The notes under the pieces: model-generated | What the model saw: the letters and a program-made list of their open reading frames with translations, nothing else | The model's database searches: none | What the model was told of the DNA's origin: nothing | Program-made: the position numbers and the translations under genes | Shown: positions 1-64,000 of the stretch, one piece after another | How the letters are laid out: the number at the start of each line of letters is the position of its first letter | Numbering within the stretch: position 1 is the first letter of the stretch | Origin: Longibaculum muris | GTDB lineage: Bacteria > Bacillota_I > Bacilli_A > Erysipelotrichales > Coprobacillaceae | DNA length: 64,000 nucleotides | NCBI RefSeq assembly: GCF_004343035.1 | Contig: NZ_SMCQ01000003.1 | Span: forward strand, 1-64,000 | Direction of reading: 5' to 3'

Positions 1-15
1 TCTTTTCATTATCAT

Positions 16-55
16 AAAAAAGCCCTCCTACTTCTATATACGAGAGTAAGAGGGC
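16..55 (-). terminator. Terminator of the ABC exporter operon
   Basis: Inverted repeat GCCCTC/GAGGGC (22-27 and 50-55), extended inward by TACT/AGTA, is followed on the minus strand by six T residues. It lies about 50 bases beyond the exporter stop codon. The plus-strand side is also T-rich, so it may work in both directions. Confidence 0.75.
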
Positions 56-103
56 AAATTTCTTTTTTATTTTCTACTTCACATAATTTCACATATTATC
101 CTA

Positions 104-1882
104 TTACATATCTTGGAATTGCGCATTATACAATTGCTTATAAAACCCATCTTGATGAATCAATTCATCATGTGTTCCTTTTTCAATCAGATGTCCATCC
201 TTGATAACCAATATTAAATCAGCATTTCTAATTGTAGATAATCGATGTGCAATCACAAAACTTGTTCGTCCTTGCATAACATTATGCATAGCTTCTTGTA
301 ACATCTTTTCCAAACGTGTATCTACTGAAGAAGTAGCTTCATCTAATATCATAATTGGCGGATTTTTAAGAATTGCTCTAGCAATTGTTAAAAGTTGTTT
401 CTCTCCTTGTGAAATATTATTTGCTTCTTCATTCACAATCATATCATAACCATCAGGTAAAGTTCTGATAAAATGATCAACATTGGCTTGTCTAGCTGCG
501 GCAATGACTTCATCTTTTCTCGCATCTAAGCGACCATAACGAATGTTATCATAGATACTTCCATGAAATAACCAAGTATCTTGTAAAACCATTCCAAAAA
601 TAGAGCGTAATTGTTCTCTTGGCATATTTCTAATATCTACGCCATCTATCTTGATACTTCCTGATGTTGTATCATAAAAACGCATTAACAAACTAATTAA
701 AGTTGTTTTCCCTGAACCCGTTGGTCCAACAACTGCAACCATTTGTCCACTTTTGATATCTACATCAATATCATGTAAAACTTCTTCGTCATGATATCCA
801 AAACAAATATGCTCTAATTCTACATGACCTTCAACATGATCTAGAACTTGAACATTTTCAATCAATGGTTCTTCATCTTCATTCAAAACTTCAAAAATAC
901 GATGAGCAGCAGCAAAGGCCGATTGAATTTGAGAAGATAAATTACTCACTTGTGATATAGGATCATTAACTTGCCAAATATAACGAACAAAAGCTTGTAA
1001 TTCCCCTATCAATAATTTTCCTTGCATAGCAAATAAACTTCCTAAAAAACCAATTGTACCAATAATAATATAAGTCACTAAAGAAATACAAGGAGAAATG
1101 ATTGATGACATAAATTGAGCTTGAAATGCATTTTGACATAAATTTTCATTAATATCTTTAAATTTATCAATTGATTGTTGTTGCTTATTAAAAAGCAAGA
1201 TTTCATTATAGCCGGTATACATTTCTGTAATAGCTCCATTTAATTTTCCTAAAGCATCTTGTTGAGCTTGGAACTTTCGTTGTGAACGTTTGACAATAAC
1301 TTTCGTTATGAATAAAGCTGCTGGAATAATCAAAAGAACAACGAAAGTCATGAAAACATTGATATTAAACATCATAATAATGGCTAATATTAACATCAAT
1401 GTCCCACGAATCATTTCAGTTAATGTTTGTTGTAAAGCATTAGATAATGTATCAACATCATTTGTAATACGACTTAATATATCACCATATTGATGTGTAT
1501 CAAAATAACTAACAGGTAATTTTCTAATTTTATCTTGTAAAGCATTTCTTAAATCATGCATCGCATTTTGAATAGAATTTGTTAAAGTAATTGTCGTCAC
1601 TGATTGAGATGCAGTCTTTAACAAATATAGTCCTAACAAAACCATCATAATTTGCATGACTTTATCAAATTCTACGCCTGCTCCTTCCACTTTATTAGCA
1701 ATATCCATTGCATTTTTCATCAATAAAGAAGTCATCATTCCTTCTACCATTGGCGAAACAGATAAAGCAAAACACGTCACAATAACCATAAACATTGCTG
1801 TAAAGAAGCCCCATTTATAAGGAGAGATAAAAGGGGAAAGCTGTTTGATTGACGTTTTAAAAGTTTGCCATTTTTTACTCAT
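104..1882 (-). CDS. Heterodimeric ABC multidrug exporter subunit (catalytic-glutamate half)
   Basis: This is a half-transporter with an N-terminal six-helix exporter membrane domain (about residues 20-310) and a C-terminal nucleotide-binding domain with Walker A GPTGSGKTT and Walker B ILDEATSSVD, which keeps the catalytic glutamate. Its signature motif is degenerate (ISQGEKQ instead of LSGGQ). Paired with the upstream gene, this gives one consensus and one degenerate ATP site, as in BmrCD, LmrCD and TM287/288. The start chosen is the ATG at 1882, preceded by GGAGGAG at good spacing; it overlaps the partner's stop by 8 bases, suggesting translational coupling. The expected role is ATP-driven export of drugs or lipids; the substrate cannot be told from sequence. 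Confidence 0.9.
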   Translation of the reverse strand: MSKKWQTFKTSIKQLSPFISPYKWGFFTAMFMVIVTCFALSVSPMVEGMMTSLLMKNAMDIANKVEGAGVEFDKVMQIMMVLLGLYLLKTASQSVTTITLTNSIQNAMHDLRNALQDKIRKLPVSYFDTHQYGDILSRITNDVDTLSNALQQTLTEMIRGTLMLILAIIMMFNINVFMTFVVLLIIPAALFITKVIVKRSQRKFQAQQDALGKLNGAITEMYTGYNEILLFNKQQQSIDKFKDINENLCQNAFQAQFMSSIISPCISLVTYIIIGTIGFLGSLFAMQGKLLIGELQAFVRYIWQVNDPISQVSNLSSQIQSAFAAAHRIFEVLNEDEEPLIENVQVLDHVEGHVELEHICFGYHDEEVLHDIDVDIKSGQMVAVVGPTGSGKTTLISLLMRFYDTTSGSIKIDGVDIRNMPREQLRSIFGMVLQDTWLFHGSIYDNIRYGRLDARKDEVIAAARQANVDHFIRTLPDGYDMIVNEEANNISQGEKQLLTIARAILKNPPIMILDEATSSVDTRLEKMLQEAMHNVMQGRTSFVIAHRLSTIRNADLILVIKDGHLIEKGTHDELIHQDGFYKQLYNAQFQDM

Positions 1883-3608
1883 AAGCCAACTCCTCCTCAC
1901 TTAATTGAGATGCTGCAATCTCATGATAGATTGGACAGTTCTTCAACAATTCATGATGTTTCCCTTGCCCAACAACCTTTCCTTCATCCAAAACAATAAT
2001 TTTATCAGCATCCATAATTGTTGAAATACGTTGAGCAACAATCAAAACAATTGATGTCTTTGTTTCTTGTTTAAGTGCCTTTCTTAAAGTCGCATCCGTC
2101 TTAAAATCAAGAGCTGAAAAAGAATCATCAAAAATATAAATTTCTGGCTTTTTAATTAACGCTCTAGCAATACTTAAACGTTGACGTTGTCCACCAGACA
2201 CATTTGTTGCACTTTCTGTAATCACTTCATCAAAACCTAAAGGTTTTTCACAAATAAAATCATAACTTTGAGAAACTTTAGCAGCATGTTCTAATTCTTC
2301 TAAAGTTGCATCCTCTTTTCCATATTTCATATTTTCAGCAATTGTTCCCGTAAACAACATGGCCTTTTGGGGAATAAAACCAATCTTATCCCTTAAAACA
2401 TTCATCTGGTAATCTTTAACATTCATTCCATCAACCAAAACCTCACCACAACTCACATCATAAAAGCGAGGAATTAAGTTAATCAATGTACTTTTACCAG
2501 AACCAGTACTTCCAATAAAAGCCACTGTTTCTCCCTCATGAGCTTCAAATGAGATATCTTTTAAAACAGCTTCTTCGCTATCAGGATAAACAAAAGTCAC
2601 ATGATTAAAGACCAATGAATGATGTTCAACTTGTGGATTATCTAAATTCTTATCATCATGAATGTGACTGTTCGTATTTAAAACTTCTTGAATACGTTTT
2701 GCTGAAACAGCAGCACGTGGATACATAATAAAAACACTGCAAAACAACATCATAGAAAACATAGCATGGAATAAGTAATCTTGAAATGCAACTAACTTTC
2801 CAACTTGTAAAGTTCCTACATTGATCATTGTACTAGCAACATAGAAAATCAGTAGAGTTGCAATATTCATCATTAAGTAGAATGTTGGTTGTGTTAATGT
2901 CATTAACTTAAAGATTTTCTTTGTATAACTTGTAAACTGATTATTTGTTTCATTAAATCTTTCTTGTTCATAATCATCATTATTAAAAGCACGAATAACT
3001 TTTAATCCTGAAAGGTTTTCACGTGTAATACGATTTAAACGATCTAATGATGATTGTTGTTTTTGTGATAATGGTTCAGATACTTTTGCAACAATAATAA
3101 CTCCTAATACAATAATAGGTAAAGTTGCTGCAATGATTAAAGATAAATCAAGTGATGTTCTTAAAGTCATCACAAAACTAATAATAACCATAACTGGTGT
3201 CAATAATGCTGTTCTTAAAATCACATTAATAAACATTTGAATTTGAAAAGCATCATTGTTTGTACGTGTAATTAATGATGATATTCCAAATTGATTAAAT
3301 TCATAAGGTGAAAAGGTTTGTACTTTGGTAAAGATTTCATTACGAATATCTCTTGTAATTGAAGTAGAAATCTTAGCACAACAAAAACCAAGTAAAATCG
3401 TTCCCCCAACACCTAATATTGAAATCACAATAGATAAAAACCACATAGAATATAAATAACTTTGATTATGTGTAGAAACCCCATAATCAATCATATTGGC
3501 AATAATTGTTGGTAATCCTAATTCAACCAATGCAAAACCAAAAACAGATATCATATTCAAAATGAGTAACTTCTTATACTTTTTTAAATACTTCCAGATA
3601 AGTAACAT
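1875..3608 (-). CDS. Heterodimeric ABC multidrug exporter subunit (degenerate-site half)
   Basis: This first gene of the exporter pair has an exporter-type membrane domain followed by an ATPase domain with Walker A GSTGSGKST and a canonical signature VSGGQRQ. Walker B reads IFDDSFSALD, so the catalytic glutamate is aspartate. That is the hallmark of the half that forms the non-hydrolytic site in heterodimeric exporters and complements the neighbouring subunit. The start is the ATG at 3608 behind AAAGGAGGG; the longer reading frame upstream has no ribosome binding site. The promoter upstream carries a perfect palindrome, so the pair is probably controlled by a repressor encoded elsewhere. Confidence 0.9.
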   Translation of the reverse strand: MLLIWKYLKKYKKLLILNMISVFGFALVELGLPTIIANMIDYGVSTHNQSYLYSMWFLSIVISILGVGGTILLGFCCAKISTSITRDIRNEIFTKVQTFSPYEFNQFGISSLITRTNNDAFQIQMFINVILRTALLTPVMVIISFVMTLRTSLDLSLIIAATLPIIVLGVIIVAKVSEPLSQKQQSSLDRLNRITRENLSGLKVIRAFNNDDYEQERFNETNNQFTSYTKKIFKLMTLTQPTFYLMMNIATLLIFYVASTMINVGTLQVGKLVAFQDYLFHAMFSMMLFCSVFIMYPRAAVSAKRIQEVLNTNSHIHDDKNLDNPQVEHHSLVFNHVTFVYPDSEEAVLKDISFEAHEGETVAFIGSTGSGKSTLINLIPRFYDVSCGEVLVDGMNVKDYQMNVLRDKIGFIPQKAMLFTGTIAENMKYGKEDATLEELEHAAKVSQSYDFICEKPLGFDEVITESATNVSGGQRQRLSIARALIKKPEIYIFDDSFSALDFKTDATLRKALKQETKTSIVLIVAQRISTIMDADKIIVLDEGKVVGQGKHHELLKNCPIYHEIAASQLSEEELAYE

Positions 3609-3641
3609 AGCTAGCCCTCCTTTTTCGTATAATACATATAT

Positions 3642-3670
3642 CATATACTATAGGGTAAGCCTATAGTCAA
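3642..3670 (-). promoter_or_regulatory. Exporter promoter with palindromic operator
   Basis: TTGACT (3670-3665) and TATATG (3647-3642) are separated by 17 bases. The spacer and part of the -35 box are occupied by a perfect inverted repeat, ACTATAGG (3647-3654) and CCTATAGT (3660-3667), with a 5-base centre. A repressor bound there would block RNA polymerase. No regulator gene is adjacent; a PadR, MarR or TetR type is a guess. Confidence 0.6.
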
Positions 3671-3690
3671 TAAAAAGTCATTTATTTTTA

Positions 3691-3718
3691 AAAATAGAAA
3701 AAGTCCCAAAGGACTTTT
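3691..3718 (-). terminator. thrS terminator
   Basis: The inverted repeat AAAAGTCC/GGACTTTT (about 3699-3718) directly abuts the thrS stop codon and is followed on the minus strand by a T-rich run. Confidence 0.8.
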
Positions 3719-5452
3719 CTATCTTGCTTTTTCTTCAATTTGTTTTAAAACCATATTCACAAATTCATCTAATGATACAGTTGTTTGTTTTTGTTCACCA
3801 TATTGACGATAAGTCACAGTTCTTTCATCTCTTTCTTTATCACCTAAAACCAATTGATAAGGAATCTTTTTCATTTGTGCTTCTCTAATACGATATCCTA
3901 ATTTTTCTTCACAATCATCTAATTCCACACGAATTCCTTTATCTTCTAATAATTTAAAGACTTCTTTTGAATATTCTAAGTGATATTCATTTTTAACTGG
4001 AATGACTTTCACTTGAGTTGGAGCTAACCATAGTGGGAAAGCACCAGCAAAGTGTTCAATTAAGATACCAATAAATCTTTCAATAGAACCAAAGATAACT
4101 CTGTGTAACATAACTGGTCTCACTTTATCACCATTATGATCAACATAAGTTAAATCAAATCTTTCTGGTAAGTTCATATCAAGTTGGATTGTTCCACATT
4201 GCCAAACTCTACCTAATGAATCCTTAACATGGAAGTCTAATTTAGGACCATAGAATGCCCCATCTCCTGGATTGATTTTATAATCTTTTCCAGCGGCTTT
4301 ACATGCAGCAGCTAAAGCAGCTTCACTCTTTTCCCAAATTTCAATTTCACCAATATATTTTTCTTCTGGACGTGTTGATAATTCAATTTCATAAGGTAAT
4401 CCAAGATTTGAATATACACGATCAATAAAGGCAATTAATCTCACAACTTCACTTTCAATTTGATCTGGTGTCATAAAGATATGCGCATCATCTTGAGTAA
4501 AAGTACGAACTCTAAATAAACCATTTAAAGCTCCACTGGCTTCATGTCTATGCACTTGTCCAAGTTCACCCATACGAAGTGGTAAATCTTTGTAAGAATG
4601 TAATCCATTTTTATAAACTAACATTGACCCAGGGCAGTTCATTGGCTTAATCGCAAATTCACGATCATCGACATAACTTGTATACATATTTTCTTTATAG
4701 TTATACCAGTGTCCTGAAACTTCCCATAATTCTTTAGACATCATAATTGGTGTTTTGATAAATTCATAACCTTCTTTAGCATGTTCTTCATACCAATATT
4801 GTTCAAGTGTATTTCTAAGTAACATCCCATGTGGTAAGAAGAATGGCATACCAGGAGCATATTCACTCATCATAAATAAATCTAATTCTCTACCTAATTT
4901 CTTATGATCTCTTTTCTTAGCTTCTTCTAAGAAATCCAAATGTTCTTGTAATTCTTCAGGAGTTGGGAAACAAACACCATAGATTCTTTGTAAAACTTTA
5001 TTATTTTTATCACCTTTCCAATAAGCACCAGAATGTTTTAATAATTTAAAGTTTTTACATAATTTTACTGTTTCAACGTGTGGTCCGCGGCATAAATCTA
5101 CGAAATCTCCTTGACGATAACAAGTAATATTTCCATCTTCCAATCCACCAATTAAATCAATCTTATAAGGATCATCTTTAAACATTTCTAAAGCTTCATC
5201 TTTAGAAATTTCTTCTCTGATAATTCTTTTTCCATCTTTACAGATTTTTTTCATTTCTTTTTCAATCTTAGGTAAATCTTCATCAGTAATTACTTGATCA
5301 CCTAAATCAATATCATAATAAAATCCTTCACTAACAACTGGTCCTACCCAAAACTTAGCATTTGGATACAAATGTTTTACTGCTTGTGCCATCACATGTG
5401 CACAAGAATGGTTTAAAGTATTTAAAGCTTCTTCATTTTTAAAATCTCTCAT
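3719..5452 (-). CDS. thrS: Threonyl-tRNA synthetase lacking the N-terminal TGS domain
   Basis: The enzyme charges tRNA-Thr with threonine. The protein (577 residues) starts directly in the editing domain (HSCAHVMAQAV, then GFYYDIDL), continues through the class II catalytic core (MNCPGSMLVYK, motif 2 HRHEASGALNGLFRVRTFTQDD, motif 3 near VMLHRVIFGSIERFIGIL) and ends with an anticodon-binding domain. Usual bacterial ThrRS is about 640 residues with a TGS domain in front; that domain is absent. The start is the ATG at 5452, preceded by GGAGGAG; it overlaps the stop of the upstream acetyltransferase as ATGA. A threonine T-box leader precedes the two-gene operon. Confidence 0.96.
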   Translation of the reverse strand: MRDFKNEEALNTLNHSCAHVMAQAVKHLYPNAKFWVGPVVSEGFYYDIDLGDQVITDEDLPKIEKEMKKICKDGKRIIREEISKDEALEMFKDDPYKIDLIGGLEDGNITCYRQGDFVDLCRGPHVETVKLCKNFKLLKHSGAYWKGDKNNKVLQRIYGVCFPTPEELQEHLDFLEEAKKRDHKKLGRELDLFMMSEYAPGMPFFLPHGMLLRNTLEQYWYEEHAKEGYEFIKTPIMMSKELWEVSGHWYNYKENMYTSYVDDREFAIKPMNCPGSMLVYKNGLHSYKDLPLRMGELGQVHRHEASGALNGLFRVRTFTQDDAHIFMTPDQIESEVVRLIAFIDRVYSNLGLPYEIELSTRPEEKYIGEIEIWEKSEAALAAACKAAGKDYKINPGDGAFYGPKLDFHVKDSLGRVWQCGTIQLDMNLPERFDLTYVDHNGDKVRPVMLHRVIFGSIERFIGILIEHFAGAFPLWLAPTQVKVIPVKNEYHLEYSKEVFKLLEDKGIRVELDDCEEKLGYRIREAQMKKIPYQLVLGDKERDERTVTYRQYGEQKQTTVSLDEFVNMVLKQIEEKAR

Positions 5453-5979
5453 TTTTCTTCTCCTCCAATCCAATATCTTAAAGTAACATTTCCTTCATGA
5501 CTATATTTATTTTCAAAAATACCACCACATTTTTCTATGGTTTTCTTTGAAGCCATATTGTCTTCATCACAGGTGACAAGGACAGGCCATATCTCCCATT
5601 GTTTACAAAACTTCAACGCTTCCTGTAACATCTTAGTCGCAAAGCCCTGTCTACGATATTTAGGGGCAATGCTGTAACCAATATGTCCACCAATATTTTT
5701 TAAATAATCATTTAAACAATGACGAATATTGATACTTCCAACGATTTCATCATCTAACATATAAAGAAAAGTTGTTCCAGGAACAAGACCTTCATCCATA
5801 TGAATGCCTAAATGCATTTGTTTTTCTTTTTGAATCCAACTCACAAAATCATTTTCATAACTTTCATAGAATCCCACACCATTTAATCCTTCATGATCAT
5901 GATTTCTTAATTCCTTAACAAATGTTTCCATCGCCTGTTGATGACAATAATCTGGAAAAACAAGTTTTGCATCATGCAT
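5449..5979 (-). CDS. GNAT-family N-acetyltransferase in the thrS operon
   Basis: A 176-residue GNAT protein with the acetyl-CoA loop APKYRRQGFATKML and the following helix, close to family length. It is an acyltransferase of unknown substrate. The ATG at 5979 follows GAGGAGG; the longer frame runs back into the T-box terminator and is not credible. It lies between the T-box and thrS and overlaps thrS by four bases (ATGA), so its expression should follow threonyl-tRNA charging. A link to threonine or tRNA metabolism is inferred from position only. Confidence 0.85.
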   Translation of the reverse strand: MHDAKLVFPDYCHQQAMETFVKELRNHDHEGLNGVGFYESYENDFVSWIQKEKQMHLGIHMDEGLVPGTTFLYMLDDEIVGSINIRHCLNDYLKNIGGHIGYSIAPKYRRQGFATKMLQEALKFCKQWEIWPVLVTCDEDNMASKKTIEKCGGIFENKYSHEGNVTLRYWIGGEEK

Positions 5980-6000
5980 AGTCCATCCTCCTCTTATATA

Positions 6001-6180
6001 AAAAAGAGACTTCATCCAAAGGACGAAATCTCGTGGTACCACCTTTATTCGTTATCAATTTGATAACCTCATTCACCTTAACGCAGTTTCACGACAATCT
6101 CTTTCGAGTGTAGCTATTAGGGAGTACCTTTATAAGTCTTGAGAAACTTTCACCAGCCGTTTCCTCTCTAAACAATAACC
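6001..6180 (-). promoter_or_regulatory. T-box leader, threonine specifier ACT
   Basis: On the minus strand the leader shows Stem I with GGCTGGTGAAAG, a specifier region GGT-ACT-CCC (ACT at 6125-6123), the T-box AAGGTGGTACCACG (about 6047-6034) and a competing terminator GAGATTTCGTCC/GGATGAAGTCTC followed by T5 (6034-6001). ACT is a threonine codon and the operon contains thrS, so sequence and context agree. Uncharged tRNA-Thr should stabilise the antiterminator and turn the operon on. Confidence 0.92.
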
Positions 6181-6215
6181 TTATACAGACATATCCTAAA
6201 TCATTGCTTGTAGCA

Positions 6216-6488
6216 CTATTTTACATCAATATTCTTTTTTGTCAAGTCATCTGCATGTTTCTCTTTAGCAATTTCATAATATTCTATAATTTCACCCAAA
6301 CCATAAATCACTAATGCAATAATAAATGAAACAAAACAAGACCAAAGAAGCATAAACATTGATTCAACACCCATTAATTTTCCTGTATTTAAATACGAAG
6401 TATTAACAGCTATCTGGTAAGCTTCTCTAATAATATTCCCACCAAGAAAAAGATACGCACAAGCCTTAAGTATTTTAGAAACTTTCAT
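6216..6488 (-). CDS. Small two-helix membrane protein, paralogue of the next gene
   Basis: A 90-residue protein of unknown function with two hydrophobic segments (about residues 8-30 and 45-68) and a charged C-terminal tail. A strong AAAGGAGGAG supports the ATG. It aligns along its length with the adjacent 87-residue protein: both show a Y-L-F segment then GNIIR, a variable charged stretch, and a second helix ending IYG-G. I do not recognise the family. Confidence 0.7.
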   Translation of the reverse strand: MKVSKILKACAYLFLGGNIIREAYQIAVNTSYLNTGKLMGVESMFMLLWSCFVSFIIALVIYGLGEIIEYYEIAKEKHADDLTKKNIDVK

Positions 6489-6543
6489 TAACTATATCTC
6501 CTCCTTTTTCTTTAACTTTATCATAAATCAAACATCAACATTT

Positions 6544-6807
6544 TTATTTTTCATATTTTGAAATATTGTCATGATAATGTATTTTTTCAAAACAACCAAA
6601 CAAATATCCTATTCCATAAATCATTAAAGAAACAAGAAATATTTGAAAACAATTTTGTATAATATTCAAAATCATAACTGATGATATAGATAAACTATTT
6701 TCTAATTGAGTCACATGTTCTATTTCTTTATAACAGATTCTTATTATATTCCCAAAGAAAAATAAATAAGAACATATGATTATTTTATGAGAAATATTTT
6801 GAAACAT
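6544..6807 (-). CDS. Small two-helix membrane protein, tandem paralogue
   Basis: An 87-residue protein with the same architecture as its neighbour: helix one ending in GNIIR and helix two ending in MIYGIGYLF. The pair looks like a diverged tandem duplication. The ATG is preceded by GAGGTG. Its ribosome binding region (6815-6823, minus strand) is complementary over nine bases to the first loop of the candidate small RNA near 29.95 kb; this could be chance. Function is unknown. Confidence 0.68.
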   Translation of the reverse strand: MFQNISHKIIICSYLFFFGNIIRICYKEIEHVTQLENSLSISSVMILNIIQNCFQIFLVSLMIYGIGYLFGCFEKIHYHDNISKYEK

Positions 6808-6879
6808 TCATCTCACCTCATATACACAATAACATAATGATGTGTAAAAAATATGAAAGTTTAAATTTTTCTCATCATG

Positions 6880-6904
6880 AAAAAAAGATGTCATTTAGAC
6901 ATCT
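6880..6904 (-). terminator. pyk terminator
   Basis: The inverted repeat AGATGTC/GACATCT (6886-6892 and 6898-6904) is followed on the minus strand by a run of six T residues, just beyond the pyk stop codon. Confidence 0.85.
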
Positions 6905-6915
6905 CATTTCAACAA

Positions 6916-8340
6916 TTACTTAACTGTAACTAATTGTAAATAACTTGTAGTTCCTTCAACACCTGGAGTACCACCAGTTACTAAAATAGTTTCACCAGCA
7001 TTAATACCGTTTTCTTTAGCAATAACTTCTGCTAAGTTTAATAAACCTTCTCTTGTATCCATTTGTTTACATACAACAGCTTTAATACCCCAGTTAATAG
7101 CTAATTTCTTAGTAGTTTTTTCAAAAGGTGTAGCTGCAATAATTGGACATTCTGGTCTATATCTTGACATTTTCTTTGCTGTAAATCCAGATTCAGTAAA
7201 TGCAATAATAGCAGAAACATCAAATTTATTAGCAATTTCAGCAACTGACATACAGATAGCTTCAGAACTATCATCTGTAGCTGTTAATACTGCTTTTCTA
7301 TGTAAAGAAGCATAATCTAAAGTAGATTCAGTTTTTAAAGCGATTTTGTTCATAACCATAACGGCTTCTTCAGGATATTTACCTTGTGCAGATTCTCCTG
7401 ATAACATGATTGCATCAGTACCATCAAAGATAGCATTAGCAACGTCACTTACTTCAGCACGAGTTGGTCTTGGGTTTTCTTGCATTGATTCAAGCATTTG
7501 AGTTGCAGTAATAACGATTTTACCAGCAGCTTTACATTTTCTAATTAATTCTTTTTGAATTAAAGGTACATCTTCAGCTGGAACTTCAACACCTAAATCT
7601 CCACGTGCTACCATGATACCATCAGCAACTTTGATAATATCATCCATCTTTTCAACACCTTCACTATTTTCAATCTTAGCGATGATTTGAATTTCAGGTT
7701 TACCATTTTCAACAAGAACTTTTTTCACATCTAAAACGTCTTGAGGACGACGTACGAATGAAGCAGCGATGTAATCTACATCTTGTTCACATCCAAATAC
7801 TAAGTCAGCTCTATCTTTTTCAGAAATGAATTCAAATCCTAATTCAATACCTGGAACATTAATTCCACGTTTATTTTTTACTTTACCATCATTTGCACAA
7901 ACACAAACAATATCAGTACCTTCAACATGGTCAACTAATAATTCAACTTGACCATCATTAACTAAGATAAAACCACCAGGTTTAACATCTTTATATAAAT
8001 CTTTGTAAGAAATAGTGAAACGATCAGCTGTTCCTACGATATCTTCAACACAGATAGTAGATACTTGACCTTTTTTGAATTCAGTAAATCCACCTTCAAA
8101 ATCTCCAGTACGGATTTCAGGTCCTTTTGTATCTAAAAGGATAGCACAGTGAGTTCCTAACTCAGCATTGACTTCACGCATAGTTTGCATTTTTTTACCA
8201 TGTTCTTCAAAATCACCATGTGAGAAGTTACAACGCATAACATTCATCCCTGCTAAAACTAATTTTTTTAGCATCTTTGGATTTTCAGATGCAGGTCCAA
8301 TTGTACAAACAATTTTCGTCTTTTTCATTTTATCTTTCAT
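6916..8340 (-). CDS. pyk: Pyruvate kinase
   Basis: Catalyses phosphoenolpyruvate plus ADP to pyruvate plus ATP, the last step of glycolysis, in the cytoplasm. The 474-residue protein begins KTKIVCTIGPAS, carries the active-site signature IAKIENSEGV and VARGDLGVEVP, and has the MLSGESAQGKYP region. It lacks the extra C-terminal PEP-utilising-like domain found in Bacillus pyruvate kinase, so it has the shorter E. coli length. The first ATG has AGGAGA about 11 bases upstream. It lies 36 bases downstream of pfkA in the same direction, forming the classic pfkA-pyk operon of Firmicutes. Confidence 0.97.
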   Translation of the reverse strand: MKDKMKKTKIVCTIGPASENPKMLKKLVLAGMNVMRCNFSHGDFEEHGKKMQTMREVNAELGTHCAILLDTKGPEIRTGDFEGGFTEFKKGQVSTICVEDIVGTADRFTISYKDLYKDVKPGGFILVNDGQVELLVDHVEGTDIVCVCANDGKVKNKRGINVPGIELGFEFISEKDRADLVFGCEQDVDYIAASFVRRPQDVLDVKKVLVENGKPEIQIIAKIENSEGVEKMDDIIKVADGIMVARGDLGVEVPAEDVPLIQKELIRKCKAAGKIVITATQMLESMQENPRPTRAEVSDVANAIFDGTDAIMLSGESAQGKYPEEAVMVMNKIALKTESTLDYASLHRKAVLTATDDSSEAICMSVAEIANKFDVSAIIAFTESGFTAKKMSRYRPECPIIAATPFEKTTKKLAINWGIKAVVCKQMDTREGLLNLAEVIAKENGINAGETILVTGGTPGVEGTTSYLQLVTVK

Positions 8341-8376
8341 ACTTTACTTTATCTCCTATACCCTTCTATTTATATA

Positions 8377-9336
8377 TTAACGAAGTTTTAAAACATCTTC
8401 GTAAATACCTTGATTGACTTTACGTTTATGACTTAAGACTTCTTCAATAGGTAATCCAATGATTTCACCCTTAACATCACTTACGCATAATCCACCTTTT
8501 CCTTCTTCAAGAAGTTCTACGGCTTTAATTCCTAAACGTGTTGCTAAAACACGATCTCTAGCTGTTGGACTTCCACCTCTTTGCATATGTCCTAAAACAT
8601 TTGCACGTGTTTCAAATCCAGTTGCTTCTTCAATACGTTTTGCTAAAGCATGAACATCAGTAATATGTTCAGTAATAACAACTAACGCATGTTTTTTATC
8701 AGATGCTTTTGAACGTTTTAAAGTTTCAATAATTTCAGCTTCATCAAAACCACTTTCACTTGTTACGATCATTTCTGCTCCACAAGCAAGTCCAGCATGA
8801 ACAGCTAAATCTCCACATCTTCTACCCATAACTTCAAGAATTGTACATCTTTGATGTGAACTTGAAGTATCTCTTAATTTATCTAACGCATCTACAATTG
8901 TATTTAATGCAGTATCAAACCCAATTGTAAAATCAGTATCAGGAATATCATTATCAATTGTACCAGGAATTCCAATACAATTAATTCCCATTTCAGTTAA
9001 TTTTAAAGCACCATTGTAGCTTCCGTCTCCACCAATAACAACCAAAGCTTCCATACCCACTTTTTTCATTTGTTCAATGGCTTCTTTTCTCACTTCAGGA
9101 TCTTTGAATTCAGGGAAACGTGCAGATTTTAAGAAAGTCCCGCCAATATTAATAATATTACGTGTACTGTGACTATCAAATTCAATGAAGTCACCATCAT
9201 GTAACCCTTTATAACCTAATCTTACACCATAAACCTTAATTCCCTTGTTCAAACAAGTTCTTGTGACAGCACGAATGGCTGCATTCATTCCAGGCGCATC
9301 TCCTCCAGAAGTAAGGATTCCAATACATTTTACCAT
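8377..9336 (-). CDS. pfkA: ATP-dependent 6-phosphofructokinase
   Basis: Phosphorylates fructose 6-phosphate to fructose 1,6-bisphosphate. The 319-residue length is typical. Visible motifs are the N-terminal GILTSGGDAPGMNAAIR, the ATP/Mg loop GGDGS, the catalytic GTIDNDI and the substrate region HMQRGGSP. GAGGAG lies upstream of the ATG. It is the first gene of the pfkA-pyk operon; no clear promoter hexamers stand out in the 76 bases upstream. Confidence 0.97.
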   Translation of the reverse strand: MVKCIGILTSGGDAPGMNAAIRAVTRTCLNKGIKVYGVRLGYKGLHDGDFIEFDSHSTRNIINIGGTFLKSARFPEFKDPEVRKEAIEQMKKVGMEALVVIGGDGSYNGALKLTEMGINCIGIPGTIDNDIPDTDFTIGFDTALNTIVDALDKLRDTSSSHQRCTILEVMGRRCGDLAVHAGLACGAEMIVTSESGFDEAEIIETLKRSKASDKKHALVVITEHITDVHALAKRIEEATGFETRANVLGHMQRGGSPTARDRVLATRLGIKAVELLEEGKGGLCVSDVKGEIIGLPIEEVLSHKRKVNQGIYEDVLKLR

Positions 9337-9412
9337 AACACTTCTCCTCTCACTTTATAGCATTTTGATTCTATCATAAAACATTGATATATTCTACACT
9401 TTTGTTAACATT

Positions 9413-10324
9413 CTATATCTTCATTTTGCCCTCGTCAAGCATTATTTCAATGCTTAGCGCTTTCAATTTTGAAATAATTGTATTTGCTCGAATTTCATCA
9501 CCTTTTTTTATAGTATAGACCTTTTTTAAATCTTTATAACCGTACATACTTGTAAAAAAAGTTGGCAAATGATTAAGCAAACGATAAGATAAAATTGACA
9601 ACAAGATTTCATCTCTTGACCATTGTGTCACATTTTCTTCACCAATTCCATCTAACAATAAATAATCAACTTTCATTAATTTATCCATAGCATATTCATT
9701 ATCACCTGTTGAAAAGCTAGCTTTTAAATCAATCAAATAAGTTGGAAAATGAATAAAACCTATCTCTTTTCCCTTTTTAGCTAACGAATTCATTAATCCC
9801 GCTAACAAAGTTGTCTTTCCACAGCCCATTTCACCATGTAAAAACAATCCTTTATCACTAGGTTCTTGAATATACTTTAAAATATTTCCTAATGCGTATT
9901 GTCCATTTGGTGATAAGCTTTGAGCATTTTTAACGATATTTAAAGACGTTAAATCTGTTAATAATAAATCATCATTCATATTTGTAATCACAAACTTTTC
10001 CAACAACAAACGTCTTTTTTCTAAAGATTTTCCATATGCACAACTCTCTAATTCTAAAACAATATCTCCATCATGATAAACCAGATTCTTTTTCATTCCT
10101 TTATTTGCTTTTGGGCAACTTTCTAAAGATTGACAATCAAGACACATATGATAATCATCATTATAATCTAAAAACTCAACCCAATAATCATCCATAATTG
10201 ATGGCTGTAAGTGATGTTTTTTTAAAAAAGCTTGAATATGCTTTTGTGAAGCTAAGGCATATATGCTTTCTTTTTTCATATCTTCAATATCTGTTTGATT
10301 CATCATATCTCCTATTTTTTTCAT
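9413..10324 (-). CDS. dnaI: Primosomal protein DnaI (helicase loader)
   Basis: An AAA+ ATPase that loads the replicative helicase with DnaB and DnaD in Firmicutes. The N-terminal domain carries a Cys cluster (CLDCQSLESCP) matching the zinc-binding helicase-interaction domain. The ATPase domain shows Walker A GEMGCGKTT and Walker B VDYLLLDGIGEE. The start ATG follows GGAGGGG and overlaps the dnaB stop codon as ATGA, as expected for coupled translation. It is the last gene of the replication operon. Confidence 0.93.
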   Translation of the reverse strand: MKKIGDMMNQTDIEDMKKESIYALASQKHIQAFLKKHHLQPSIMDDYWVEFLDYNDDYHMCLDCQSLESCPKANKGMKKNLVYHDGDIVLELESCAYGKSLEKRRLLLEKFVITNMNDDLLLTDLTSLNIVKNAQSLSPNGQYALGNILKYIQEPSDKGLFLHGEMGCGKTTLLAGLMNSLAKKGKEIGFIHFPTYLIDLKASFSTGDNEYAMDKLMKVDYLLLDGIGEENVTQWSRDEILLSILSYRLLNHLPTFFTSMYGYKDLKKVYTIKKGDEIRANTIISKLKALSIEIMLDEGKMKI

Positions 10325-11571
10325 AATTGCCCCTCCTTCAATTGACTAAGCAAATTCATTAACTCATCTGTTGATTCAACTTGTGGTTTTTCTTCTTGAA
10401 CACTTTTTTCTTGAACTTCTTGAGTTTCTTCTTCATCTTTATTCATTAATTCATTATAAGCGTCCATTGCTGTTAAAATATTCTTACGAACCCATGAAGA
10501 CCCAATTGCTTCACAATAACGTTTCGATAAACGATTATTGTTTTTCCCAAGCACATATTCTATTAACACATTAACCACAGCTGGCTTTAATCCTAGTTGC
10601 AACATCAAAGTTTCAACAATCATTAAATCATGAAAGACCGGTTCACGTCCACCTTGTTTTTCTTTTAAGAGTTCATATGGGGTAATACTGTCTAAATATT
10701 TCATATGTAAAACAAGTGGTGAATCTTGTTGATCTTGGGTTTGATATTGTAAAGGTTGTTTGTGATAGATTTCTTTTAATTGTGATGATTCACTTATTTC
10801 CATATGTTTTTTGATTTGAGTTTTTAATAGTTCACGATTCAATCCTTGAGATTGCATTGCATCTTTAACAAAACCGGCGAGTGTTAAAGCATCTATTGAA
10901 TAAACACTTGCAAGTTGAGTCATATAATGAAAATCTTCTTGAGTTAACAAAGAACGATTAATTTGATAATTTGATAAAGCTTTTAACAATAAATCATAAT
11001 CATAAGATATTTCTACATCCTTTTGCATTCTTTCCTGAAATTCTTCTTTATACTTTAAGATTCTTCCACCTTTTTTAAGATGCTGAATATGAAAAACATC
11101 TTGGAATCTTGCTGTAATATCCTCATAATGAGTCAAATCTTCTAAAGATATTTTAAAATATTGAATTGTCTTTTGAAAATCATCTGGTGACAAGGAATCT
11201 TCTAATAAAGAAGCAAGAATTTGATTTTTAAAAAAAGCTTTGATTGATAAAGGTGAATGAATTTGATAAACATATTGTGTTAAATCATTTTCATGCTTAA
11301 CATAAGTCTTTAATAGACCAATAGCTTCCAAGGTTTTCAAATATTTTTCTATATCTAATAAGCTCATTGATAAAAAAGCATTTAATCTTGATAGAGAGGA
11401 AGGTGTAATCACTTTATTCATTCTCTTTCCTTCAACAATAAGCATCATATAAAGTGAAATAGCACTAGCCCCTACAATCGGCTGATAAAGATAATATAAA
11501 CTATCCATTTGAACATCATCTAATGGATAATGCAATTCCACTCTATATAAATCACTCATATATAGTTTCAT
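10321..11571 (-). CDS. dnaB: Replication initiation and membrane attachment protein DnaB
   Basis: The Firmicutes DnaB (not the helicase) helps load helicase at oriC and at restart sites. The 416-residue protein has the DnaB/DnaD-type architecture, with a conserved C-terminal domain about residues 300-370 (YELLKEKQGG, then a YVLGKNNNRLSKRYCEAIGSSWVRK stretch, shown here only as landmarks). Context with dnaI directly downstream confirms the call. The start is uncertain: neither the ATG at 11571 nor the one at 11559 has a strong ribosome binding site; both overlap the end of coaE, implying coupling. Confidence 0.88.
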   Translation of the reverse strand: MKLYMSDLYRVELHYPLDDVQMDSLYYLYQPIVGASAISLYMMLIVEGKRMNKVITPSSLSRLNAFLSMSLLDIEKYLKTLEAIGLLKTYVKHENDLTQYVYQIHSPLSIKAFFKNQILASLLEDSLSPDDFQKTIQYFKISLEDLTHYEDITARFQDVFHIQHLKKGGRILKYKEEFQERMQKDVEISYDYDLLLKALSNYQINRSLLTQEDFHYMTQLASVYSIDALTLAGFVKDAMQSQGLNRELLKTQIKKHMEISESSQLKEIYHKQPLQYQTQDQQDSPLVLHMKYLDSITPYELLKEKQGGREPVFHDLMIVETLMLQLGLKPAVVNVLIEYVLGKNNNRLSKRYCEAIGSSWVRKNILTAMDAYNELMNKDEEETQEVQEKSVQEEKPQVESTDELMNLLSQLKEGQL

Positions 11572-12148
11572 CTTTTAATACCTTTAATACCCCTTCTATA
11601 TTTTGATATAAATCTTCAAAATTCTGACGATTATCAATGACATAATCACCCATCATCTTTTTATCTTCAATTGATATTTGTTGCCTGATTAAATGCTTTG
11701 CTTTTTCTTCATCAATCTTATTTCTTCTCATTAAACGTTTTAACTGTAATTCTTCATCAACATAAACAACTAAAATCTTATCACATAAATATTCCAAGTG
11801 AACTTCAAATAATAAAGGAATATCTAAGAAAATCAAATCATCCTGACACTCTTGAATAGCCTTTTGAATCATTTTAATCACATATGGATGAATAATATTT
11901 TCTAAAGCCTCTTTTTTTTGATGATCTTTAAAAACAATATCACCCAATGCTTGCCGATTCATTGTTCCATCTTCATTTAAACAACCAAACAGTTCTTTCA
12001 CCTTTTCATAACAAGAATTTCCTGGATTCAATGCATCATGAGAAATCTTATCAGCATCTACCACTTGATAACCATGAGTTAATAAATAATGTGTAACTGT
12101 ACTCTTACCCACAGCAATAGAGCCAGTCAACCCAATAACCCTTGTCAT
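11552..12148 (-). CDS. coaE: Dephospho-CoA kinase
   Basis: Catalyses the last step of coenzyme A synthesis. The 198-residue protein shows the P-loop GLTGSIAVGKST, the DADKISHD substrate region and the lid with LKRLMRRNKIDEEKA. The ATG at 12148 is preceded by AAGGAGAG; a TTG two codons upstream opens the longer frame but is less likely. It overlaps the previous gene as ATGA. Association with polA, mutM and dnaB-dnaI is usual in Firmicutes. Confidence 0.95.
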   Translation of the reverse strand: MTRVIGLTGSIAVGKSTVTHYLLTHGYQVVDADKISHDALNPGNSCYEKVKELFGCLNEDGTMNRQALGDIVFKDHQKKEALENIIHPYVIKMIQKAIQECQDDLIFLDIPLLFEVHLEYLCDKILVVYVDEELQLKRLMRRNKIDEEKAKHLIRQQISIEDKKMMGDYVIDNRQNFEDLYQNIEGVLKVLKDETIYE

Positions 12149-13092
12149 GCACAACTCTCCTTCATATCTTCAATAACCTTCATACACAAAATAGAATCCT
12201 GAAAAGACATTCTTTCACTTTCAATCAAATGCTCTTTTAAACAACGATGAACTTCAGCAATTTCACCATAAAAATCATTATCATTCATATACGGTTTTTC
12301 AATTACACGTTGTTCATCTGTAATAATTGTTGCCTGAACAGGGCGATAGAAAGGTTCAGCAATGAGCTTTCCTTTTGTTCCAGTAATCACCATCTTTTTT
12401 GCTTTCTTTTCATCTATAGCAATTTCAATACGTGCCTTTTGTCCATTTTCGAAAGTCAAATGGAAAACATCATGAACATCTACACCATAATTTTTCTTAC
12501 AATTTGCACGTACTTTTACAAGTGGTGAATGAATATAATCAAGGGTAGAAGCAACATTGTAAATCCCTACATCATAAAGTGCTCCCCCTTGTTTCTCATC
12601 AAAAAGATAATGCTGAGGCTGATAAGGAACATCTGAGCAAAAGTAAGTTTCAATATTTAAAATATCTCCAATCACTCCACTATCAAGTTCCTTTTTTATA
12701 TCATCAATCAAAGGAATAAATCTTGTTTTCATTGCTTCCATAAAAAATGTATGATTTTGAATGGCTAAATAACAAAGTTCCTGTGTTTGATTTAAAGATA
12801 AAGTTGCTGGCTTTTCACAAAGAACAGCCTTCCCTTTCATCAAAGCTTCTTTTGCCCACTGATAATGATCATTATGTCGCATTGCAATATAGACAGCATC
12901 AATATTCTTGTCATCTAATAAAGCATGATAATCATCATATGCAATAACATCAGGATGCTCATGAACAAATTCTTCACGCTTTTTTGCTGTATAGCTTGCT
13001 ATTGCATAAAGTGAAGCATCATCAAAATATGCTAAACCTTGCATAAATCTTTTCGCAATATTACCTAATCCTAAAATACCCCAACGAATCAT
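12145..13092 (-). CDS. Gfo/Idh/MocA-family NAD(P)-dependent oxidoreductase
   Basis: A 315-residue oxidoreductase with an N-terminal Rossmann fold (GILGLGNIAKRFMQG), the family motif CEKPATL and a C-terminal alpha/beta dimerisation domain. Members oxidise or reduce sugars, inositols or related compounds; the substrate is not predictable. It starts one base after mutM and overlaps coaE, so it is embedded in the replication/repair operon, where it has no obvious role and may be an insertion into an ancestral order. Confidence 0.88.
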   Translation of the reverse strand: MIRWGILGLGNIAKRFMQGLAYFDDASLYAIASYTAKKREEFVHEHPDVIAYDDYHALLDDKNIDAVYIAMRHNDHYQWAKEALMKGKAVLCEKPATLSLNQTQELCYLAIQNHTFFMEAMKTRFIPLIDDIKKELDSGVIGDILNIETYFCSDVPYQPQHYLFDEKQGGALYDVGIYNVASTLDYIHSPLVKVRANCKKNYGVDVHDVFHLTFENGQKARIEIAIDEKKAKKMVITGTKGKLIAEPFYRPVQATIITDEQRVIEKPYMNDNDFYGEIAEVHRCLKEHLIESERMSFQDSILCMKVIEDMKESCA

Positions 13093-13093
13093 A

Positions 13094-13906
13094 TCAATAC
13101 CTCCTTTTTTGACAATGCGGACAATAATATGTACCTCTTTGATTCACGACTATTTTTTTTATTTCACCTTGGCACACGGGACATATCTTTTGAACGTGAA
13201 CATTTAATTTCACCTGAAAAAGACCATGAATCCCATTAGCATCAAAAGAATGAATTGTCGTTCCCCCTTGGGCAATTGCACTCTTTAAAACTTCAATCGC
13301 AATATTTCTTAATTCATGAACACGTTTTTTAGAAAGTCTTGAAGCTTTTGTACGAGGATCAATCTTCATTAAAAAACATATCTCATTTGCATAAATGTTA
13401 CCAATCCCACACATTATACTTTGATCTAATAAAGCTGATTTAATAGGCAATGATGTTTTGTGTAGTAAAGCATACAGTTCTTCATCACTGATATCAAAAG
13501 GCTCTTTTCCTAGCTTTTTTAGCGGTTCTAATTCTCTATAATGATATAAATCAGTCAATTCCATTCGTCCAAACTTACGCGTATCAATATAGCGTAAATC
13601 ACGATGATTTTTCAAATGAAAGACTACATGAGTATGCTTATCAACTGGTTCATGACTATCTACAATATGATACTTTCCTTCCATTCTTAAATGTGAAACA
13701 AAAGCATCTTCATCTAATAAAAAGATCAAATATTTCCCATAACGATCAATCTCTCTAATCGTTTGATGAGTCAAACGATTCACAAATTCATTCGTATCAC
13801 CATTAATAATTTTATCATAATAAACATCTATTCCTAAAATTTCTTCATCCAATATAAATTGTCTTAATGTTTGTCTTACGGTTTCGACTTCTGGTAGCTC
13901 TGGCAT
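13094..13906 (-). CDS. mutM: Formamidopyrimidine-DNA glycosylase
   Basis: Removes 8-oxoguanine and ring-opened purines and nicks the abasic site. The mature protein begins PELPEVETVR, with the catalytic N-terminal proline and glutamate. The helix-two-turn-helix region and a C-terminal zinc finger (CPVC ... CPHC) are intact. Length 270 is typical. It lies between polA and the oxidoreductase with gaps of 11 and 1 bases. Confidence 0.97.
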   Translation of the reverse strand: MPELPEVETVRQTLRQFILDEEILGIDVYYDKIINGDTNEFVNRLTHQTIREIDRYGKYLIFLLDEDAFVSHLRMEGKYHIVDSHEPVDKHTHVVFHLKNHRDLRYIDTRKFGRMELTDLYHYRELEPLKKLGKEPFDISDEELYALLHKTSLPIKSALLDQSIMCGIGNIYANEICFLMKIDPRTKASRLSKKRVHELRNIAIEVLKSAIAQGGTTIHSFDANGIHGLFQVKLNVHVQKICPVCQGEIKKIVVNQRGTYYCPHCQKRRY

Positions 13907-13917
13907 AATCTCACCTA

Positions 13918-16527
13918 CTATTTCAAATCATACCAATTGGTTGCATAAGCACCATCAACTTTTAAAGGAACATCCATCAAGAACGCTTCTTCCATTGCTG
14001 ATTTGATAATTGTCATCATTTCATCTAATTCTTCTTTATAAACATCAAAGATCAATTCATCGTGAACTTGCAAAATCATTTTTGATTTCAATTGTTTTTC
14101 TTTCATCAATTGATCAACCTTTACCATAGCTAATTTTAAAATATCAGCTCCACTTCCTTGAATCGGTGAATTCATCGCAAAACGTTTTGCTTGTTCTCTA
14201 ACAATAAAGTTTTTATCATTAATCGTTGGAATATAACGTTTACGATTCAATACAGTTGAAACATATCCATCTTTTTTACAATCTTCAACAATATTATCCA
14301 TATAACTTCTAATTTCAGGATATTCTTCAAAATATCTTCTAATAAATTCTTTTGCTTCCGCTAAAGAAACCCCAATTTGTTTAGATAATCTAAATTCACC
14401 CATTCCATAAATAATTCCAAAATTAACCGCCTTAGCTTGACGACGCATATTTGATGTTACTTCTTCATCCTTCACTTTAAAAACCAAAGCAGCAGTATGT
14501 GTATGAATATCTTTATCCTGATTAAAAGCTTCAATTAATGATTTCACCTGAGCTAAATGAGCTAAGATACGTAATTCGATTTGTGAATAATCAAATGTCA
14601 CTAAGTAATCATGACTTGCAACAAAGGCTTTTCTAATTAATTTTCCTTCTTCTTGACGTACAGGTATATTTTGTAAGTTAGGATCAATAGATGATAATCT
14701 TCCCGTTTGTGTTAAAGCTTGATTAAAGATTGTATGAATCTTTCCATCAGGAAAAACTTGTTCTTGTAAACCTTTAACATAGGTTGAAGTTAATTTTGTA
14801 AGCATACGATATTGTTGAATTAAAGGAACAATAGGATGTAAATCTTCTATTTTTTCTAAGATATCTTGAGATGTTGAATAACCACTCTTGGTTTTTTTAC
14901 CATTAGGTAAACCTAGTTTATTAAATAAAATTTCTCCTAATTGCTTTGGTGAAGAAATATTAAACTTTTCATCAGCCAACATATAAATATCTTCTTCTAT
15001 CTCTTTAATTTGATGTTCAAATGTCTTTTCTAAATCTTTTAAAACCTGAATATCAACCTTAGCTCCAGTGTATTCCATTTCAGCTAAAATATAGGCCACT
15101 GGCAATTCTAATGTTTGATATAAATCATATTGTTCTTCTTCCTTTAATTTTCTAATCGCTTCATCTTTTAATTCATAGATAGCTTTTGCTTTGGAAACTG
15201 TATGCTTAGCAAGCAACGATAATTCAGGAATATGTTTTTTCGTATTCTTACCAAAAACTTCTTCTTCATATTGTAAAGATGTATAACCATAATAATCACA
15301 AATATACTTCATTTCATCTTTTAAACTTGGATTTAAAATATATGAAGCAAGCTGTAAGTCAAAATCCATTCCTTTTATTTCAATACCATTCCATTTAGCT
15401 GATAAAATTTGAGCTTTAATGTTATAGCTGTATTTATGATAATTTTCATTACTTAAATATTTTAAAAATTCTTCATCCTTTAAAGCATTTTCAAAGGTGA
15501 TAAAATAAGCTTGACTGGCATTATATAAAGCATAACCTAAGACAATAGACTTATGATAATTTTGATCATAAATAGCTCCAATAACACTGCTATCTTGAGT
15601 AATTGCAGGCATATGCTCAACAATTTCAAACTTCAATTCACTTGTTTGTGGTTGTCTTGATTCCACAGAAATCTTTTTTAATAAAGAATTCATATCATAT
15701 TTTTGATAAAAAGCTTTCAATTTTTCAAAATCATAACCTGTATAACGTGCATCATCTAAATCTAATTCCATCGGAATATCACGAAGAATAGTCGCTATTT
15801 TTTTTGATTGTAATCCTAAATCAATATTTTCACGAATTTTTTCACCCATTTTTCCTTTAATTTCATGAGCATGTTCTTTCAAGTTTTCAATTGTTCCATA
15901 TTCATGCAACAATTTCAATGCTGTTTTTTCACCAACTCCTTTAATTCCAGGAATATTATCAGCGCTATCTCCCATCAAACCTAAGAAATCTCTTATTTGA
16001 TCAGGCTCTAAACCATATTTTTCTTGTAATGTTGCTGGAGTATAAATATCTAATTGAGTAACTCCTTTAACTGTCCGATAAACTGTTGTTTGATCAGACA
16101 CCAATTGAAATGCATCTTTATCCCCCGTAAAAATAGATACACTCAAACCTTCTTTTTCCGCTAAAGCTGAAAGCGTCCCAATCAAATCATCACCTTCAAA
16201 TCCCTCCATTTCAAAATAAGGAATCTGATAAGCATCTAAAAATTCTCTAATCATTGCAAATTGACACTTTAATTCATCAGGTGTTTCTTTTCTTGTTGCT
16301 TTATATTCATCTAATAAATCATTTCTAAATGTTTTCTTACCATAATCAAAAGCAACAACCAAATACGCTGCTTCTCTTTGTAAAATCCTTTGCAACATAT
16401 TAGCAAAACCAAAAACTGCATTGGTTGGAATACCATCTTTATTCACCATCAAGTTACCCATTGCGGCTGTCGCATAATAAGCTTTAAACAATAACGAGTT
16501 TCCATCTATTAAAACTAATTCTTCCAT
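13918..16527 (-). CDS. polA: DNA polymerase I
   Basis: Performs gap filling and primer removal. Domains in order are the 5'-3' nuclease (about residues 1-290, LIDGNSLLFKAYYA and YKATRKETPDEL), a 3'-5' exonuclease-like domain and the polymerase domain with motif A VTFDYSQIELRILAHLA, motif B RRQAKAVNFGIIYGMGEF and motif C QVHDELIFDV. The exonuclease-like domain lacks the acidic DxE motif of E. coli Pol I, so proofreading is probably absent, as in Bacillus. It starts two bases after dnaE. Confidence 0.97.
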   Translation of the reverse strand: MEELVLIDGNSLLFKAYYATAAMGNLMVNKDGIPTNAVFGFANMLQRILQREAAYLVVAFDYGKKTFRNDLLDEYKATRKETPDELKCQFAMIREFLDAYQIPYFEMEGFEGDDLIGTLSALAEKEGLSVSIFTGDKDAFQLVSDQTTVYRTVKGVTQLDIYTPATLQEKYGLEPDQIRDFLGLMGDSADNIPGIKGVGEKTALKLLHEYGTIENLKEHAHEIKGKMGEKIRENIDLGLQSKKIATILRDIPMELDLDDARYTGYDFEKLKAFYQKYDMNSLLKKISVESRQPQTSELKFEIVEHMPAITQDSSVIGAIYDQNYHKSIVLGYALYNASQAYFITFENALKDEEFLKYLSNENYHKYSYNIKAQILSAKWNGIEIKGMDFDLQLASYILNPSLKDEMKYICDYYGYTSLQYEEEVFGKNTKKHIPELSLLAKHTVSKAKAIYELKDEAIRKLKEEEQYDLYQTLELPVAYILAEMEYTGAKVDIQVLKDLEKTFEHQIKEIEEDIYMLADEKFNISSPKQLGEILFNKLGLPNGKKTKSGYSTSQDILEKIEDLHPIVPLIQQYRMLTKLTSTYVKGLQEQVFPDGKIHTIFNQALTQTGRLSSIDPNLQNIPVRQEEGKLIRKAFVASHDYLVTFDYSQIELRILAHLAQVKSLIEAFNQDKDIHTHTAALVFKVKDEEVTSNMRRQAKAVNFGIIYGMGEFRLSKQIGVSLAEAKEFIRRYFEEYPEIRSYMDNIVEDCKKDGYVSTVLNRKRYIPTINDKNFIVREQAKRFAMNSPIQGSGADILKLAMVKVDQLMKEKQLKSKMILQVHDELIFDVYKEELDEMMTIIKSAMEEAFLMDVPLKVDGAYATNWYDLK

Positions 16528-16529
16528 AT

Positions 16530-19500
16530 CTATTCAATCACCCTCGCCTTATCAATAATAAACGATAACTTATCTTTCATATCTACTTTACCATTAATAA
16601 GACATATATTTCCTTTCTTTAACATCATACCTATACTTTTATACCTAGAAGCAAAAACTACGCCATCAATACTGCCCGTTTCATCAAAGCCTTCAATAAA
16701 ACACATTTCATCACCTTTACGATCTGTAATATTTTTAATTCTTTGAAGTTGAACTACAATATTAACATGTTGATTAACATATTCATATAACGAAGATACA
16801 TTTACATAAGGAACACCTAACTTAGCTTTCATCAATTCAATAGGATGCATTGATAAATAAATTCCTAAGACTGCTTTTTCCTTCGCTAATTTTTCCTCTT
16901 GTTGATCTTTATAAATCGTTAAGACTGGTTTTTCATCAATTCCTAAACTATTTCTTAAACTTCCATAATCCCGTATACTATCAAGATTCTTAAAGATTGT
17001 TGCTCGTGACATTCCAAATTCATCTAACGCTCCAGCATCAATCAAAGATTCAATCATCTTTTTAGACACCCTTGATTCATCCATACGTGTTACAAAATCA
17101 AAAACATCTACAAACAATCCTTTTTTTCTTTCTTCTATAATGGCCTTATATCCTGCATAACCCACATTTTTAATAGCTAACAGGGAATAACGAATATGAC
17201 CATTCTCCACCATAAAACGCGCATGCGAATGATTTACAGATGGTGGCAAGATATCCACATGATATGCCTTACACTCTTGAATACAATGTAATTTTGTTGT
17301 TTCACTAGATAATTCATTAGACAAAATAGAAGCAAAGAAATAAAGTGGATAATTGGCTTTTAAATAAGCCAACTGATAAGCAATATATCCATAAGCAACA
17401 CTATGCGATTTATTAAATCCATAATTTGCAAACTTCTCAATCAAATCAAAAACCTCATGAGCCTTCTCTAATGTATATCCCTGTTTTAAACAACCTTCAA
17501 TAAATTCTTCTTTCATCGATAACATCAATTTTGTTTCTTTCTTAGAAGTTGCCTTCCTTAGTATATCAGCTTTTCCTAATGAAAAACCTGCCATTTTTTG
17601 GGCAACCTGCATCAGCTGTTCTTGATATATCATGATTCCATAAGTTGATTTTAAAATTGGTTCAAGTTCTGGTAATGGATAAGTCACTGGCTCTAAATGA
17701 TCTTTACGCTTTAAATAAGCTGGAATATTTTCCATTGGTCCTGGTCTAAATAAAGCAATAGCTGCCACAATATCATCAAAACAACTAGGTTTCATCTTTC
17801 TCAATAAATTTCTCATACCTTGAGACTCTAATTGAAAAACTCCAAATGTATCAGCTTTTGATATCAATTCATAAGTCTTTTGATTATCTAATGGTATACT
17901 ATTTAAAACAATATTTTGATGTGTATCTCTTTCAATATCCTTACAAATATAATCAAGCATTGTTAAATTCTTCAATCCCAAAAAATCCATTTTAAGAAGT
18001 CCAACTTCTTCAATATAATCTTTAGAATACTGCGACATCATTGTTGAGGTCGGTCCATTAATAAGTGGAACAACATCACGCAAAGGTTCTTTTGATAAAA
18101 TAACCCCTGCTGCATGAGTTGAAATATTACGTGGTAAATGTTCAATAACACTTGTTGCACCAATAATTTTCTTTAACAAGCGATCTTGATTTATCATTGA
18201 TTGAAAATTTGCTGATGTTTGATACATTTGCGTAATCGTCTTTTTATTTTTAGGTCCAGTAGGAATCATCTTCGCAATAATTTCTAATCGTGCTAAAGGA
18301 ATCCCCATAACCTTGCCCATGTCTTTAATCGCAACACGAGGTCCATATGTATTAAACGTAACAATCTGTGCTGCATGATCTTGTCCATATTTATCAATCA
18401 CATAATGAATCACATCATCACGACGATTATCTTGAAAATCAATATCAATATCAGGCATAGATACACGTTCAGGATTCAAAAAACGTTCAAAAAGCAAATC
18501 ATATTCAATTGGATCAACATTTGTAATCCCCAAAACATAAGCAACCAAACTTCCAGCAGCACTTCCTCTGCCAGCCCCCACTTGAATTTTATTTATTTTT
18601 GCATAACGCACATAATCCCATACAATCAAAAAGTAATCATCAAAACCCATTTGATGAATAATATTTAATTCGTATTTTAATCTTTCAATATATTGTGATG
18701 GAATATCTTGATGAGAAAATCTTTTCTTCAAACCAACTTTACATAAACTTCTTAAATATTGACTTGCATCACCGTTATGAGGTACAGGATATGAAGGCAA
18801 ATGCTTTTGTGATAAAGGAATCGTAGCTTTACAAAAATCAAGAACCTGTTTGGTTTCCTCAATAATTTCTTGATCAAACAATTGACTCATTTCTGCTTCT
18901 GTCTTTAAATATTTTTCCTGTGTTACTGGTTCATATTTACCATCCAATGTCACACCTTGTAATGAAGCTTGCATTAAATCAATTGCCAAAGCATCCTGTT
19001 TTTTTAAATAACGAACTTCATTAGAACATATAATTTTAACCTTAACATATTTAGCTAATGAAATCATTCTTTCATTAAATGTCTCTTGATATTTCAAATG
19101 ATGATTTTGTAACATCACATAATAATTCTCTTGAAACTCATTCTTTAATAATTGAAGATATTTAACCGCCTGATCTTCCATTTCCTTAGCAACCAATCTT
19201 TCCACAATACCTTCAACACATCCAGAAATAACAAACAAATGTTCCTTATACAAAGATAAACTCTTTAAAGAAATACATTTATCCTCACTCAAATTAATAT
19301 CACAACAAACCTTTACCAAATCAAAATACCCAACATCATCCTTAGCAAGCAAGATAAAAGGATAGATTTCTCCTTCAATCATAATGCTCGCTTCTAATCC
19401 AAAAATAGGCTTAATCCCATGCTTTAAACACTCTTTAGAAAACTCTAAAGCCCCAAACATATTATTCTTATCCGTCAAGGCTAAAGCATCCATATGTTTA

Positions 19501-19586
19501 GCACTTGCATCTTGAATAAGATCCTTCATTAAAATCGTACTATTTTGAAAACTATAACAACTATAGATCTGTAAATGCCCAAACAT
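16530..19586 (-). CDS. dnaE: DNA polymerase III alpha subunit DnaE
   Basis: A C-family replicative polymerase. In Firmicutes it extends RNA primers before PolC takes over. The 1018-residue protein has an N-terminal PHP domain, the palm with the catalytic aspartates in SMPDIDIDFQD (about residue 375), the fingers region and a C-terminal OB fold (VVQLQRIKNITDRKGDEM). It has no epsilon-like insertion, so it is not PolC. It heads the replication/repair operon; an extended -10 lies close upstream. Confidence 0.96.
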   Translation of the reverse strand: MFGHLQIYSCYSFQNSTILMKDLIQDASAKHMDALALTDKNNMFGALEFSKECLKHGIKPIFGLEASIMIEGEIYPFILLAKDDVGYFDLVKVCCDINLSEDKCISLKSLSLYKEHLFVISGCVEGIVERLVAKEMEDQAVKYLQLLKNEFQENYYVMLQNHHLKYQETFNERMISLAKYVKVKIICSNEVRYLKKQDALAIDLMQASLQGVTLDGKYEPVTQEKYLKTEAEMSQLFDQEIIEETKQVLDFCKATIPLSQKHLPSYPVPHNGDASQYLRSLCKVGLKKRFSHQDIPSQYIERLKYELNIIHQMGFDDYFLIVWDYVRYAKINKIQVGAGRGSAAGSLVAYVLGITNVDPIEYDLLFERFLNPERVSMPDIDIDFQDNRRDDVIHYVIDKYGQDHAAQIVTFNTYGPRVAIKDMGKVMGIPLARLEIIAKMIPTGPKNKKTITQMYQTSANFQSMINQDRLLKKIIGATSVIEHLPRNISTHAAGVILSKEPLRDVVPLINGPTSTMMSQYSKDYIEEVGLLKMDFLGLKNLTMLDYICKDIERDTHQNIVLNSIPLDNQKTYELISKADTFGVFQLESQGMRNLLRKMKPSCFDDIVAAIALFRPGPMENIPAYLKRKDHLEPVTYPLPELEPILKSTYGIMIYQEQLMQVAQKMAGFSLGKADILRKATSKKETKLMLSMKEEFIEGCLKQGYTLEKAHEVFDLIEKFANYGFNKSHSVAYGYIAYQLAYLKANYPLYFFASILSNELSSETTKLHCIQECKAYHVDILPPSVNHSHARFMVENGHIRYSLLAIKNVGYAGYKAIIEERKKGLFVDVFDFVTRMDESRVSKKMIESLIDAGALDEFGMSRATIFKNLDSIRDYGSLRNSLGIDEKPVLTIYKDQQEEKLAKEKAVLGIYLSMHPIELMKAKLGVPYVNVSSLYEYVNQHVNIVVQLQRIKNITDRKGDEMCFIEGFDETGSIDGVVFASRYKSIGMMLKKGNICLINGKVDMKDKLSFIIDKARVIE

Positions 19587-19609
19587 ACGATACCCTCCTT
19601 TATTTTACT

Positions 19610-19618
19610 ATTATACCA
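19610..19618 (-). promoter_or_regulatory. Extended -10 promoter of the dnaE operon
   Basis: TGGTATAAT (TG, one base, TATAAT) lies 24 bases upstream of the dnaE ATG, with GGAGGG between. No good -35 hexamer is seen, which is compatible with an extended -10 promoter. The remaining 200 bases upstream are AT-rich without other clear signals. Confidence 0.5.
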
Positions 19619-19790
19619 AAATTCGACCTCATAAGATACAATTATATATAGAAAACATTGAGATTAACTTTTTCATTTTATCATATTATAACATAATCAA
19701 AGCACTCTATTCCTTAACTACCAAAAAAGAAAAACTCATCCTAGAATTTTTCCTCTATTATTCTTTGTTATAATTATTTTATCACACAAA

Positions 19791-19818
19791 GTTGCATATT
19801 TCAATATATTTATGCAAC
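19791..19818 (-). terminator. Weak terminator-like inverted repeat
   Basis: GTTGCATA (19791-19798) and TATGCAAC (19811-19818) form a perfect 8-bp stem with a 12-base loop immediately after the stop of the 105-residue membrane protein gene. Only TTTG follows on the minus strand, so termination would be inefficient. Confidence 0.45.
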
Positions 19819-20136
19819 CTATAAAATACAATGAAACGAAAAAAGAATCAACATCACTGCAATATATAAACATAAAACAACATAAACAAGCTGCAACAAA
19901 TAAACCGCTTCAATACTCATAACCCACAACCTAAAAAGATATAAACCAATCAAATAAAAATGATATTGTAATTGAATAACTCTAAAAAAACGCTGATTCA
20001 AAATAATAATCAAGCTCAATAAAACCGCTATAAAATGAAAAGGAATAATCCACTTATAACAAACCAACTGTAATATCATACATATGGCACATAACAATTG
20101 TAACTTTTTAATTCGTAGTATCATCATATTTCTCAC
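19819..20136 (-). CDS. Small hydrophobic membrane protein, unknown
   Basis: A 105-residue, almost entirely hydrophobic protein, probably four membrane segments, with a basic N-terminus (RIKKLQ). It is not recognised. It follows the TSCPD gene with a 66-base gap, in the same direction, so it may be the last gene of the apbE operon. The composition could also be favoured by AT-rich DNA, but the frame is long and has a start ATG with AAGGTGAG upstream. Confidence 0.55.
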   Translation of the reverse strand: MRNMMILRIKKLQLLCAICMILQLVCYKWIIPFHFIAVLLSLIIILNQRFFRVIQLQYHFYLIGLYLFRLWVMSIEAVYLLQLVYVVLCLYIAVMLILFSFHCIL

Positions 20137-20202
20137 CTTATTCTATGATATGAGAAAAATAAAAAAATAGACAATATTAAACAAATAAAAAGTGAGTAAA
20201 AA

Positions 20203-20448
20203 TTACTCACATTCTTTCAAAGCTTTAGCTAATTGATCTGGACAAGATGTTGGTTTCGCTCCACAACGAATTCCTTCTAAACGAGCAATTGCTTCATCCT
20301 TATCCATACCTTCAATAAGTCTAGCAACTCCTTGTGTATTCCCAGAACATCCACCAATAAATCTAACTCCTCTTACTTTACCTTCACTATCAACATCAAA
20401 ATCAATGCGTGACGCACAAGTTCCTTTCGTTCTATAACTATAACTCAT
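20203..20448 (-). CDS. TSCPD-domain protein (four-cysteine TIGR03905-like family)
   Basis: An 81-residue protein containing GTCASRIDFDVD, GGCSGNTQGV, RCGAKPTSCPDQLAKAL, that is four conserved cysteines and the TSCPD motif that names the family. A related domain occurs at the C-terminus of some ribonucleotide reductases. Its function is unknown; metal or redox binding through the cysteines is plausible. It starts 12 bases after apbE and is probably co-transcribed with it. Confidence 0.88.
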   Translation of the reverse strand: MSYSYRTKGTCASRIDFDVDSEGKVRGVRFIGGCSGNTQGVARLIEGMDKDEAIARLEGIRCGAKPTSCPDQLAKALKECE

Positions 20449-20460
20449 CTCTATTCCCTC

Positions 20461-21588
20461 CTACTTCAATCTACTTTTATCAATCACATAAACACGATCA
20501 TTATCTTTGAGTCCATTAGACATTCTAATCTTACCATCCTCTAATAACCAGATAGCCTCAACTCCATCCAAAGAATTCACTAATTTCAATCCATCTTCAT
20601 AACTCATTAAGAAAACTGCTGAACTAAGAAAATCAGCCAATCCACTATCATCAGTAATAATACTTACACTTCTAAAATGAACAGCTGGAAATAAAGTCGC
20701 TGGATCAATTAAATGATGATATCTTACTCCATGAATATCTTCATAGAATCTTTGATAATCTCCACTGGTTACAATTGACTCACCTTGTACAACCAAAACA
20801 GCTTCATTTTCAGAATCAGCATCTCCTTCTTTATGAGAAAAATTCCCATTCTTAGGTGATTCAATACCAACACAGAATTCATCTTGGCATTCTTTCAAAT
20901 AGAAGTCTCCTTCTTTTGTGATTTTTCTTTTTCCATGACTAGCTACATTTCCACCACCACTTAACAAGAAATTATCAACACCACTCTTAATTAAATCCTG
21001 TTTAATCAACTCAATCGCATAACCTTTTGCTGTAGCACCTACGTCAATCGATACCAATTTATCACTAATATACACTGTTTTTGCTTTTTTATCAATCTTT
21101 ATGCTGTCAATATTTGTATGTAAATTTGCTTTTTCAAGTTCTTTTTTACTTGGTACATCACCAACTCCATTATGACTTTCAGCTCTTTCACGATAATCAT
21201 GCCAAATATCTATCACACTCCCAAAAGCAATATTGACCTTATTAGAAATCGTCTTATATCTTTCAATACTAATCGTTAATAAATCAATCAATGCTTGATC
21301 AACCTTAACCGCCTTTATTCCTGCATTATCATTAATTGTTTTCACATTATTAATATCATCATAAGAAGAATACTTATCAAAAAGACGATCATAATATTCT
21401 AATTTTTCTTTAATCATTTGACATTGACTATCAAAATCATCTTTATTCGTTGCATAACTCATATATTGTGTAATTGTATCAAAAGGTCCAGTAAAAACTT
21501 TAGAATAAAGTTGTGGTTTCTTTTGACATCCCATTAACAATAAAAAGCTTAAAACAATCATTACATTTATTAATTTCTTCAATTTCAT
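20461..21588 (-). CDS. apbE: FAD:protein FMN transferase (ApbE), lipoprotein
   Basis: Transfers FMN from FAD to a Thr or Ser of extracytoplasmic target proteins. A lipoprotein signal (basic KLKK, hydrophobic core, lipobox LLMGC) anchors it outside the membrane. ApbE features include SIDVGATAKGYAIE, LLSGGGNVASHG and HHLIDPATLFPA, with the FAD/Mg-binding residues. The ATG at 21588 was preferred to the GTG one codon upstream; the ribosome binding site is weak. A two-domain candidate substrate is encoded just upstream on the same strand, separated by a terminator. Confidence 0.92.
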   Translation of the reverse strand: MKLKKLINVMIVLSFLLLMGCQKKPQLYSKVFTGPFDTITQYMSYATNKDDFDSQCQMIKEKLEYYDRLFDKYSSYDDINNVKTINDNAGIKAVKVDQALIDLLTISIERYKTISNKVNIAFGSVIDIWHDYRERAESHNGVGDVPSKKELEKANLHTNIDSIKIDKKAKTVYISDKLVSIDVGATAKGYAIELIKQDLIKSGVDNFLLSGGGNVASHGKRKITKEGDFYLKECQDEFCVGIESPKNGNFSHKEGDADSENEAVLVVQGESIVTSGDYQRFYEDIHGVRYHHLIDPATLFPAVHFRSVSIITDDSGLADFLSSAVFLMSYEDGLKLVNSLDGVEAIWLLEDGKIRMSNGLKDNDRVYVIDKSRLK

Positions 21589-21612
21589 CACCGTTTTCTA
21601 TTATAACAACAA

Positions 21613-21643
21613 ATAAAAAAAACTGCGACATATTTTCGCAGTT
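21613..21643 (-). terminator. Terminator between the PplA-like gene and apbE
   Basis: AACTGCGA (21621-21628) and TCGCAGTT (21636-21643) form a perfect stem followed on the minus strand by at least six T residues. It lies 12 bases after the lipoprotein stop and would set apbE expression well below that of the lipoprotein. Confidence 0.88.
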
Positions 21644-21654
21644 TTTATATTTTT

Positions 21655-22620
21655 TTATTTTAAAGCACTACCAGCTTCAGCGATTGCTTCTAAGAAAGCA
21701 TCAATTGTAATAGTACATTTAGAAGCTAAATCAGTTCCAGTTTTTGGAGCTTTACCACCATGGTAATCTTCAACTTCAATTTTAGCAACTTCATCTAAAG
21801 TTTTGTTTTTGATTGAATCTTCGAATGCTTGAGCTTGTTCATACCATTCAGCACCATCTTTGATTTTACCATTCTTAGCTGAAGTTTCTTTCATACCATA
21901 TTTTTCTTTTCTTTCTGATTTAGTATCAGTTACACCTTTGAGGATTTGAGCAACATCGATTTTTGAATAAACGATTTTACCAGCATCATCAGTAGCTACT
22001 AAAGCAATAGTTGTATCTAATTGTTTTTTCTCAGCATCATTTTGCATAACTTCACCGATACCAATTTTTGCAGCATCAACAGCTTGAGCGTTCTTACCAG
22101 CTTTATCTACAGCAGCTAAGAAATCATCAATTGTAATTGTACATTTAGAAGCTAAATCAGTTCCAGTTTTTGGAGCTTTACCACCATGATAATCTTCAAC
22201 TTCAACTTTAGCAATTTGATCTAAAGTTTTATTTTTACAGAATTCTTCGAAGGCTTGAGCTTGTTCATACCATTCTCCACCATCTTTGATTTTTCCAGCT
22301 TTTGCTGAAGTTTCTTTCATTCCATATTCTTCTTTTCTTTCTTTTTTAGTTTTTGTAAGTTCACCTTTTGCATCACCAGGTGTAGATTGAGCTACGTCAA
22401 TATCAATATATTGAACTTTTCCATCTTTGTCCAATCCAATTGCAGCCATAGTTGAATTAACTTGACCTTCATCATTAATTGAACTTACAACACCTAAACC
22501 AACTTTGGCATACTTAGCAGCAGTTGTTTCTCCACCAGTAGCACCATCTTTTTTACCACATCCAACTAAAGCAGTTGCAACTAAAGCTGAAGCAGCTAAA
22601 ACTTTTACTAATTTGTTCAT
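21655..22620 (-). CDS. Two-repeat FMN-bind-like surface lipoprotein (PplA-like)
   Basis: A 321-residue lipoprotein with signal peptide and lipobox ALVGC, then two closely similar repeats (about residues 36-175 and 183-321). Each contains YGMKETSAK-GKIKDG, EWYEQAQAFE, YHGGKAPKTGTDL and ends with ASKCTITID, which occupies the place of the SGAT-type flavinylation motif of FMN-bind domains. The architecture matches Listeria PplA, an ApbE-flavinylated lipoprotein of extracellular electron transfer. ApbE being encoded next door supports flavinylation of the Thr in each repeat (inference). Partners such as Ndh2, EetA and EetB are not in this window. Confidence 0.75.
   Translation of the reverse strand: MNKLVKVLAASALVATALVGCGKKDGATGGETTAAKYAKVGLGVVSSINDEGQVNSTMAAIGLDKDGKVQYIDIDVAQSTPGDAKGELTKTKKERKEEYGMKETSAKAGKIKDGGEWYEQAQAFEEFCKNKTLDQIAKVEVEDYHGGKAPKTGTDLASKCTITIDDFLAAVDKAGKNAQAVDAAKIGIGEVMQNDAEKKQLDTTIALVATDDAGKIVYSKIDVAQILKGVTDTKSERKEKYGMKETSAKNGKIKDGAEWYEQAQAFEDSIKNKTLDEVAKIEVEDYHGGKAPKTGTDLASKCTITIDAFLEAIAEAGSALK
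21690..22336. repeat. Internal DNA repeat of the lipoprotein gene
   Basis: Two segments about 426 bases apart (for example from 21702 and from 22128) are nearly identical over long stretches, encoding the two protein repeats. The DNA-level similarity indicates recent duplication or continuing homogenisation. Confidence 0.8.
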
Positions 22621-22661
22621 AAAAAATTCTCCTTCCCTATATCTTCCTCTGAACTATCTCT

Positions 22662-22690
22662 ATTATATCTTGAAAGCGTTTATATGGCAA
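22662..22690 (-). promoter_or_regulatory. Lipoprotein promoter with CcpA-type cre site in the spacer
   Basis: TTGCCA (22690-22685), 17-base spacer and TATAAT (22667-22662) form a strong promoter. The spacer contains TGAAAGCGTTTATA (22671-22684), which matches the cre consensus TGWAANCGNTNWCA at 13 of 14 positions. Catabolite repression of the lipoprotein is therefore likely. Confidence 0.65.
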
Positions 22691-22838
22691 GATATTTTCA
22701 CCAAAAAATGCCGTCATATTCACACAATTCTCCATTTCAAATCAAGATTGTGAATTTTTTCACTGATTCTATCAACATTTTTTTAGTTCCTTAAAATTCT
22801 TTATATTTTAAAAATATTTTTATCATTTATCATCCACA

Positions 22839-22867
22839 TTAACTTTTTCACATAAGCAGAGTATAAT
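22839..22867 (+). promoter_or_regulatory. Promoter of the GH2 gene
   Basis: TTAACT (22839-22844), a 17-base spacer and TATAAT (22862-22867) lie 44 bases upstream of the GH2 ATG. The rest of the 290-base divergent intergenic region holds only AT-rich sequence and an imperfect CACAAT/ATTGTG repeat at about 22720-22751. Confidence 0.6.
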
Positions 22868-22911
22868 GAAGATAGATTTATGAATTTAAACACATAAAGG
22901 AGGTGATTATC

Positions 22912-24684
22912 ATGAATCTACTTAACGCAATAAAAACAGTTCGACTCTTTAAAAAACAAGAAGAATTAATTCCTTTAAAAACAAAATGGAGCCAACAATT
23001 AGACCCTAATCATGTTTTAGAGGACTATCCTCGTCCTCAAATGAAAAGAGATAATTATATCAATCTTAATGGTTTTTATCACTATGCAATTAACCAGCAA
23101 AAAGAAATCCCACATCTTTTTCAAGGTGAAATCCTCGTCCCCTTTTCTCCAGAAAGTCAATTGTCACAAGTTCAAAAACAATTGTTACCAGGTTATTATT
23201 TATGGTATGAGAGAGTCTTACCACCTTTAACCAAAGAAAATGGTCACTACCTTCTTCACTTTGGAGCAGTCGATCAAATTGCTGATATCTATATCAACCA
23301 TCAACATGTTTTTCATCATGTCGGAGGATATTTACCTTTTCAAATAGATATAACCAATCACTTAAATCACCAACATGATATTCTCACAATCCGTGTTACT
23401 GATGACTCTGATACTTCCTATCACGCTAAAGGAAAACAACGACTCAAACGTGGTGGCATGTACTATACTGCTCAAAGTGGAATTTGGCAAAGCGTTTGGC
23501 TTGAATGGGTAGGCGAGACATATATTGAAGATGTAAAAATCACTCCTGATTATGACCATGACCAGATTCATGTAAAAGTTATTTTAAATCATGAATATCA
23601 TCAAGATATTCAATTTCAAATCAACCAACAAGTACCCGTTTTAATGCAAGCTTCTTATAATATTATTGATGTGACATTACCTATTGAAAATAAAATATCT
23701 TGGGATGTCAATTCTCCTTATCTCTATAAGCTTTATGTATCTATTCAAGATGATAAAGTAGAATGTTATTTTGCAATGCGTTGTTTTTCAATTGAAAAAG
23801 ATGATCAACAAATTCCAAGAATTTGTTTAAACCATCAACCTATCTTTATGAATGGCGTTTTAGATCAAGGTTATTGGCCAGATGGTTTATATACTGCACC
23901 AACCGATGAAGCTTTGATATATGATATTGAAACGATGAAATCATTAGGCTTTAATATGATTCGTAAACACATCAAAATTGAACCTGCTCGATGGTATTAT
24001 CATTGTGATCGTTTAGGAATGATTGTTTGGCAAGATATGATCAATGGTGGTGAAGCTTATCATACATGGTTTGTTACTTGGATGCCTTCTTTATTAAGTT
24101 GGACAAAGAAACATATTTCTGATAAACATCTTCGATTACTGGCAAGAAAAGATGCTCATGGTCGTGAAGAATGGATCAAAGAATGTGAATTAACAATTGA
24201 ACATCTTTCACATTTTCCTTGTATCAGTACATGGGTTTTATTTAATGAAGGATGGGGACAATTTGCTACTGAGAAGATTACGCAATATGTTCGTCAACTT
24301 GACCCAACAAGGCTCATTGATTCAGCAAGTGGTTGGTTTGACCAAAAATGTGGAGATTTTAGAAGTGAACATCATTATTTTGATGAACCAAAAATCATTT
24401 CTGATCCCCGTGCATTTGTCTTATCTGAATGTGGTGGATATGCCTGCCCGATTGAAAAGCATATCAGTGTTCATCAAGTATATGGCTATCAAAACTACAC
24501 AAGTATACAAGAATTAACTCAGGCTTATGAAACTTTATATCAAAAAACCATTAACCCTCTGATTGAAAAAGGATTATGTGCCTGTGTTTATACCCAATTA
24601 AGTGATATTGAAGAAGAAGTAAATGGTTTATTAACTTATGATCGTAAAATTTGTAAAATTATTCAAAAAGAAAGGAATCACTAA
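22912..24684 (+). CDS. Glycoside hydrolase family 2 protein (beta-galactosidase/glucuronidase-like)
   Basis: A cytoplasmic 590-residue protein without a signal peptide. It has an N-terminal jelly-roll sugar-binding domain (about 30-190), a short immunoglobulin-like segment and a TIM barrel from about 290. The acid/base glutamate is in WVLFNEGWGQF and the likely nucleophile in FVLSECGGY. This is shorter than LacZ and matches the compact GH2 group; the sugar specificity is not predictable. The ATG at 22912 follows AAAGGAGGTG. Its stop overlaps the stop of the convergent MFS transporter gene. Confidence 0.87.
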   Translation: MNLLNAIKTVRLFKKQEELIPLKTKWSQQLDPNHVLEDYPRPQMKRDNYINLNGFYHYAINQQKEIPHLFQGEILVPFSPESQLSQVQKQLLPGYYLWYERVLPPLTKENGHYLLHFGAVDQIADIYINHQHVFHHVGGYLPFQIDITNHLNHQHDILTIRVTDDSDTSYHAKGKQRLKRGGMYYTAQSGIWQSVWLEWVGETYIEDVKITPDYDHDQIHVKVILNHEYHQDIQFQINQQVPVLMQASYNIIDVTLPIENKISWDVNSPYLYKLYVSIQDDKVECYFAMRCFSIEKDDQQIPRICLNHQPIFMNGVLDQGYWPDGLYTAPTDEALIYDIETMKSLGFNMIRKHIKIEPARWYYHCDRLGMIVWQDMINGGEAYHTWFVTWMPSLLSWTKKHISDKHLRLLARKDAHGREEWIKECELTIEHLSHFPCISTWVLFNEGWGQFATEKITQYVRQLDPTRLIDSASGWFDQKCGDFRSEHHYFDEPKIISDPRAFVLSECGGYACPIEKHISVHQVYGYQNYTSIQELTQAYETLYQKTINPLIEKGLCACVYTQLSDIEEEVNGLLTYDRKICKIIQKERNH

Positions 24685-25880
24685 GATTCCTTTTTCGCAT
24701 GCTGATCAACATCCTCAACACTTATAAACATACAAATTGTCCCTAATACTGAAATAATCGCACCAATCATCAAGACTTTAGAAACACCTAATGCATCTAA
24801 TAAAACCCCACCAGCTAAACTTGCAAAAACACTTGCAAGCGTCATGGCTCCAGTAACCAAAGCCTGACCTTTATTCATATCATGTTCTTCAACCAATTGA
24901 CTCACATAATAAACCGAAGCTGGGATAAATACTGCATATGCTAACATTTGCATCACTTGAGCAACATAAATCATAAACATATTTACAGCAAAATAAGTTA
25001 AAACATGTTTCACACTAAAGAATACAGCTGAAATAAGCATCATATTCTTGCAGCCAATCTTTTGTTGGAATTTTGTAAACAATGCCATTGTTGGTAATTC
25101 CAATACAGCAGCTAAGAAAATAGCATTTCCCATATCAGCACTGTTTCCATTAATATGATTTACAACTTGAATAAAGAAATTATTAATCACAGAATGATCA
25201 AAGAATAATAAAACAGTTGCCACTAATAATAACATAAAAGTTTTATATTTCTTAATAAATTGTCCCATTGATAATTGATCATGTTCAGTTTCTTTTTCTT
25301 GATGAACAATTTCATCCTTATGTCCTGGTAAAAAGAAAGTATAAACAAAGAACAATGCACAAAGTGATAATCCAACATAGAAAAATGGTAATAATTCAGG
25401 ACTAAATGCAGCCACTAAATTTCCTAAAATAAGTGACATCACAGCATAAGCAACTGAACCAATTCCTCTTGCTAAACCAAAGTTAATATGAATACCATTT
25501 TTTTCAAAAGCAAATGTTAATGAATTAATAAATGGTTGCAATGTTAACATTAAAGTAAATGCAACAATTGTTAAAACAACCATGACCATTGAAGCCCCAG
25601 TTAAAAAACATAATACTAATGATAAAGCAATAATCACAACCAAAATCAAAGAAATCAACATTCTTAAAGATAATTTAGATGTTTTATCCATATAAGAAGC
25701 GACAGCTGGTTGTCCAAAAACAGCCAAAATATTAGAAATTGCTAAAACAGTTCCTATTGTTGTATTCGTAAATCCTTTATCTAATAAAAACACAGATGCA
25801 TATCCTATCATTGAACAGCAAAGCATCCAATAAAAGCCATGAATACACGCATAACGAATATCTAAAGACTTATTTTCCAT
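24681..25880 (-). CDS. MFS transporter (LacY/nucleoside-permease-like group)
   Basis: A 399-residue permease with twelve predicted helices. The N-terminus (YACIHGFYWMLCCSMIGYASVFLLDKGF) and central loop are of the type seen in the LacY-like MFS_1 group. It is convergent with the GH2 gene, the stop codons overlapping by three bases, so co-regulation with it would need separate promoters. The substrate is unknown; an oligosaccharide is possible by analogy. Confidence 0.82.
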   Translation of the reverse strand: MENKSLDIRYACIHGFYWMLCCSMIGYASVFLLDKGFTNTTIGTVLAISNILAVFGQPAVASYMDKTSKLSLRMLISLILVVIIALSLVLCFLTGASMVMVVLTIVAFTLMLTLQPFINSLTFAFEKNGIHINFGLARGIGSVAYAVMSLILGNLVAAFSPELLPFFYVGLSLCALFFVYTFFLPGHKDEIVHQEKETEHDQLSMGQFIKKYKTFMLLLVATVLLFFDHSVINNFFIQVVNHINGNSADMGNAIFLAAVLELPTMALFTKFQQKIGCKNMMLISAVFFSVKHVLTYFAVNMFMIYVAQVMQMLAYAVFIPASVYYVSQLVEEHDMNKGQALVTGAMTLASVFASLAGGVLLDALGVSKVLMIGAIISVLGTICMFISVEDVDQHAKKES

Positions 25881-25992
25881 TCCTTTTCCTCCCTATTTCT
25901 ATTTGTATTTATCTTTCATCAACATTTGACGAATGTTCACATAAACAGTATAACACTGTTTGATATATGATTCACTTAAAATTTCAAAAAAT

Positions 25993-26016
25993 GAAAAAGA
26001 AAGACAAACTGTCCTT
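25993..26016 (-). terminator. plsC terminator
   Basis: AAAGACA (26000-26006) and TGTCCTT (26010-26016) form a 7-bp stem (one G-U on the RNA) just after the stop codon, followed on the minus strand by TCTTTTTC. Confidence 0.65.
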
Positions 26017-26017
26017 C

Positions 26018-26737
26018 TTAAAAGCGATGTTCATTTTCAGCTATACATTTTGCAATTCTCGCTTGAACATAACTTGCAACTTCGGTACTATTCATATCTT
26101 TATACTCATCATAATAAATAGGTTCTAAATAATGAATTTGTGCATCTACTGGAGCAATTGTATTGTTATCAAAGACTTTATAACAATCAATCAAAGCTAC
26201 TGGAACAATAGGTTTTTTCGCATCCATTACTGATTTAAAAGTTCCCCCTTTAAATTCAAGCATTTGATTTTGTTTTCGACATCTTGTTCCTTCAGGAAAA
26301 ATAACATAATTTCTCCCTGCACTCATTTCCTTTGTTGCATTTTTAATAATCTTCATTGAAGCTCTTAAATTACTTCTATCCATAGCAACAAATTCAATCA
26401 TCTTTAAAACATCTTTTAAAACAAAAACATCCATTAATTCTTCTTTAACAATAGCCTTAAAAGGTTTATCATGAGTTCCAAATAAAATTAAAGCATCAAA
26501 CAATCCCTGATGATTAGGAGCAATCAAATAACCTTGTTCCTTAGGTAAATTCTCTTTTCCATAACAATGAATACGTACTCTTGATTTTTCATTCACTTTA
26601 CGAATTAACTTTTGAGTAAAATCAAATCTTTCTTCAAAACTTGTTGTATCCAAATGCTTATTATAATAACGAATATTTAATAACCATCCGGGAATACGAT
26701 AAATTAAACGAAAAACTAAAAATATAATTCTTTTCAT
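26018..26737 (-). CDS. plsC: 1-acyl-sn-glycerol-3-phosphate acyltransferase
   Basis: Acylates lysophosphatidate to phosphatidate at the membrane. The 239-residue protein carries the catalytic HX4D motif in APNHQGLFDAL, the glycerol-phosphate motif FPEGTRCR and an N-terminal hydrophobic segment. Its ATG overlaps the folA stop (ATGA), so it ends the thyA-folA-plsC operon. Confidence 0.92.
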   Translation of the reverse strand: MKRIIFLVFRLIYRIPGWLLNIRYYNKHLDTTSFEERFDFTQKLIRKVNEKSRVRIHCYGKENLPKEQGYLIAPNHQGLFDALILFGTHDKPFKAIVKEELMDVFVLKDVLKMIEFVAMDRSNLRASMKIIKNATKEMSAGRNYVIFPEGTRCRKQNQMLEFKGGTFKSVMDAKKPIVPVALIDCYKVFDNNTIAPVDAQIHYLEPIYYDEYKDMNSTEVASYVQARIAKCIAENEHRF

Positions 26738-27210
26738 TTTGTACCTCGACGATAGATTTGTAAATCAAAAGTTTCATAAGGTTTTGTTTCAACCAATTCA
26801 AATCCATATTCATTAAAATCAGGAAAATAAGTTTCACCCGTATGTGACCCAGGAATTCTAGAAATCAATAACTGATCAGCTAAAGGTAAAGATTGTTTAT
26901 AAATAGATGCTCCTCCAGAAATAAATAAATCTTCATTTCTTTGTTTATATTCTTCAATGACATCTTCTAAAGATGTTCTTACTTCAACACGTTCATCATC
27001 AAAAGGTTCAAAGCTTACAACAATTGTTTTACGATTTGGTAATGGTCTACCAATTGCTTGGTATGTTGTATATCCCATTAAAATTGTTTTATTGATTGTT
27101 GTTTCTTTAAAATGTTTTAAATCTTCTTTATTGACCCAAGGCATTCCATTAGAAGAATCTTTCTTTCCAATTAATTGATCATCATCCATTGCAACTATAA
27201 TACTAATCAT
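26734..27210 (-). CDS. folA: Dihydrofolate reductase
   Basis: Reduces dihydrofolate to tetrahydrofolate with NADPH. The 158-residue protein shows ISIIVAMDDDQLIGK, the W and catalytic acid region MPWVNKEDLKHFK, and the GGASIYKQ nucleotide-binding motif. It follows thyA with a one-base overlap (TAATG), which fits its role in regenerating the folate consumed by thymidylate synthase. Confidence 0.96.
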   Translation of the reverse strand: MISIIVAMDDDQLIGKKDSSNGMPWVNKEDLKHFKETTINKTILMGYTTYQAIGRPLPNRKTIVVSFEPFDDERVEVRTSLEDVIEEYKQRNEDLFISGGASIYKQSLPLADQLLISRIPGSHTGETYFPDFNEYGFELVETKPYETFDLQIYRRGTK

Positions 27211-28097
27211 TAGACACTCACCTTTCCAACCAACTTTCCATGGCTTTGATAATTTTCTATTTTGATATCATCAATAGTAAAATCAAAAATAGATTTCACT
27301 TCAGGATTTAATTTCAATTGACATTTAGGTAAAGGTGTTCTAGAAATTTGTTCCTTCACAACATCAAAATGATCTTTATAAATATGGGCATCCCCAATCG
27401 TATGTATAAACTCTTTAGCCTCATATCCACAAACTTGTGCAAGCATTGCTGTAAACAATGCATAAGAGGCAATATTAAAAGGTACCCCTAAAAAAGTATC
27501 TGCACTTCTTTGATATAATTGACAAGATAAATATTTTTGATCATGAGAAACATAAAATTGTAAAAAAGCATGACATGGAGGTAAAGCCATTTCATCAACT
27601 TCCGCTGGATTCCATGCACAAATAATATGCCTTCTTGAAAACGGATTATTTTTTAAAGAATCAACAAGCTTAGCAACTTGATCAATACCTTCATTATTAA
27701 AATTACGCCATTGTCTCCCATAAACAGGTCCAAGTTCTCCATATTTTACAACAAAAGGATCATCAGCAGGTAATTCTTTTATTTTTGCAATAAATTCTTC
27801 CAATGTTTCTCCATGGAAATCTTCAGATTTTTTAAAAGCCTCATATGGCCATTCATTCCAAATTTTCACATTTCTATCAACCAGATACTTAATATTTGTA
27901 TCACCCTTAATGAACCATAGAAGTTCTTCAGCAATTGGTCTTAAAAACATCTTCTTCGTTGTCATTAATGGAAAACCATCTGTTAAATCATAACGTGTCT
28001 GATAGCCAAAAACACTACGTGTTCCAGTTCCTGTACGATCATCACGATCTTGTCCATGTTCTAATATATATTGACACATGTCTAAATACTGTTTCAT
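27210..28097 (-). CDS. thyA: Thymidylate synthase
   Basis: Methylates dUMP to dTMP with methylene-tetrahydrofolate. The 295-residue protein contains the catalytic cysteine in [13 protein letters not shown], the [10 protein letters not shown] segment and [18 protein letters not shown]. It is the first gene of an operon with folA and plsC. Confidence 0.97.
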
Positions 28098-28119
28098 TCA
28101 TTTATCACCTCTATCGCCT

Positions 28120-28148
28120 ATTATAGCGAATTCATCTTAAAAAGTCAT
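28120..28148 (-). promoter_or_regulatory. Candidate thyA promoter
   Basis: TATAAT (28125-28120) lies 22 bases upstream of the thyA ATG, with a moderate -35 hexamer ATGACT (28148-28143) at 17-base spacing. Confidence 0.45.
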
Positions 28149-28172
28149 TAAATTAATCTCTTTCATGTCCGT

Positions 28173-28211
28173 AAAAAAAGTTGAATTCAAACAAATGTTT
28201 GATTATTCAAC
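28173..28211 (-). terminator. Terminator of the TIM-barrel gene
   Basis: A long hairpin, GTTGAAT ... ATTCAAC with an inner TCAAACA/TGTTTGA stem (28180-28211), is followed on the minus strand by seven T residues (28179-28173). Confidence 0.85.
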
Positions 28212-28215
28212 CTTT

Positions 28216-28893
28216 TTATTCATGATGAGAACATTGCATCCGATATCTTTCCATCATTTCTTTAAATATTTCACCATTAGTTGGTGGTGTGTAAGTAATC
28301 GCATTAGCCCCTGCTTGAATAACTTCTTTAATTGTTTCTTCACTTGGACCTCCAGTTGCAATAATTGGAAAAGTCTTATCAATCTCTCTTAAAGCCTTAA
28401 TAATCGCAACCGTATTTTTACCACCCGAAACATTAACAATACTTGCTCCAGAATGAAGCATTCTTTCTTCCAATGGTTCATCCAAAGAGACAATTGTTAA
28501 AACAATTGGAATATCCACAATCTGTGATAACTCTTGAACAAATCTGGTTTTTGTTGGTGCATTTAAAACAACCGCTGAAGCTCCATTTAATTCTGCATCT
28601 AAAGCAATATTATTGACTCTTGGTCCTGATGTTGTTCCTCCACCAACTCCTGCAAAAACTGGTTTTTGTGCAACCTCAATAATTGACTTAGTAATTTGCA
28701 TCGTTGGTGTAAATGGATAAACAGCAATTACCGCATCAGCATTACAATTCGCAATGACTGCAACATCAGTCGAAAAAACCAATGATTTAATACGGCGACC
28801 ATTCACATTAATACCTGAAACATCATAAATACATTCAGGTACTTTTACGATATGTCTTAATTTAGATTGGACGTGTGGCATTTGTTTTGCCAT
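28216..28893 (-). CDS. TIM-barrel protein of unknown function
   Basis: A 225-residue protein with alternating beta strands and helices: ADAVIAVYPFTP, KPVFAGVGGG, SAVVLNAPT, PIVLTIVS, ASIVNVSGG, PIIATGGPSEETI and ANAITYTPP. The IIATGG segment resembles phosphate-binding loops of TIM barrels such as HisF, TrpC and ThiG, but no family catalytic set is recognised. The ATG at 28893 (MAKQ) follows AAAGAGGTG. It lies upstream of thyA on the same strand but has its own terminator. Confidence 0.7.
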   Translation of the reverse strand: MAKQMPHVQSKLRHIVKVPECIYDVSGINVNGRRIKSLVFSTDVAVIANCNADAVIAVYPFTPTMQITKSIIEVAQKPVFAGVGGGTTSGPRVNNIALDAELNGASAVVLNAPTKTRFVQELSQIVDIPIVLTIVSLDEPLEERMLHSGASIVNVSGGKNTVAIIKALREIDKTFPIIATGGPSEETIKEVIQAGANAITYTPPTNGEIFKEMMERYRMQCSHHE

Positions 28894-28930
28894 GGCATTC
28901 ACCTCTTTCTTTGTTTATTATAAAAAACCT

Positions 28931-29818
28931 TTATGAATTGACTGTTAAGAAATGATAAAGCGCACCTAATAAATTCGCATCATTATGATATTGACAAGTG
29001 CAAACAACTGGTCTAATTTTTGCATGTGTAAAAGTTTTAAAAATTTCATCTAATCGAAGATTCACTTCATCCAATAAATCTTCTCTAACACTAATGGCTC
29101 CACCAATGACAATCTTTTCTGGATCATAAGCATATTGCAAATTATAAATACCATTTGCTAAAACAAAATAAAACTTATCAACAACCTTTTCATAAATTGG
29201 ATCTTCATGATAATGATCAAAGATTTCTTTAGCATCCAAAGAAGCGACATCCACTCCTTTTAATCTGGCAACTTCTCTAACCACTGCCATTGTAGAACCA
29301 ACATCTGACCATGTTTTCATAGCATGTGTTGTAAAATCAAAATCCGCAATCATATAACCAAATTCACCACCATGAAGATGCTTTCCTTTATGGATACGTT
29401 TATCCTTAACCACTGCACCTCCAATACCTGTTCCACTTACTATAAAACAACAATCATTAACATCACTTGCAGCCCCTTTCCAAACTTCTGCTAAAGCTGC
29501 ACAATTCGCATCATTTTCCATCTCTACACGAACATGAATCCGATTTTCTAAATCTTCTTTAATCTTAGGACCATGAATATAATCCAAAGCACTTGAACCA
29601 CCAATGATTCCCTTTTCACTATCAACAGCCCCTGGCATACTTAATGCAAGTCCTTCAATATTTTCATAACCATGAAAAACATCTTCAATGATTTGATACA
29701 TTTTCTCAATTGTATCAGGACTCTTTATAGAATCTGTTTTTAAGATTTCTCCTTCTTCATTTAAAACCCCAATCTTCATTGATGTTCCACCAATATCAAT
29801 ACATAAAAATTGTTTCAC
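28931..29818 (-). CDS. ROK-family sugar kinase
   Basis: A 295-residue kinase of the ROK family with the phosphate-1 motif CIDIGGTSMKIG, catalytic region ENDANCAALAE and ATP motif VSGTGIGGAVV. The CXCGXXGC zinc motif of classical ROK glucokinases is absent after HLHGGEFGYM, so it is closer to BglK-like beta-glucoside kinases; the substrate remains open. The start is a GTG with an excellent GGAGGAAATCAAA upstream. Confidence 0.85.
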   Translation of the reverse strand: MKQFLCIDIGGTSMKIGVLNEEGEILKTDSIKSPDTIEKMYQIIEDVFHGYENIEGLALSMPGAVDSEKGIIGGSSALDYIHGPKIKEDLENRIHVRVEMENDANCAALAEVWKGAASDVNDCCFIVSGTGIGGAVVKDKRIHKGKHLHGGEFGYMIADFDFTTHAMKTWSDVGSTMAVVREVARLKGVDVASLDAKEIFDHYHEDPIYEKVVDKFYFVLANGIYNLQYAYDPEKIVIGGAISVREDLLDEVNLRLDEIFKTFTHAKIRPVVCTCQYHNDANLLGALYHFLTVNS

Positions 29819-29920
29819 TTTGATTTCCTCCTTGACTCTTATTTTATTATAAGGGTCACATATTTGTCATTATTTTTTAACATTTTTTTCAAAAAATGAC
29901 ACAAAAAGTCCATAACTTTT

Positions 29921-29929
29921 TGTTATGAT
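29921..29929 (+). promoter_or_regulatory. Extended -10 promoter of the candidate small RNA
   Basis: TGTTATGAT (TG, one base, TATGAT) predicts a start about seven bases downstream at 29936, exactly at the base of the first hairpin of the candidate RNA. A -35 match is poor (ACAAAA at 17-base spacing). Confidence 0.5.
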
Positions 29930-29935
29930 ATAAGA

Positions 29936-30041
29936 GGATGATAAAGAACCTCATATTTATCATCTACAATTCAATCCTTTTCCTCTATATCAAAGGAACA
30001 TAGGTGCAAGACCCTCATCTTGCACCTATTTGTTTTCTTTT
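29936..30041 (+). ncRNA. Candidate three-hairpin small RNA with CCUC loops
   Basis: Three consecutive stems are seen. Hairpin 1 is GATGATAAA/TTTATCATC (29937-29945, 29956-29964), perfect 9 bp, loop GAACCTCATA. Hairpin 2 is TCCTTT/AAAGGA (29975-29980, 29992-29997), loop TCCTCTATATC. Hairpin 3 is a perfect 12-bp stem (30000-30011, 30018-30029), loop CCCTCA, followed by TTTGTTTTCTTTT. Every loop contains CCTC, complementary to the GAGG core of Shine-Dalgarno sequences, as in trans-acting sRNAs with C-rich loops. The 3' end overlaps the aroK stop in antisense. It is not recognised as a known family. Confidence 0.6.
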
Positions 30042-30523
30042 ATACAGTTTATAATATTGTTTATGAATTCATCAATTGTTACATCATTCATGATATGATA
30101 GTCACAACTATCAAGATACAATTGATGTCTTTCTTTATATAAATCAAAAAGTTTTTCTGCTCCATCTTTTAATAAAGGACGAGAAGATGTCTCAACATCT
30201 TCTAATATCATAGAAATAGGACGATCAATATAAATCACAATCCCATTTTCTTTTAAAGCCTTCATATTTTCTGGATTTTTTATAACTCCGCCACCTGTTG
30301 AAATAATATATCCATTCAACTTAGAAACTTCCTGACAACAGATTGTTTCTCTTTCTCTAAAATAAGCTTCTGATATAGCAAACATTTCTGGAATTGACAT
30401 TTGATATTTCTTTTCTAAATATTCATCAATATCAATAACTGGTCTTGCAAGTTTTTCTGCCAACAATAATGAAACTGTTGTTTTTCCACATCCCATAATT
30501 CCAATTAATACAATATTTTTCAT
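30026..30523 (-). CDS. aroK: Shikimate kinase
   Basis: Phosphorylates shikimate at the 3-hydroxyl. The 165-residue protein has the P-loop GIMGCGKTTV, the shikimate-binding DIDEYLEKK and STGGGVI, and the lid SRPLL. It is the last gene of the six-gene aromatic operon; AGGAGA precedes the ATG. No proper minus-strand terminator follows: the hairpin over the stop codon has its T-run on the other strand. Confidence 0.96.
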   Translation of the reverse strand: MKNIVLIGIMGCGKTTVSLLLAEKLARPVIDIDEYLEKKYQMSIPEMFAISEAYFRERETICCQEVSKLNGYIISTGGGVIKNPENMKALKENGIVIYIDRPISMILEDVETSSRPLLKDGAEKLFDLYKERHQLYLDSCDYHIMNDVTIDEFINNIINCIKENK

Positions 30524-30531
30524 AACTTCTC

Positions 30532-31653
30532 CTATTTTTTAGCATAGTTGCCTAAAACTCTTAAAGTAATTGTATGAGCTTTTAAATCTTCTAATGCTAA
30601 AATAATATTTTCTTGTTCAAGACTACCTTCAATATCAACATAAAAATAATATTCCCAAGCTGTTTGTTTTAAAGGTCTTGATTCTATTCTTAACATATTG
30701 ATATGATGATCATTTATAATTTTCATCACTTGATAAAGCGTTCCAACATGATGTTTTAAAGTAAAGACAAGGCTGATATGCGAAACATCTTGTGATGTTT
30801 CTAAATTTTTACCAAAGATAATAAAACGTGTTGCATTTGTCTTTAAATTTTGAATATTTTCTTGTAAGATTTCTAATCCATAAAGTTGCGCAGCTTTTTG
30901 AGAAGCAATTGCGGCAATGGTTGGATTTTTTTGTTGGGCAACAAATTGTGCCGAAGTTGCAGTATTTAAATATTCATGTTTTTGAATATAAGGATGAGCA
31001 TCTAAAAAGTCACTGCTTTGTAAGAGTCCTTGAGGATGGGAATAGACTTCACGCAAATCCTCAATATGACTACCTGGTAAGCCAAGTAGATGTTGTTCTA
31101 CAGCAATACTCTGTTCACCAACAACATAAAAACCATAATCCCGTATTAAATCATAATTATCATTAATCGCTCCGGTTGATGAATTTTCAAGCGGCACAAC
31201 CCCATAATCAATTTCATCATTTTTTAAAGCTTCAAATACATCTTGAAAATGAACATAGTTTTTTCTTTGCGTTGTTTCTTTAAAATAAGTTTCTAATGCA
31301 CTTTCTGAAAATGAACCTGGAACCCCTTGATAGCCTACAACAATATTATCAAAACGGGGAGCTTTTAACTGATAGTGATTTTCACTAGGAATAAAAGTAG
31401 CTTGATAAGTTTTAGAAATATTCATCATATCTTGAATAAAAGTTTTTGCATATCCTTTTAATTCTTCATTTCTTATGCGATTAACATTTTTTTCAATAAC
31501 TTCCTGTTCACGAGCAGATTGGAATATTTCCATATCATGCGCTAATTTATAAGTAATAACATCTTTAGCAACATTCATTCTCTGTTCAAATAAAGCAATG
31601 ATTTGTTGATCAATTGCATCAATTTCTTCACGACATGTTTTTAAATCTTTCAT
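30532..31653 (-). CDS. pheA: Bifunctional chorismate mutase/prephenate dehydratase
   Basis: Converts chorismate to prephenate and then phenylpyruvate, committing carbon to phenylalanine. The N-terminal AroQ chorismate mutase (about residues 1-85, CREEIDAIDQQIIALFEQR) is followed by a prephenate dehydratase domain (GYQGVPGSFSESA, NATRFIIFG) and a C-terminal ACT domain with the Phe-binding ESRP motif. Overlap with aroC by four bases places it in the Phe T-box operon, which fits its product. Confidence 0.95.
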   Translation of the reverse strand: MKDLKTCREEIDAIDQQIIALFEQRMNVAKDVITYKLAHDMEIFQSAREQEVIEKNVNRIRNEELKGYAKTFIQDMMNISKTYQATFIPSENHYQLKAPRFDNIVVGYQGVPGSFSESALETYFKETTQRKNYVHFQDVFEALKNDEIDYGVVPLENSSTGAINDNYDLIRDYGFYVVGEQSIAVEQHLLGLPGSHIEDLREVYSHPQGLLQSSDFLDAHPYIQKHEYLNTATSAQFVAQQKNPTIAAIASQKAAQLYGLEILQENIQNLKTNATRFIIFGKNLETSQDVSHISLVFTLKHHVGTLYQVMKIINDHHINMLRIESRPLKQTAWEYYFYVDIEGSLEQENIILALEDLKAHTITLRVLGNYAKK

Positions 31654-32726
31654 ATATCTTTCATCATATCCAAGATACCTATTGCTGCCATTGATTCTAC
31701 TACAACAACTGCTCTAGGAACAATACATGGATCATGCCTTCCTGTAATTTCTAATTTGGTATTTTCTTTTGTTTTAACATTGATTGTTGATTGAACTTGA
31801 GAAATTGATGGTGTTGGTTTGATAGCTACTTTAAAAACAATTGGCATCCCATTACTAATTCCACCCGTAATGCCACCATTATGATTGGTCTTTGTTTTTA
31901 CTTTTTCACCTTCATAATAATAACAATCATTAGCTTCATGACCATACAATTCACTCATTTTTTCACCCATTCCAAAACTTACACTTTTAACTGCTGGAAT
32001 ACTAAATAAAAGTGGTGATAAATGTGATTCAATGGAATCAAAAAAAGGATTTCCTAAACCAGCTGGAACATTGATTATTGCACATTCAATAGTCCCTCCA
32101 ACTGAATCTTGTTTCATTCTTGCATCTTCAATCACATTTTGCATTTTTAAAAAGACATCTGAATTAAGTGTTGGATATTGTTGTTTTGTTAATTGTTGAA
32201 GATCTTCACATGTTATATCTACACCAAATGAATCATCATAAACATCTTTAATGCTTTGAATATGGGCACCAACAATAATCCCCTTTTGTCTTAAAATTTG
32301 TTTAGCCACACTTCCGGCAAAAACAATTGGAGCCGTTAATCTTCCAGAAAAATGACCACCACCACGCACATCATTATAACCATGATATTTCACATAAGCC
32401 GGATAATCACTATGTCCAGGTCGCATGCATTCTTTAAGCAATGAATAATCTTTAGAATGTTGGTCACTATTTTCAATCATAGCACAAAGTGGTGCTCCAG
32501 TCGTCACTCCATCTAGTAATCCACTCATAATTTGAACTTCATCTTTTTCAACACGTGGAGTGGACATTTTATTTTGACCAGGTGCACGTCTTTTCATTTG
32601 CCAACGAATTTCATCCATATCCAATGCAACACCTGCTGGTAAATTACCAATCACGATCCCAATCGCTTTACCATGACTTTCACCAAACAACGATAACTCA
32701 ATATTATTTCCCCAATTCGCACTCAT
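31650..32726 (-). CDS. aroC: Chorismate synthase
   Basis: Makes chorismate from EPSP using reduced FMN. The 358-residue protein shows the signatures GESHGKAIGIVI, RPGHSDYPAYVKY, DVRGGGHFSGR and GRHDPCIVPRAV. The ATG follows GGAGG at eight bases and the gene overlaps aroA by 23 bases. Confidence 0.96.
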   Translation of the reverse strand: MSANWGNNIELSLFGESHGKAIGIVIGNLPAGVALDMDEIRWQMKRRAPGQNKMSTPRVEKDEVQIMSGLLDGVTTGAPLCAMIENSDQHSKDYSLLKECMRPGHSDYPAYVKYHGYNDVRGGGHFSGRLTAPIVFAGSVAKQILRQKGIIVGAHIQSIKDVYDDSFGVDITCEDLQQLTKQQYPTLNSDVFLKMQNVIEDARMKQDSVGGTIECAIINVPAGLGNPFFDSIESHLSPLLFSIPAVKSVSFGMGEKMSELYGHEANDCYYYEGEKVKTKTNHNGGITGGISNGMPIVFKVAIKPTPSISQVQSTINVKTKENTKLEITGRHDPCIVPRAVVVVESMAAIGILDMMKDI

Positions 32727-33981
32727 TCATGAGACCTCCTAACATTTGAAAATGTTGCCAAAAACTTGGATAAGATTTTTTCACACACTTTTCTTCATCA
32801 ATCACAACTGCTTCTTCACAAACTGTCGAAGCAATTGCTTCCATCATTGCCATACGATGATCATTATAAGAAGAAACATATCCACCTTTTAAACGCTCAA
32901 CCCCTTCAATAACCATAGCATCTTCTAGTTCTTGAGCATGTCCACCTAACTGATTAATCACTTCAACCGTTGCTTTTAAACGATCACATTCCTTAATCCG
33001 TAAACGGGCAATATGTTCAATCCGCGTTGTTCCTTGACTTAAAGCACAGGCCAAAGCTATCACGGGAATAATGTCTGGACATTGCGAACCATCAATAATC
33101 GTTGCCTTTAAGTTGGAAGATATCATTTGATGCCCAGTTTCTTTTGTGATTAAATGAGCATTCATTCTTTCTAAAATATCAATTGCTTCTTTATCCCCTT
33201 GAAATGAATCTAAATTTAAATCTGTTAAAACAACATCATTACCAAGTGCTCCGGCAACAAGATAGAAAGCTGCTTGTGAAAAATCCGCTTCAACTCGATA
33301 ATCATGAGCAACATAGTGTTGAAAACCAGGAATAATCAATTCTTGATAATCATGATTAATGACTTGAATACCATATTGATTTAACATTTGTAAAGTTAAA
33401 TCAATATATCCTTTAGATTCTAAAGGTGACGTTATCTTAATAATTGAATCTTCATCCATTAAAGGTAATGCAAATAATAATCCACTAATAAATTGTGAAG
33501 ATACATTTCCTGGGATTTCAAAAACACCACCTCTTAATCTCCCTCGCACATATAAATCTAATACATTTTCTCGATATAAATAAGAAATCCCCTGTTTTTC
33601 AAAGATATCATAATAAACATCTAATGGTCTCTTTCCCAAACGTCCTTCCCCAATAAAATGAACATTTGCTTCACAGACAAGGGAAATAGGAACCATAAAT
33701 CTCAATGTTGAACCTGATTCAAAACAATTGATTTCACATTGATTTTTTAAAAAAGTTGTTGTTCCATCAATTTCTAAATAATCATCATATTCAAAAATCA
33801 TGGTTCCAAGTGCCTTCATAGCAGCAATTGTTGCTTTTATATCTTGAGAATACTCAATATTTGTAATTGTACTTCTTCCTCTTGCAAGTGACGCACAAAT
33901 AATTGCACGATGAGCCATGCTTTTTGATGGAGGAACACAAACTTGTCCTTTTAATGAATGTGGGGTTATACTCACTGCCAT
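32704..33981 (-). CDS. aroA: 5-enolpyruvylshikimate-3-phosphate synthase
   Basis: Joins phosphoenolpyruvate to shikimate 3-phosphate. The 425-residue protein contains PPSKSMAHRAIICASLARG, NCFESGSTLRFMVP, GRLGKRPLD and DHRMAM. The glyphosate-site region is NCFESGSTLRF with Ser in place of the usual Ala of GNAGTA, suggesting a class II-like, glyphosate-tolerant enzyme (inference). It starts three bases after aroB. Confidence 0.95.
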   Translation of the reverse strand: MAVSITPHSLKGQVCVPPSKSMAHRAIICASLARGRSTITNIEYSQDIKATIAAMKALGTMIFEYDDYLEIDGTTTFLKNQCEINCFESGSTLRFMVPISLVCEANVHFIGEGRLGKRPLDVYYDIFEKQGISYLYRENVLDLYVRGRLRGGVFEIPGNVSSQFISGLLFALPLMDEDSIIKITSPLESKGYIDLTLQMLNQYGIQVINHDYQELIIPGFQHYVAHDYRVEADFSQAAFYLVAGALGNDVVLTDLNLDSFQGDKEAIDILERMNAHLITKETGHQMISSNLKATIIDGSQCPDIIPVIALACALSQGTTRIEHIARLRIKECDRLKATVEVINQLGGHAQELEDAMVIEGVERLKGGYVSSYNDHRMAMMEAIASTVCEEAVVIDEEKCVKKSYPSFWQHFQMLGGLMNECELGK

Positions 33982-33984
33982 TTT

Positions 33985-35043
33985 TTAAATCTCCTTTACA
34001 ACATCAATGAATGTTAAATCACTTGGATAAATATAACATTGTCCAATTTCTTTTAATAAAACATAAGATAACTTCTGATGGATATTCTTTTTATCCAAAG
34101 CCATAGCTTTCTTTAATTCTTGAGTAGAAACATGTGCTTGAGTAGGTAACTCATATTTTTCCACAACTTCTTTAATAAGTTGAGATGTTCCTTTTGGTGT
34201 TAAACCGTGTATTTCTGCAATATGTGTTAATTGCACCATACCAATACTTATAGCCTCACCATGAGAATATTTTTCATAATGATAATATTGTTCAAGCGCA
34301 TGTCCTAACGTATGACCAAAATTCAAAGCCAAACGATCACCAAAATCAAAAAGATCTTTTTCAACAACATCTCTTTTTAAATCAACACAACGATAAATAA
34401 TCTCATCAATATCTTCATAAAGTTCTTCAAATGATGAATAGCTTGCTAAACGCTGAAATAAGGATTGATCAAAAATACAACCATATTTAATCACTTCACC
34501 CATACCATCATGAATAAATCTTTCATCCAAAGTCTTTAAAGTCAATGGATCAATCAAAACAAGTAATGGATGTTTAAAAGCCCCAACTAAATTTTTACCT
34601 TCTGGTAAATCTACAGCTACTTTTCCTCCAACACTTGAATCAACTTGAGCAAGCAAAGATGTAGGAATTTGTACAAATTTAACCCCTCTTAAAAAAGTAC
34701 TTGCTACAAAACCTGCCAAATCCCCAATAACACCTCCACCTAAAGCAATAATTAAATCACTACGAGTCAATTGAAATGAAAGTAATTGACTATAAAGACT
34801 TGGTAAAATATCAAAACGTTTAGATTGTTCACCATGAGGAACAATAATATGTCCCACCTCATAACAACTCTCTAATTGTTCAAATAGCTTTTCACCATAA
34901 TATCCATAAACCTGATCATCAGAAATAATCATAATCTTCTTTCCTTGATAAATAGGTTGAATATAATCTATGACATGTTCTAATATTCCCTTTTGAATAT
35001 AAATCGGATAACTATCTTTACCTAAATTCACTTTCATTTCCAT
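33985..35043 (-). CDS. aroB: 3-dehydroquinate synthase
   Basis: Converts DAHP to 3-dehydroquinate, NAD- and metal-dependent. The 352-residue protein has the NAD motif ALGGGVIGDLAGFVAST, QIPTSLLAQVDSSVGGKVAVD and the zinc ligands in NFGHTLGHALE and YSHGEAISIGM. It lies 12 bases downstream of the first aroF. Confidence 0.96.
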   Translation of the reverse strand: MEMKVNLGKDSYPIYIQKGILEHVIDYIQPIYQGKKIMIISDDQVYGYYGEKLFEQLESCYEVGHIIVPHGEQSKRFDILPSLYSQLLSFQLTRSDLIIALGGGVIGDLAGFVASTFLRGVKFVQIPTSLLAQVDSSVGGKVAVDLPEGKNLVGAFKHPLLVLIDPLTLKTLDERFIHDGMGEVIKYGCIFDQSLFQRLASYSSFEELYEDIDEIIYRCVDLKRDVVEKDLFDFGDRLALNFGHTLGHALEQYYHYEKYSHGEAISIGMVQLTHIAEIHGLTPKGTSQLIKEVVEKYELPTQAHVSTQELKKAMALDKKNIHQKLSYVLLKEIGQCYIYPSDLTFIDVVKEI

Positions 35044-35055
35044 CTTTTTTCTCCT

Positions 35056-35886
35056 CTAAACTTCTTTTCCAACAATATGTCCAATTTCTCTAATTTGTTC
35101 AATTAATTCTGTATATTTCTTTGGTTTCAATGATTGTGGTCCATCACATAATGCACATTCTGGATTATTATGCACTTCTATCATCAAACCATCACATCCT
35201 GCTGCCACGGCTGCCTTTGCCATCGGTTCGACTAACCACCATTTTCCTCCGGCATGTGATGGATCAATAATGATTGGTAAATGAGTTAATTTCTTAATCA
35301 CTGGTATTGCTTGTAAATCCAATGTGTTTCTTGTATATGATTCAAATGTTCTGACACCTCTTTCACATAAAATGACATTTGGATTTCCACTTGCCATGAT
35401 ATATTCAGCACTCATGATCCATTCTTCATATGTTGAACTTAACCCTCTTTTTAACAACACTGGTTTTGTACAACGTTTTCCAACTTCTTTTAATAAATCG
35501 AAGTTTTGCATGTTTCTTGCCCCAATTTGAACAAGATCAACCTTTTCATTAAATTCTTCAATATAATCTGCACTCATTAATTCTGATACGATTGGTAATC
35601 CTGTTTCTTTTTTAGCTGCCACCAAAATATCCAATCCTTCTGTTCCCATACCTTGGAAAGCATATGGTGAAGTTCTAGGCTTGAAAGCTCCCCCTCTTAA
35701 CATATTTGCGCCGGCGGCTTTGGCGGCTTTAGCAATCTCAATCACTTGTTCCTTAGATTCAACTGAACAAGGACCAGCAATCAAGGCTAAATGGTCTCCT
35801 CCAACCTTTACTCCTGAAACATCAATAATAGAATCATCAGGATGGAAAGCACGGTTAGCAAGCTTGTATGGTTCACTGACATGCAT
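35056..35886. repeat. aroF direct repeat, copy 1
   Basis: This 831-base segment is nearly identical at DNA level to 38355-39185 (offset 3299), with only scattered silent differences such as near 35211-35216. Similarity drops sharply at both ends: just past the stop codon and at the junction with the N-terminal domain. Confidence 0.9.
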
Positions 35887-36072
35887 AACTCTTTCAACAA
35901 CTGGTGACACTTCAATTTGTTTTGGATCAACAATTGTTGTATCCCCAATGATACCACAGATTGTCACATCTTCCCCTACAACAATATGTGTTGTTAATCC
36001 TTTGGCTTCAATTTGTGAAGATACTTTCTTCACATCTTCTTCACTTGTTTTTGGTTTAAATACAATAATCAT
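35056..36072 (-). CDS. aroF: DAHP synthase, copy 1 (Phe T-box operon)
   Basis: Condenses phosphoenolpyruvate and erythrose 4-phosphate, the first step of the shikimate pathway. The 338-residue protein has an N-terminal ferredoxin-like regulatory domain (about 1-65, MIIVFKPKTSEEDV) and a catalytic barrel with AGPCSVES, GGAFKPRTSPYAFQG and DPSHAGGK. From about residue 63 onward it is identical in sequence to the second copy, while the N-terminal domain differs at many positions. It heads aroF-aroB-aroA-aroC-pheA-aroK behind a T-box with specifier TTC. Confidence 0.95.
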   Translation of the reverse strand: MIIVFKPKTSEEDVKKVSSQIEAKGLTTHIVVGEDVTICGIIGDTTIVDPKQIEVSPVVERVMHVSEPYKLANRAFHPDDSIIDVSGVKVGGDHLALIAGPCSVESKEQVIEIAKAAKAAGANMLRGGAFKPRTSPYAFQGMGTEGLDILVAAKKETGLPIVSELMSADYIEEFNEKVDLVQIGARNMQNFDLLKEVGKRCTKPVLLKRGLSSTYEEWIMSAEYIMASGNPNVILCERGVRTFESYTRNTLDLQAIPVIKKLTHLPIIIDPSHAGGKWWLVEPMAKAAVAAGCDGLMIEVHNNPECALCDGPQSLKPKKYTELIEQIREIGHIVGKEV

Positions 36073-36105
36073 AATCTCTATCTCCTTTTCATATCCCTAC
36101 TGTAT

Positions 36106-36386
36106 AAATAAAAATCTCCCATCCATAAGGACGAGAGATAGATCTTTCGTGTTACCACCTTAGTTTATTTCTATATCACTATAGAAACCTTCATAAGTAC
36201 GCCTATTGTTAGGTTCATACTCTGATGCGATAACGGGCATTCCCGGACTAAGCCTACTTTATTCAGCCGTCTACTCCAAGATGAATTCAATTATATTCCA
36301 ACATTCTTTTTCACCAACCAAGAATTCTCTACGCTTGTTCAATAATCTACTCTTTCTTTTCACTGTATTTATATCAGTAGTTTGTT
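36106..36386 (-). promoter_or_regulatory. T-box leader, phenylalanine specifier TTC
   Basis: Minus-strand leader of the aromatic operon. Stem I carries CTTGGTTGGTGAAAAAG, the specifier region reads GAA-TTC-ATC-TTGGAGTAG (TTC at 36285-36283), the T-box is AAGGTGGTAACACGA (about 36161-36147) and the terminator is ATCTCTCGTCC/GGATGGGAGAT plus T5 (36139-36106). TTC is a Phe codon, in keeping with pheA in the operon. Confidence 0.92.
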
Positions 36387-36392
36387 GATAGT

Positions 36393-36421
36393 ATTCTATG
36401 CGATATCCTCTCATTTGTCAA
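36393..36421 (-). promoter_or_regulatory. Promoter of the aromatic operon
   Basis: A perfect TTGACA (36421-36416), a 17-base spacer and TAGAAT (36398-36393), directly upstream of the Phe T-box leader. Confidence 0.85.
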
Positions 36422-36437
36422 TGCTTTTTACCTAAAA

Positions 36438-36462
36438 TGTAAATATTTTCTATTTATTTACA
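36438..36462 (-). terminator. Weak terminator after the metallo-hydrolase gene
   Basis: TGTAAATA (36438-36445) and TATTTACA (36455-36462) form an AT-rich 8-bp stem followed on the minus strand by TTTTAGG. It precedes the aromatic operon promoter. Confidence 0.4.
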
Positions 36463-36479
36463 AATAATCTAAAATCAAT

Positions 36480-37319
36480 TTATTCATTTTTATAATCAAT
36501 ATGACTTAAAATCGTCTTTTTAAATAATGGATTTTGCCAAAAAGAGACCATATCCATCCTTTGACTAACAATTTCAAATAAAAAATCATCACATGCATCA
36601 GGAAAATCTTTCATCACCATTTCAACACATTCTTGAATAGAATCAATCACAGCTATAGCTTCAAGTATTTTTCTCCTACCTGTCGATGAATCATAAACAC
36701 AATCCCAAGCGGGACAATAATATTCAACCAATTGCAATGATAATAATTTATTTAATGAATCTATACTTTCTTTGACATTTGTATATATAGGAATATCTCC
36801 CTTAACCAAAATGGCATCACCGCTAAACAATATTTTCTGATTAACCAAATAAGAGAGCGAACCTGATGAATGACCTGGAGTTGAAAGAATTTTCATTGAT
36901 AAACAATCTTCCAATTCTATTTCTATATCCTTGTCAATAATTTTATCAACAATAACCGAGTTCTGCAATAATTTATCAAAATTAGGAATAGGTCTTTCAA
37001 TAAATTGTTGATGAATATCCTCTATCCAATCTTTTTCCCTTATACTTGCATAAATTGGACATCCACTTTTCTTTTGCAAAGCAAAAGCACCTCCCATATG
37101 ATCAGGATGCGCATGAGTTAGAAAAATACCACGAATATCTTCTATTTTATATCCTAATTCACAAATATAATCCTCAATCATCTTTTCACTATCATGAACA
37201 CCTGTATCAATCAAATAACAAAATTGTCCAGTTAAAATATAAACATAAACATATCTTTCAATATCTGGAGTCACATGAAAATTAATTTTCAATTGATGAA
37301 CACCTTTACATATCTCCAT
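36480..37319 (-). CDS. MBL-fold metallo-hydrolase
   Basis: A 279-residue metallo-beta-lactamase-fold hydrolase with the zinc motif THAHPDHMGG (HxHxDH), a downstream STPGHSSGS histidine and the FSGDAIL metal aspartate. Substrate unknown; this group includes glyoxalase II-like and quorum-quenching enzymes. The ATG at 37319 was chosen because AGGAGG lies eight bases upstream, whereas the ATG at 37325 is only two bases from it. It overlaps the DUF1330-like gene and belongs to the TetR-controlled cassette. Confidence 0.85.
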   Translation of the reverse strand: MEICKGVHQLKINFHVTPDIERYVYVYILTGQFCYLIDTGVHDSEKMIEDYICELGYKIEDIRGIFLTHAHPDHMGGAFALQKKSGCPIYASIREKDWIEDIHQQFIERPIPNFDKLLQNSVIVDKIIDKDIEIELEDCLSMKILSTPGHSSGSLSYLVNQKILFSGDAILVKGDIPIYTNVKESIDSLNKLLSLQLVEYYCPAWDCVYDSSTGRRKILEAIAVIDSIQECVEMVMKDFPDACDDFLFEIVSQRMDMVSFWQNPLFKKTILSHIDYKNE

Positions 37320-37617
37320 CTTCATAACCTCCTATAATGATGGCATGACTCTCGACACTCATTTCACGTTTATAAGACATATTTAAATACGCTTGAGAAT
37401 GAAAGCATTCATCTAACTTTTCCCGATTTGAAAAACGAATGAGAATCACTCTATCAGGTTTCCAATCTTGACTCAACGATACAACATCTTCACTTCTTAT
37501 AAGATACTCTCCTCCATAACTTTCAACGATGGGTTTTACATCATGAATATATTCATCATATAAACTACGCTTTTGTTGATCAGTACAAAAAATCTGAACT
37601 AAAAAATAACAACTCAT
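37306..37617 (-). CDS. DUF1330-like small protein
   Basis: A 103-residue single-domain protein (SCYFLVQIFCTDQQKRSLYDEYI, IVESYGGEYLIRSEDV, VILIRFSNREKLDECF) of the dimeric ferredoxin-like barrel DUF1330 family. No function is established. The ATG at 37617 follows GAAGGAGG. It is the first gene behind a TetR-type operator and is followed by the overlapping metallo-hydrolase. Confidence 0.8.
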   Translation of the reverse strand: MSCYFLVQIFCTDQQKRSLYDEYIHDVKPIVESYGGEYLIRSEDVVSLSQDWKPDRVILIRFSNREKLDECFHSQAYLNMSYKREMSVESHAIIIGGYEDGDM

Positions 37618-37631
37618 AACACGCCTCCTTC

Positions 37632-37647
37632 GCAAGTGTTTACTTGC
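37632..37647 (-). promoter_or_regulatory. TetR operator 1
   Basis: A perfect palindrome GCAAGT-GTTT-ACTTGC lies between a candidate promoter (TTGATA, 17 bases, ATAAAT) and the ribosome binding site of the DUF1330-like gene. The same 16-base sequence with one change occurs upstream of the tetR gene. Confidence 0.78.
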
Positions 37648-37680
37648 ATATTTATTTAAAAAAGAAATGACATATCAATG

Positions 37681-38256
37681 TCATACTTTTTCAATTCCTT
37701 TAACAAAAACAGCAACACTATTTTTTATATAAGATTCCTGACTCACCGTCATTAATTGATTATCAAAAGAAGCTTTCAAAAAAACAAAACCAAACATCAT
37801 AGATAAAAAAGCAACAGCTAAAGATTCAATATCAGTTTGAATTATTTTATCTAATTTCTGCATTTCAAGAAAATATTGTATCAATACTTCCTTAAAAACT
37901 TGTGGAACTTTCATAATACCTTCAGCTGTATCATCAAACAGTTCAGGGCTTCTAAGTCCTATGGATATTTTAACAAATTGCGGTGTCACTTTACTCATAT
38001 AAACGCATGCAAAATGACAAAGATCATGATATAAATCACCACTTATTGGATAAAAATCATCAGATGAAAGATGTGGATGCCAATTTTCCTCCATAGCACA
38101 CAAAACAATATCTTTTTTATTCTTAAACTTTCTAAATAATGTACTTTCATTAACTCGAGCATATTTAGCAATATCTTTAGTTGTCATTGAAGCATAGCCT
38201 TTTTCCATAATTAAATTCATCGTTGCATCAATAATCTTTTGTCTTGTTTTATCCAT
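37681..38256 (-). CDS. TetR/AcrR-family transcriptional regulator
   Basis: A 191-residue repressor with an N-terminal helix-turn-helix (KIIDATMNLIMEKGYASMTTKDIAKYARVNESTLFRKFK region, quoted in parts) and an all-helical ligand domain. The ATG at 38256 follows GGAGGG. Identical-looking operators flank the gene on both sides, so it probably represses itself and the DUF1330/metallo-hydrolase pair until an unknown ligand is present. Confidence 0.9.
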   Translation of the reverse strand: MDKTRQKIIDATMNLIMEKGYASMTTKDIAKYARVNESTLFRKFKNKKDIVLCAMEENWHPHLSSDDFYPISGDLYHDLCHFACVYMSKVTPQFVKISIGLRSPELFDDTAEGIMKVPQVFKEVLIQYFLEMQKLDKIIQTDIESLAVAFLSMMFGFVFLKASFDNQLMTVSQESYIKNSVAVFVKGIEKV

Positions 38257-38265
38257 ATTCCCTCC

Positions 38266-38281
38266 GCAAGTGTTTACTCGC
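38266..38281 (-). promoter_or_regulatory. TetR operator 2 (autoregulatory)
   Basis: GCAAGT-GTTT-ACTCGC, a near-perfect palindrome differing by one base from operator 1, overlaps the predicted transcription start of tetR. Confidence 0.75.
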
Positions 38282-38285
38282 ATTT

Positions 38286-38314
38286 ATTATGATGGATTTC
38301 TCTCAAAAAGTCAA
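38286..38314 (-). promoter_or_regulatory. tetR promoter
   Basis: TTGACT (38314-38309), 17-base spacer and CATAAT (38291-38286), immediately upstream of operator 2. Confidence 0.7.
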
Positions 38315-38315
38315 T

Positions 38316-38346
38316 AAGAAAAGACTTCAACAATTTTGTTAAAGTC
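38316..38346 (-). terminator. Terminator of aroF copy 2
   Basis: GACTTCAACAA (38323-38333) pairs with TTGTTAAAGTC (38336-38346) with one G-U, followed on the minus strand by TTTTCTT. It makes aroF copy 2 monocistronic. Confidence 0.8.
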
Positions 38347-38354
38347 CATCCACA

Positions 38355-39185
38355 CTATACTTCTTTTCCAACAATATGTCCAATTTCTCTAATTTGTTCA
38401 ATTAATTCTGTATATTTCTTTGGTTTCAATGATTGTGGTCCATCACATAATGCACATTCTGGATTATTATGCACTTCTATCATCAAACCATCACATCCTG
38501 CTGCCACAGCGGCCTTTGCCATCGGTTCGACTAACCACCATTTTCCTCCGGCATGTGATGGATCAATGATGATTGGTAAATGAGTTAATTTCTTAATCAC
38601 TGGTATCGCTTGTAAATCCAATGTGTTTCTTGTATATGATTCAAATGTTCTCACACCTCTTTCACATAAAATGACATTTGGATTTCCACTTGCCATGATA
38701 TATTCAGCACTCATGATCCATTCTTCATATGTTGAACTCAACCCTCTTTTTAATAACACTGGTTTTGTACAACGTTTTCCAACTTCTTTTAATAAATCAA
38801 AGTTTTGCATATTTCTTGCTCCAATTTGAACAAGATCAACCTTTTCATTAAATTCTTCAATATAATCTGCACTCATTAATTCTGATACAATTGGTAGCCC
38901 TGTTTCTTTTTTAGCTGCCACCAAAATATCTAATCCTTCTGTTCCCATACCTTGGAAAGCATATGGTGAAGTTCTAGGCTTGAAAGCTCCCCCTCTTAAC
39001 ATATTTGCTCCGGCGGCTTTGGCGGCTTTAGCAATCTCAATCACTTGTTCCTTAGATTCAACTGAACAAGGACCAGCAATCAAGGCTAAATGATCTCCTC
39101 CAACCTTTACTCCTGAAACATCAATAATAGAATCATCAGGATGGAAAGCACGATTAGCAAGCTTGTATGGTTCACTAACATGCAT
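38355..39185. repeat. aroF direct repeat, copy 2
   Basis: Nearly identical at DNA level to 35056-35886 in the same orientation. The two copies bracket the TetR/DUF1330/metallo-hydrolase cassette. Confidence 0.9.
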
Positions 39186-39371
39186 AACTTTCTCTACGGC
39201 TTCATCAACTTCAATTTGCTTTGGATCAACTCGTGTTGTATCTCCTACTAATCCAACAATCGTTGTTTCTTCACCCTTAGAAACATGTGCTGTTAATCCT
39301 AATCTTTCAACTTTATCAACAACTCTTTTTAAATCTTCATCCTTTGCTTTTGGTTTAAATACAATAATCAT
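38355..39371 (-). CDS. aroF: DAHP synthase, copy 2 (Tyr T-box)
   Basis: A second DAHP synthase of the same length (338 residues) as copy 1. The catalytic part is identical; the N-terminal ferredoxin-like domain is divergent (MIIVFKPKAKDEDLKRVVDK against MIIVFKPKTSEEDVKKVSSQ). In this enzyme type that domain mediates feedback inhibition by aromatic amino acids, so the two copies probably differ in effector. The ATG at 39371 is preferred (GGAGG eight bases upstream, aligned with copy 1). It is monocistronic behind a T-box with a Tyr specifier. Confidence 0.95.
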   Translation of the reverse strand: MIIVFKPKAKDEDLKRVVDKVERLGLTAHVSKGEETTIVGLVGDTTRVDPKQIEVDEAVEKVMHVSEPYKLANRAFHPDDSIIDVSGVKVGGDHLALIAGPCSVESKEQVIEIAKAAKAAGANMLRGGAFKPRTSPYAFQGMGTEGLDILVAAKKETGLPIVSELMSADYIEEFNEKVDLVQIGARNMQNFDLLKEVGKRCTKPVLLKRGLSSTYEEWIMSAEYIMASGNPNVILCERGVRTFESYTRNTLDLQAIPVIKKLTHLPIIIDPSHAGGKWWLVEPMAKAAVAAGCDGLMIEVHNNPECALCDGPQSLKPKKYTELIEQIREIGHIVGKEV

Positions 39372-39387
39372 TTTCATTACCTCCTAT

Positions 39388-39638
39388 AAAAAAAGTCCCT
39401 CCATCCCATAAGGACGAGAGAGACCATCGCGTTACCACCTTAATTTATTGTTATATCACTATAACAACCTCATCGAGTACCAACATACTCTAACACTATA
39501 ACGGGCGTTCCCGTGTTAGCCTACTTGATTCAGCCACCTACTCCAAGATGTATTCAATGACAATCCAAGATTCTTTTTCACCAACCAAGAACTCTCTACG
39601 CTTGTCTTTATCATTTACTCTTTCTTTTCACTGTATTT
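39388..39638 (-). promoter_or_regulatory. T-box leader, tyrosine specifier TAC
   Basis: Homologous to the Phe leader. Stem I has CTTGGTTGGTGAAAAAG, the specifier region is GAA-TAC-ATC-TTGGAGTAG (TAC at 39552-39550), the T-box AAGGTGGTAACGCGA (about 39441-39427) and the terminator pairs the CTCGTCC side with GGATGGAGGGAC followed by T7. Only the middle base of the specifier distinguishes it from TTC of copy 1. Confidence 0.92.
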
Positions 39639-39644
39639 AAACTT

Positions 39645-39673
39645 ATTCTATAAAACTCTTTTTCTTTTGTCAA
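39645..39673 (-). promoter_or_regulatory. Promoter of aroF copy 2
   Basis: A perfect TTGACA (39673-39668), 17-base spacer and TAGAAT (39650-39645); the same hexamers as at copy 1, but the spacer sequence differs. Confidence 0.85.
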
Positions 39674-39683
39674 GAATAAACAC

Positions 39684-41198
39684 TTAATCTTCTTCTACTT
39701 TTACAATTTCATTTTTCATAACTAATTGAATATATTCTTTAGCTTTATCAATAGATTGTTGATCTGGTAAAGTAATAAAAACACCATCTTTATTAAACTT
39801 TGTAACATCTCCAACCGTTGCTAATTGACTTGTACGTTTTGAAGCATCACCATCCAAATGATAAGTTTGAACATCCCAAGAAGCCATATCATCAATCTGC
39901 ATATTAATTAAAGACTTAATCTCCTGAGCAGACATATTTGTTTCAAAACTACTTGATAGTGATTCAAAAACTTTATCCATCTTTGTAATAATACTTGCTG
40001 AACAGCATTTCTTTAAAATCGCTTTTAACATTAACATTTGATTTTTACCACGGATTGCATCACCTTCTACAAAAGCTTTTCTTTCTCTTACAAAAGATAA
40101 AGCTTGTTTTGCATTAAAATGATTAACCCCAGGTTTAATTGTATAATGTCCCTTCTTTGTAACAAAAACACCATCATCTCTACCAATTACACGATATTTA
40201 GGAACTTTAACCGTAATTCCACCTAATGCATCAACAACATTTATAAATGATGTAAAATTAAATTTAGCATAATAGTTAAAATCAATTCCCATAAAGTTTT
40301 CAATCGTATCCATAGTACAATTCATGCCACCCTTAGCACTATGTGTTAACTTATCTTTTCCACTGACACCATCCATCCCAACAATATCAACAAAATAATC
40401 TCTTGGAATACTTGTTAATAAAACTTGTTTTGTTGTTGGATTGATAGTCGCAATCATATTAACATCAGATAATGCAAATGTATCAATAGGTCCTGACTTA
40501 TCAGTTCCACTAATTAAAATATGGAATGGCTCTTTAGTTACCTTCGCACTATTAGCATTAATACGTGGTTTCTTAATTTGAATCTTTTTAATAATCCTAA
40601 TTTGATCAGTAAAATCTTTTTCAATATCATTTAAAGAATCAAGTTCAACCTCTTTAACAATCATAGCTTCAATTTCATGATTTTTTAAAGCATTAATCAC
40701 TTCATTATTTGTTTTATAGCTTGTAACTTTAATATCACCAATCTCATCCTCAATAATCGTTTCAGATTTATTAATATCCAAAGCTCCCATACTTGTATTA
40801 GCACCAAAGCTTTTTCCTTTTAATGAAGCAAGTTTATCATAGCTAGATGATTTTAATACAGCTACATCTATTTCAACACTTTGAACGCCTCCATTTGTAA
40901 TACTCGCTAAAAAATCTGAGCCTTTTAAAATTGAAAGTGAACCAAAAACCAAAGCAACTGCTAAAATAATATTCACTAACTTAAAAAAAGCAACTTTAAT
41001 TGGATGGTTATCATTTTTATCTTTTTCTATAAAATAAAGCAATAAAGCAAATAGTAATAATATAACAACCATTGGAATATAATATTTCAAAGGTAAAACA
41101 TTGAGTTCAAAAGTGACAAAACTAAAAAATATAGTTGCAAGAAGGGTCAAAATCAATAATAACCTTCTTGAAAGAATCTTATTCATAAAAGTTTTCAT
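39684..41198 (-). CDS. LytR-CpsA-Psr (LCP) family cell-wall polymer ligase
   Basis: Attaches teichoic acids or capsular polymers to peptidoglycan outside the membrane. Two or three N-terminal membrane segments (about residues 10-95) are followed by an extracytoplasmic region resembling a small substrate-binding-like domain (about 100-225) and the LCP domain (DTFALSDVNMIATINP, SIPRDYFVDI, HFNAKQALSFVRERKAF). The conserved Arg residues of the pyrophosphate site are present. The substrate polymer is unknown. Confidence 0.9.
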   Translation of the reverse strand: MKTFMNKILSRRLLLILTLLATIFFSFVTFELNVLPLKYYIPMVVILLLFALLLYFIEKDKNDNHPIKVAFFKLVNIILAVALVFGSLSILKGSDFLASITNGGVQSVEIDVAVLKSSSYDKLASLKGKSFGANTSMGALDINKSETIIEDEIGDIKVTSYKTNNEVINALKNHEIEAMIVKEVELDSLNDIEKDFTDQIRIIKKIQIKKPRINANSAKVTKEPFHILISGTDKSGPIDTFALSDVNMIATINPTTKQVLLTSIPRDYFVDIVGMDGVSGKDKLTHSAKGGMNCTMDTIENFMGIDFNYYAKFNFTSFINVVDALGGITVKVPKYRVIGRDDGVFVTKKGHYTIKPGVNHFNAKQALSFVRERKAFVEGDAIRGKNQMLMLKAILKKCCSASIITKMDKVFESLSSSFETNMSAQEIKSLINMQIDDMASWDVQTYHLDGDASKRTSQLATVGDVTKFNKDGVFITLPDQQSIDKAKEYIQLVMKNEIVKVEED

Positions 41199-41232
41199 TT
41201 CATTCCTCTTTTCTCGTACATATAGTAATCTT

Positions 41233-41260
41233 ATTATACACGCTCTTTATATAATTACAA
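41233..41260 (-). promoter_or_regulatory. Promoter of the LCP gene
   Basis: TTGTAA (41260-41255), 16-base spacer and TATAAT (41238-41233), about 35 bases upstream of the LCP ATG. Confidence 0.55.
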
Positions 41261-41331
41261 ATAAAATTTATTCGTTGATGCAATTCTATTATAGAAACAA
41301 GTTATGAACTTTTGATGAAAAAGTTGTAAAT

Positions 41332-41362
41332 AAAAATGATGAATCATCGATTCATCATTTTT
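41332..41362 (-). terminator. Terminator of the purine permease gene
   Basis: A perfect AATGATGAATC/GATTCATCATT hairpin followed on the minus strand by TTTTTATTT, just past the permease stop. Confidence 0.88.
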
Positions 41363-41367
41363 ATTCA

Positions 41368-42690
41368 TTATTTAGGTAAGAATACCAAGAAAATAACAAA
41401 GAATACAACCAATACCCAAACAATTGGTTTAACTTCTTTAGCTTTTCCTACACCTACCATTGTTAAAGCATAAGTAATAAATCCAATTGCAATCCCATCA
41501 GAAATAGAATAAGCTAAAATCATAAATAGAACTGTCATAAATCCACTAGCAGCATAAACAAAGTTATCCCAATCAATTCCTTTTAATTGTTGAGCCATTA
41601 AAATACCAACAACAACTAATGCTGGAGCTGTAACAGCACTTGTAACTGCCGCTAATAATGGTGAGAAGAAAACAGATAATAAGAATAAAATACCTGTAGT
41701 TAAAGCTGTTAAACCAGTTCTTCCTCCAACTTCTACACCAGAAGTAGATTCAACAAATGAAGTAACTGTAGAAGTTCCCATAACAGAACCAAAAACAGTT
41801 CCAATCGAATCAGCTAATAAAGCTCTTTCAACATTTTCTAATTCCCCTTTATCATCAATTAAATTAGCACGATTTGCTACAGCAACTAAAGTTCCTGCAG
41901 TATCAAAGAAATCAACAAATAATAATGAGAAAATAGCAACAAAACAACTTGGATGAGATAATAATTCATCCATTCCTGAAGCAAAAACACCTACTAAGCT
42001 AAAATCAAATTCTGCTGAAACAACTGCATTAGGTAATGTTGGCATACCTTTAATCCCACATAATCCAGCAATAATTCCAGCTACAGCAGTTACTAATAAA
42101 CCATAGAAAACTGCAGCAGGCACTTTACGCGATAACAATAAAATTGTAACCAAGATTCCAAAGATCGCTAAAATAACAGCTGGTTGAGTAAAATCACCCA
42201 AACTTACAAATGTTGCTGGACTAGCAATAATAATCCCAGCATTCTTTAAACCAATAAAAGCAATAAAGAATCCAATACCCGCACCAATAGCTAATTTCAA
42301 TTGCGCAGGAATCGCATTAATAATCATTCTTCTTAATCCAGTCACTGAAATCACAACAAAAATAATTCCAGAAACAAAAACACAAGCCAATGCTCCCTTA
42401 TAACTTAATCCCATTGTTCCACAAATTGTATAAGTAAATAAAGCATTAACCCCCATCCCAGCAGATAAAGCTACTGGATAATTAGCAATTAACCCCATAA
42501 TAATAGTAGCAACTGCACTACTAATCGCTGTGGCTAAAAAGACCCCTTGCACACTCATACCAGTTTCCCCTAACATTGCTGGGTTAACTGCTAAAATATA
42601 TGCCATTGCCAAGAATGTTGTAACCCCAGCTAAAATCTCAGTTTTAACTGTTGTTCCTTTTTCTTGGAGCTTAAAGATTTTTTCTAACAT
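41368..42690 (-). CDS. NCS2-family purine permease (AzgA/PbuG-like)
   Basis: A 440-residue permease of about 14 helices. EILAGVTTFLAMAYILAVNPAML at the N-terminus and VDFFDTAGTLVAVANRANL are typical of the AzgA/PbuG/PbuO group, which imports guanine, hypoxanthine or adenine with protons. No purine riboswitch is seen in the leader, only a promoter. Confidence 0.92.
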   Translation of the reverse strand: MLEKIFKLQEKGTTVKTEILAGVTTFLAMAYILAVNPAMLGETGMSVQGVFLATAISSAVATIIMGLIANYPVALSAGMGVNALFTYTICGTMGLSYKGALACVFVSGIIFVVISVTGLRRMIINAIPAQLKLAIGAGIGFFIAFIGLKNAGIIIASPATFVSLGDFTQPAVILAIFGILVTILLLSRKVPAAVFYGLLVTAVAGIIAGLCGIKGMPTLPNAVVSAEFDFSLVGVFASGMDELLSHPSCFVAIFSLLFVDFFDTAGTLVAVANRANLIDDKGELENVERALLADSIGTVFGSVMGTSTVTSFVESTSGVEVGGRTGLTALTTGILFLLSVFFSPLLAAVTSAVTAPALVVVGILMAQQLKGIDWDNFVYAASGFMTVLFMILAYSISDGIAIGFITYALTMVGVGKAKEVKPIVWVLVVFFVIFLVFLPK

Positions 42691-42722
42691 TTTTCTCCAT
42701 CCCTTCTATAAAAAACATCTCA

Positions 42723-42751
42723 ATTGTACATTGTTTTTTTAGATTTGACAA
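42723..42751 (-). promoter_or_regulatory. Promoter of the purine permease gene
   Basis: TTGTCA (42751-42746), 17-base spacer and TACAAT (42728-42723), followed by GGGATGGAG before the ATG. Confidence 0.6.
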
Positions 42752-42770
42752 GTAAAAACAAAAGACAAAC

Positions 42771-42800
42771 AAAAAAGAGTAAAATATTTCTATTTTACTC
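42771..42800 (-). terminator. Terminator of the ribU operon
   Basis: GAGTAAAATA/TATTTTACTC-type perfect hairpin (42777-42800) overlapping the stop codon of the PNPOx-like gene, followed on the minus strand by six T residues. Confidence 0.88.
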
Positions 42801-43253
42801 ATCATAAGGAACATATTCAACTGTTTCACTATCAAAATGAATGAAGATTTGATAGGCTTTATTCTTTTCATCTGTATCCCATAATTCAACAAATGTTGGT
42901 TTAACTTCTACTAAAATCTCATCTTCTTCATGACTATAAGCATTATAACTTCCCCATAAATACTTTTGATAAAGTTTTTCAAATTGACGACCAGGTTCAT
43001 CAATAACCAAGCCTTTAATTGTTGCAAGACCCTCCACTTGAATCCCACCAACACATAAAGCAACATGAGGATTTTCATAAAGTTGTTTTGTCTTTCTAAA
43101 ATTCTTATCTGTCTTAAAATAAATAGCCTCATTATAAATTAAACAACTTACATTTCTCACCATCACATAATCATTAACACTTGAAGCCAATGCCATAATC
43201 TTAGATGGTGCTAATTTTTGAAATAATAAATCTTTTGCTTCTTGAAATTCCAT
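42795..43253 (-). CDS. Pyridoxamine 5'-phosphate oxidase-like flavin-binding protein
   Basis: A 152-residue split-barrel protein (MALASSVNDYVMVRNVSCLIYNEAIYFKTDKNFRKTKQL region, GGIQVEGLATIKG) of the PNPOx-like family, which binds FMN or F420. The exact reaction is unknown. It lies 12 bases downstream of ribU in an operon controlled by an FMN riboswitch, which supports FMN as its cofactor. Confidence 0.85.
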   Translation of the reverse strand: MEFQEAKDLLFQKLAPSKIMALASSVNDYVMVRNVSCLIYNEAIYFKTDKNFRKTKQLYENPHVALCVGGIQVEGLATIKGLVIDEPGRQFEKLYQKYLWGSYNAYSHEEDEILVEVKPTFVELWDTDEKNKAYQIFIHFDSETVEYVPYDE

Positions 43254-43265
43254 TTTCTTTTCCTC

Positions 43266-43919
43266 CTAGATAATTCCCTGCATTGCTAAAATAATACATA
43301 AACTTGTTATAATGATAAAAAAACCAACAATAATTAAATATGAGTTCTTTTGATATGCCTGATCATCATGTCTTTCAACCAAGTTTGTACTTCTTAAAAT
43401 AGTCACAATACTCTTATAAAGAAATAAAGTCACCCCAGCATTCAATCCTGCTTTTAAAAGATTAAAAGGAATAATTCCTGGAAGCAATAAAGCAACAACG
43501 GCTTCCCTTGGCATACCATAATAAATTGGTGTGACAATATAATTCCAAAATACCATAGCAATCGTCATACAAATAACACCAGCACCCAAAGCCAACATTG
43601 CCCCTTGTTTTGTATGTTTCTTTTTGTAAATAGCCGCTGCTACACAGGCAAATGAACAAGTTGCAATGACATCCATTAAAACATCAAGAACAGTTCCACC
43701 TTTAATCATAATTTCAATGATTGAACAAATGGCACTCATCATAAATGAAGCAAATGGACCATAGATAAATCCCCCAATCACAATGATAATGTCCTTGGGA
43801 TCATAGGTTAACCAAGGAACGGCTGGAACAAGTGGAAAAATGGCTAATAAATTAATCACAATAGCAAAAGCACATAAAATTCCAAGTGTTGTCATTTCTT
43901 TAACTTTCATGTTTTTCAT
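43266..43919 (-). CDS. ribU: Riboflavin ECF transporter S component RibU
   Basis: The membrane riboflavin-binding component of an energy-coupling-factor importer. The 217-residue protein has six helices and the RibU-like N-terminal region VKEMTTLGILCAFAIVIN and LTYDPKDIIIVIGGFIYGP. The ATG at 43919 follows AAGGAG; the longer frame runs into the riboswitch and is rejected. The upstream FMN riboswitch independently supports the assignment. The shared ECF ATPases and T component are elsewhere. Confidence 0.93.
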   Translation of the reverse strand: MKNMKVKEMTTLGILCAFAIVINLLAIFPLVPAVPWLTYDPKDIIIVIGGFIYGPFASFMMSAICSIIEIMIKGGTVLDVLMDVIATCSFACVAAAIYKKKHTKQGAMLALGAGVICMTIAMVFWNYIVTPIYYGMPREAVVALLLPGIIPFNLLKAGLNAGVTLFLYKSIVTILRSTNLVERHDDQAYQKNSYLIIVGFFIIITSLCIILAMQGII

Positions 43920-43938
43920 ACTCTGTCTCCTTCTTTCT

Positions 43939-43972
43939 AAAAAAAATAACCTATACAAAAAATTGTCTAGGT
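43939..43972 (-). terminator. Riboswitch-controlled terminator of ribU
   Basis: ACCTAGACAA and TTGTATAGGT (43972-43963 and 43958-43949) form a stem with one mismatch, followed by TTATTTTTTTT, between the FMN aptamer and the ribU start. Confidence 0.8.
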
Positions 43973-43985
43973 GTGCACAGATTAT

Positions 43986-44096
43986 GTCTTTTCTCATCCG
44001 GACTATACCGTCGGTTCTGGAATTACACCAGATCAGCCGCAATTGCGGGTCATGGACTTTTACCATCGGTAGGGACTTACACCCTGCCACAAAGAC
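43986..44096 (-). promoter_or_regulatory. FMN riboswitch (RFN element)
   Basis: All conserved RFN segments are visible on the minus strand: closing stem GTCTTT/AAAGAC, GCAGGGTGTAAGTCCC, ACCGATGGTAAAAGTCC, TGATCTGGTGTAATTCCAG, ACCGACGGTATAGTCCGGAT and GAGAAAAGA. FMN binding should favour the terminator that follows, repressing ribU. Confidence 0.96.
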
Positions 44097-44209
44097 GCTA
44101 TTTAATTGTGAAACAGGTCAATGATAAACACTATCTGCACTATTATCATATACCTTTTCTATCATTTTGTAAATTTATATGTTAAAATTTGTGAAAAGGA
44201 GTGAGTTTT

Positions 44210-44692
44210 ATGAGTGAAATCCATAATATTACACCAGTTTATAATCAAGACTCTCGTATTTTAATTTTAGGATCATTTCCTTCAGTTAAGTCACGACAAG
44301 CACAATTTTTCTATCACCACCCACAAAATCGTTTTTGGCGCGTTTTAGAGAATTTATATCAAGTAGAAAGACTAGAAACAATTGAAGATAAAAAAGCTTT
44401 TTTATTAGAACATCATATTGCTTTATGGGATGTAATTGAAAGTTGTGAGATCAAAGGATCAAGTGATAGTAGTATTAAAGATGTGAAAATCAATGATATT
44501 CAAAAATTAATAAATGAAAGTCATATTCATAAAATTTATACAAATGGACAAAAAGCTCATCAGCTTTATCAAAAATATTGTCTAGAAATAACACAGCTAG
44601 AAGATATCTGCTTACCTTCTACTTCTCCAGCTAATGCGACATATTCTTTAGAAAAACTTTTACTTTCTTGGCAAATTGTATTACAATCATAG
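44210..44692 (+). CDS. DNA-deoxyinosine glycosylase (UDG superfamily, TIGR04274-like)
   Basis: A 160-residue uracil-DNA-glycosylase-superfamily protein with ILGSFPSVKSRQAQFFYHHP and PQNRFW, the motifs of the hypoxanthine-DNA glycosylase group, and a C-terminal LPSTSPANA motif. It should excise hypoxanthine from deaminated DNA. The ATG at 44210 has AAGGAG eight bases upstream; a GTG three codons earlier is the alternative. Confidence 0.88.
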   Translation: MSEIHNITPVYNQDSRILILGSFPSVKSRQAQFFYHHPQNRFWRVLENLYQVERLETIEDKKAFLLEHHIALWDVIESCEIKGSSDSSIKDVKINDIQKLINESHIHKIYTNGQKAHQLYQKYCLEITQLEDICLPSTSPANATYSLEKLLLSWQIVLQS

Positions 44693-44729
44693 ACATATAT
44701 TGATTGTCTAAATGAGAAGGAGGTCAAAG

Positions 44730-45434
44730 ATGAAAGAAAAATTCAAAGAAAAGAAACCGTATTATCTGATTATTGCAAGAAAGATTATTTTTTGGCTTGT
44801 CATGCTTATGTTATTGATTGCTGTTTTCTTGTTATTGACAAGAAAGAATGCAAATAAAGGGCGATTAATTTTTACAATGGTACAATTAATTGCAATGTTA
44901 TTTGTTTTACGTATTCCAAAGTTTATTCAAGATAAATATCATTTTACCATTCCTAATCTTTTAGACTTTGTCTTAATTACTTTTGCTTTTAGTGGTTTTA
45001 TTTTAGGTGATGTTTTAAATTTTTATGGGAAGATTCCTTATTGGGATTCAATCTTGCATACTTTCTCTGGAATTGTCATTGCCTATGTTGGATTTATTGT
45101 GATTGAGTATTTAGATAAAGAATACACTATTCCCTTATCTGTCTCACCTTTATTTATGAGTGTTATTGTTGTGAGTGTAGCTTTAGCTATAGGGGCTGTC
45201 TGGGAAATTGGTGAATATACGGTTGATGATATTTTCCATACCAATAATCAGCAATATATGCAATCAACCCGTGCAACACTCTATGATGAAGATGATATAC
45301 CTTTACAGGGGCATGCCGCTTTAGATGACACTATGAAGGATTTGATGTTGGATTTAGCCGGTGCTATCGTTGTAGCAACTATAGAATATAAAAAAATTGA
45401 AAGAAAACAAAAGAAGGCACTACTTAATAAGTAG
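44730..45434 (+). CDS. Polytopic membrane protein with WEIGEY and DTMKDL motifs
   Basis: A 234-residue membrane protein with about six helices. Conserved-looking polar motifs are DSILHTFSG, WEIGEYTVDD and DDTMKDLMLDLAGA, as in YjdF/DUF2238-like proteins; function unknown. The ATG at 44730 follows AGAAGGAGG. Its 3' end overlaps the convergent proline-rich gene by 11 bases. Confidence 0.78.
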   Translation: MKEKFKEKKPYYLIIARKIIFWLVMLMLLIAVFLLLTRKNANKGRLIFTMVQLIAMLFVLRIPKFIQDKYHFTIPNLLDFVLITFAFSGFILGDVLNFYGKIPYWDSILHTFSGIVIAYVGFIVIEYLDKEYTIPLSVSPLFMSVIVVSVALAIGAVWEIGEYTVDDIFHTNNQQYMQSTRATLYDEDDIPLQGHAALDDTMKDLMLDLAGAIVVATIEYKKIERKQKKALLNK

Positions 45435-45714
45435 TGTCTTCATCATTTCTAGGCATTGGTCCTGGAAACGGTGGTCTAGGCCCTGGTCCTGGGGGACGTG
45501 GTGGTCCCGGTGGGAATGGTGGTCTAGGCCCTGGCCCTGGAAATGGCGGACGTGGTGGTCCTGGTGGAAATGGCGGTCTAGGTCCCAGTCCTGGAAATGG
45601 AGGACGTGGTGGGAATGGTGGGAAGAAAAACCACCAAAACCAAGGTGGGACGATAATCCCTTGCCTTTCCATAGAATTCATTGGCTGATACATATCTTCT
45701 TCATAGGGTTCCAT
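45424..45714 (-). CDS. Proline-rich small protein
   Basis: A 96-residue protein with an acidic start (MEPYEEDMYQP), a central PPWFWWFFFPP patch and repeats of PRPPFPGPGP. It has no signal peptide. GAGGTG nine bases upstream of the ATG and a TATAAT further upstream favour this strand; the opposite strand reads as a Gly-rich frame over the same DNA. It resembles proline-rich coat or surface proteins only in composition. The G/C-rich repeat DNA stands out against the AT-rich surroundings. Confidence 0.6.
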   Translation of the reverse strand: MEPYEEDMYQPMNSMERQGIIVPPWFWWFFFPPFPPRPPFPGLGPRPPFPPGPPRPPFPGPGPRPPFPPGPPRPPGPGPRPPFPGPMPRNDEDTTY

Positions 45715-45766
45715 TCATTTATTCACCTCAAGATAAGATATGTTATGATTATATTTTGGTATGGGC

Positions 45767-45793
45767 GAAAAAAGGGATTTTTAAAAATCCCTT
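45767..45793 (-). terminator. yitT-family gene terminator
   Basis: AAGGGATTTTT/AAAAATCCCTT, a perfect hairpin (45772-45793) just past the stop codon, followed on the minus strand by TTTTTT. Confidence 0.88.
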
Positions 45794-45795
45794 GA

Positions 45796-46644
45796 TTAAT
45801 TTCTCTTTTCTAAAGTGAACCCTTTTCCCCCAACTTCATCAACATGTGAAACAATCATAAAAGCTAAAGGATCAATTTGATTAATCATTTCTTTAATAAC
45901 TGGTAATTTACGATAAGGTAAAATTGATAAAACAATTTTAGAAGATTCTTTTGTATAGCCTTTCTCACTTGCCAAGAGTGTAACACCTGCATCATGAGTA
46001 TGTAAAATCATATTTTTGATTTCTTCATAATGATCACTCATAACAACAAGCTGCATTAAACTTGTTCCTGATGATAGTGTTTTATTTAACATAACAGCAG
46101 TAATCATAACAGTAACAATTCCATAAATCACATGTGTTGGATCATTAAATGAAATTTGTAAAACCAAAACACTTAAATCAATACAATTCAATACAATATG
46201 AACAGGTAATCCAAACTTTTTATTCAATAAAATAGCTAAAATATCAACTCCACCAGTAGAAGCATTAGCTTTTAAAACAAAACCAATTCCTACTCCAATT
46301 AAACATCCTGCAATAATACAAGCAAGCAAAGGATCATTTAAATAATGATGGAACATACTTTGACTTTCAAAAAATTGTAAAACCATTGGAAATAAGAATG
46401 TAGAAACCAATGTTGTCATGGCAAAGACTTTTCCCAAGAAAAGAAGTCCTAGTAAAAAAAGAACAACATTAATCAAACCAACACTCATTGAAATAGATAA
46501 ACCAAAATAATGATTTAAAACAATCCCAATTCCAGAAACCCCTCCAGCAATAATATGATTTTCTAATAATAATGTACTTAAAGCAAAAGCAATTAAGATA
46601 TTTCCCACTACAATATAAACCAAATGTAATAATTTTTGTTTCAT
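45796..46644 (-). CDS. YitT-family membrane protein (DUF161/DUF2179)
   Basis: A 282-residue protein with an N-terminal membrane domain of five to six helices (VVGNILIAFALSTLLLENHIIAGGVSGIGIVL) and a C-terminal soluble DUF2179 domain (from about residue 210, SDHYEEIKNMILHTHDAGVTLL). Function is unknown. The ATG at 46644 follows GAGGTG. It is divergent from the Crp/Fnr gene, with an 86-base shared promoter region. Confidence 0.88.
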   Translation of the reverse strand: MKQKLLHLVYIVVGNILIAFALSTLLLENHIIAGGVSGIGIVLNHYFGLSISMSVGLINVVLFLLGLLFLGKVFAMTTLVSTFLFPMVLQFFESQSMFHHYLNDPLLACIIAGCLIGVGIGFVLKANASTGGVDILAILLNKKFGLPVHIVLNCIDLSVLVLQISFNDPTHVIYGIVTVMITAVMLNKTLSSGTSLMQLVVMSDHYEEIKNMILHTHDAGVTLLASEKGYTKESSKIVLSILPYRKLPVIKEMINQIDPLAFMIVSHVDEVGGKGFTLEKRN

Positions 46645-46688
46645 ATGCCTCACCTCGGTCAAGACTTTATCATATCTTCTTTTTTAAG

Positions 46689-46708
46689 ATTGTAATCTAT
46701 GTTACAAT
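46689..46708. promoter_or_regulatory. Crp/Fnr-type palindrome between divergent genes
   Basis: Perfect 7-bp arms ATTGTAA and TTACAAT are separated by TCTATG. This is the N6-spaced geometry of Crp/Fnr-family sites (TGTGA-N6-TCACA). It lies 22 bases before the crp-like ATG and next to the -35 area of the yitT-like gene, so it may control both. Confidence 0.6.
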
Positions 46709-46730
46709 TAAAGCAGAAAGTGGTGAATTT

Positions 46731-47351
46731 ATGAAAATTAAAGAGAATTTATTTCATTATTTTGAACAAGCAGGTACAAAAGTCATATATCATCCTCATG
46801 ATATCATTTATATGCAAGAAGATGATGCAAACAGTCTCTATCTTATTTTAAGAGGACGAGTCAGAGTTTATGTGATGACATCCAGTGGTGAGGAAGTGAC
46901 TTTAGAAATCATTGATAGAGGTCGTATTTTTGGTGAATCTTCATTTATTCAAAACTCATCACGACCAACAAGTGTAGAAGCAATTAATGAAGTTGAATTA
47001 ATTGCTTGTCATCTCAATGACTTATTTCCATATCTTAAAGAATCCAATGAATTAACAATTTCATTATTACAAATGATGTCACAAACATGTGATTATCTTT
47101 CAGCTATGGTTAAACGTGCTTACACTTATAATCGTTATGAAAAAGTTGCCTCTTTTCTTTTAGAACAAGAACAACAAATCAATCATACAATTCCTTATAC
47201 CCATGAAGAATTAGCTTCTCTACTAGGATTATCTAGAGTTACAGTGACAAAAGTTCTTAATGAATTTGCCAAAAAAGGATATATTAAAATAGCCTATAAA
47301 AAAATTTCAATTATCAACAAAAAAGGATTGGCCTCACTTTTAAATAAGTAA
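46731..47351 (+). CDS. Crp/Fnr-family transcriptional regulator
   Basis: A 206-residue regulator with an N-terminal cyclic-nucleotide-binding-like beta barrel (YMQEDDANSLYLILRGRVRVY, GRIFGESSFIQN) and a C-terminal winged helix (HEELASLLGLSRVTVTKVLNEFAKKG). No N-terminal Fnr cysteine cluster is present; the signal is unknown. The ATG at 46731 has a weak GTGGTG upstream. The palindrome in the upstream region suggests autoregulation. Confidence 0.9.
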   Translation: MKIKENLFHYFEQAGTKVIYHPHDIIYMQEDDANSLYLILRGRVRVYVMTSSGEEVTLEIIDRGRIFGESSFIQNSSRPTSVEAINEVELIACHLNDLFPYLKESNELTISLLQMMSQTCDYLSAMVKRAYTYNRYEKVASFLLEQEQQINHTIPYTHEELASLLGLSRVTVTKVLNEFAKKGYIKIAYKKISIINKKGLASLLNK

Positions 47352-47370
47352 GCTAATCCTTTACTATAAT

Positions 47371-47443
47371 AAAAAAAGGAGAGTAGATATTATAGCCATA
47401 CCTACTCATTGCGGTTTGCACGCCCATACGGTTAATATGAACA
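47371..47443 (-). ncRNA. Candidate orphan small RNA (promoter and terminator about 70 nt apart)
   Basis: Between two convergent genes, the minus strand has a strong promoter and, about 35 bases after its predicted start, a terminator: GAGTAGGTAT and ATATCTACTC arms (10 bp, one G-U) around GGCTATA (47407-47381), then TCC and T7. The body (ACCGTATGGGCGTGCAAACC) has little secondary structure of its own. A 24-codon frame beginning MGVQTAMSRYGYN runs through the terminator and has no ribosome binding site. I do not recognise an RNA family. Confidence 0.5.
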
Positions 47444-47449
47444 ATATAT

Positions 47450-47477
47450 ATTCTAATGATTTTTTGTCATTTGTCAA
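47450..47477 (-). promoter_or_regulatory. Promoter of the orphan small RNA
   Basis: A perfect TTGACA (47477-47472), 16-base spacer and TAGAAT (47455-47450), reading away from the aarF gene end into the 134-base convergent intergenic region. Confidence 0.6.
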
Positions 47478-47485
47478 TATATTTT

Positions 47486-49090
47486 TTACTTTTTCTTCTT
47501 TTTTTCTTTCAATACCGTCAATAACAACCAAATTCCTAGTCCAACAGCTGTCATATAACCAATAAAACCAAGCGCTGGAATCCCAAAAACTTTAGGTGTC
47601 ATCTGGGTTGTACATAACAAACTACTTGCCATTAATAATCCTGCACTTACAATTCCAACAACCAATTTATTAACCATATGATTAATTGAGATAAGTGGTA
47701 CACTTGATTCTACAATATCTAAATTAATCTTTAAACGTCCTTTCATCATCATCCTCATAATATCGGATAATTGAATAGGTAATTCTAAAAAATTTTGACT
47801 AGAATTATAAAGCTTTTGCACTGAGTTCGTTAACTCTTTTTTTAAATCAAAATGATTAGCCATATGATTTGTAACATGATTAGCTGCTATTTCAATAATA
47901 CTAATATGTGGATCTATCAACATGACAGTACTTTCAATTGTCACTAATCCACGGGCTAACATACTAACCCCTTTAGGCATAGAAATACGATGCTTATGAG
48001 CAATTGTAAAGATTTCTTGAACCACATCACCTAAGTTAATATCTTTTAAATCAGCACTCACATAATGACTCATGAACGTTTCAATATGATCATAAAATAA
48101 CGTATAATTAATACGCCCATCATGTTCACCTAGAGTCAAAATAACATCGACCAACTTTTGTGTATCATTCTTTCCAATCGCCATAACTGCAGTTTTCATT
48201 AAGTCCTTGTCATTATGACTTAAAATTCCCATCATCCCAAAATCAATCCAAATAATCTTTCCATCTCTTATTCTTAAATTCCCTGGATGAGGATCAGCAT
48301 GAAAGAAACCATCATCAACAATTTGCTTAATATAATTTTCTGCTAACTTAGCAGCAATTTCTTCAACATCATAACCATTTTCTTTCAGTTTGATAAGATT
48401 ATCAATATCAAAACCGTCAATATACTCCATAACCAAAACCTTGTGTGTACTAAAAGCCATTTCTATAACTGGTGCCCCAATATAACAAATATCTGCATTA
48501 AGTTTTGCAAACTTTCTTGCAAATTGTGCTTCATTGAGAAAATCCATTTCTTCTTTGGCAGTATGCCAAAATTCATCTAAAACTATATTCAAATCAACAA
48601 CACTGCCTAAAACTTCATTTAACTTCAACAACTTAATAGCTTTTCTCACAAGGGCAATATCTCTTTCCATCATCTCATAAATATGCGGACGCTGAACTTT
48701 CACAACAATATCTCTACCATCTTCTTTTAATCTTGCCTTATGAACCTGAGCAATCGAAGCACTTCCTAAAGGTTTCTCATCAAAATCCTCAAAAACATCA
48801 GATAATTTTTTTCCATACTCATCTTCAATAACTTCTCTTACTGTTTCAATATCCATTGCAGCAACATTATCTCTTAATTTAACCAATTCAAGACAATAAC
48901 GTTGTGAAAACATATCTTGGCGTGAAGCCATAATTTGACCAATCTTAACAAATGTTGGTCCTAAATCTTCTAAAATCATTCTAAACTTAACAGGATCTAT
49001 TCCTTTGGCTAAATGATGTTTCTTTAATATTGTAATAATTTGAACAAGCCTTCTTTGACTACTTAAAGTTTTTTGATTATTCTGACTCAT
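47486..49090 (-). CDS. AarF/UbiB (ABC1) family protein kinase-like membrane protein
   Basis: An atypical kinase-fold protein of about 534 residues. It has the KxGQ motif FVKIGQIMASR, the alanine-rich loop PLGSASIAQVH, catalytic DGFFHADPHPGN and metal-binding IWIDFGMMG, then two C-terminal membrane helices and a lysine-rich tail. Homologues act in isoprenoid or quinone lipid metabolism. The ATG at 49090 is chosen; a TTG at 49114 would open a longer frame. It overlaps the phasin-like gene by 14 bases. Confidence 0.88.
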   Translation of the reverse strand: MSQNNQKTLSSQRRLVQIITILKKHHLAKGIDPVKFRMILEDLGPTFVKIGQIMASRQDMFSQRYCLELVKLRDNVAAMDIETVREVIEDEYGKKLSDVFEDFDEKPLGSASIAQVHKARLKEDGRDIVVKVQRPHIYEMMERDIALVRKAIKLLKLNEVLGSVVDLNIVLDEFWHTAKEEMDFLNEAQFARKFAKLNADICYIGAPVIEMAFSTHKVLVMEYIDGFDIDNLIKLKENGYDVEEIAAKLAENYIKQIVDDGFFHADPHPGNLRIRDGKIIWIDFGMMGILSHNDKDLMKTAVMAIGKNDTQKLVDVILTLGEHDGRINYTLFYDHIETFMSHYVSADLKDINLGDVVQEIFTIAHKHRISMPKGVSMLARGLVTIESTVMLIDPHISIIEIAANHVTNHMANHFDLKKELTNSVQKLYNSSQNFLELPIQLSDIMRMMMKGRLKINLDIVESSVPLISINHMVNKLVVGIVSAGLLMASSLLCTTQMTPKVFGIPALGFIGYMTAVGLGIWLLLTVLKEKKKKK

Positions 49091-49373
49091 TCTTAATATT
49101 TTGTAATTCTTCAATCTTAGCTTTTAGTTTTTCTAAATCTTCTACATCCATTTTTTCAAGATCTTTACTAATTGTTTCCGTACTTACTGGTTCTCTTAAT
49201 TTTTCTGCCACATTATGTTTCAATTCTTCATTCAAAACTTTTCCTTGTTCTACAGTCAATTCACCTTTTTTAACCAACTGATCAACAACATCTTTAGATT
49301 TTTCAGCTGTCACTGCAACTGCACCAAGTCCAGCTAACACAAGCTTTCTTAAATCTTCACCAAAATTATTCAT
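49077..49373 (-). CDS. Phasin-like small helical protein
   Basis: A 98-residue protein with a short hydrophobic N-terminus (LVLAGLGAVAVTAEKSKDVVDQLVKKGELT) followed by charged helices rich in Glu and Lys, in the pattern of polyhydroxyalkanoate granule-associated (PhaF/I-like) proteins that accompany AarF genes in Clostridia and relatives. There is no PHA synthase in the window, so a membrane-associated role with AarF is more likely. The ATG at 49373 follows AAGGAG. Confidence 0.78.
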   Translation of the reverse strand: MNNFGEDLRKLVLAGLGAVAVTAEKSKDVVDQLVKKGELTVEQGKVLNEELKHNVAEKLREPVSTETISKDLEKMDVEDLEKLKAKIEELQNIKNESE

Positions 49374-49489
49374 AATAACATCTCCTTGTCTTTTCATCTT
49401 AATTCTATTTTACTACTTTTTTATAAAAATGTGTAGTTTTTAAGTTTTATCCTCAAAAGTCATATTATAGTGATGAAATGAATCAGCTA

Positions 49490-49498
49490 TGTTATAAT
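49490..49498 (+). promoter_or_regulatory. Extended -10 promoter of the malY/patB-like gene
   Basis: TGTTATAAT, an extended -10, lies 24 bases before the ATG. Confidence 0.5.
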
Positions 49499-49522
49499 GA
49501 ACTTAGTCAAGGAGTGATAAAA

Positions 49523-50713
49523 ATGAATCAAAAATTTGATCAAATTTTACAAAGAAGAAACAATGGATCAATGAAATGGGAAGATGCTTATATTCAAAAA
49601 AGATTTCAAATAGAAGTAAATCACGATACTGAAATATTCCCATTATTTATAGCTGATATGGATTATGCACTTGATGAGAAAATAAAAAAAGAGATGTTAA
49701 AGTTATATGCCCAGCCAGACCTAGGTTATTTTCACATTCAAGATTCTTTTTATGAAAGTATTGTGAATTGGTATGACCATATTCATCATATAACAATTTC
49801 TAAAGATTGGATTATTCCTTCAATTGGTACAATTACATCATTAAACTTAGCTTGTGATATGCTAGCTAGAGATCAAGAAATTATCATTATGCCACCTGTT
49901 TATGGACCATTTCAAAATTGTAGTCGTGTTGGAAAAACGATTTCTTTACCTTTAATTTATCAAAATAATCGTTATTATATTGATTTTGAAAATCTTGAAC
50001 AGATTTTAAAAACACATCATGTTCGTGTTTTGATGTTATGTCATCCTCATAATCCTGGTGGCAGAATGTGGAGTCAAGATGAATTACAACAACTTGTTGA
50101 TTTGTGTAAACTTTATCAGGTGATTATTTTAGTAGATGAAATTCATAGTGATTTTAATTTAACAAATCAAGATTTTATATCAATGATTGAATTCAGTCAT
50201 CAATATGATCAGATCATGGTTTCAGCTTCTCCTAATAAAACTTTTAATATATCAGGGTTATCAACTTCCTATATGTTATGTGCAAGCCCTATTTTAAAGC
50301 AACAATATATTGATTATTTAAACCATCTTCATATTGGCTGTAATCGTGTAGGAATATCTATGATTGAGTTGGTTTATACATATGGTGAAGAATGGTATCA
50401 TGAATTAATTGATTATATTAGAATTAATGTTAATATGGTAATTAAAACATTAGAACAAGCGGAATTAAAAGTTATGGAACCTGATTGTGGTTATCTTGTT
50501 TGGGTCTATCTCCCACACATTGAAAATGTTGACCAATTTGTATTAGACTTAGCAAAAGAAACTCATGTTTTAGTAGAAACAGGTTCGCGATTCTTAAGTC
50601 ACTATGATGGTTTTATTCGTATTAATACAGCAACAAGCTATGCTTTATTAAGTGAATCAATGAAGCGATTAGTAGAATTTTATAAGAATTATACAAAGAA
50701 GATTGATGATTAA
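49523..50713 (+). CDS. MalY/PatB-family cystathionine beta-lyase (PLP-dependent)
   Basis: A fold-type I aminotransferase-like enzyme of 396 residues. Hallmarks are NGSMKWEDA near the N-terminus, LPLFIADMDY, CHPHNPGGRMW, VDEIHSDF and the PLP lysine in SASPNKTFNISGL. Such enzymes cleave cystathionine or cysteine conjugates; in E. coli MalY also modulates a regulator. The ATG at 49523 follows AAGGAG; the upstream frame has no ribosome binding site. Confidence 0.92.
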   Translation: MNQKFDQILQRRNNGSMKWEDAYIQKRFQIEVNHDTEIFPLFIADMDYALDEKIKKEMLKLYAQPDLGYFHIQDSFYESIVNWYDHIHHITISKDWIIPSIGTITSLNLACDMLARDQEIIIMPPVYGPFQNCSRVGKTISLPLIYQNNRYYIDFENLEQILKTHHVRVLMLCHPHNPGGRMWSQDELQQLVDLCKLYQVIILVDEIHSDFNLTNQDFISMIEFSHQYDQIMVSASPNKTFNISGLSTSYMLCASPILKQQYIDYLNHLHIGCNRVGISMIELVYTYGEEWYHELIDYIRINVNMVIKTLEQAELKVMEPDCGYLVWVYLPHIENVDQFVLDLAKETHVLVETGSRFLSHYDGFIRINTATSYALLSESMKRLVEFYKNYTKKIDD

Positions 50714-50728
50714 ATCAATCTTTTATTT
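50699..50728 (+). terminator. Terminator of the malY/patB-like gene
   Basis: AAGATTGAT/ATCAATCTT stem (50699-50722) overlapping the stop codon, followed by TTATTTTA. Confidence 0.8.
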
Positions 50729-50733
50729 TATAC

Positions 50734-50763
50734 AAAAAAGACTTGGCATTTAACCAAGTCTTT
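50734..50763 (-). terminator. Terminator of the giant glycosidase gene
   Basis: AAAGACTTGG/CCAAGTCTTT perfect stem (50737-50763) followed on the minus strand by TTTTTTG. Confidence 0.88.
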
Positions 50764-50789
50764 ACAAATATGAAACTATTTTTTAATTA

Positions 50790-53700
50790 TTAAGCCTTAC
50801 GAGCTTTTCTTTTTTTAGATACCACAACAATAGCCAATAATGCTATACATCCTGCAACTAAATAATAATTCATGTTTGTTGTATCTTCAGTTACAACAAC
50901 AGATTGATCAGGTGTACCAGGTGTAACATCAACTGAAGGAGTATCAGGATTTGTTGGTTCATCTGGTTTGACATTAATATCTGGTTTGTCAGGAGTATCT
51001 GGATTATCAGGTGTATCAGGATTATCTGGTGTATCAGCTTTTTCAACCTTAACAATACGAGTTAATGTTGTCTTTGTACCGTATTTATCAACAACTTGAT
51101 AAACAACTTCATATTCTCCAACTTCATCTACATTAACATTATTAGAAATCACTTCAGCTTTAGAAGTAATATCTTTACCATCTACATCTAAAATACGTAC
51201 ATTTTCAAATGGATCAAATTCATCTCCCACTTTCATTGGATCATTTGAATATTCAATTGTAGCTGGTGAAACAACTGTAATTGTAAATGTTTTTTCACTC
51301 TTATTACCTTCTACATCATATGCAGTCACAACAACTTTGTATTCTCCAACTTTATGAGAATCAAATGTTGTTTCAATATTAACAAGTTCACTGTTGATAT
51401 CAATTGTTCCATCAACATTATCTTCAATTGCTAGAGCAATTGCATCAGTAGCTGAAATATCACTTCCTGCATAAACAATAACATCTTTACCAGTAATAAC
51501 TGGTGCTTCTTTATCAATATCCTTAACATAATCTAATGTAAATGAACGATAGTTAAATCCATCACCATCATCATATACACGTAAAATTTGTTGACCAGCC
51601 AATAGTTTAACCATTGTTGATTCACTATCTACAAATTTACCCCAGTCTCCAGTATTTGCAATACTTACAATTCCTAGGTCTGTCACTTTATCAGTGACTT
51701 GTTGTAAAATAGCGTTAACGCTTGTTGAACTACTACGTGCGGCCTTAATACTAAAGTTATAATATCCATCTTCTTTAACATCTACTAAGTAATCTTGATA
51801 AGATCCTGCTTCAGAGCATCCAATATTTGAAATCTTATCCTTTACTTCAATACCCCAACCTTTTGTCTTAGATCCATCATATAATTGATCTACAGAGATT
51901 GTTGTCTTTTTATTGATTTCAGTAGGTGCTTTTGTAGCGGCAATTTTAATGTTTTCAATCTTGAATCCATCACTATAGTTATTCATTTCAAAACGTAAAG
52001 TTTGTTGACCTGCTTTTAAAGTTAATGTTTGTACATAACCTAAAGCATTACCCCAGAACTTATTAAATGAAACACTACCAATATTATCGGTTGCTAAAAG
52101 AGCTCCACCACTTAGTTTTAATCCATTAACTACAGCTTCACTATTTGCAACTGAATAAGAAATTGTATATTGTCCAGCTTCTTTCACATCTAAGAAAAAA
52201 TCAACATAATTTCCTTTCGCTGGATTTTTAGCAAGACTTCCTTTTTGACGATATGCTAAGTTTTCAGCTAATGAAACTGAATTAATTGGTCCAACTTCAA
52301 TTGCTGTTGGTAATTGATCAGTTGCTTTAAATGTTATTTCTTTTTCTAAACTTAAAGTTCCATCACTATAACCATCACTTGTTATACTGATTGTTCCTTT
52401 ATAATGATCATACATTGGTTTCCATACAAGTTGAACTTCTAATTCTGTATGAGAAATTTGCTTTACTTCTTTAATACTTACATATTGAGCAGCATCACCT
52501 GTTAATGTTAAATGTTTTGCAACATCATCTTTAAATGTACCACCCTTAATTGTTAAATTTAATGTTTCGCTATTAAATTCAACTTCATCTAATGCAACAA
52601 GAACTTCTTCATCATCAACAGCCTTAATATTAACATATTGAACTAATGAAGTTCCTTCTAATCCATTAAATTCTTTTGCATCTACATTTAATAATACTTT
52701 TAAATCAGTATCAAAGTCTTGAATTGCTTCACCAGTTAAAATAATCTTAACTGTTGAATCATTGACTCTTTCTAATTTGAAATCTAAACCATCTGGCAAA
52801 TCAAGTGACCAGTTTTCTTTAGTAAGGTTTGCATTAAATGATGCACCACTTAATTTAACAATCAATTCTTTATTATTCAATGCACCTTCTTTTAATTCTT
52901 CATAATCTAATGAGATTGCTTGTCCAATAACAACATTTCTAAAGTTAGTATCACCAGATTTGAACTTAATACGAATCGTATATTCTCCAGCTTCTAAATC
53001 AAAAGCTTTTGTATTATGTGCATAAGTATCAGTATCTTTTGTATTTTCAAAGTTAATTTCACCTAAATACTTATTCTTGCTACCATCAGGATTTAAAAGA
53101 TCAATCCAAGCCCCAGCTTTATCATCTTTTGTAGCAATTTCAAAATCAAAATTGTATTTTCCAGATTTTTGAACATTAATCTTATAATCTAAATAATAAT
53201 CTAACTGAGAGAATCCGAAATTAGGAATTTTTCCTTCTTCTAAAACCATACCATTTTTATCAAAATAATTTGTAGTATCTAATTTTCCAGGAATAGATTG
53301 TACTGCATCAGCAAGGGTAAATTGAACTTTCTTAAAGTTCATACCAGCTTCAGGGAAAGTAATCGAAATATTTTGGAGTCCTGGTTCTTCTAAAGTGATA
53401 TATGTTTGAATTTTTGAATACTTACTCCATTCTCCTCCCCATAACCAATAACGACGAGTATGTGCAGTTCCCAAAACCTTATCATCTTTTGAAATAACGA
53501 CTGGGAAATTCTTTCCTTCCTCACCACCAACCGCAACATCTAATTCTACCTTATAAGTACCAGGTTGTTTGACATTAACTGTGTAATTTAATTTTGTAGT
53601 TGAATCAATATAACCTAATTCACCATTTTCAATTTTTCCGCTTCCTTCAAGGAGAGCATCATCCAATGTTAAATCATCAGTAATATTTTTATAACTTCCA

Positions 53701-56700
53701 CCATCAACTGGATTCCAAATATAAGTTGCAACATTTCCAGCAGGTAAAGTGGCATTAAATTGTGTTCCATTATTAACAACTTTAAATTCTTGCTTACTTC
53801 CTGTTGAGTTAGCAACAACCATAACAATCTTACCAGTTTCTGGATCTTTGAATGCAACATTTGTAACTGATGAAGTACTTCCGCTACTTGAAGCAATACG
53901 AACAAATCCAGGACGAACATATTTTGTTAATTGTCCAATTAAATAAACTTCTGGTGTTGCCCAGTATTTATTACGATTATATGCATCTTGGACAAATAAT
54001 GTTGGATCTGGTGTACCTACCCATTGATGTGGAGCAATTTTACTATCAAGCATTGTTACCCATGCATTATAGCTTTCAGAACCATTTCTAAACCAGCTAA
54101 TAATATCGCTGACTCCACTTGCACCCCAAACTGAACGTTCAGTTAAATGCATTGTATAATCTTCTTTATATTGATCATATAAAGATCCCATTGTTGAAGG
54201 ACTTCCACCATATGGATGGAAAGCAATACCATCAACATTTTCACGTCCATCAGCTGTTGCAAATAAATCTGCAACATAAGCTTGAGCACCATCAAAGTTA
54301 TGATCAAATGCCCATACTTTCACATCTTTTTCTTGATCATTTAAAACTTTACTTTTTGCAAGTTCTTGTTTAATTGCTTTGGCAAGTTTCGCTTCTTGAC
54401 CACCTGTAATATAACAGCTTGGATAATCAATTTCTAATAAAGGTTCATTTTGTAATGTCATTGCATAAATAGGAATACCTGCTTTTTGATATTCTTCGAT
54501 GAAACGAACATAATATTTACCTAATTCATCGATATATACATCATTAAGTTTTCCACCCTTTAATAACAATTCATTATTTTTATATGATTGACTTGAAGAT
54601 GTAGCAACTTTCATCCATCCTGGAGGTGTCCATGATGAAGCAAAGAATTTAAGATCTTTTTCTACACCACATTCTTTAGCGATTTCTTGAATTTCTTTAA
54701 TGACAGAAATAATACCATATTGTTTATCTTTTTCGATACTAAATCCATGTCCTGTCTTATTTTCCCAGTCAGGTTGACCATCTAATTCTTTACCTGTTCC
54801 ATCATAATATGTATAGAATGGACGACCAGTAAAGTCAGCAGTACCAATTGTCAATCTGAATAATGTATTTCCCATACCATTAACTGGATCAACTAATCGT
54901 TTAATAAATTTACGTCTTGAAGCATCATCCATTTTCATTAAGTTATTAACAGTTGATTCTTCTACTGAAGTTCCCATACCTAATACTGATTGATATGTTT
55001 TATCTTCATCAACAGTAATTGTTGTCATTTTTAAATCATCAGCATTACGAATATCTAATGCTGCTTTTTCAGTATTACGATTTGTTATTTCTTGATTTCC
55101 AGCATACCAAGTCATACTACCAGAATTATCTGATGATGACATTGTCACTTTAACAGCATCTTCTTTAATCATTGCCCCTGATCCTTCATTAGGTACATCA
55201 GGTTTGATTTCTGGTTCTTGATATTCATCATCGAATTCAATAAATTTAAAGTAATCAATATTTAAATCTTTTGTTTGAGAAACAAATTTAATAATATGTT
55301 TTCCATCAGGCAATGAAATTTTATCATTCATTTCTTGTTCTTTAAAACTTGCCCATCCACCAGTATTTAGTGCTGGCGTAGATGTACTATAATATAAAAC
55401 ATTATCAACATAAACATCAAATGCTGCTTTCACACCATCATTTTGAGTTGCAGCTGCAACATTTAAAGTATAACGAGCTTTTTTAGGAACGATGACATTA
55501 TAACTAATATCATAACCATTCCAGAAATAACCAATAGATGTATTGTTATTTTCTAAGACAATTTTACTATGTTTTGAATAGAAATCTTCTGCTTGAACAA
55601 TTCCGCCTGTTTTTGATAAATCAATAACTGAAGGATCATTAGGTTTAGGATTAGTAATTGCAGTTGTCTGATTTTTTGTTAATCCTCTACCATATTCAAA
55701 CATGACTTTTGTTTCATCTGTTAATTTCTTTTCAATATCTTGTGCATACCAAGGCCAAGTCATTGTTAAATGACCAGTAAAATCATAATCTCCTAATAAT
55801 ACATCAGCAACCCCAGCCCCTTCAGTTCCAGGGAAACCAGCCATGACAATTGCATCTAAATCATCAACTTGATCAACAATTGTAATAGGACGTCCAGTAA
55901 CCAATACAGCAATAATAGGTAAATCTGGATGTTGTTGCTTAATTCTATTAATAGCTTTAATATCATCAGCATCAATAGTTAAATCTCTAGCTGATCTATC
56001 TCCATTGCTTTCAGCATATGGTCTTTCTCCTACCACAACAATTGCAGCTTCATAATCATCTTCTTCAAAATAACCATTAGCATTATAGTCGATTGTTTTG
56101 TCTTTACCAGCTAATTCACGTAATCCAGAATAAATTGTTGTTCCTTTAGTAATTTTACCTTTAGAACCTTGCCAAGAAATTGTCCAACCACCACATTGTA
56201 AACCAATATCATCTCCAGTTTCTCCAGCTACGATAATCTTTTTCATGTTTTTCAAATCAGCCATTAAAGTTGATCCGTTTTGTGTTTCACTGTTTTTTAA
56301 AAGTGTCAAAGATTTTCTTACTGCTTCACGAGCAATTTGACGATGTTCATCACTACCAAACTGTGCAAGTAATTCTTGATCAGCATAAGCTAATTTCACA
56401 TCATCTAGTAGCCCTAATTCGCATTTTACTGTTAAAATACGTCTGACTGCATCATCAATACGTTCCAATGAAATTTTCTTTTCTTCTACTGATTTCATAA
56501 TGTTATCTCTTGCAAGAAGCCATTTTGGAGTATTACCTTCATTACCATCAATCATTAACATATCCATTCCTGCATTGATAGTTTTTTCAATTTTTTCTTT
56601 ATAAGTACTTCCACTTACTTGATCTGTACCATTGTAATCAGTAATAACAATACCTTTAAAACCTAAATCTCCCTTTAAGATATCTGTTATTAAATTTTTA

Positions 56701-57506
56701 TTTTCATGGCACTTTACTCCATCAATACTACTGTAAGTGACCATTACACTCTTAACTCCACTTGCAATAGCTTTACGATATGGAATTAGTAATTCCTCTA
56801 ATTCTTTCTCAAATAGCTTTCCATCAATATCACCTTGATTGATACCATTTTTTGCAATACCTTCACCAATATAATGTTTTGCTGTTGCAATCGCATATTG
56901 TGAAGATAAATCACCTTGCATTCCTTCGATTAAGGCCGCACCTAATTTTGATGAAATTTCAGATGTTTCACTGAAACATTCATAAGTACGTCCCCATCTT
57001 TCATTTTGAGGCAATCCAAGCGTTGGGGTAAATGCCCAGTTTGCTCCAATTGCTCTCACTTCTTGGGCTGTTGCTTTCCCAATTCTTTTCATAAGTTCAG
57101 CATCATTTGCTTGACCTAAACCTATGTTGTGTGGATAAACAGTTGCATCTTCAACATTGTTATTTCCATGCACCGCATCTACACCATACAACAAAGGAAT
57201 ACCAAATCCATCAATGGCAGCTTTTTGAAATTCATCTAGTCTATCTGCCCAATCCTTTGCAGTATTTCCAGTTGAGGGACCTGCCCCTCCACCACTCAAA
57301 ATTGAACCAATGAAGTATTTTTTAACTTGTTCAGGTGTAATACTTCTGGTATCAGGTTGCAACATTTGTCCAACCTTTTGTTCTAATGTCATAGTTGACA
57401 TTAGAGATGTAACTTTCTTTTCTACATCGTTACTAGCACTTACTGGCGTCATCGCTGTAGACAATGCCATAAATGCTGATAACATACCAACAATTAACTT
57501 CTTCAT
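50790..57506 (-). CDS. Giant secreted GH3-GH30 multidomain glycosidase
   Basis: A 2238-residue secreted protein. Signal peptide about 1-30. GH3 N-domain (YGVDAVHGNN; nucleophile region GIVITDYNG) and GH3 C-domain to about 640. CBM6/35-like jelly roll (VQAEDFYSKHSK). GH30-type barrel about 800-1240 with acid/base TLQNEPLLEIDY and nucleophile HLTERSVWG. Further carbohydrate-binding and Ig-like modules, two C-terminal bacterial Ig domains (YDVEGNKSEKTF, VVDKYGTKT), a PDNPDT repeat, one membrane helix and a KKRKARK tail. No LPXTG precedes the helix, so it is probably helix-anchored, not sortase-linked. The ATG at 57506 follows AAAGGG. A divergent GntR gene is the likely regulator. Confidence 0.92.
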   Translation of the reverse strand: MKKLIVGMLSAFMALSTAMTPVSASNDVEKKVTSLMSTMTLEQKVGQMLQPDTRSITPEQVKKYFIGSILSGGGAGPSTGNTAKDWADRLDEFQKAAIDGFGIPLLYGVDAVHGNNNVEDATVYPHNIGLGQANDAELMKRIGKATAQEVRAIGANWAFTPTLGLPQNERWGRTYECFSETSEISSKLGAALIEGMQGDLSSQYAIATAKHYIGEGIAKNGINQGDIDGKLFEKELEELLIPYRKAIASGVKSVMVTYSSIDGVKCHENKNLITDILKGDLGFKGIVITDYNGTDQVSGSTYKEKIEKTINAGMDMLMIDGNEGNTPKWLLARDNIMKSVEEKKISLERIDDAVRRILTVKCELGLLDDVKLAYADQELLAQFGSDEHRQIAREAVRKSLTLLKNSETQNGSTLMADLKNMKKIIVAGETGDDIGLQCGGWTISWQGSKGKITKGTTIYSGLRELAGKDKTIDYNANGYFEEDDYEAAIVVVGERPYAESNGDRSARDLTIDADDIKAINRIKQQHPDLPIIAVLVTGRPITIVDQVDDLDAIVMAGFPGTEGAGVADVLLGDYDFTGHLTMTWPWYAQDIEKKLTDETKVMFEYGRGLTKNQTTAITNPKPNDPSVIDLSKTGGIVQAEDFYSKHSKIVLENNNTSIGYFWNGYDISYNVIVPKKARYTLNVAAATQNDGVKAAFDVYVDNVLYYSTSTPALNTGGWASFKEQEMNDKISLPDGKHIIKFVSQTKDLNIDYFKFIEFDDEYQEPEIKPDVPNEGSGAMIKEDAVKVTMSSSDNSGSMTWYAGNQEITNRNTEKAALDIRNADDLKMTTITVDEDKTYQSVLGMGTSVEESTVNNLMKMDDASRRKFIKRLVDPVNGMGNTLFRLTIGTADFTGRPFYTYYDGTGKELDGQPDWENKTGHGFSIEKDKQYGIISVIKEIQEIAKECGVEKDLKFFASSWTPPGWMKVATSSSQSYKNNELLLKGGKLNDVYIDELGKYYVRFIEEYQKAGIPIYAMTLQNEPLLEIDYPSCYITGGQEAKLAKAIKQELAKSKVLNDQEKDVKVWAFDHNFDGAQAYVADLFATADGRENVDGIAFHPYGGSPSTMGSLYDQYKEDYTMHLTERSVWGASGVSDIISWFRNGSESYNAWVTMLDSKIAPHQWVGTPDPTLFVQDAYNRNKYWATPEVYLIGQLTKYVRPGFVRIASSSGSTSSVTNVAFKDPETGKIVMVVANSTGSKQEFKVVNNGTQFNATLPAGNVATYIWNPVDGGSYKNITDDLTLDDALLEGSGKIENGELGYIDSTTKLNYTVNVKQPGTYKVELDVAVGGEEGKNFPVVISKDDKVLGTAHTRRYWLWGGEWSKYSKIQTYITLEEPGLQNISITFPEAGMNFKKVQFTLADAVQSIPGKLDTTNYFDKNGMVLEEGKIPNFGFSQLDYYLDYKINVQKSGKYNFDFEIATKDDKAGAWIDLLNPDGSKNKYLGEINFENTKDTDTYAHNTKAFDLEAGEYTIRIKFKSGDTNFRNVVIGQAISLDYEELKEGALNNKELIVKLSGASFNANLTKENWSLDLPDGLDFKLERVNDSTVKIILTGEAIQDFDTDLKVLLNVDAKEFNGLEGTSLVQYVNIKAVDDEEVLVALDEVEFNSETLNLTIKGGTFKDDVAKHLTLTGDAAQYVSIKEVKQISHTELEVQLVWKPMYDHYKGTISITSDGYSDGTLSLEKEITFKATDQLPTAIEVGPINSVSLAENLAYRQKGSLAKNPAKGNYVDFFLDVKEAGQYTISYSVANSEAVVNGLKLSGGALLATDNIGSVSFNKFWGNALGYVQTLTLKAGQQTLRFEMNNYSDGFKIENIKIAATKAPTEINKKTTISVDQLYDGSKTKGWGIEVKDKISNIGCSEAGSYQDYLVDVKEDGYYNFSIKAARSSSTSVNAILQQVTDKVTDLGIVSIANTGDWGKFVDSESTMVKLLAGQQILRVYDDGDGFNYRSFTLDYVKDIDKEAPVITGKDVIVYAGSDISATDAIALAIEDNVDGTIDINSELVNIETTFDSHKVGEYKVVVTAYDVEGNKSEKTFTITVVSPATIEYSNDPMKVGDEFDPFENVRILDVDGKDITSKAEVISNNVNVDEVGEYEVVYQVVDKYGTKTTLTRIVKVEKADTPDNPDTPDNPDTPDKPDINVKPDEPTNPDTPSVDVTPGTPDQSVVVTEDTTNMNYYLVAGCIALLAIVVVSKKRKARKA

Positions 57507-57570
57507 AACATTCCCTTTCCTCATTATTTTTTTGACACTTTGACATTTTTAAAACAGTTGACAATTCTTT

Positions 57571-57591
57571 GGTACGAATTTATTATATACC
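57571..57591. promoter_or_regulatory. GntR operator candidate 1 (glycosidase promoter)
   Basis: A 21-base site with GGTA and TACC ends overlaps the -10 of the glycosidase promoter. It matches 15 of 21 positions with a second, inverted copy at 57630-57650 upstream of the GntR gene. Confidence 0.55.
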
Positions 57592-57610
57592 ATTGACTTT
57601 TGTGTGTAAA
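57582..57610 (-). promoter_or_regulatory. Promoter of the giant glycosidase
   Basis: TTTACA (57610-57605), 17-base spacer and TATAAT (57587-57582). The -35 lies inside a near-perfect 19-base palindrome TGTGTAAAGCGTTTTCACA (57603-57621), which resembles a degenerate cre site (12 of 14). Confidence 0.6.
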
Positions 57611-57629
57611 GCGTTTTCACAAATTAATT

Positions 57630-57650
57630 CCTATATATACAATTTGTACC
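57630..57650. promoter_or_regulatory. GntR operator candidate 2 (own promoter)
   Basis: A 21-base site containing the palindrome TACAA-T-TTGTA and ending TGTACC, upstream of the GntR -35; related to site 1 in inverted orientation. Confidence 0.5.
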
Positions 57651-57656
57651 AATGTT

Positions 57657-57685
57657 TTGATTTTTTTAAAAATATATGTTATTAT
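57657..57685 (+). promoter_or_regulatory. Promoter of the GntR gene
   Basis: TTGATT (57657-57662), 17-base spacer and TATTAT (57680-57685), followed by AAGGAAG and the ATG at 57708. Confidence 0.6.
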
Positions 57686-57707
57686 AAGCAATAAAGGAAG
57701 TGTAATT

Positions 57708-58406
57708 ATGACAAAATATGAAACTGTTGCTAATAGTTTAGCTGATAGAATAAATAATCATGAATTTAATGAAACTAAAAAAATCCCTACTGAAGATCAA
57801 TTGATGGAAGAATACAATGTTAGTAGAAATACTGTAAGAAATGCAATTAAAATTTTAACAAAATTAGGTTTACTCTATCCTGTACAAGGAAGTGGTATGT
57901 TTATTAGAGAATCTCGTAAATGTGATACAGTTTTTCTCAGTGGAACAAGAGGAATTACTAAAGATCATCCTGGTAATAAACTCACGAATAAATGTTTAAG
58001 TGTAGAAATTGTTGAAGCTGATGATAATTTAGCTCAAATTATGTTATGTGAAATCGGAACACCTATCTATTATATTGAAAGACTTCGTATTGTGGATGAT
58101 ATTCCTTATGCAATTGAATATACTTATTATAATAAAAATATTATTCCTTATCTTGATAAAGAAATTATTGAATCTTCTATTTTTAGATATATTAAAGAAG
58201 ATTTAAAAATACCTTTTGGTTTTTCTGATAAATATATTAGTGCCAGAAAATTAACTGATCAAGAAAGTCAATTATTAGAATTAGAAAAAAATGATCCCGC
58301 TATCATTATTGAAGACGATATTTATTTAACAAATGGAACATTGTTTAATTCATCTCAAATTGTTTATAATTATAAACTTGCTCATTTCTTTATGACTGTA
58401 GAATAA
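57708..58406 (+). CDS. GntR/HutC-family transcriptional regulator
   Basis: A 232-residue regulator with an N-terminal winged helix (KIPTEDQLMEEYNVSRNTVRNAIKIL) and a C-terminal UTRA effector domain (about 80-230, IYYIERLRIVDDIPYAIEYTYYN). This HutC subfamily senses sugars or sugar phosphates such as trehalose- or N-acetylglucosamine-phosphates. It is divergent from the giant glycosidase, with two related operator-like sites between them, so it probably represses the glycosidase and itself. Confidence 0.9.
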   Translation: MTKYETVANSLADRINNHEFNETKKIPTEDQLMEEYNVSRNTVRNAIKILTKLGLLYPVQGSGMFIRESRKCDTVFLSGTRGITKDHPGNKLTNKCLSVEIVEADDNLAQIMLCEIGTPIYYIERLRIVDDIPYAIEYTYYNKNIIPYLDKEIIESSIFRYIKEDLKIPFGFSDKYISARKLTDQESQLLELEKNDPAIIIEDDIYLTNGTLFNSSQIVYNYKLAHFFMTVE

Positions 58407-58432
58407 AAGATAGAAAAATTCTATCTTTTTTA
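58405..58432. terminator. Bidirectional terminator between GntR and the GNAT-MBL gene
   Basis: AAAAGATAGAA/TTCTATCTTTT perfect stem (58405-58415, 58419-58429) with T-rich tails on both strands, between convergent genes. Confidence 0.82.
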
Positions 58433-59698
58433 TATTTCTATACTCTCCAAATCATCAGGAATGAATAAATTCCCTTGATAATACTGTAGACCTTCTTCAC
58501 TATATAATCTTTTACGTTCATGAATATGTTGATCTTCACTATGATATAACACTAAGTTTTTAACCTTTAATTGTTCAGCTAAAAGACAAGCATCTTTAAC
58601 TGTAGAATGGTGTTTTTCATAAGGTTTATAAATATCTGCTTCACTATATAAACAAAAAGCTTCATGAAGTAACCATTGACTTTCTTTAACATATTCCTGA
58701 TTACATTCATTATATGGTTCATCTCCACAACAAGTTAACTTTTCCTGATCATTAAGTTGCATTGTAAAACCATATTGTTTTGCTTTCGTTGAATGAATAT
58801 CAAAGAATGTCACTTCATGATTAAGAATCTTTTTCTTTTCTCCATCACCAATAACAACCAAATGCAATCTATCCCCAATAAATCTTGTTTCCTTTTCTTG
58901 AAGAACCATATGTGCAACATCATGAATAATCTGAATCACTTCATCATGTCCATAAATATAAACTTCACCCTCATATTTATTTTGATTCATTGCTTGGGTA
59001 ATCAAACGAACCATCCAAAAAATACCCGTAATATGATCCAAATGTTTATGTGTAACAAAGATTGTTTTAATATCCTGCCATTTGATATGAGCACGTTCAA
59101 GTTGAGTAAGCAAGGTACTTCCCCCACCACCATCAACTAAAAAATATTCGTGATTTTCACTCAATACAAAACAAGTATTGTAACATTTTGTAACAACCGC
59201 ATGTCCAGTTCCTAACATTGTTAATTTCATTTTCTCACGCCTCAAATCTAGCTTCATATAAATAACATCATCCATTGGATTTTCATAATAGGCTTCAATT
59301 TCTTTAAAGCCATATTTCTTATACAAATGAATTGCACTTTTTAATGGTTCTATTGTATCTAAAACCATTTCCTTATATCCTGCCTGTTTTGCTTCTTTAA
59401 TAATTTCTTCAACCAAAAGTTGACCAATATGATAACTTCTCGATTCTGGTAAAACATATAATCTTTTCATCTCACATATTTCATCTTTAAATTGATGAAA
59501 AGCTACACAACCAACAACTTTTTGATTCATTAATGCAACCAAAAGTTTTCCTTGAGGTTCTTGATATTTCGTCTGTAAATGATTTAATTCTTCATCAATA
59601 TTTTGAAAATCTAAATTTCTATCTAATTCCTTATAATAAGCTTCAATTAATTTTTTGACATCCTCAATGTATGTATATCCGTTAACAATTTCAATCAT
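58430..59698 (-). CDS. GNAT acetyltransferase fused to an MBL-fold hydrolase
   Basis: A 422-residue two-domain protein. The N-terminal GNAT domain (about 1-155) shows CEMKRLYVLPESRSYHIGQLL and the LYKKYGFKEI end motif. The C-terminal domain (from about 162, KLTMLGTGHAVVTKCYNTCF) is a ribonuclease Z-like metallo-beta-lactamase fold with THKHLDHITG and a later YHS/H motif region. The ATG at 59698 follows GGGGG; the longer frame is unsupported. Substrates are unknown. It follows the VWA gene on the same strand by 61 bases. Confidence 0.85.
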   Translation of the reverse strand: MIEIVNGYTYIEDVKKLIEAYYKELDRNLDFQNIDEELNHLQTKYQEPQGKLLVALMNQKVVGCVAFHQFKDEICEMKRLYVLPESRSYHIGQLLVEEIIKEAKQAGYKEMVLDTIEPLKSAIHLYKKYGFKEIEAYYENPMDDVIYMKLDLRREKMKLTMLGTGHAVVTKCYNTCFVLSENHEYFLVDGGGGSTLLTQLERAHIKWQDIKTIFVTHKHLDHITGIFWMVRLITQAMNQNKYEGEVYIYGHDEVIQIIHDVAHMVLQEKETRFIGDRLHLVVIGDGEKKKILNHEVTFFDIHSTKAKQYGFTMQLNDQEKLTCCGDEPYNECNQEYVKESQWLLHEAFCLYSEADIYKPYEKHHSTVKDACLLAEQLKVKNLVLYHSEDQHIHERKRLYSEEGLQYYQGNLFIPDDLESIEI

Positions 59699-59759
59699 AT
59701 AAATTCCCCCGATTTCTGTTATATATATTTTATAACAGCTATTCTTGAAATACAATATC

Positions 59760-60908
59760 TTATGAAAATGATGATAAATCATGTTTTTGTAAAACTGCAT
59801 ACAATAAATCAGGAAGTTTTAAAGGTGCACAGGCAAAACAAGGAATCCCTAGATTTGCGACTTTTTGTGCCATGTCTTTATTATAATATGGCTTTCCTCC
59901 ATCTTGGATAGCTAAAAGACAAACAACTGTTACACCAGATTCTTGTATTTCTTGTAAACGATGCAATAAACCTGCATGGTTGCCACCTTCATCTAAATCA
60001 GATATCAAAAAGAAGATTGTTTGATCAGGCTGTTCAATGAGCTGTTCACAATATTTAACAGATTTATGAATATCTGTTCCTCCACCTAATTGAAAACCAT
60101 ATAACAAATCTACCGGATCCTGACATAAATCAGTTAAATCAACAACTGTTGTATCAAAAGCAATAACATTTGTTTTCACAGCATTCATACTAGCTAAAAT
60201 ACATGCCGTAAGTGAAGAATACATAATTGAGCTCGACATTGAACCACTTTGATCAATATCCAAAATAACATGAAAATGATTACTCTTTTGTTTACGATCA
60301 AAAAAGTAAACACGTTCAGGAATAATTGTTTTTAAATCAGGAGAATAATGTTTTAAGTTTTTACGTATTGTATATGGAAAATCAATAGCAGTGGAACTAG
60401 GTAAAACAGAATGTTCCCTTTTTTGAATAGCCGCAAATACACTACGTTTTAAATCTGTTGCGATTTGTTGATTAATAATATCAACAATTTTTTGAATATA
60501 GATTCTCGCTTGATCTTTTGATTTAGAAGGAATCATATCTTTTAAAGTTAATAAGACACTTGCCATTTCTAAGTTGGGTTCTAATTGTTCTAGTAACTCT
60601 GGTTCCATTAAGAGTTCTTTCCAGCCATTACGTTCAATGGCATCTTGTTGAATGACTTTAACTAAATCAGTATCAAATAACGAACGTAAATCCTTCATCC
60701 ATTTAGAAATGTTTGGTCGACTTGACTCTTTGCCAGCCCCACCTCTTTGACTTTGTATACTCTTACTTCCATAAATAGCTGATAATGTTGCATCCATCAG
60801 TAAATCCTTATCACTTAACAAAAAGTTTTTATCCATGTCTTGAAAATCATTTTGTGTTTCTTCACCGAGAATCAATCTCCAACGTAATAATTCTTTATTC
60901 TTTTCCAT
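59760..60908 (-). CDS. VWA-domain protein of a MoxR/DUF5682 operon
   Basis: A 382-residue cytoplasmic protein (no signal peptide or membrane helix). The von Willebrand A domain occupies the C-terminal half, with the MIDAS motif DIDQSGSMSS (around residue 225), a later Thr in GGGTDIHKS and SDLDEGG. The N-terminal half is helical. VWA proteins of this type work with MoxR AAA+ ATPases in metal insertion or complex remodelling. Its ATG overlaps the DUF5682 stop by one base (TAATG). Confidence 0.88.
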   Translation of the reverse strand: MEKNKELLRWRLILGEETQNDFQDMDKNFLLSDKDLLMDATLSAIYGSKSIQSQRGGAGKESSRPNISKWMKDLRSLFDTDLVKVIQQDAIERNGWKELLMEPELLEQLEPNLEMASVLLTLKDMIPSKSKDQARIYIQKIVDIINQQIATDLKRSVFAAIQKREHSVLPSSTAIDFPYTIRKNLKHYSPDLKTIIPERVYFFDRKQKSNHFHVILDIDQSGSMSSSIMYSSLTACILASMNAVKTNVIAFDTTVVDLTDLCQDPVDLLYGFQLGGGTDIHKSVKYCEQLIEQPDQTIFFLISDLDEGGNHAGLLHRLQEIQESGVTVVCLLAIQDGGKPYYNKDMAQKVANLGIPCFACAPLKLPDLLYAVLQKHDLSSFS

Positions 60909-63109
60909 TAAAAATCACCAAAATCAAAATCTTCTAATTCATCTAAAAGATCTTGTTCTTCCTTCTTTAAATCTCCATTTAATACTTCTGCAACACTATT
61001 TTCATCCAAATGCCATAAACTTCCTAAATTCTTAGCTATATCATGCTTTTCCTTTGCGCTATAAGTTCCAAAAGCTCTCCTTAAATATAACAATGCCCTT
61101 AAAAAATCTTGTTCCTCTAAATCTTGAATATATTCATCAAGTTGTTTCCAAACAAAAGAACGTGCAATCAAAGCATAGTGATTTCGCATCATAAAACCTT
61201 CAAACCAGTTAGCAGCAATATCTACAGATATTCCTTGGGATATATGATAAGTAAGAATCTGTTGAAAATCATTCTCCTGTAAGAATCCACGTTCTAGCAA
61301 AATAGCTGTAGCATAACCACTCAAGAAAGGATTCATATCATCACGATGAATCAGTTCAACTAAAACTTGTAGCCATTCTTCTTCCATATAATGATCATGT
61401 TGAATAGATAAGTCATTCATTGTTTTCATTGCTTCCATGATTGTATGTGCTACTTTATCATCACACTGACAACTTTCAACACATAACAAAAGCGCACGAT
61501 AAAACAATTGATGAAATAAGGGTTCAATATTTTCATTGGCACTATGTCGCAAGGTTCCAAAACGCATAATTCGACTTAAACGTTTAGCAGTTGAAACAAT
61601 ATCTTCAAATGATGAAGAATCAATTGCTAAGGATTGAACAGCCTGCAAAGCATGTAACAAACTATCTGGTAAACCACATAAAAAAGCTTCTTCCATTAAA
61701 AAAGCACATTCACTCATATTAGTACTTTGTTCTAGTTTTTGTTTTATACAAAACTGAGTTGCATAGGCAATACTTTCACCATATAATGAATTTTCAATTA
61801 AGATAATTTCAGCTTCACTACTCCATTTTAACTCCCAAGTTTCCTTCCAATCTGCAGTGTCTTGTTTGCTAGGCAATAATGCACAAAAAGGAATCTCTAA
61901 AAAACGCAATTGATGTAAAAAACAAGAACGATGAAGATCTAAAAAAGCTGAATTTTTTGATTTTACAGTTGTGTTTTCACGTAAATCAAGTTCTAAAGGA
62001 GTGGCAACAATAGTTTGAAAACGTTCTAATTTTAATTGTTTTAATTGACTATAAAAATCATTTTGAATAGCTGTTTTGGACATACCTTTAGGTAAGTATC
62101 CCATTGTTGTTCCAATATCATTAGCTATAAAAGCTTCCATTAATTGACTTTCGCTTCCTTGTCCCATACAAGCAATTGCTGCATCTTTTAAATCTTGTAA
62201 AGATGGTAATGTTTCTTGATGCATAGCTGCTAGCATTTGTGCTAATTGCAGGGCTTCAATCACCTGCGCAGTTGAACAGTTATAACCATGTTCTCTTTGA
62301 TATAAAGAGATTCTTGAAAGATAATCATAGGCAGCTTGTTTAGGTTGATTTTCTAACATATGTTGCCACAACAACTCATAATAAGCAGGTGCTTTATTTC
62401 CAGCTCCATAACCAGAGAGTGATGATAAACGAAAATATGAATAAGGCATCAATGTACGATTGACTAATTTTTGATTGATTTTTTGATACTCATTATCACT
62501 TAAACATGTTGCTTGTTGAATTCCTTCAATATGAAAAGCTCCACAAACCACAACAATATCATCTTCTAATAAACCTGTTTCCTTGATTTTTTCTATCGTG
62601 GTTTTCATATAAGCTTCACGTAAACAAGTTTGCCCATCAGGTGGATTAAGCTCACGCAAGTGATGAGCAAACAAAGTTATTGCTTCTTTAAACTGAAATG
62701 TATCATCTACATGCTCAAAAATACGTTCCCATTGATCATTAACATCCATATCCAAATCAATAACTTTATCTTGTTGTAATTGAGATTCTTCCATTGTTAA
62801 AAAAGCTGATGAAGGTAAATCCATAAAAGCACAAGGAATATGATGTTGATAAGCCCATTTCATAGCAACATATTCTGGTGAATAATTAGCAAATGGATAT
62901 AACAAAGATTGAATCGGTGTATCTATTGTATATGACATCATTGCAAAAGGTGGTATTAAATCATCTTGTACAATATCTTCTATCATATCATTACAATCAC
63001 TAGGTCCTTCAATTAAAACAAAGCGAGGCTTTTTTTGCTCAAGAAAATGCTTTAAGTGATAAGCCGATGCTGGTGATAAATGACGGATTCCAAAAATATT
63101 TTCCATCAC
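60908..63109 (-). CDS. DUF5682-family protein
   Basis: A 733-residue protein starting with GIRHLSPASAYHLKHFL and RFVLIEGPSD, then PCAFMDLPSS and VVCGAFHIEG, motifs typical of the DUF5682 family found next to MoxR and VWA genes. The N-terminal part recalls TraB/ChaN-like folds (inference). The remainder is helical. The start is either the GTG at 63109 (GGAG eight bases upstream, GTGA overlap with the MoxR stop) or the ATG at 63106. Molecular function is unknown. Confidence 0.82.
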   Translation of the reverse strand: MMENIFGIRHLSPASAYHLKHFLEQKKPRFVLIEGPSDCNDMIEDIVQDDLIPPFAMMSYTIDTPIQSLLYPFANYSPEYVAMKWAYQHHIPCAFMDLPSSAFLTMEESQLQQDKVIDLDMDVNDQWERIFEHVDDTFQFKEAITLFAHHLRELNPPDGQTCLREAYMKTTIEKIKETGLLEDDIVVVCGAFHIEGIQQATCLSDNEYQKINQKLVNRTLMPYSYFRLSSLSGYGAGNKAPAYYELLWQHMLENQPKQAAYDYLSRISLYQREHGYNCSTAQVIEALQLAQMLAAMHQETLPSLQDLKDAAIACMGQGSESQLMEAFIANDIGTTMGYLPKGMSKTAIQNDFYSQLKQLKLERFQTIVATPLELDLRENTTVKSKNSAFLDLHRSCFLHQLRFLEIPFCALLPSKQDTADWKETWELKWSSEAEIILIENSLYGESIAYATQFCIKQKLEQSTNMSECAFLMEEAFLCGLPDSLLHALQAVQSLAIDSSSFEDIVSTAKRLSRIMRFGTLRHSANENIEPLFHQLFYRALLLCVESCQCDDKVAHTIMEAMKTMNDLSIQHDHYMEEEWLQVLVELIHRDDMNPFLSGYATAILLERGFLQENDFQQILTYHISQGISVDIAANWFEGFMMRNHYALIARSFVWKQLDEYIQDLEEQDFLRALLYLRRAFGTYSAKEKHDIAKNLGSLWHLDENSVAEVLNGDLKKEEQDLLDELEDFDFGDF

Positions 63110-64000
63110 TGATTAAGCTCCATGCAAGCATGGTAAAGATCATAATAAGACATGCCTTTTTTCTTTAAAATATTTTCTAAATATTCCTTCCAAGCCAATG
63201 CATCTTTTGATTCATCCTTTACAATTGCTCCCTGTAATCCTGCAGCAACATCTTGAACACGGATTTTCCCATCACCAAAGCTAGCTGCTAATGCCATACT
63301 ATTAGCTAATAAAGAAATCGCTTCAGCCGAAGATAAAACCCCCGTTGTTGTTTTGACTTTTTGTTTACCATCTATTGTTATTCCATTTCTTAACTCTCTA
63401 AAAATAGTTACAACGCGTTCAATAACATCTACACTAGGAACTTTAGCTTGTAAACCAAGTGAAGCAGATAATTGTCCAACACGTTGTTCAACAATCTCCA
63501 TTTCTGTCTTTAAATCTTTAGGGGCTGGTAAAACAACAATATTAAAACGACGTTTTAACGCTGCTGACATATCATTAACACCTTTATCTCTTGTATTGGC
63601 TGTTGCAATTAAAGAGAAACCTCTTTTTGCAGGAATTTCCATATTTAACTCAGGAATAGAAACACGTTTTTCTGATAGAATAGAAATTAAGGCATCTTGC
63701 ACTTCACTAGCACAACGACTTATTTCTTCAAAACGAACAATGCTACCTGTTTCCATAGCGTTTAACAATGGACTTTTCACTAAGGCTTCTTCACTTGGAC
63801 CTTTAGCAATCAACATCGCATAATTCCATGAATAACGAATTGCTTCTTCACTTGTTCCTGCTGTTCCTTGAATCACTTTTGTAGAATCACCATTGATGGC
63901 AGCACATAGATGTTCACTTAACCAAGATTTTGCTGTTCCTGGTTCACCAATTAAAAGCAAGGCGCGGTCAGTTACAAGTGTGGCAATCGCAATTTCAACC
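63106..64000 (-). CDS. MoxR-family AAA+ ATPase (N-terminus beyond window)
   Basis: The frame stays open through position 64000, reading VEIAIATLVTDRALLLIGEP before the P-loop, so the gene starts outside the window. It shows Walker A GEPGTAKSW, Walker B region IVRFEEISRC, sensor 1 IATANTRD and the arginine-finger area ALKRRFN, typical of MoxR-type ATPases. With the overlapping DUF5682 and VWA genes it forms one operon and presumably one complex. Confidence 0.9.
   Translation of the reverse strand, partial: VEIAIATLVTDRALLLIGEPGTAKSWLSEHLCAAINGDSTKVIQGTAGTSEEAIRYSWNYAMLIAKGPSEEALVKSPLLNAMETGSIVRFEEISRCASEVQDALISILSEKRVSIPELNMEIPAKRGFSLIATANTRDKGVNDMSAALKRRFNIVVLPAPKDLKTEMEIVEQRVGQLSASLGLQAKVPSVDVIERVVTIFRELRNGITIDGKQKVKTTTGVLSSAEAISLLANSMALAASFGDGKIRVQDVAAGLQGAIVKDESKDALAWKEYLENILKKKGMSYYDLYHACMELNQ

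Follow-up and report, generated by a model that had tools for sequence, protein, structure and literature searches.

The intergenic region between a ROK-family gene and aroK (shikimate kinase) of Longibaculum muris raises the question of whether an independent small RNA gene lies there and, if so, on what its product would act. The region belongs to a window of 64,000 nucleotides (the whole stretch of DNA that was analyzed), and an initial annotation had placed in it an unannotated small RNA with three hairpins, each displaying CCTC in its loop. Erysipelotrichales are common gut bacteria, and their small RNAs seem hardly described, none having been found in a limited literature search.

The minimum-free-energy fold of the region consisted of exactly the three plus-strand stems proposed (Table 1), with a z value of -6.4, and none of 200 shuffled sequences folded as well. 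Each loop carries CCTC in this genome, and hairpin 3 is followed by the T-rich tail that had been described; a plus-strand terminator was called at this hairpin and tail, against an average of 0.1 terminators per region in shuffles. The choice of strand is left undecided by fold energy alone, as the minus strand also folds well, and the plus strand is favored because of the terminator tail and because six plus-strand G-U cells would become A-C mismatches if read on the minus strand. Hairpin 3 may also serve as a terminator for aroK from the opposite strand. An extended -10 was found just 5' of hairpin 1, as annotated, and the spacing of its TGN-TA motif to hairpin 1 is constant in the species carrying it; it was absent from the list of a simple promoter scan because it has no -35. 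From these signals we infer plus-strand transcription that would be driven by the extended -10 and end at hairpin 3, producing an RNA of about 105 nt as an independent unit.

Table 1. Positions in the window of the predicted small RNA gene, its parts, and the neighboring genes.
Feature	Position	Strand	Observation
ROK-family gene	28931..29818	-	divergent neighbor; not beside the RNA in genus g8
TGACACAAAA box	29897..29906	+	upstream of promoter; possible regulator site; identity 0.91, 9 species
Extended -10 TGTTATGAT	29921..29929	+	TGN-TA motif in 8/9 species
Small RNA gene	29936..30041	+	~105 nt; predicted start; end deduced from terminator
Hairpin 1, loop GAACCTCATA	29937..29964	+	arms GATGATAAA/TTTATCATC; present in 9/9 species; 2 compensatory pairs
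Conserved core AATTCAATCCTTTTCCTCTATATC	29968..29991	+	presumed pairing region; 23/24 columns invariant, 9/9 species
Hairpin 2 TCCTTT/AAAGGA, loop TCCTCTATATC	29975..29997	+	weak; right arm varies
Hairpin 3 and T-rich tail	30000..30041	+	intrinsic terminator (terminator call); arms ATAGGTGCAAGA/TCTTGCACCTAT at 30000-30029, then TTTGTTTTCTTTT; 4 compensatory pairs
aroK (shikimate kinase)	30026..30523	-	convergent neighbor in 9/9 species

A DNA search of 40 genomes gave six clear homologs, and a covariance model gave nine species, including that of the window, in five of the 20 genera of the family (E per genome, 2.5e-17 to 6e-13). Since four of the nine species share one genus, the number of independent species is closer to five or six. 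One copy of the RNA was found per genome with the model; further matches were weak, one kind arising from opposite-strand reading of the palindromic hairpin 3 region and the other from a duplicated piece in G007. In that genome (contig C71, L004:1620-2300), two copies of the aroK 3' part lie beside the RNA with about 350 bases of unrelated sequence in between, and the second copy is accompanied by a repeat of hairpin 3; the duplicated region had no Rfam match. The element itself matched no Rfam model, those of LhrC and RsaE included, at the gathering score or at E values up to 10.

An exact scan with a 20-nt part of the core, covering one genome each for about 85,000 species, returned eight records, of which seven were Erysipelotrichaceae, two of these bearing the name Candidatus Stoquefichus (Erysipelotrichales). 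The eighth, from a Jiulongibacter MAG distant from this family, is attributed to chance because the surrounding hairpins are absent (fold of only -5.5 kcal/mol). Chance likewise accounts for the extra matches, all lacking the hairpins, that were obtained in g12, g34, g39, and g58 when the core was searched with 3 mismatches in 316 genomes of the order. The element was not found in the viral contigs searched, and the unfiltered model gave only chance scores (E of 0.2 or worse) at the aroK loci of genera without the RNA. The other genera examined, among them g18 with its retained ROK-aroK order, did not show the element at aroK.

Mean pairwise identity in the alignment of the nine species was 0.40 on the ROK side upstream, 0.91 for the TGACACAAAA box, and 0.72 for the extended -10; from 0.48 just 5' of hairpin 1 it rose to 0.93 in both stem 1 arms, a sharp onset of conservation at the predicted start. 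Farther into the RNA, values of 0.99 for the core and 0.85-0.91 for stem 3 compared with 0.65 and 0.48 for loops 1 and 3, respectively. The core consensus is AAUUCAAUCCUUUUCCUCUAUAUC, 24 nt in which all but the last base are invariant in the nine species. Six compensatory pairs were counted in stems 1 and 3; shuffles gave 1.5, with none of 500 reaching six, and slid controls yielded 0 or 1. The structure string used for this count had been set manually from the window's own fold, the alignment of nine was fitted to the model, and the count was unchanged with a MAFFT alignment of seven. The proposal of an independent small RNA gene is thus well supported by conservation, covariation, and the promoter and terminator signals, and a covariation-supported family with an almost invariant core provides a definite sequence for probing and mutation. 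Conservation of the three loops, which had been named as a test, held in part: loop 2 hardly varies, nor does its flank, but CCTC is kept in loop 1 of eight and loop 3 of six of the nine species, and in all of them only in loop 2. Given this identity profile, the signature of the RNA consists of loop 2 plus the flank on its 5' side; the three loops do not count equally toward it.

The element could instead be a gene for a short hydrophobic peptide (MIKNLIFIIYNSILFLYIKGT in the window): hairpin 1 has an ATG at its base, and the g8 species have a comparable open frame. Indels in g6 and g7 shift the core into another frame, however, the core shows no third-position variation, and no space would remain for a ribosome-binding site if transcription begins at hairpin 1. 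A core that has no fixed reading frame argues strongly against a peptide gene, and we regard one as highly improbable.

The flanking genes were considered as possible reasons for the element. On the minus strand, which also folds well, the ROK gene lies downstream in g1, g6, g7, and g13, and the element could accordingly be read as a leader or operator of that gene. A constant position upstream of ROK was not observed, however: the g8 species retain the element with no ROK beside it, and where the neighbor could be read it differs, being asd in G022 and an ATPase-like gene in G007 and G049 (names read from translations, not from a family search). The sequence between the box and ROK is not conserved (identity 0.40), and the terminator tail and G-U pairs favor the plus strand. 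Because the element persists where other genes replace ROK, a leader function is largely refuted by the g8 sequences and would now be surprising.

On the other side, aroK adjoins the RNA in every species and hairpin 3 possibly terminates in both directions, which could point to a cis-antisense regulator of aroK or merely to a bidirectional terminator. The 3' end of the RNA had been described as antisense to the aroK stop, but this overlap is not conserved: the aroK ORF ends 102 and 114 nt past the core start in AP9 and G012, respectively, so that the RNA does not overlap aroK there. A bidirectional terminator would also leave the promoter, hairpin 1, and the core unexplained, and a role centered on aroK is considered very unlikely.

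We favor as probable an independent sRNA of about 105 nt that would act in trans at the Shine-Dalgarno regions of several mRNAs. The TTCAAT and TCCTCTATA parts of the core are predicted to be mostly unpaired, giving the conserved, unpaired CU-rich region expected of a trans-acting CU-rich sRNA, and the core is complementary to the Shine-Dalgarno-like sequence AGAGGAAAAGG. Loop 2 would make the first contact with an mRNA, the exposed CU-rich core UUCAAUCCUUUUCCUCUAUAUC (CCUUUUCCUCU) would pair with Shine-Dalgarno regions rich in purines, and several mRNAs would thereby be kept from initiating translation.

RoxS/RsaE is a Firmicutes sRNA with C-rich pairing motifs of the kind proposed here. The UCCC motif of RsaE (PMC4132741) differs from the present core, and the Rfam result also sets the two apart. 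Blocking of ribosome binding is the most likely mode of action by likeness to LhrC and IsrR, which use C-rich loops for this in Firmicutes (PMC4132741, PMC9410917). IsrR of Staphylococcus resembles the RNA in having several unpaired C-rich regions, separate stem-loops, a terminator, taxonomically limited conservation, and conserved upstream regulator sites, which in IsrR are Fur boxes (PMC9410917); it differs in being 174 nt long with runs of C, whereas the core here is of mixed C and U. The LhrC family of Listeria likewise has redundant CU-rich motifs in loops and in a single-stranded stretch, and its terminator loop contributes to binding (PMC4132741), but LhrC is multicopy, carries UCCC, and is under LisRK control, whereas the present RNA is single copy and displays CCUC.

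As to its own regulation, the TGACACAAAA box is retained in species without ROK beside the RNA. In several species, the box and its neighbor (29897-29920) make up direct repeats with a spacing of about 11 bases, an arrangement that can be likened to OmpR-family sites; a regulator of response-regulator type is a guess from this repeat-like form. Only tentatively, and as a doubtful extension, may the RNA be seen as a new sRNA family of a Stoquefichus-like clade, with the entire 24-nt core functionally constrained and the RNA serving as hub regulator of a regulon that a response regulator would control through the TGACACAAAA box.

Targets were sought among 413 genes (about 15% of the genome) in 20 stretches totaling 400 kb, which had been picked in contig order rather than randomly. 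In this partial sample, the core paired with start regions no better than mononucleotide-shuffled cores did: of 60 shuffles, 16 had a lower mean and 20 had a lower top ten. The loop-2 complement TATAGAGGA before ATG was about equal to its control when summed over 7 genomes, with no enrichment; the AGAGGAAAAG pattern occurred 43 times against 18 in the control, about twice, the reversed control being unfair for a purine-rich Shine-Dalgarno motif. No predicted target was common to all species. The annotated block of ribosome binding in trans is plausible from the exposed CU-rich core but is not established by these target tests.

The lack of excess over shuffles would also suit a genuine small RNA whose core binds a protein or one dedicated partner RNA and not many Shine-Dalgarno regions. 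The usual sRNA seed is 7-10 nt, and here 24 nt are nearly unchanged across five genera. Against this reading, complementarity to the core nowhere exceeds 17 of 20 bases in the nine genomes, the gene itself excepted, and the core is CU-rich like the C-rich motifs of Shine-Dalgarno-pairing sRNAs in low-GC Gram-positives (PMC4132741, PMC9410917). Such a protein- or partner-binding core is judged unlikely.

For the favored trans-acting RNA, two candidate targets picked among many comparisons are leads. A NUDIX gene has a AGAGGAAAAG ribosome-binding site common to g6 and g7 and is missing from the window's own genome, g8, and g13. An MFS transporter gene (window 24681-25880) gave the best pairing in the sample (-21.4 kcal/mol), with -23.9 in AP9 and -19.6 in the best g7 relative; it is a lead only, because pairing is weak in the other g6 species (only -15.3) and in g8 and g13 (-2 to -16). 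The match that had been reported between loop 1 and the ribosome-binding region of the 6544-6807 gene (minus strand, TATGAGGT) was found, with 9 complementary bases and -10.8 kcal/mol, but loop 1 varies among relatives and the match is best regarded as chance. Elsewhere in the window, three T-box leaders and one FMN riboswitch were observed on the minus strand (39407-39640, 36124-36372, 6016-6213, and 43982-44100).
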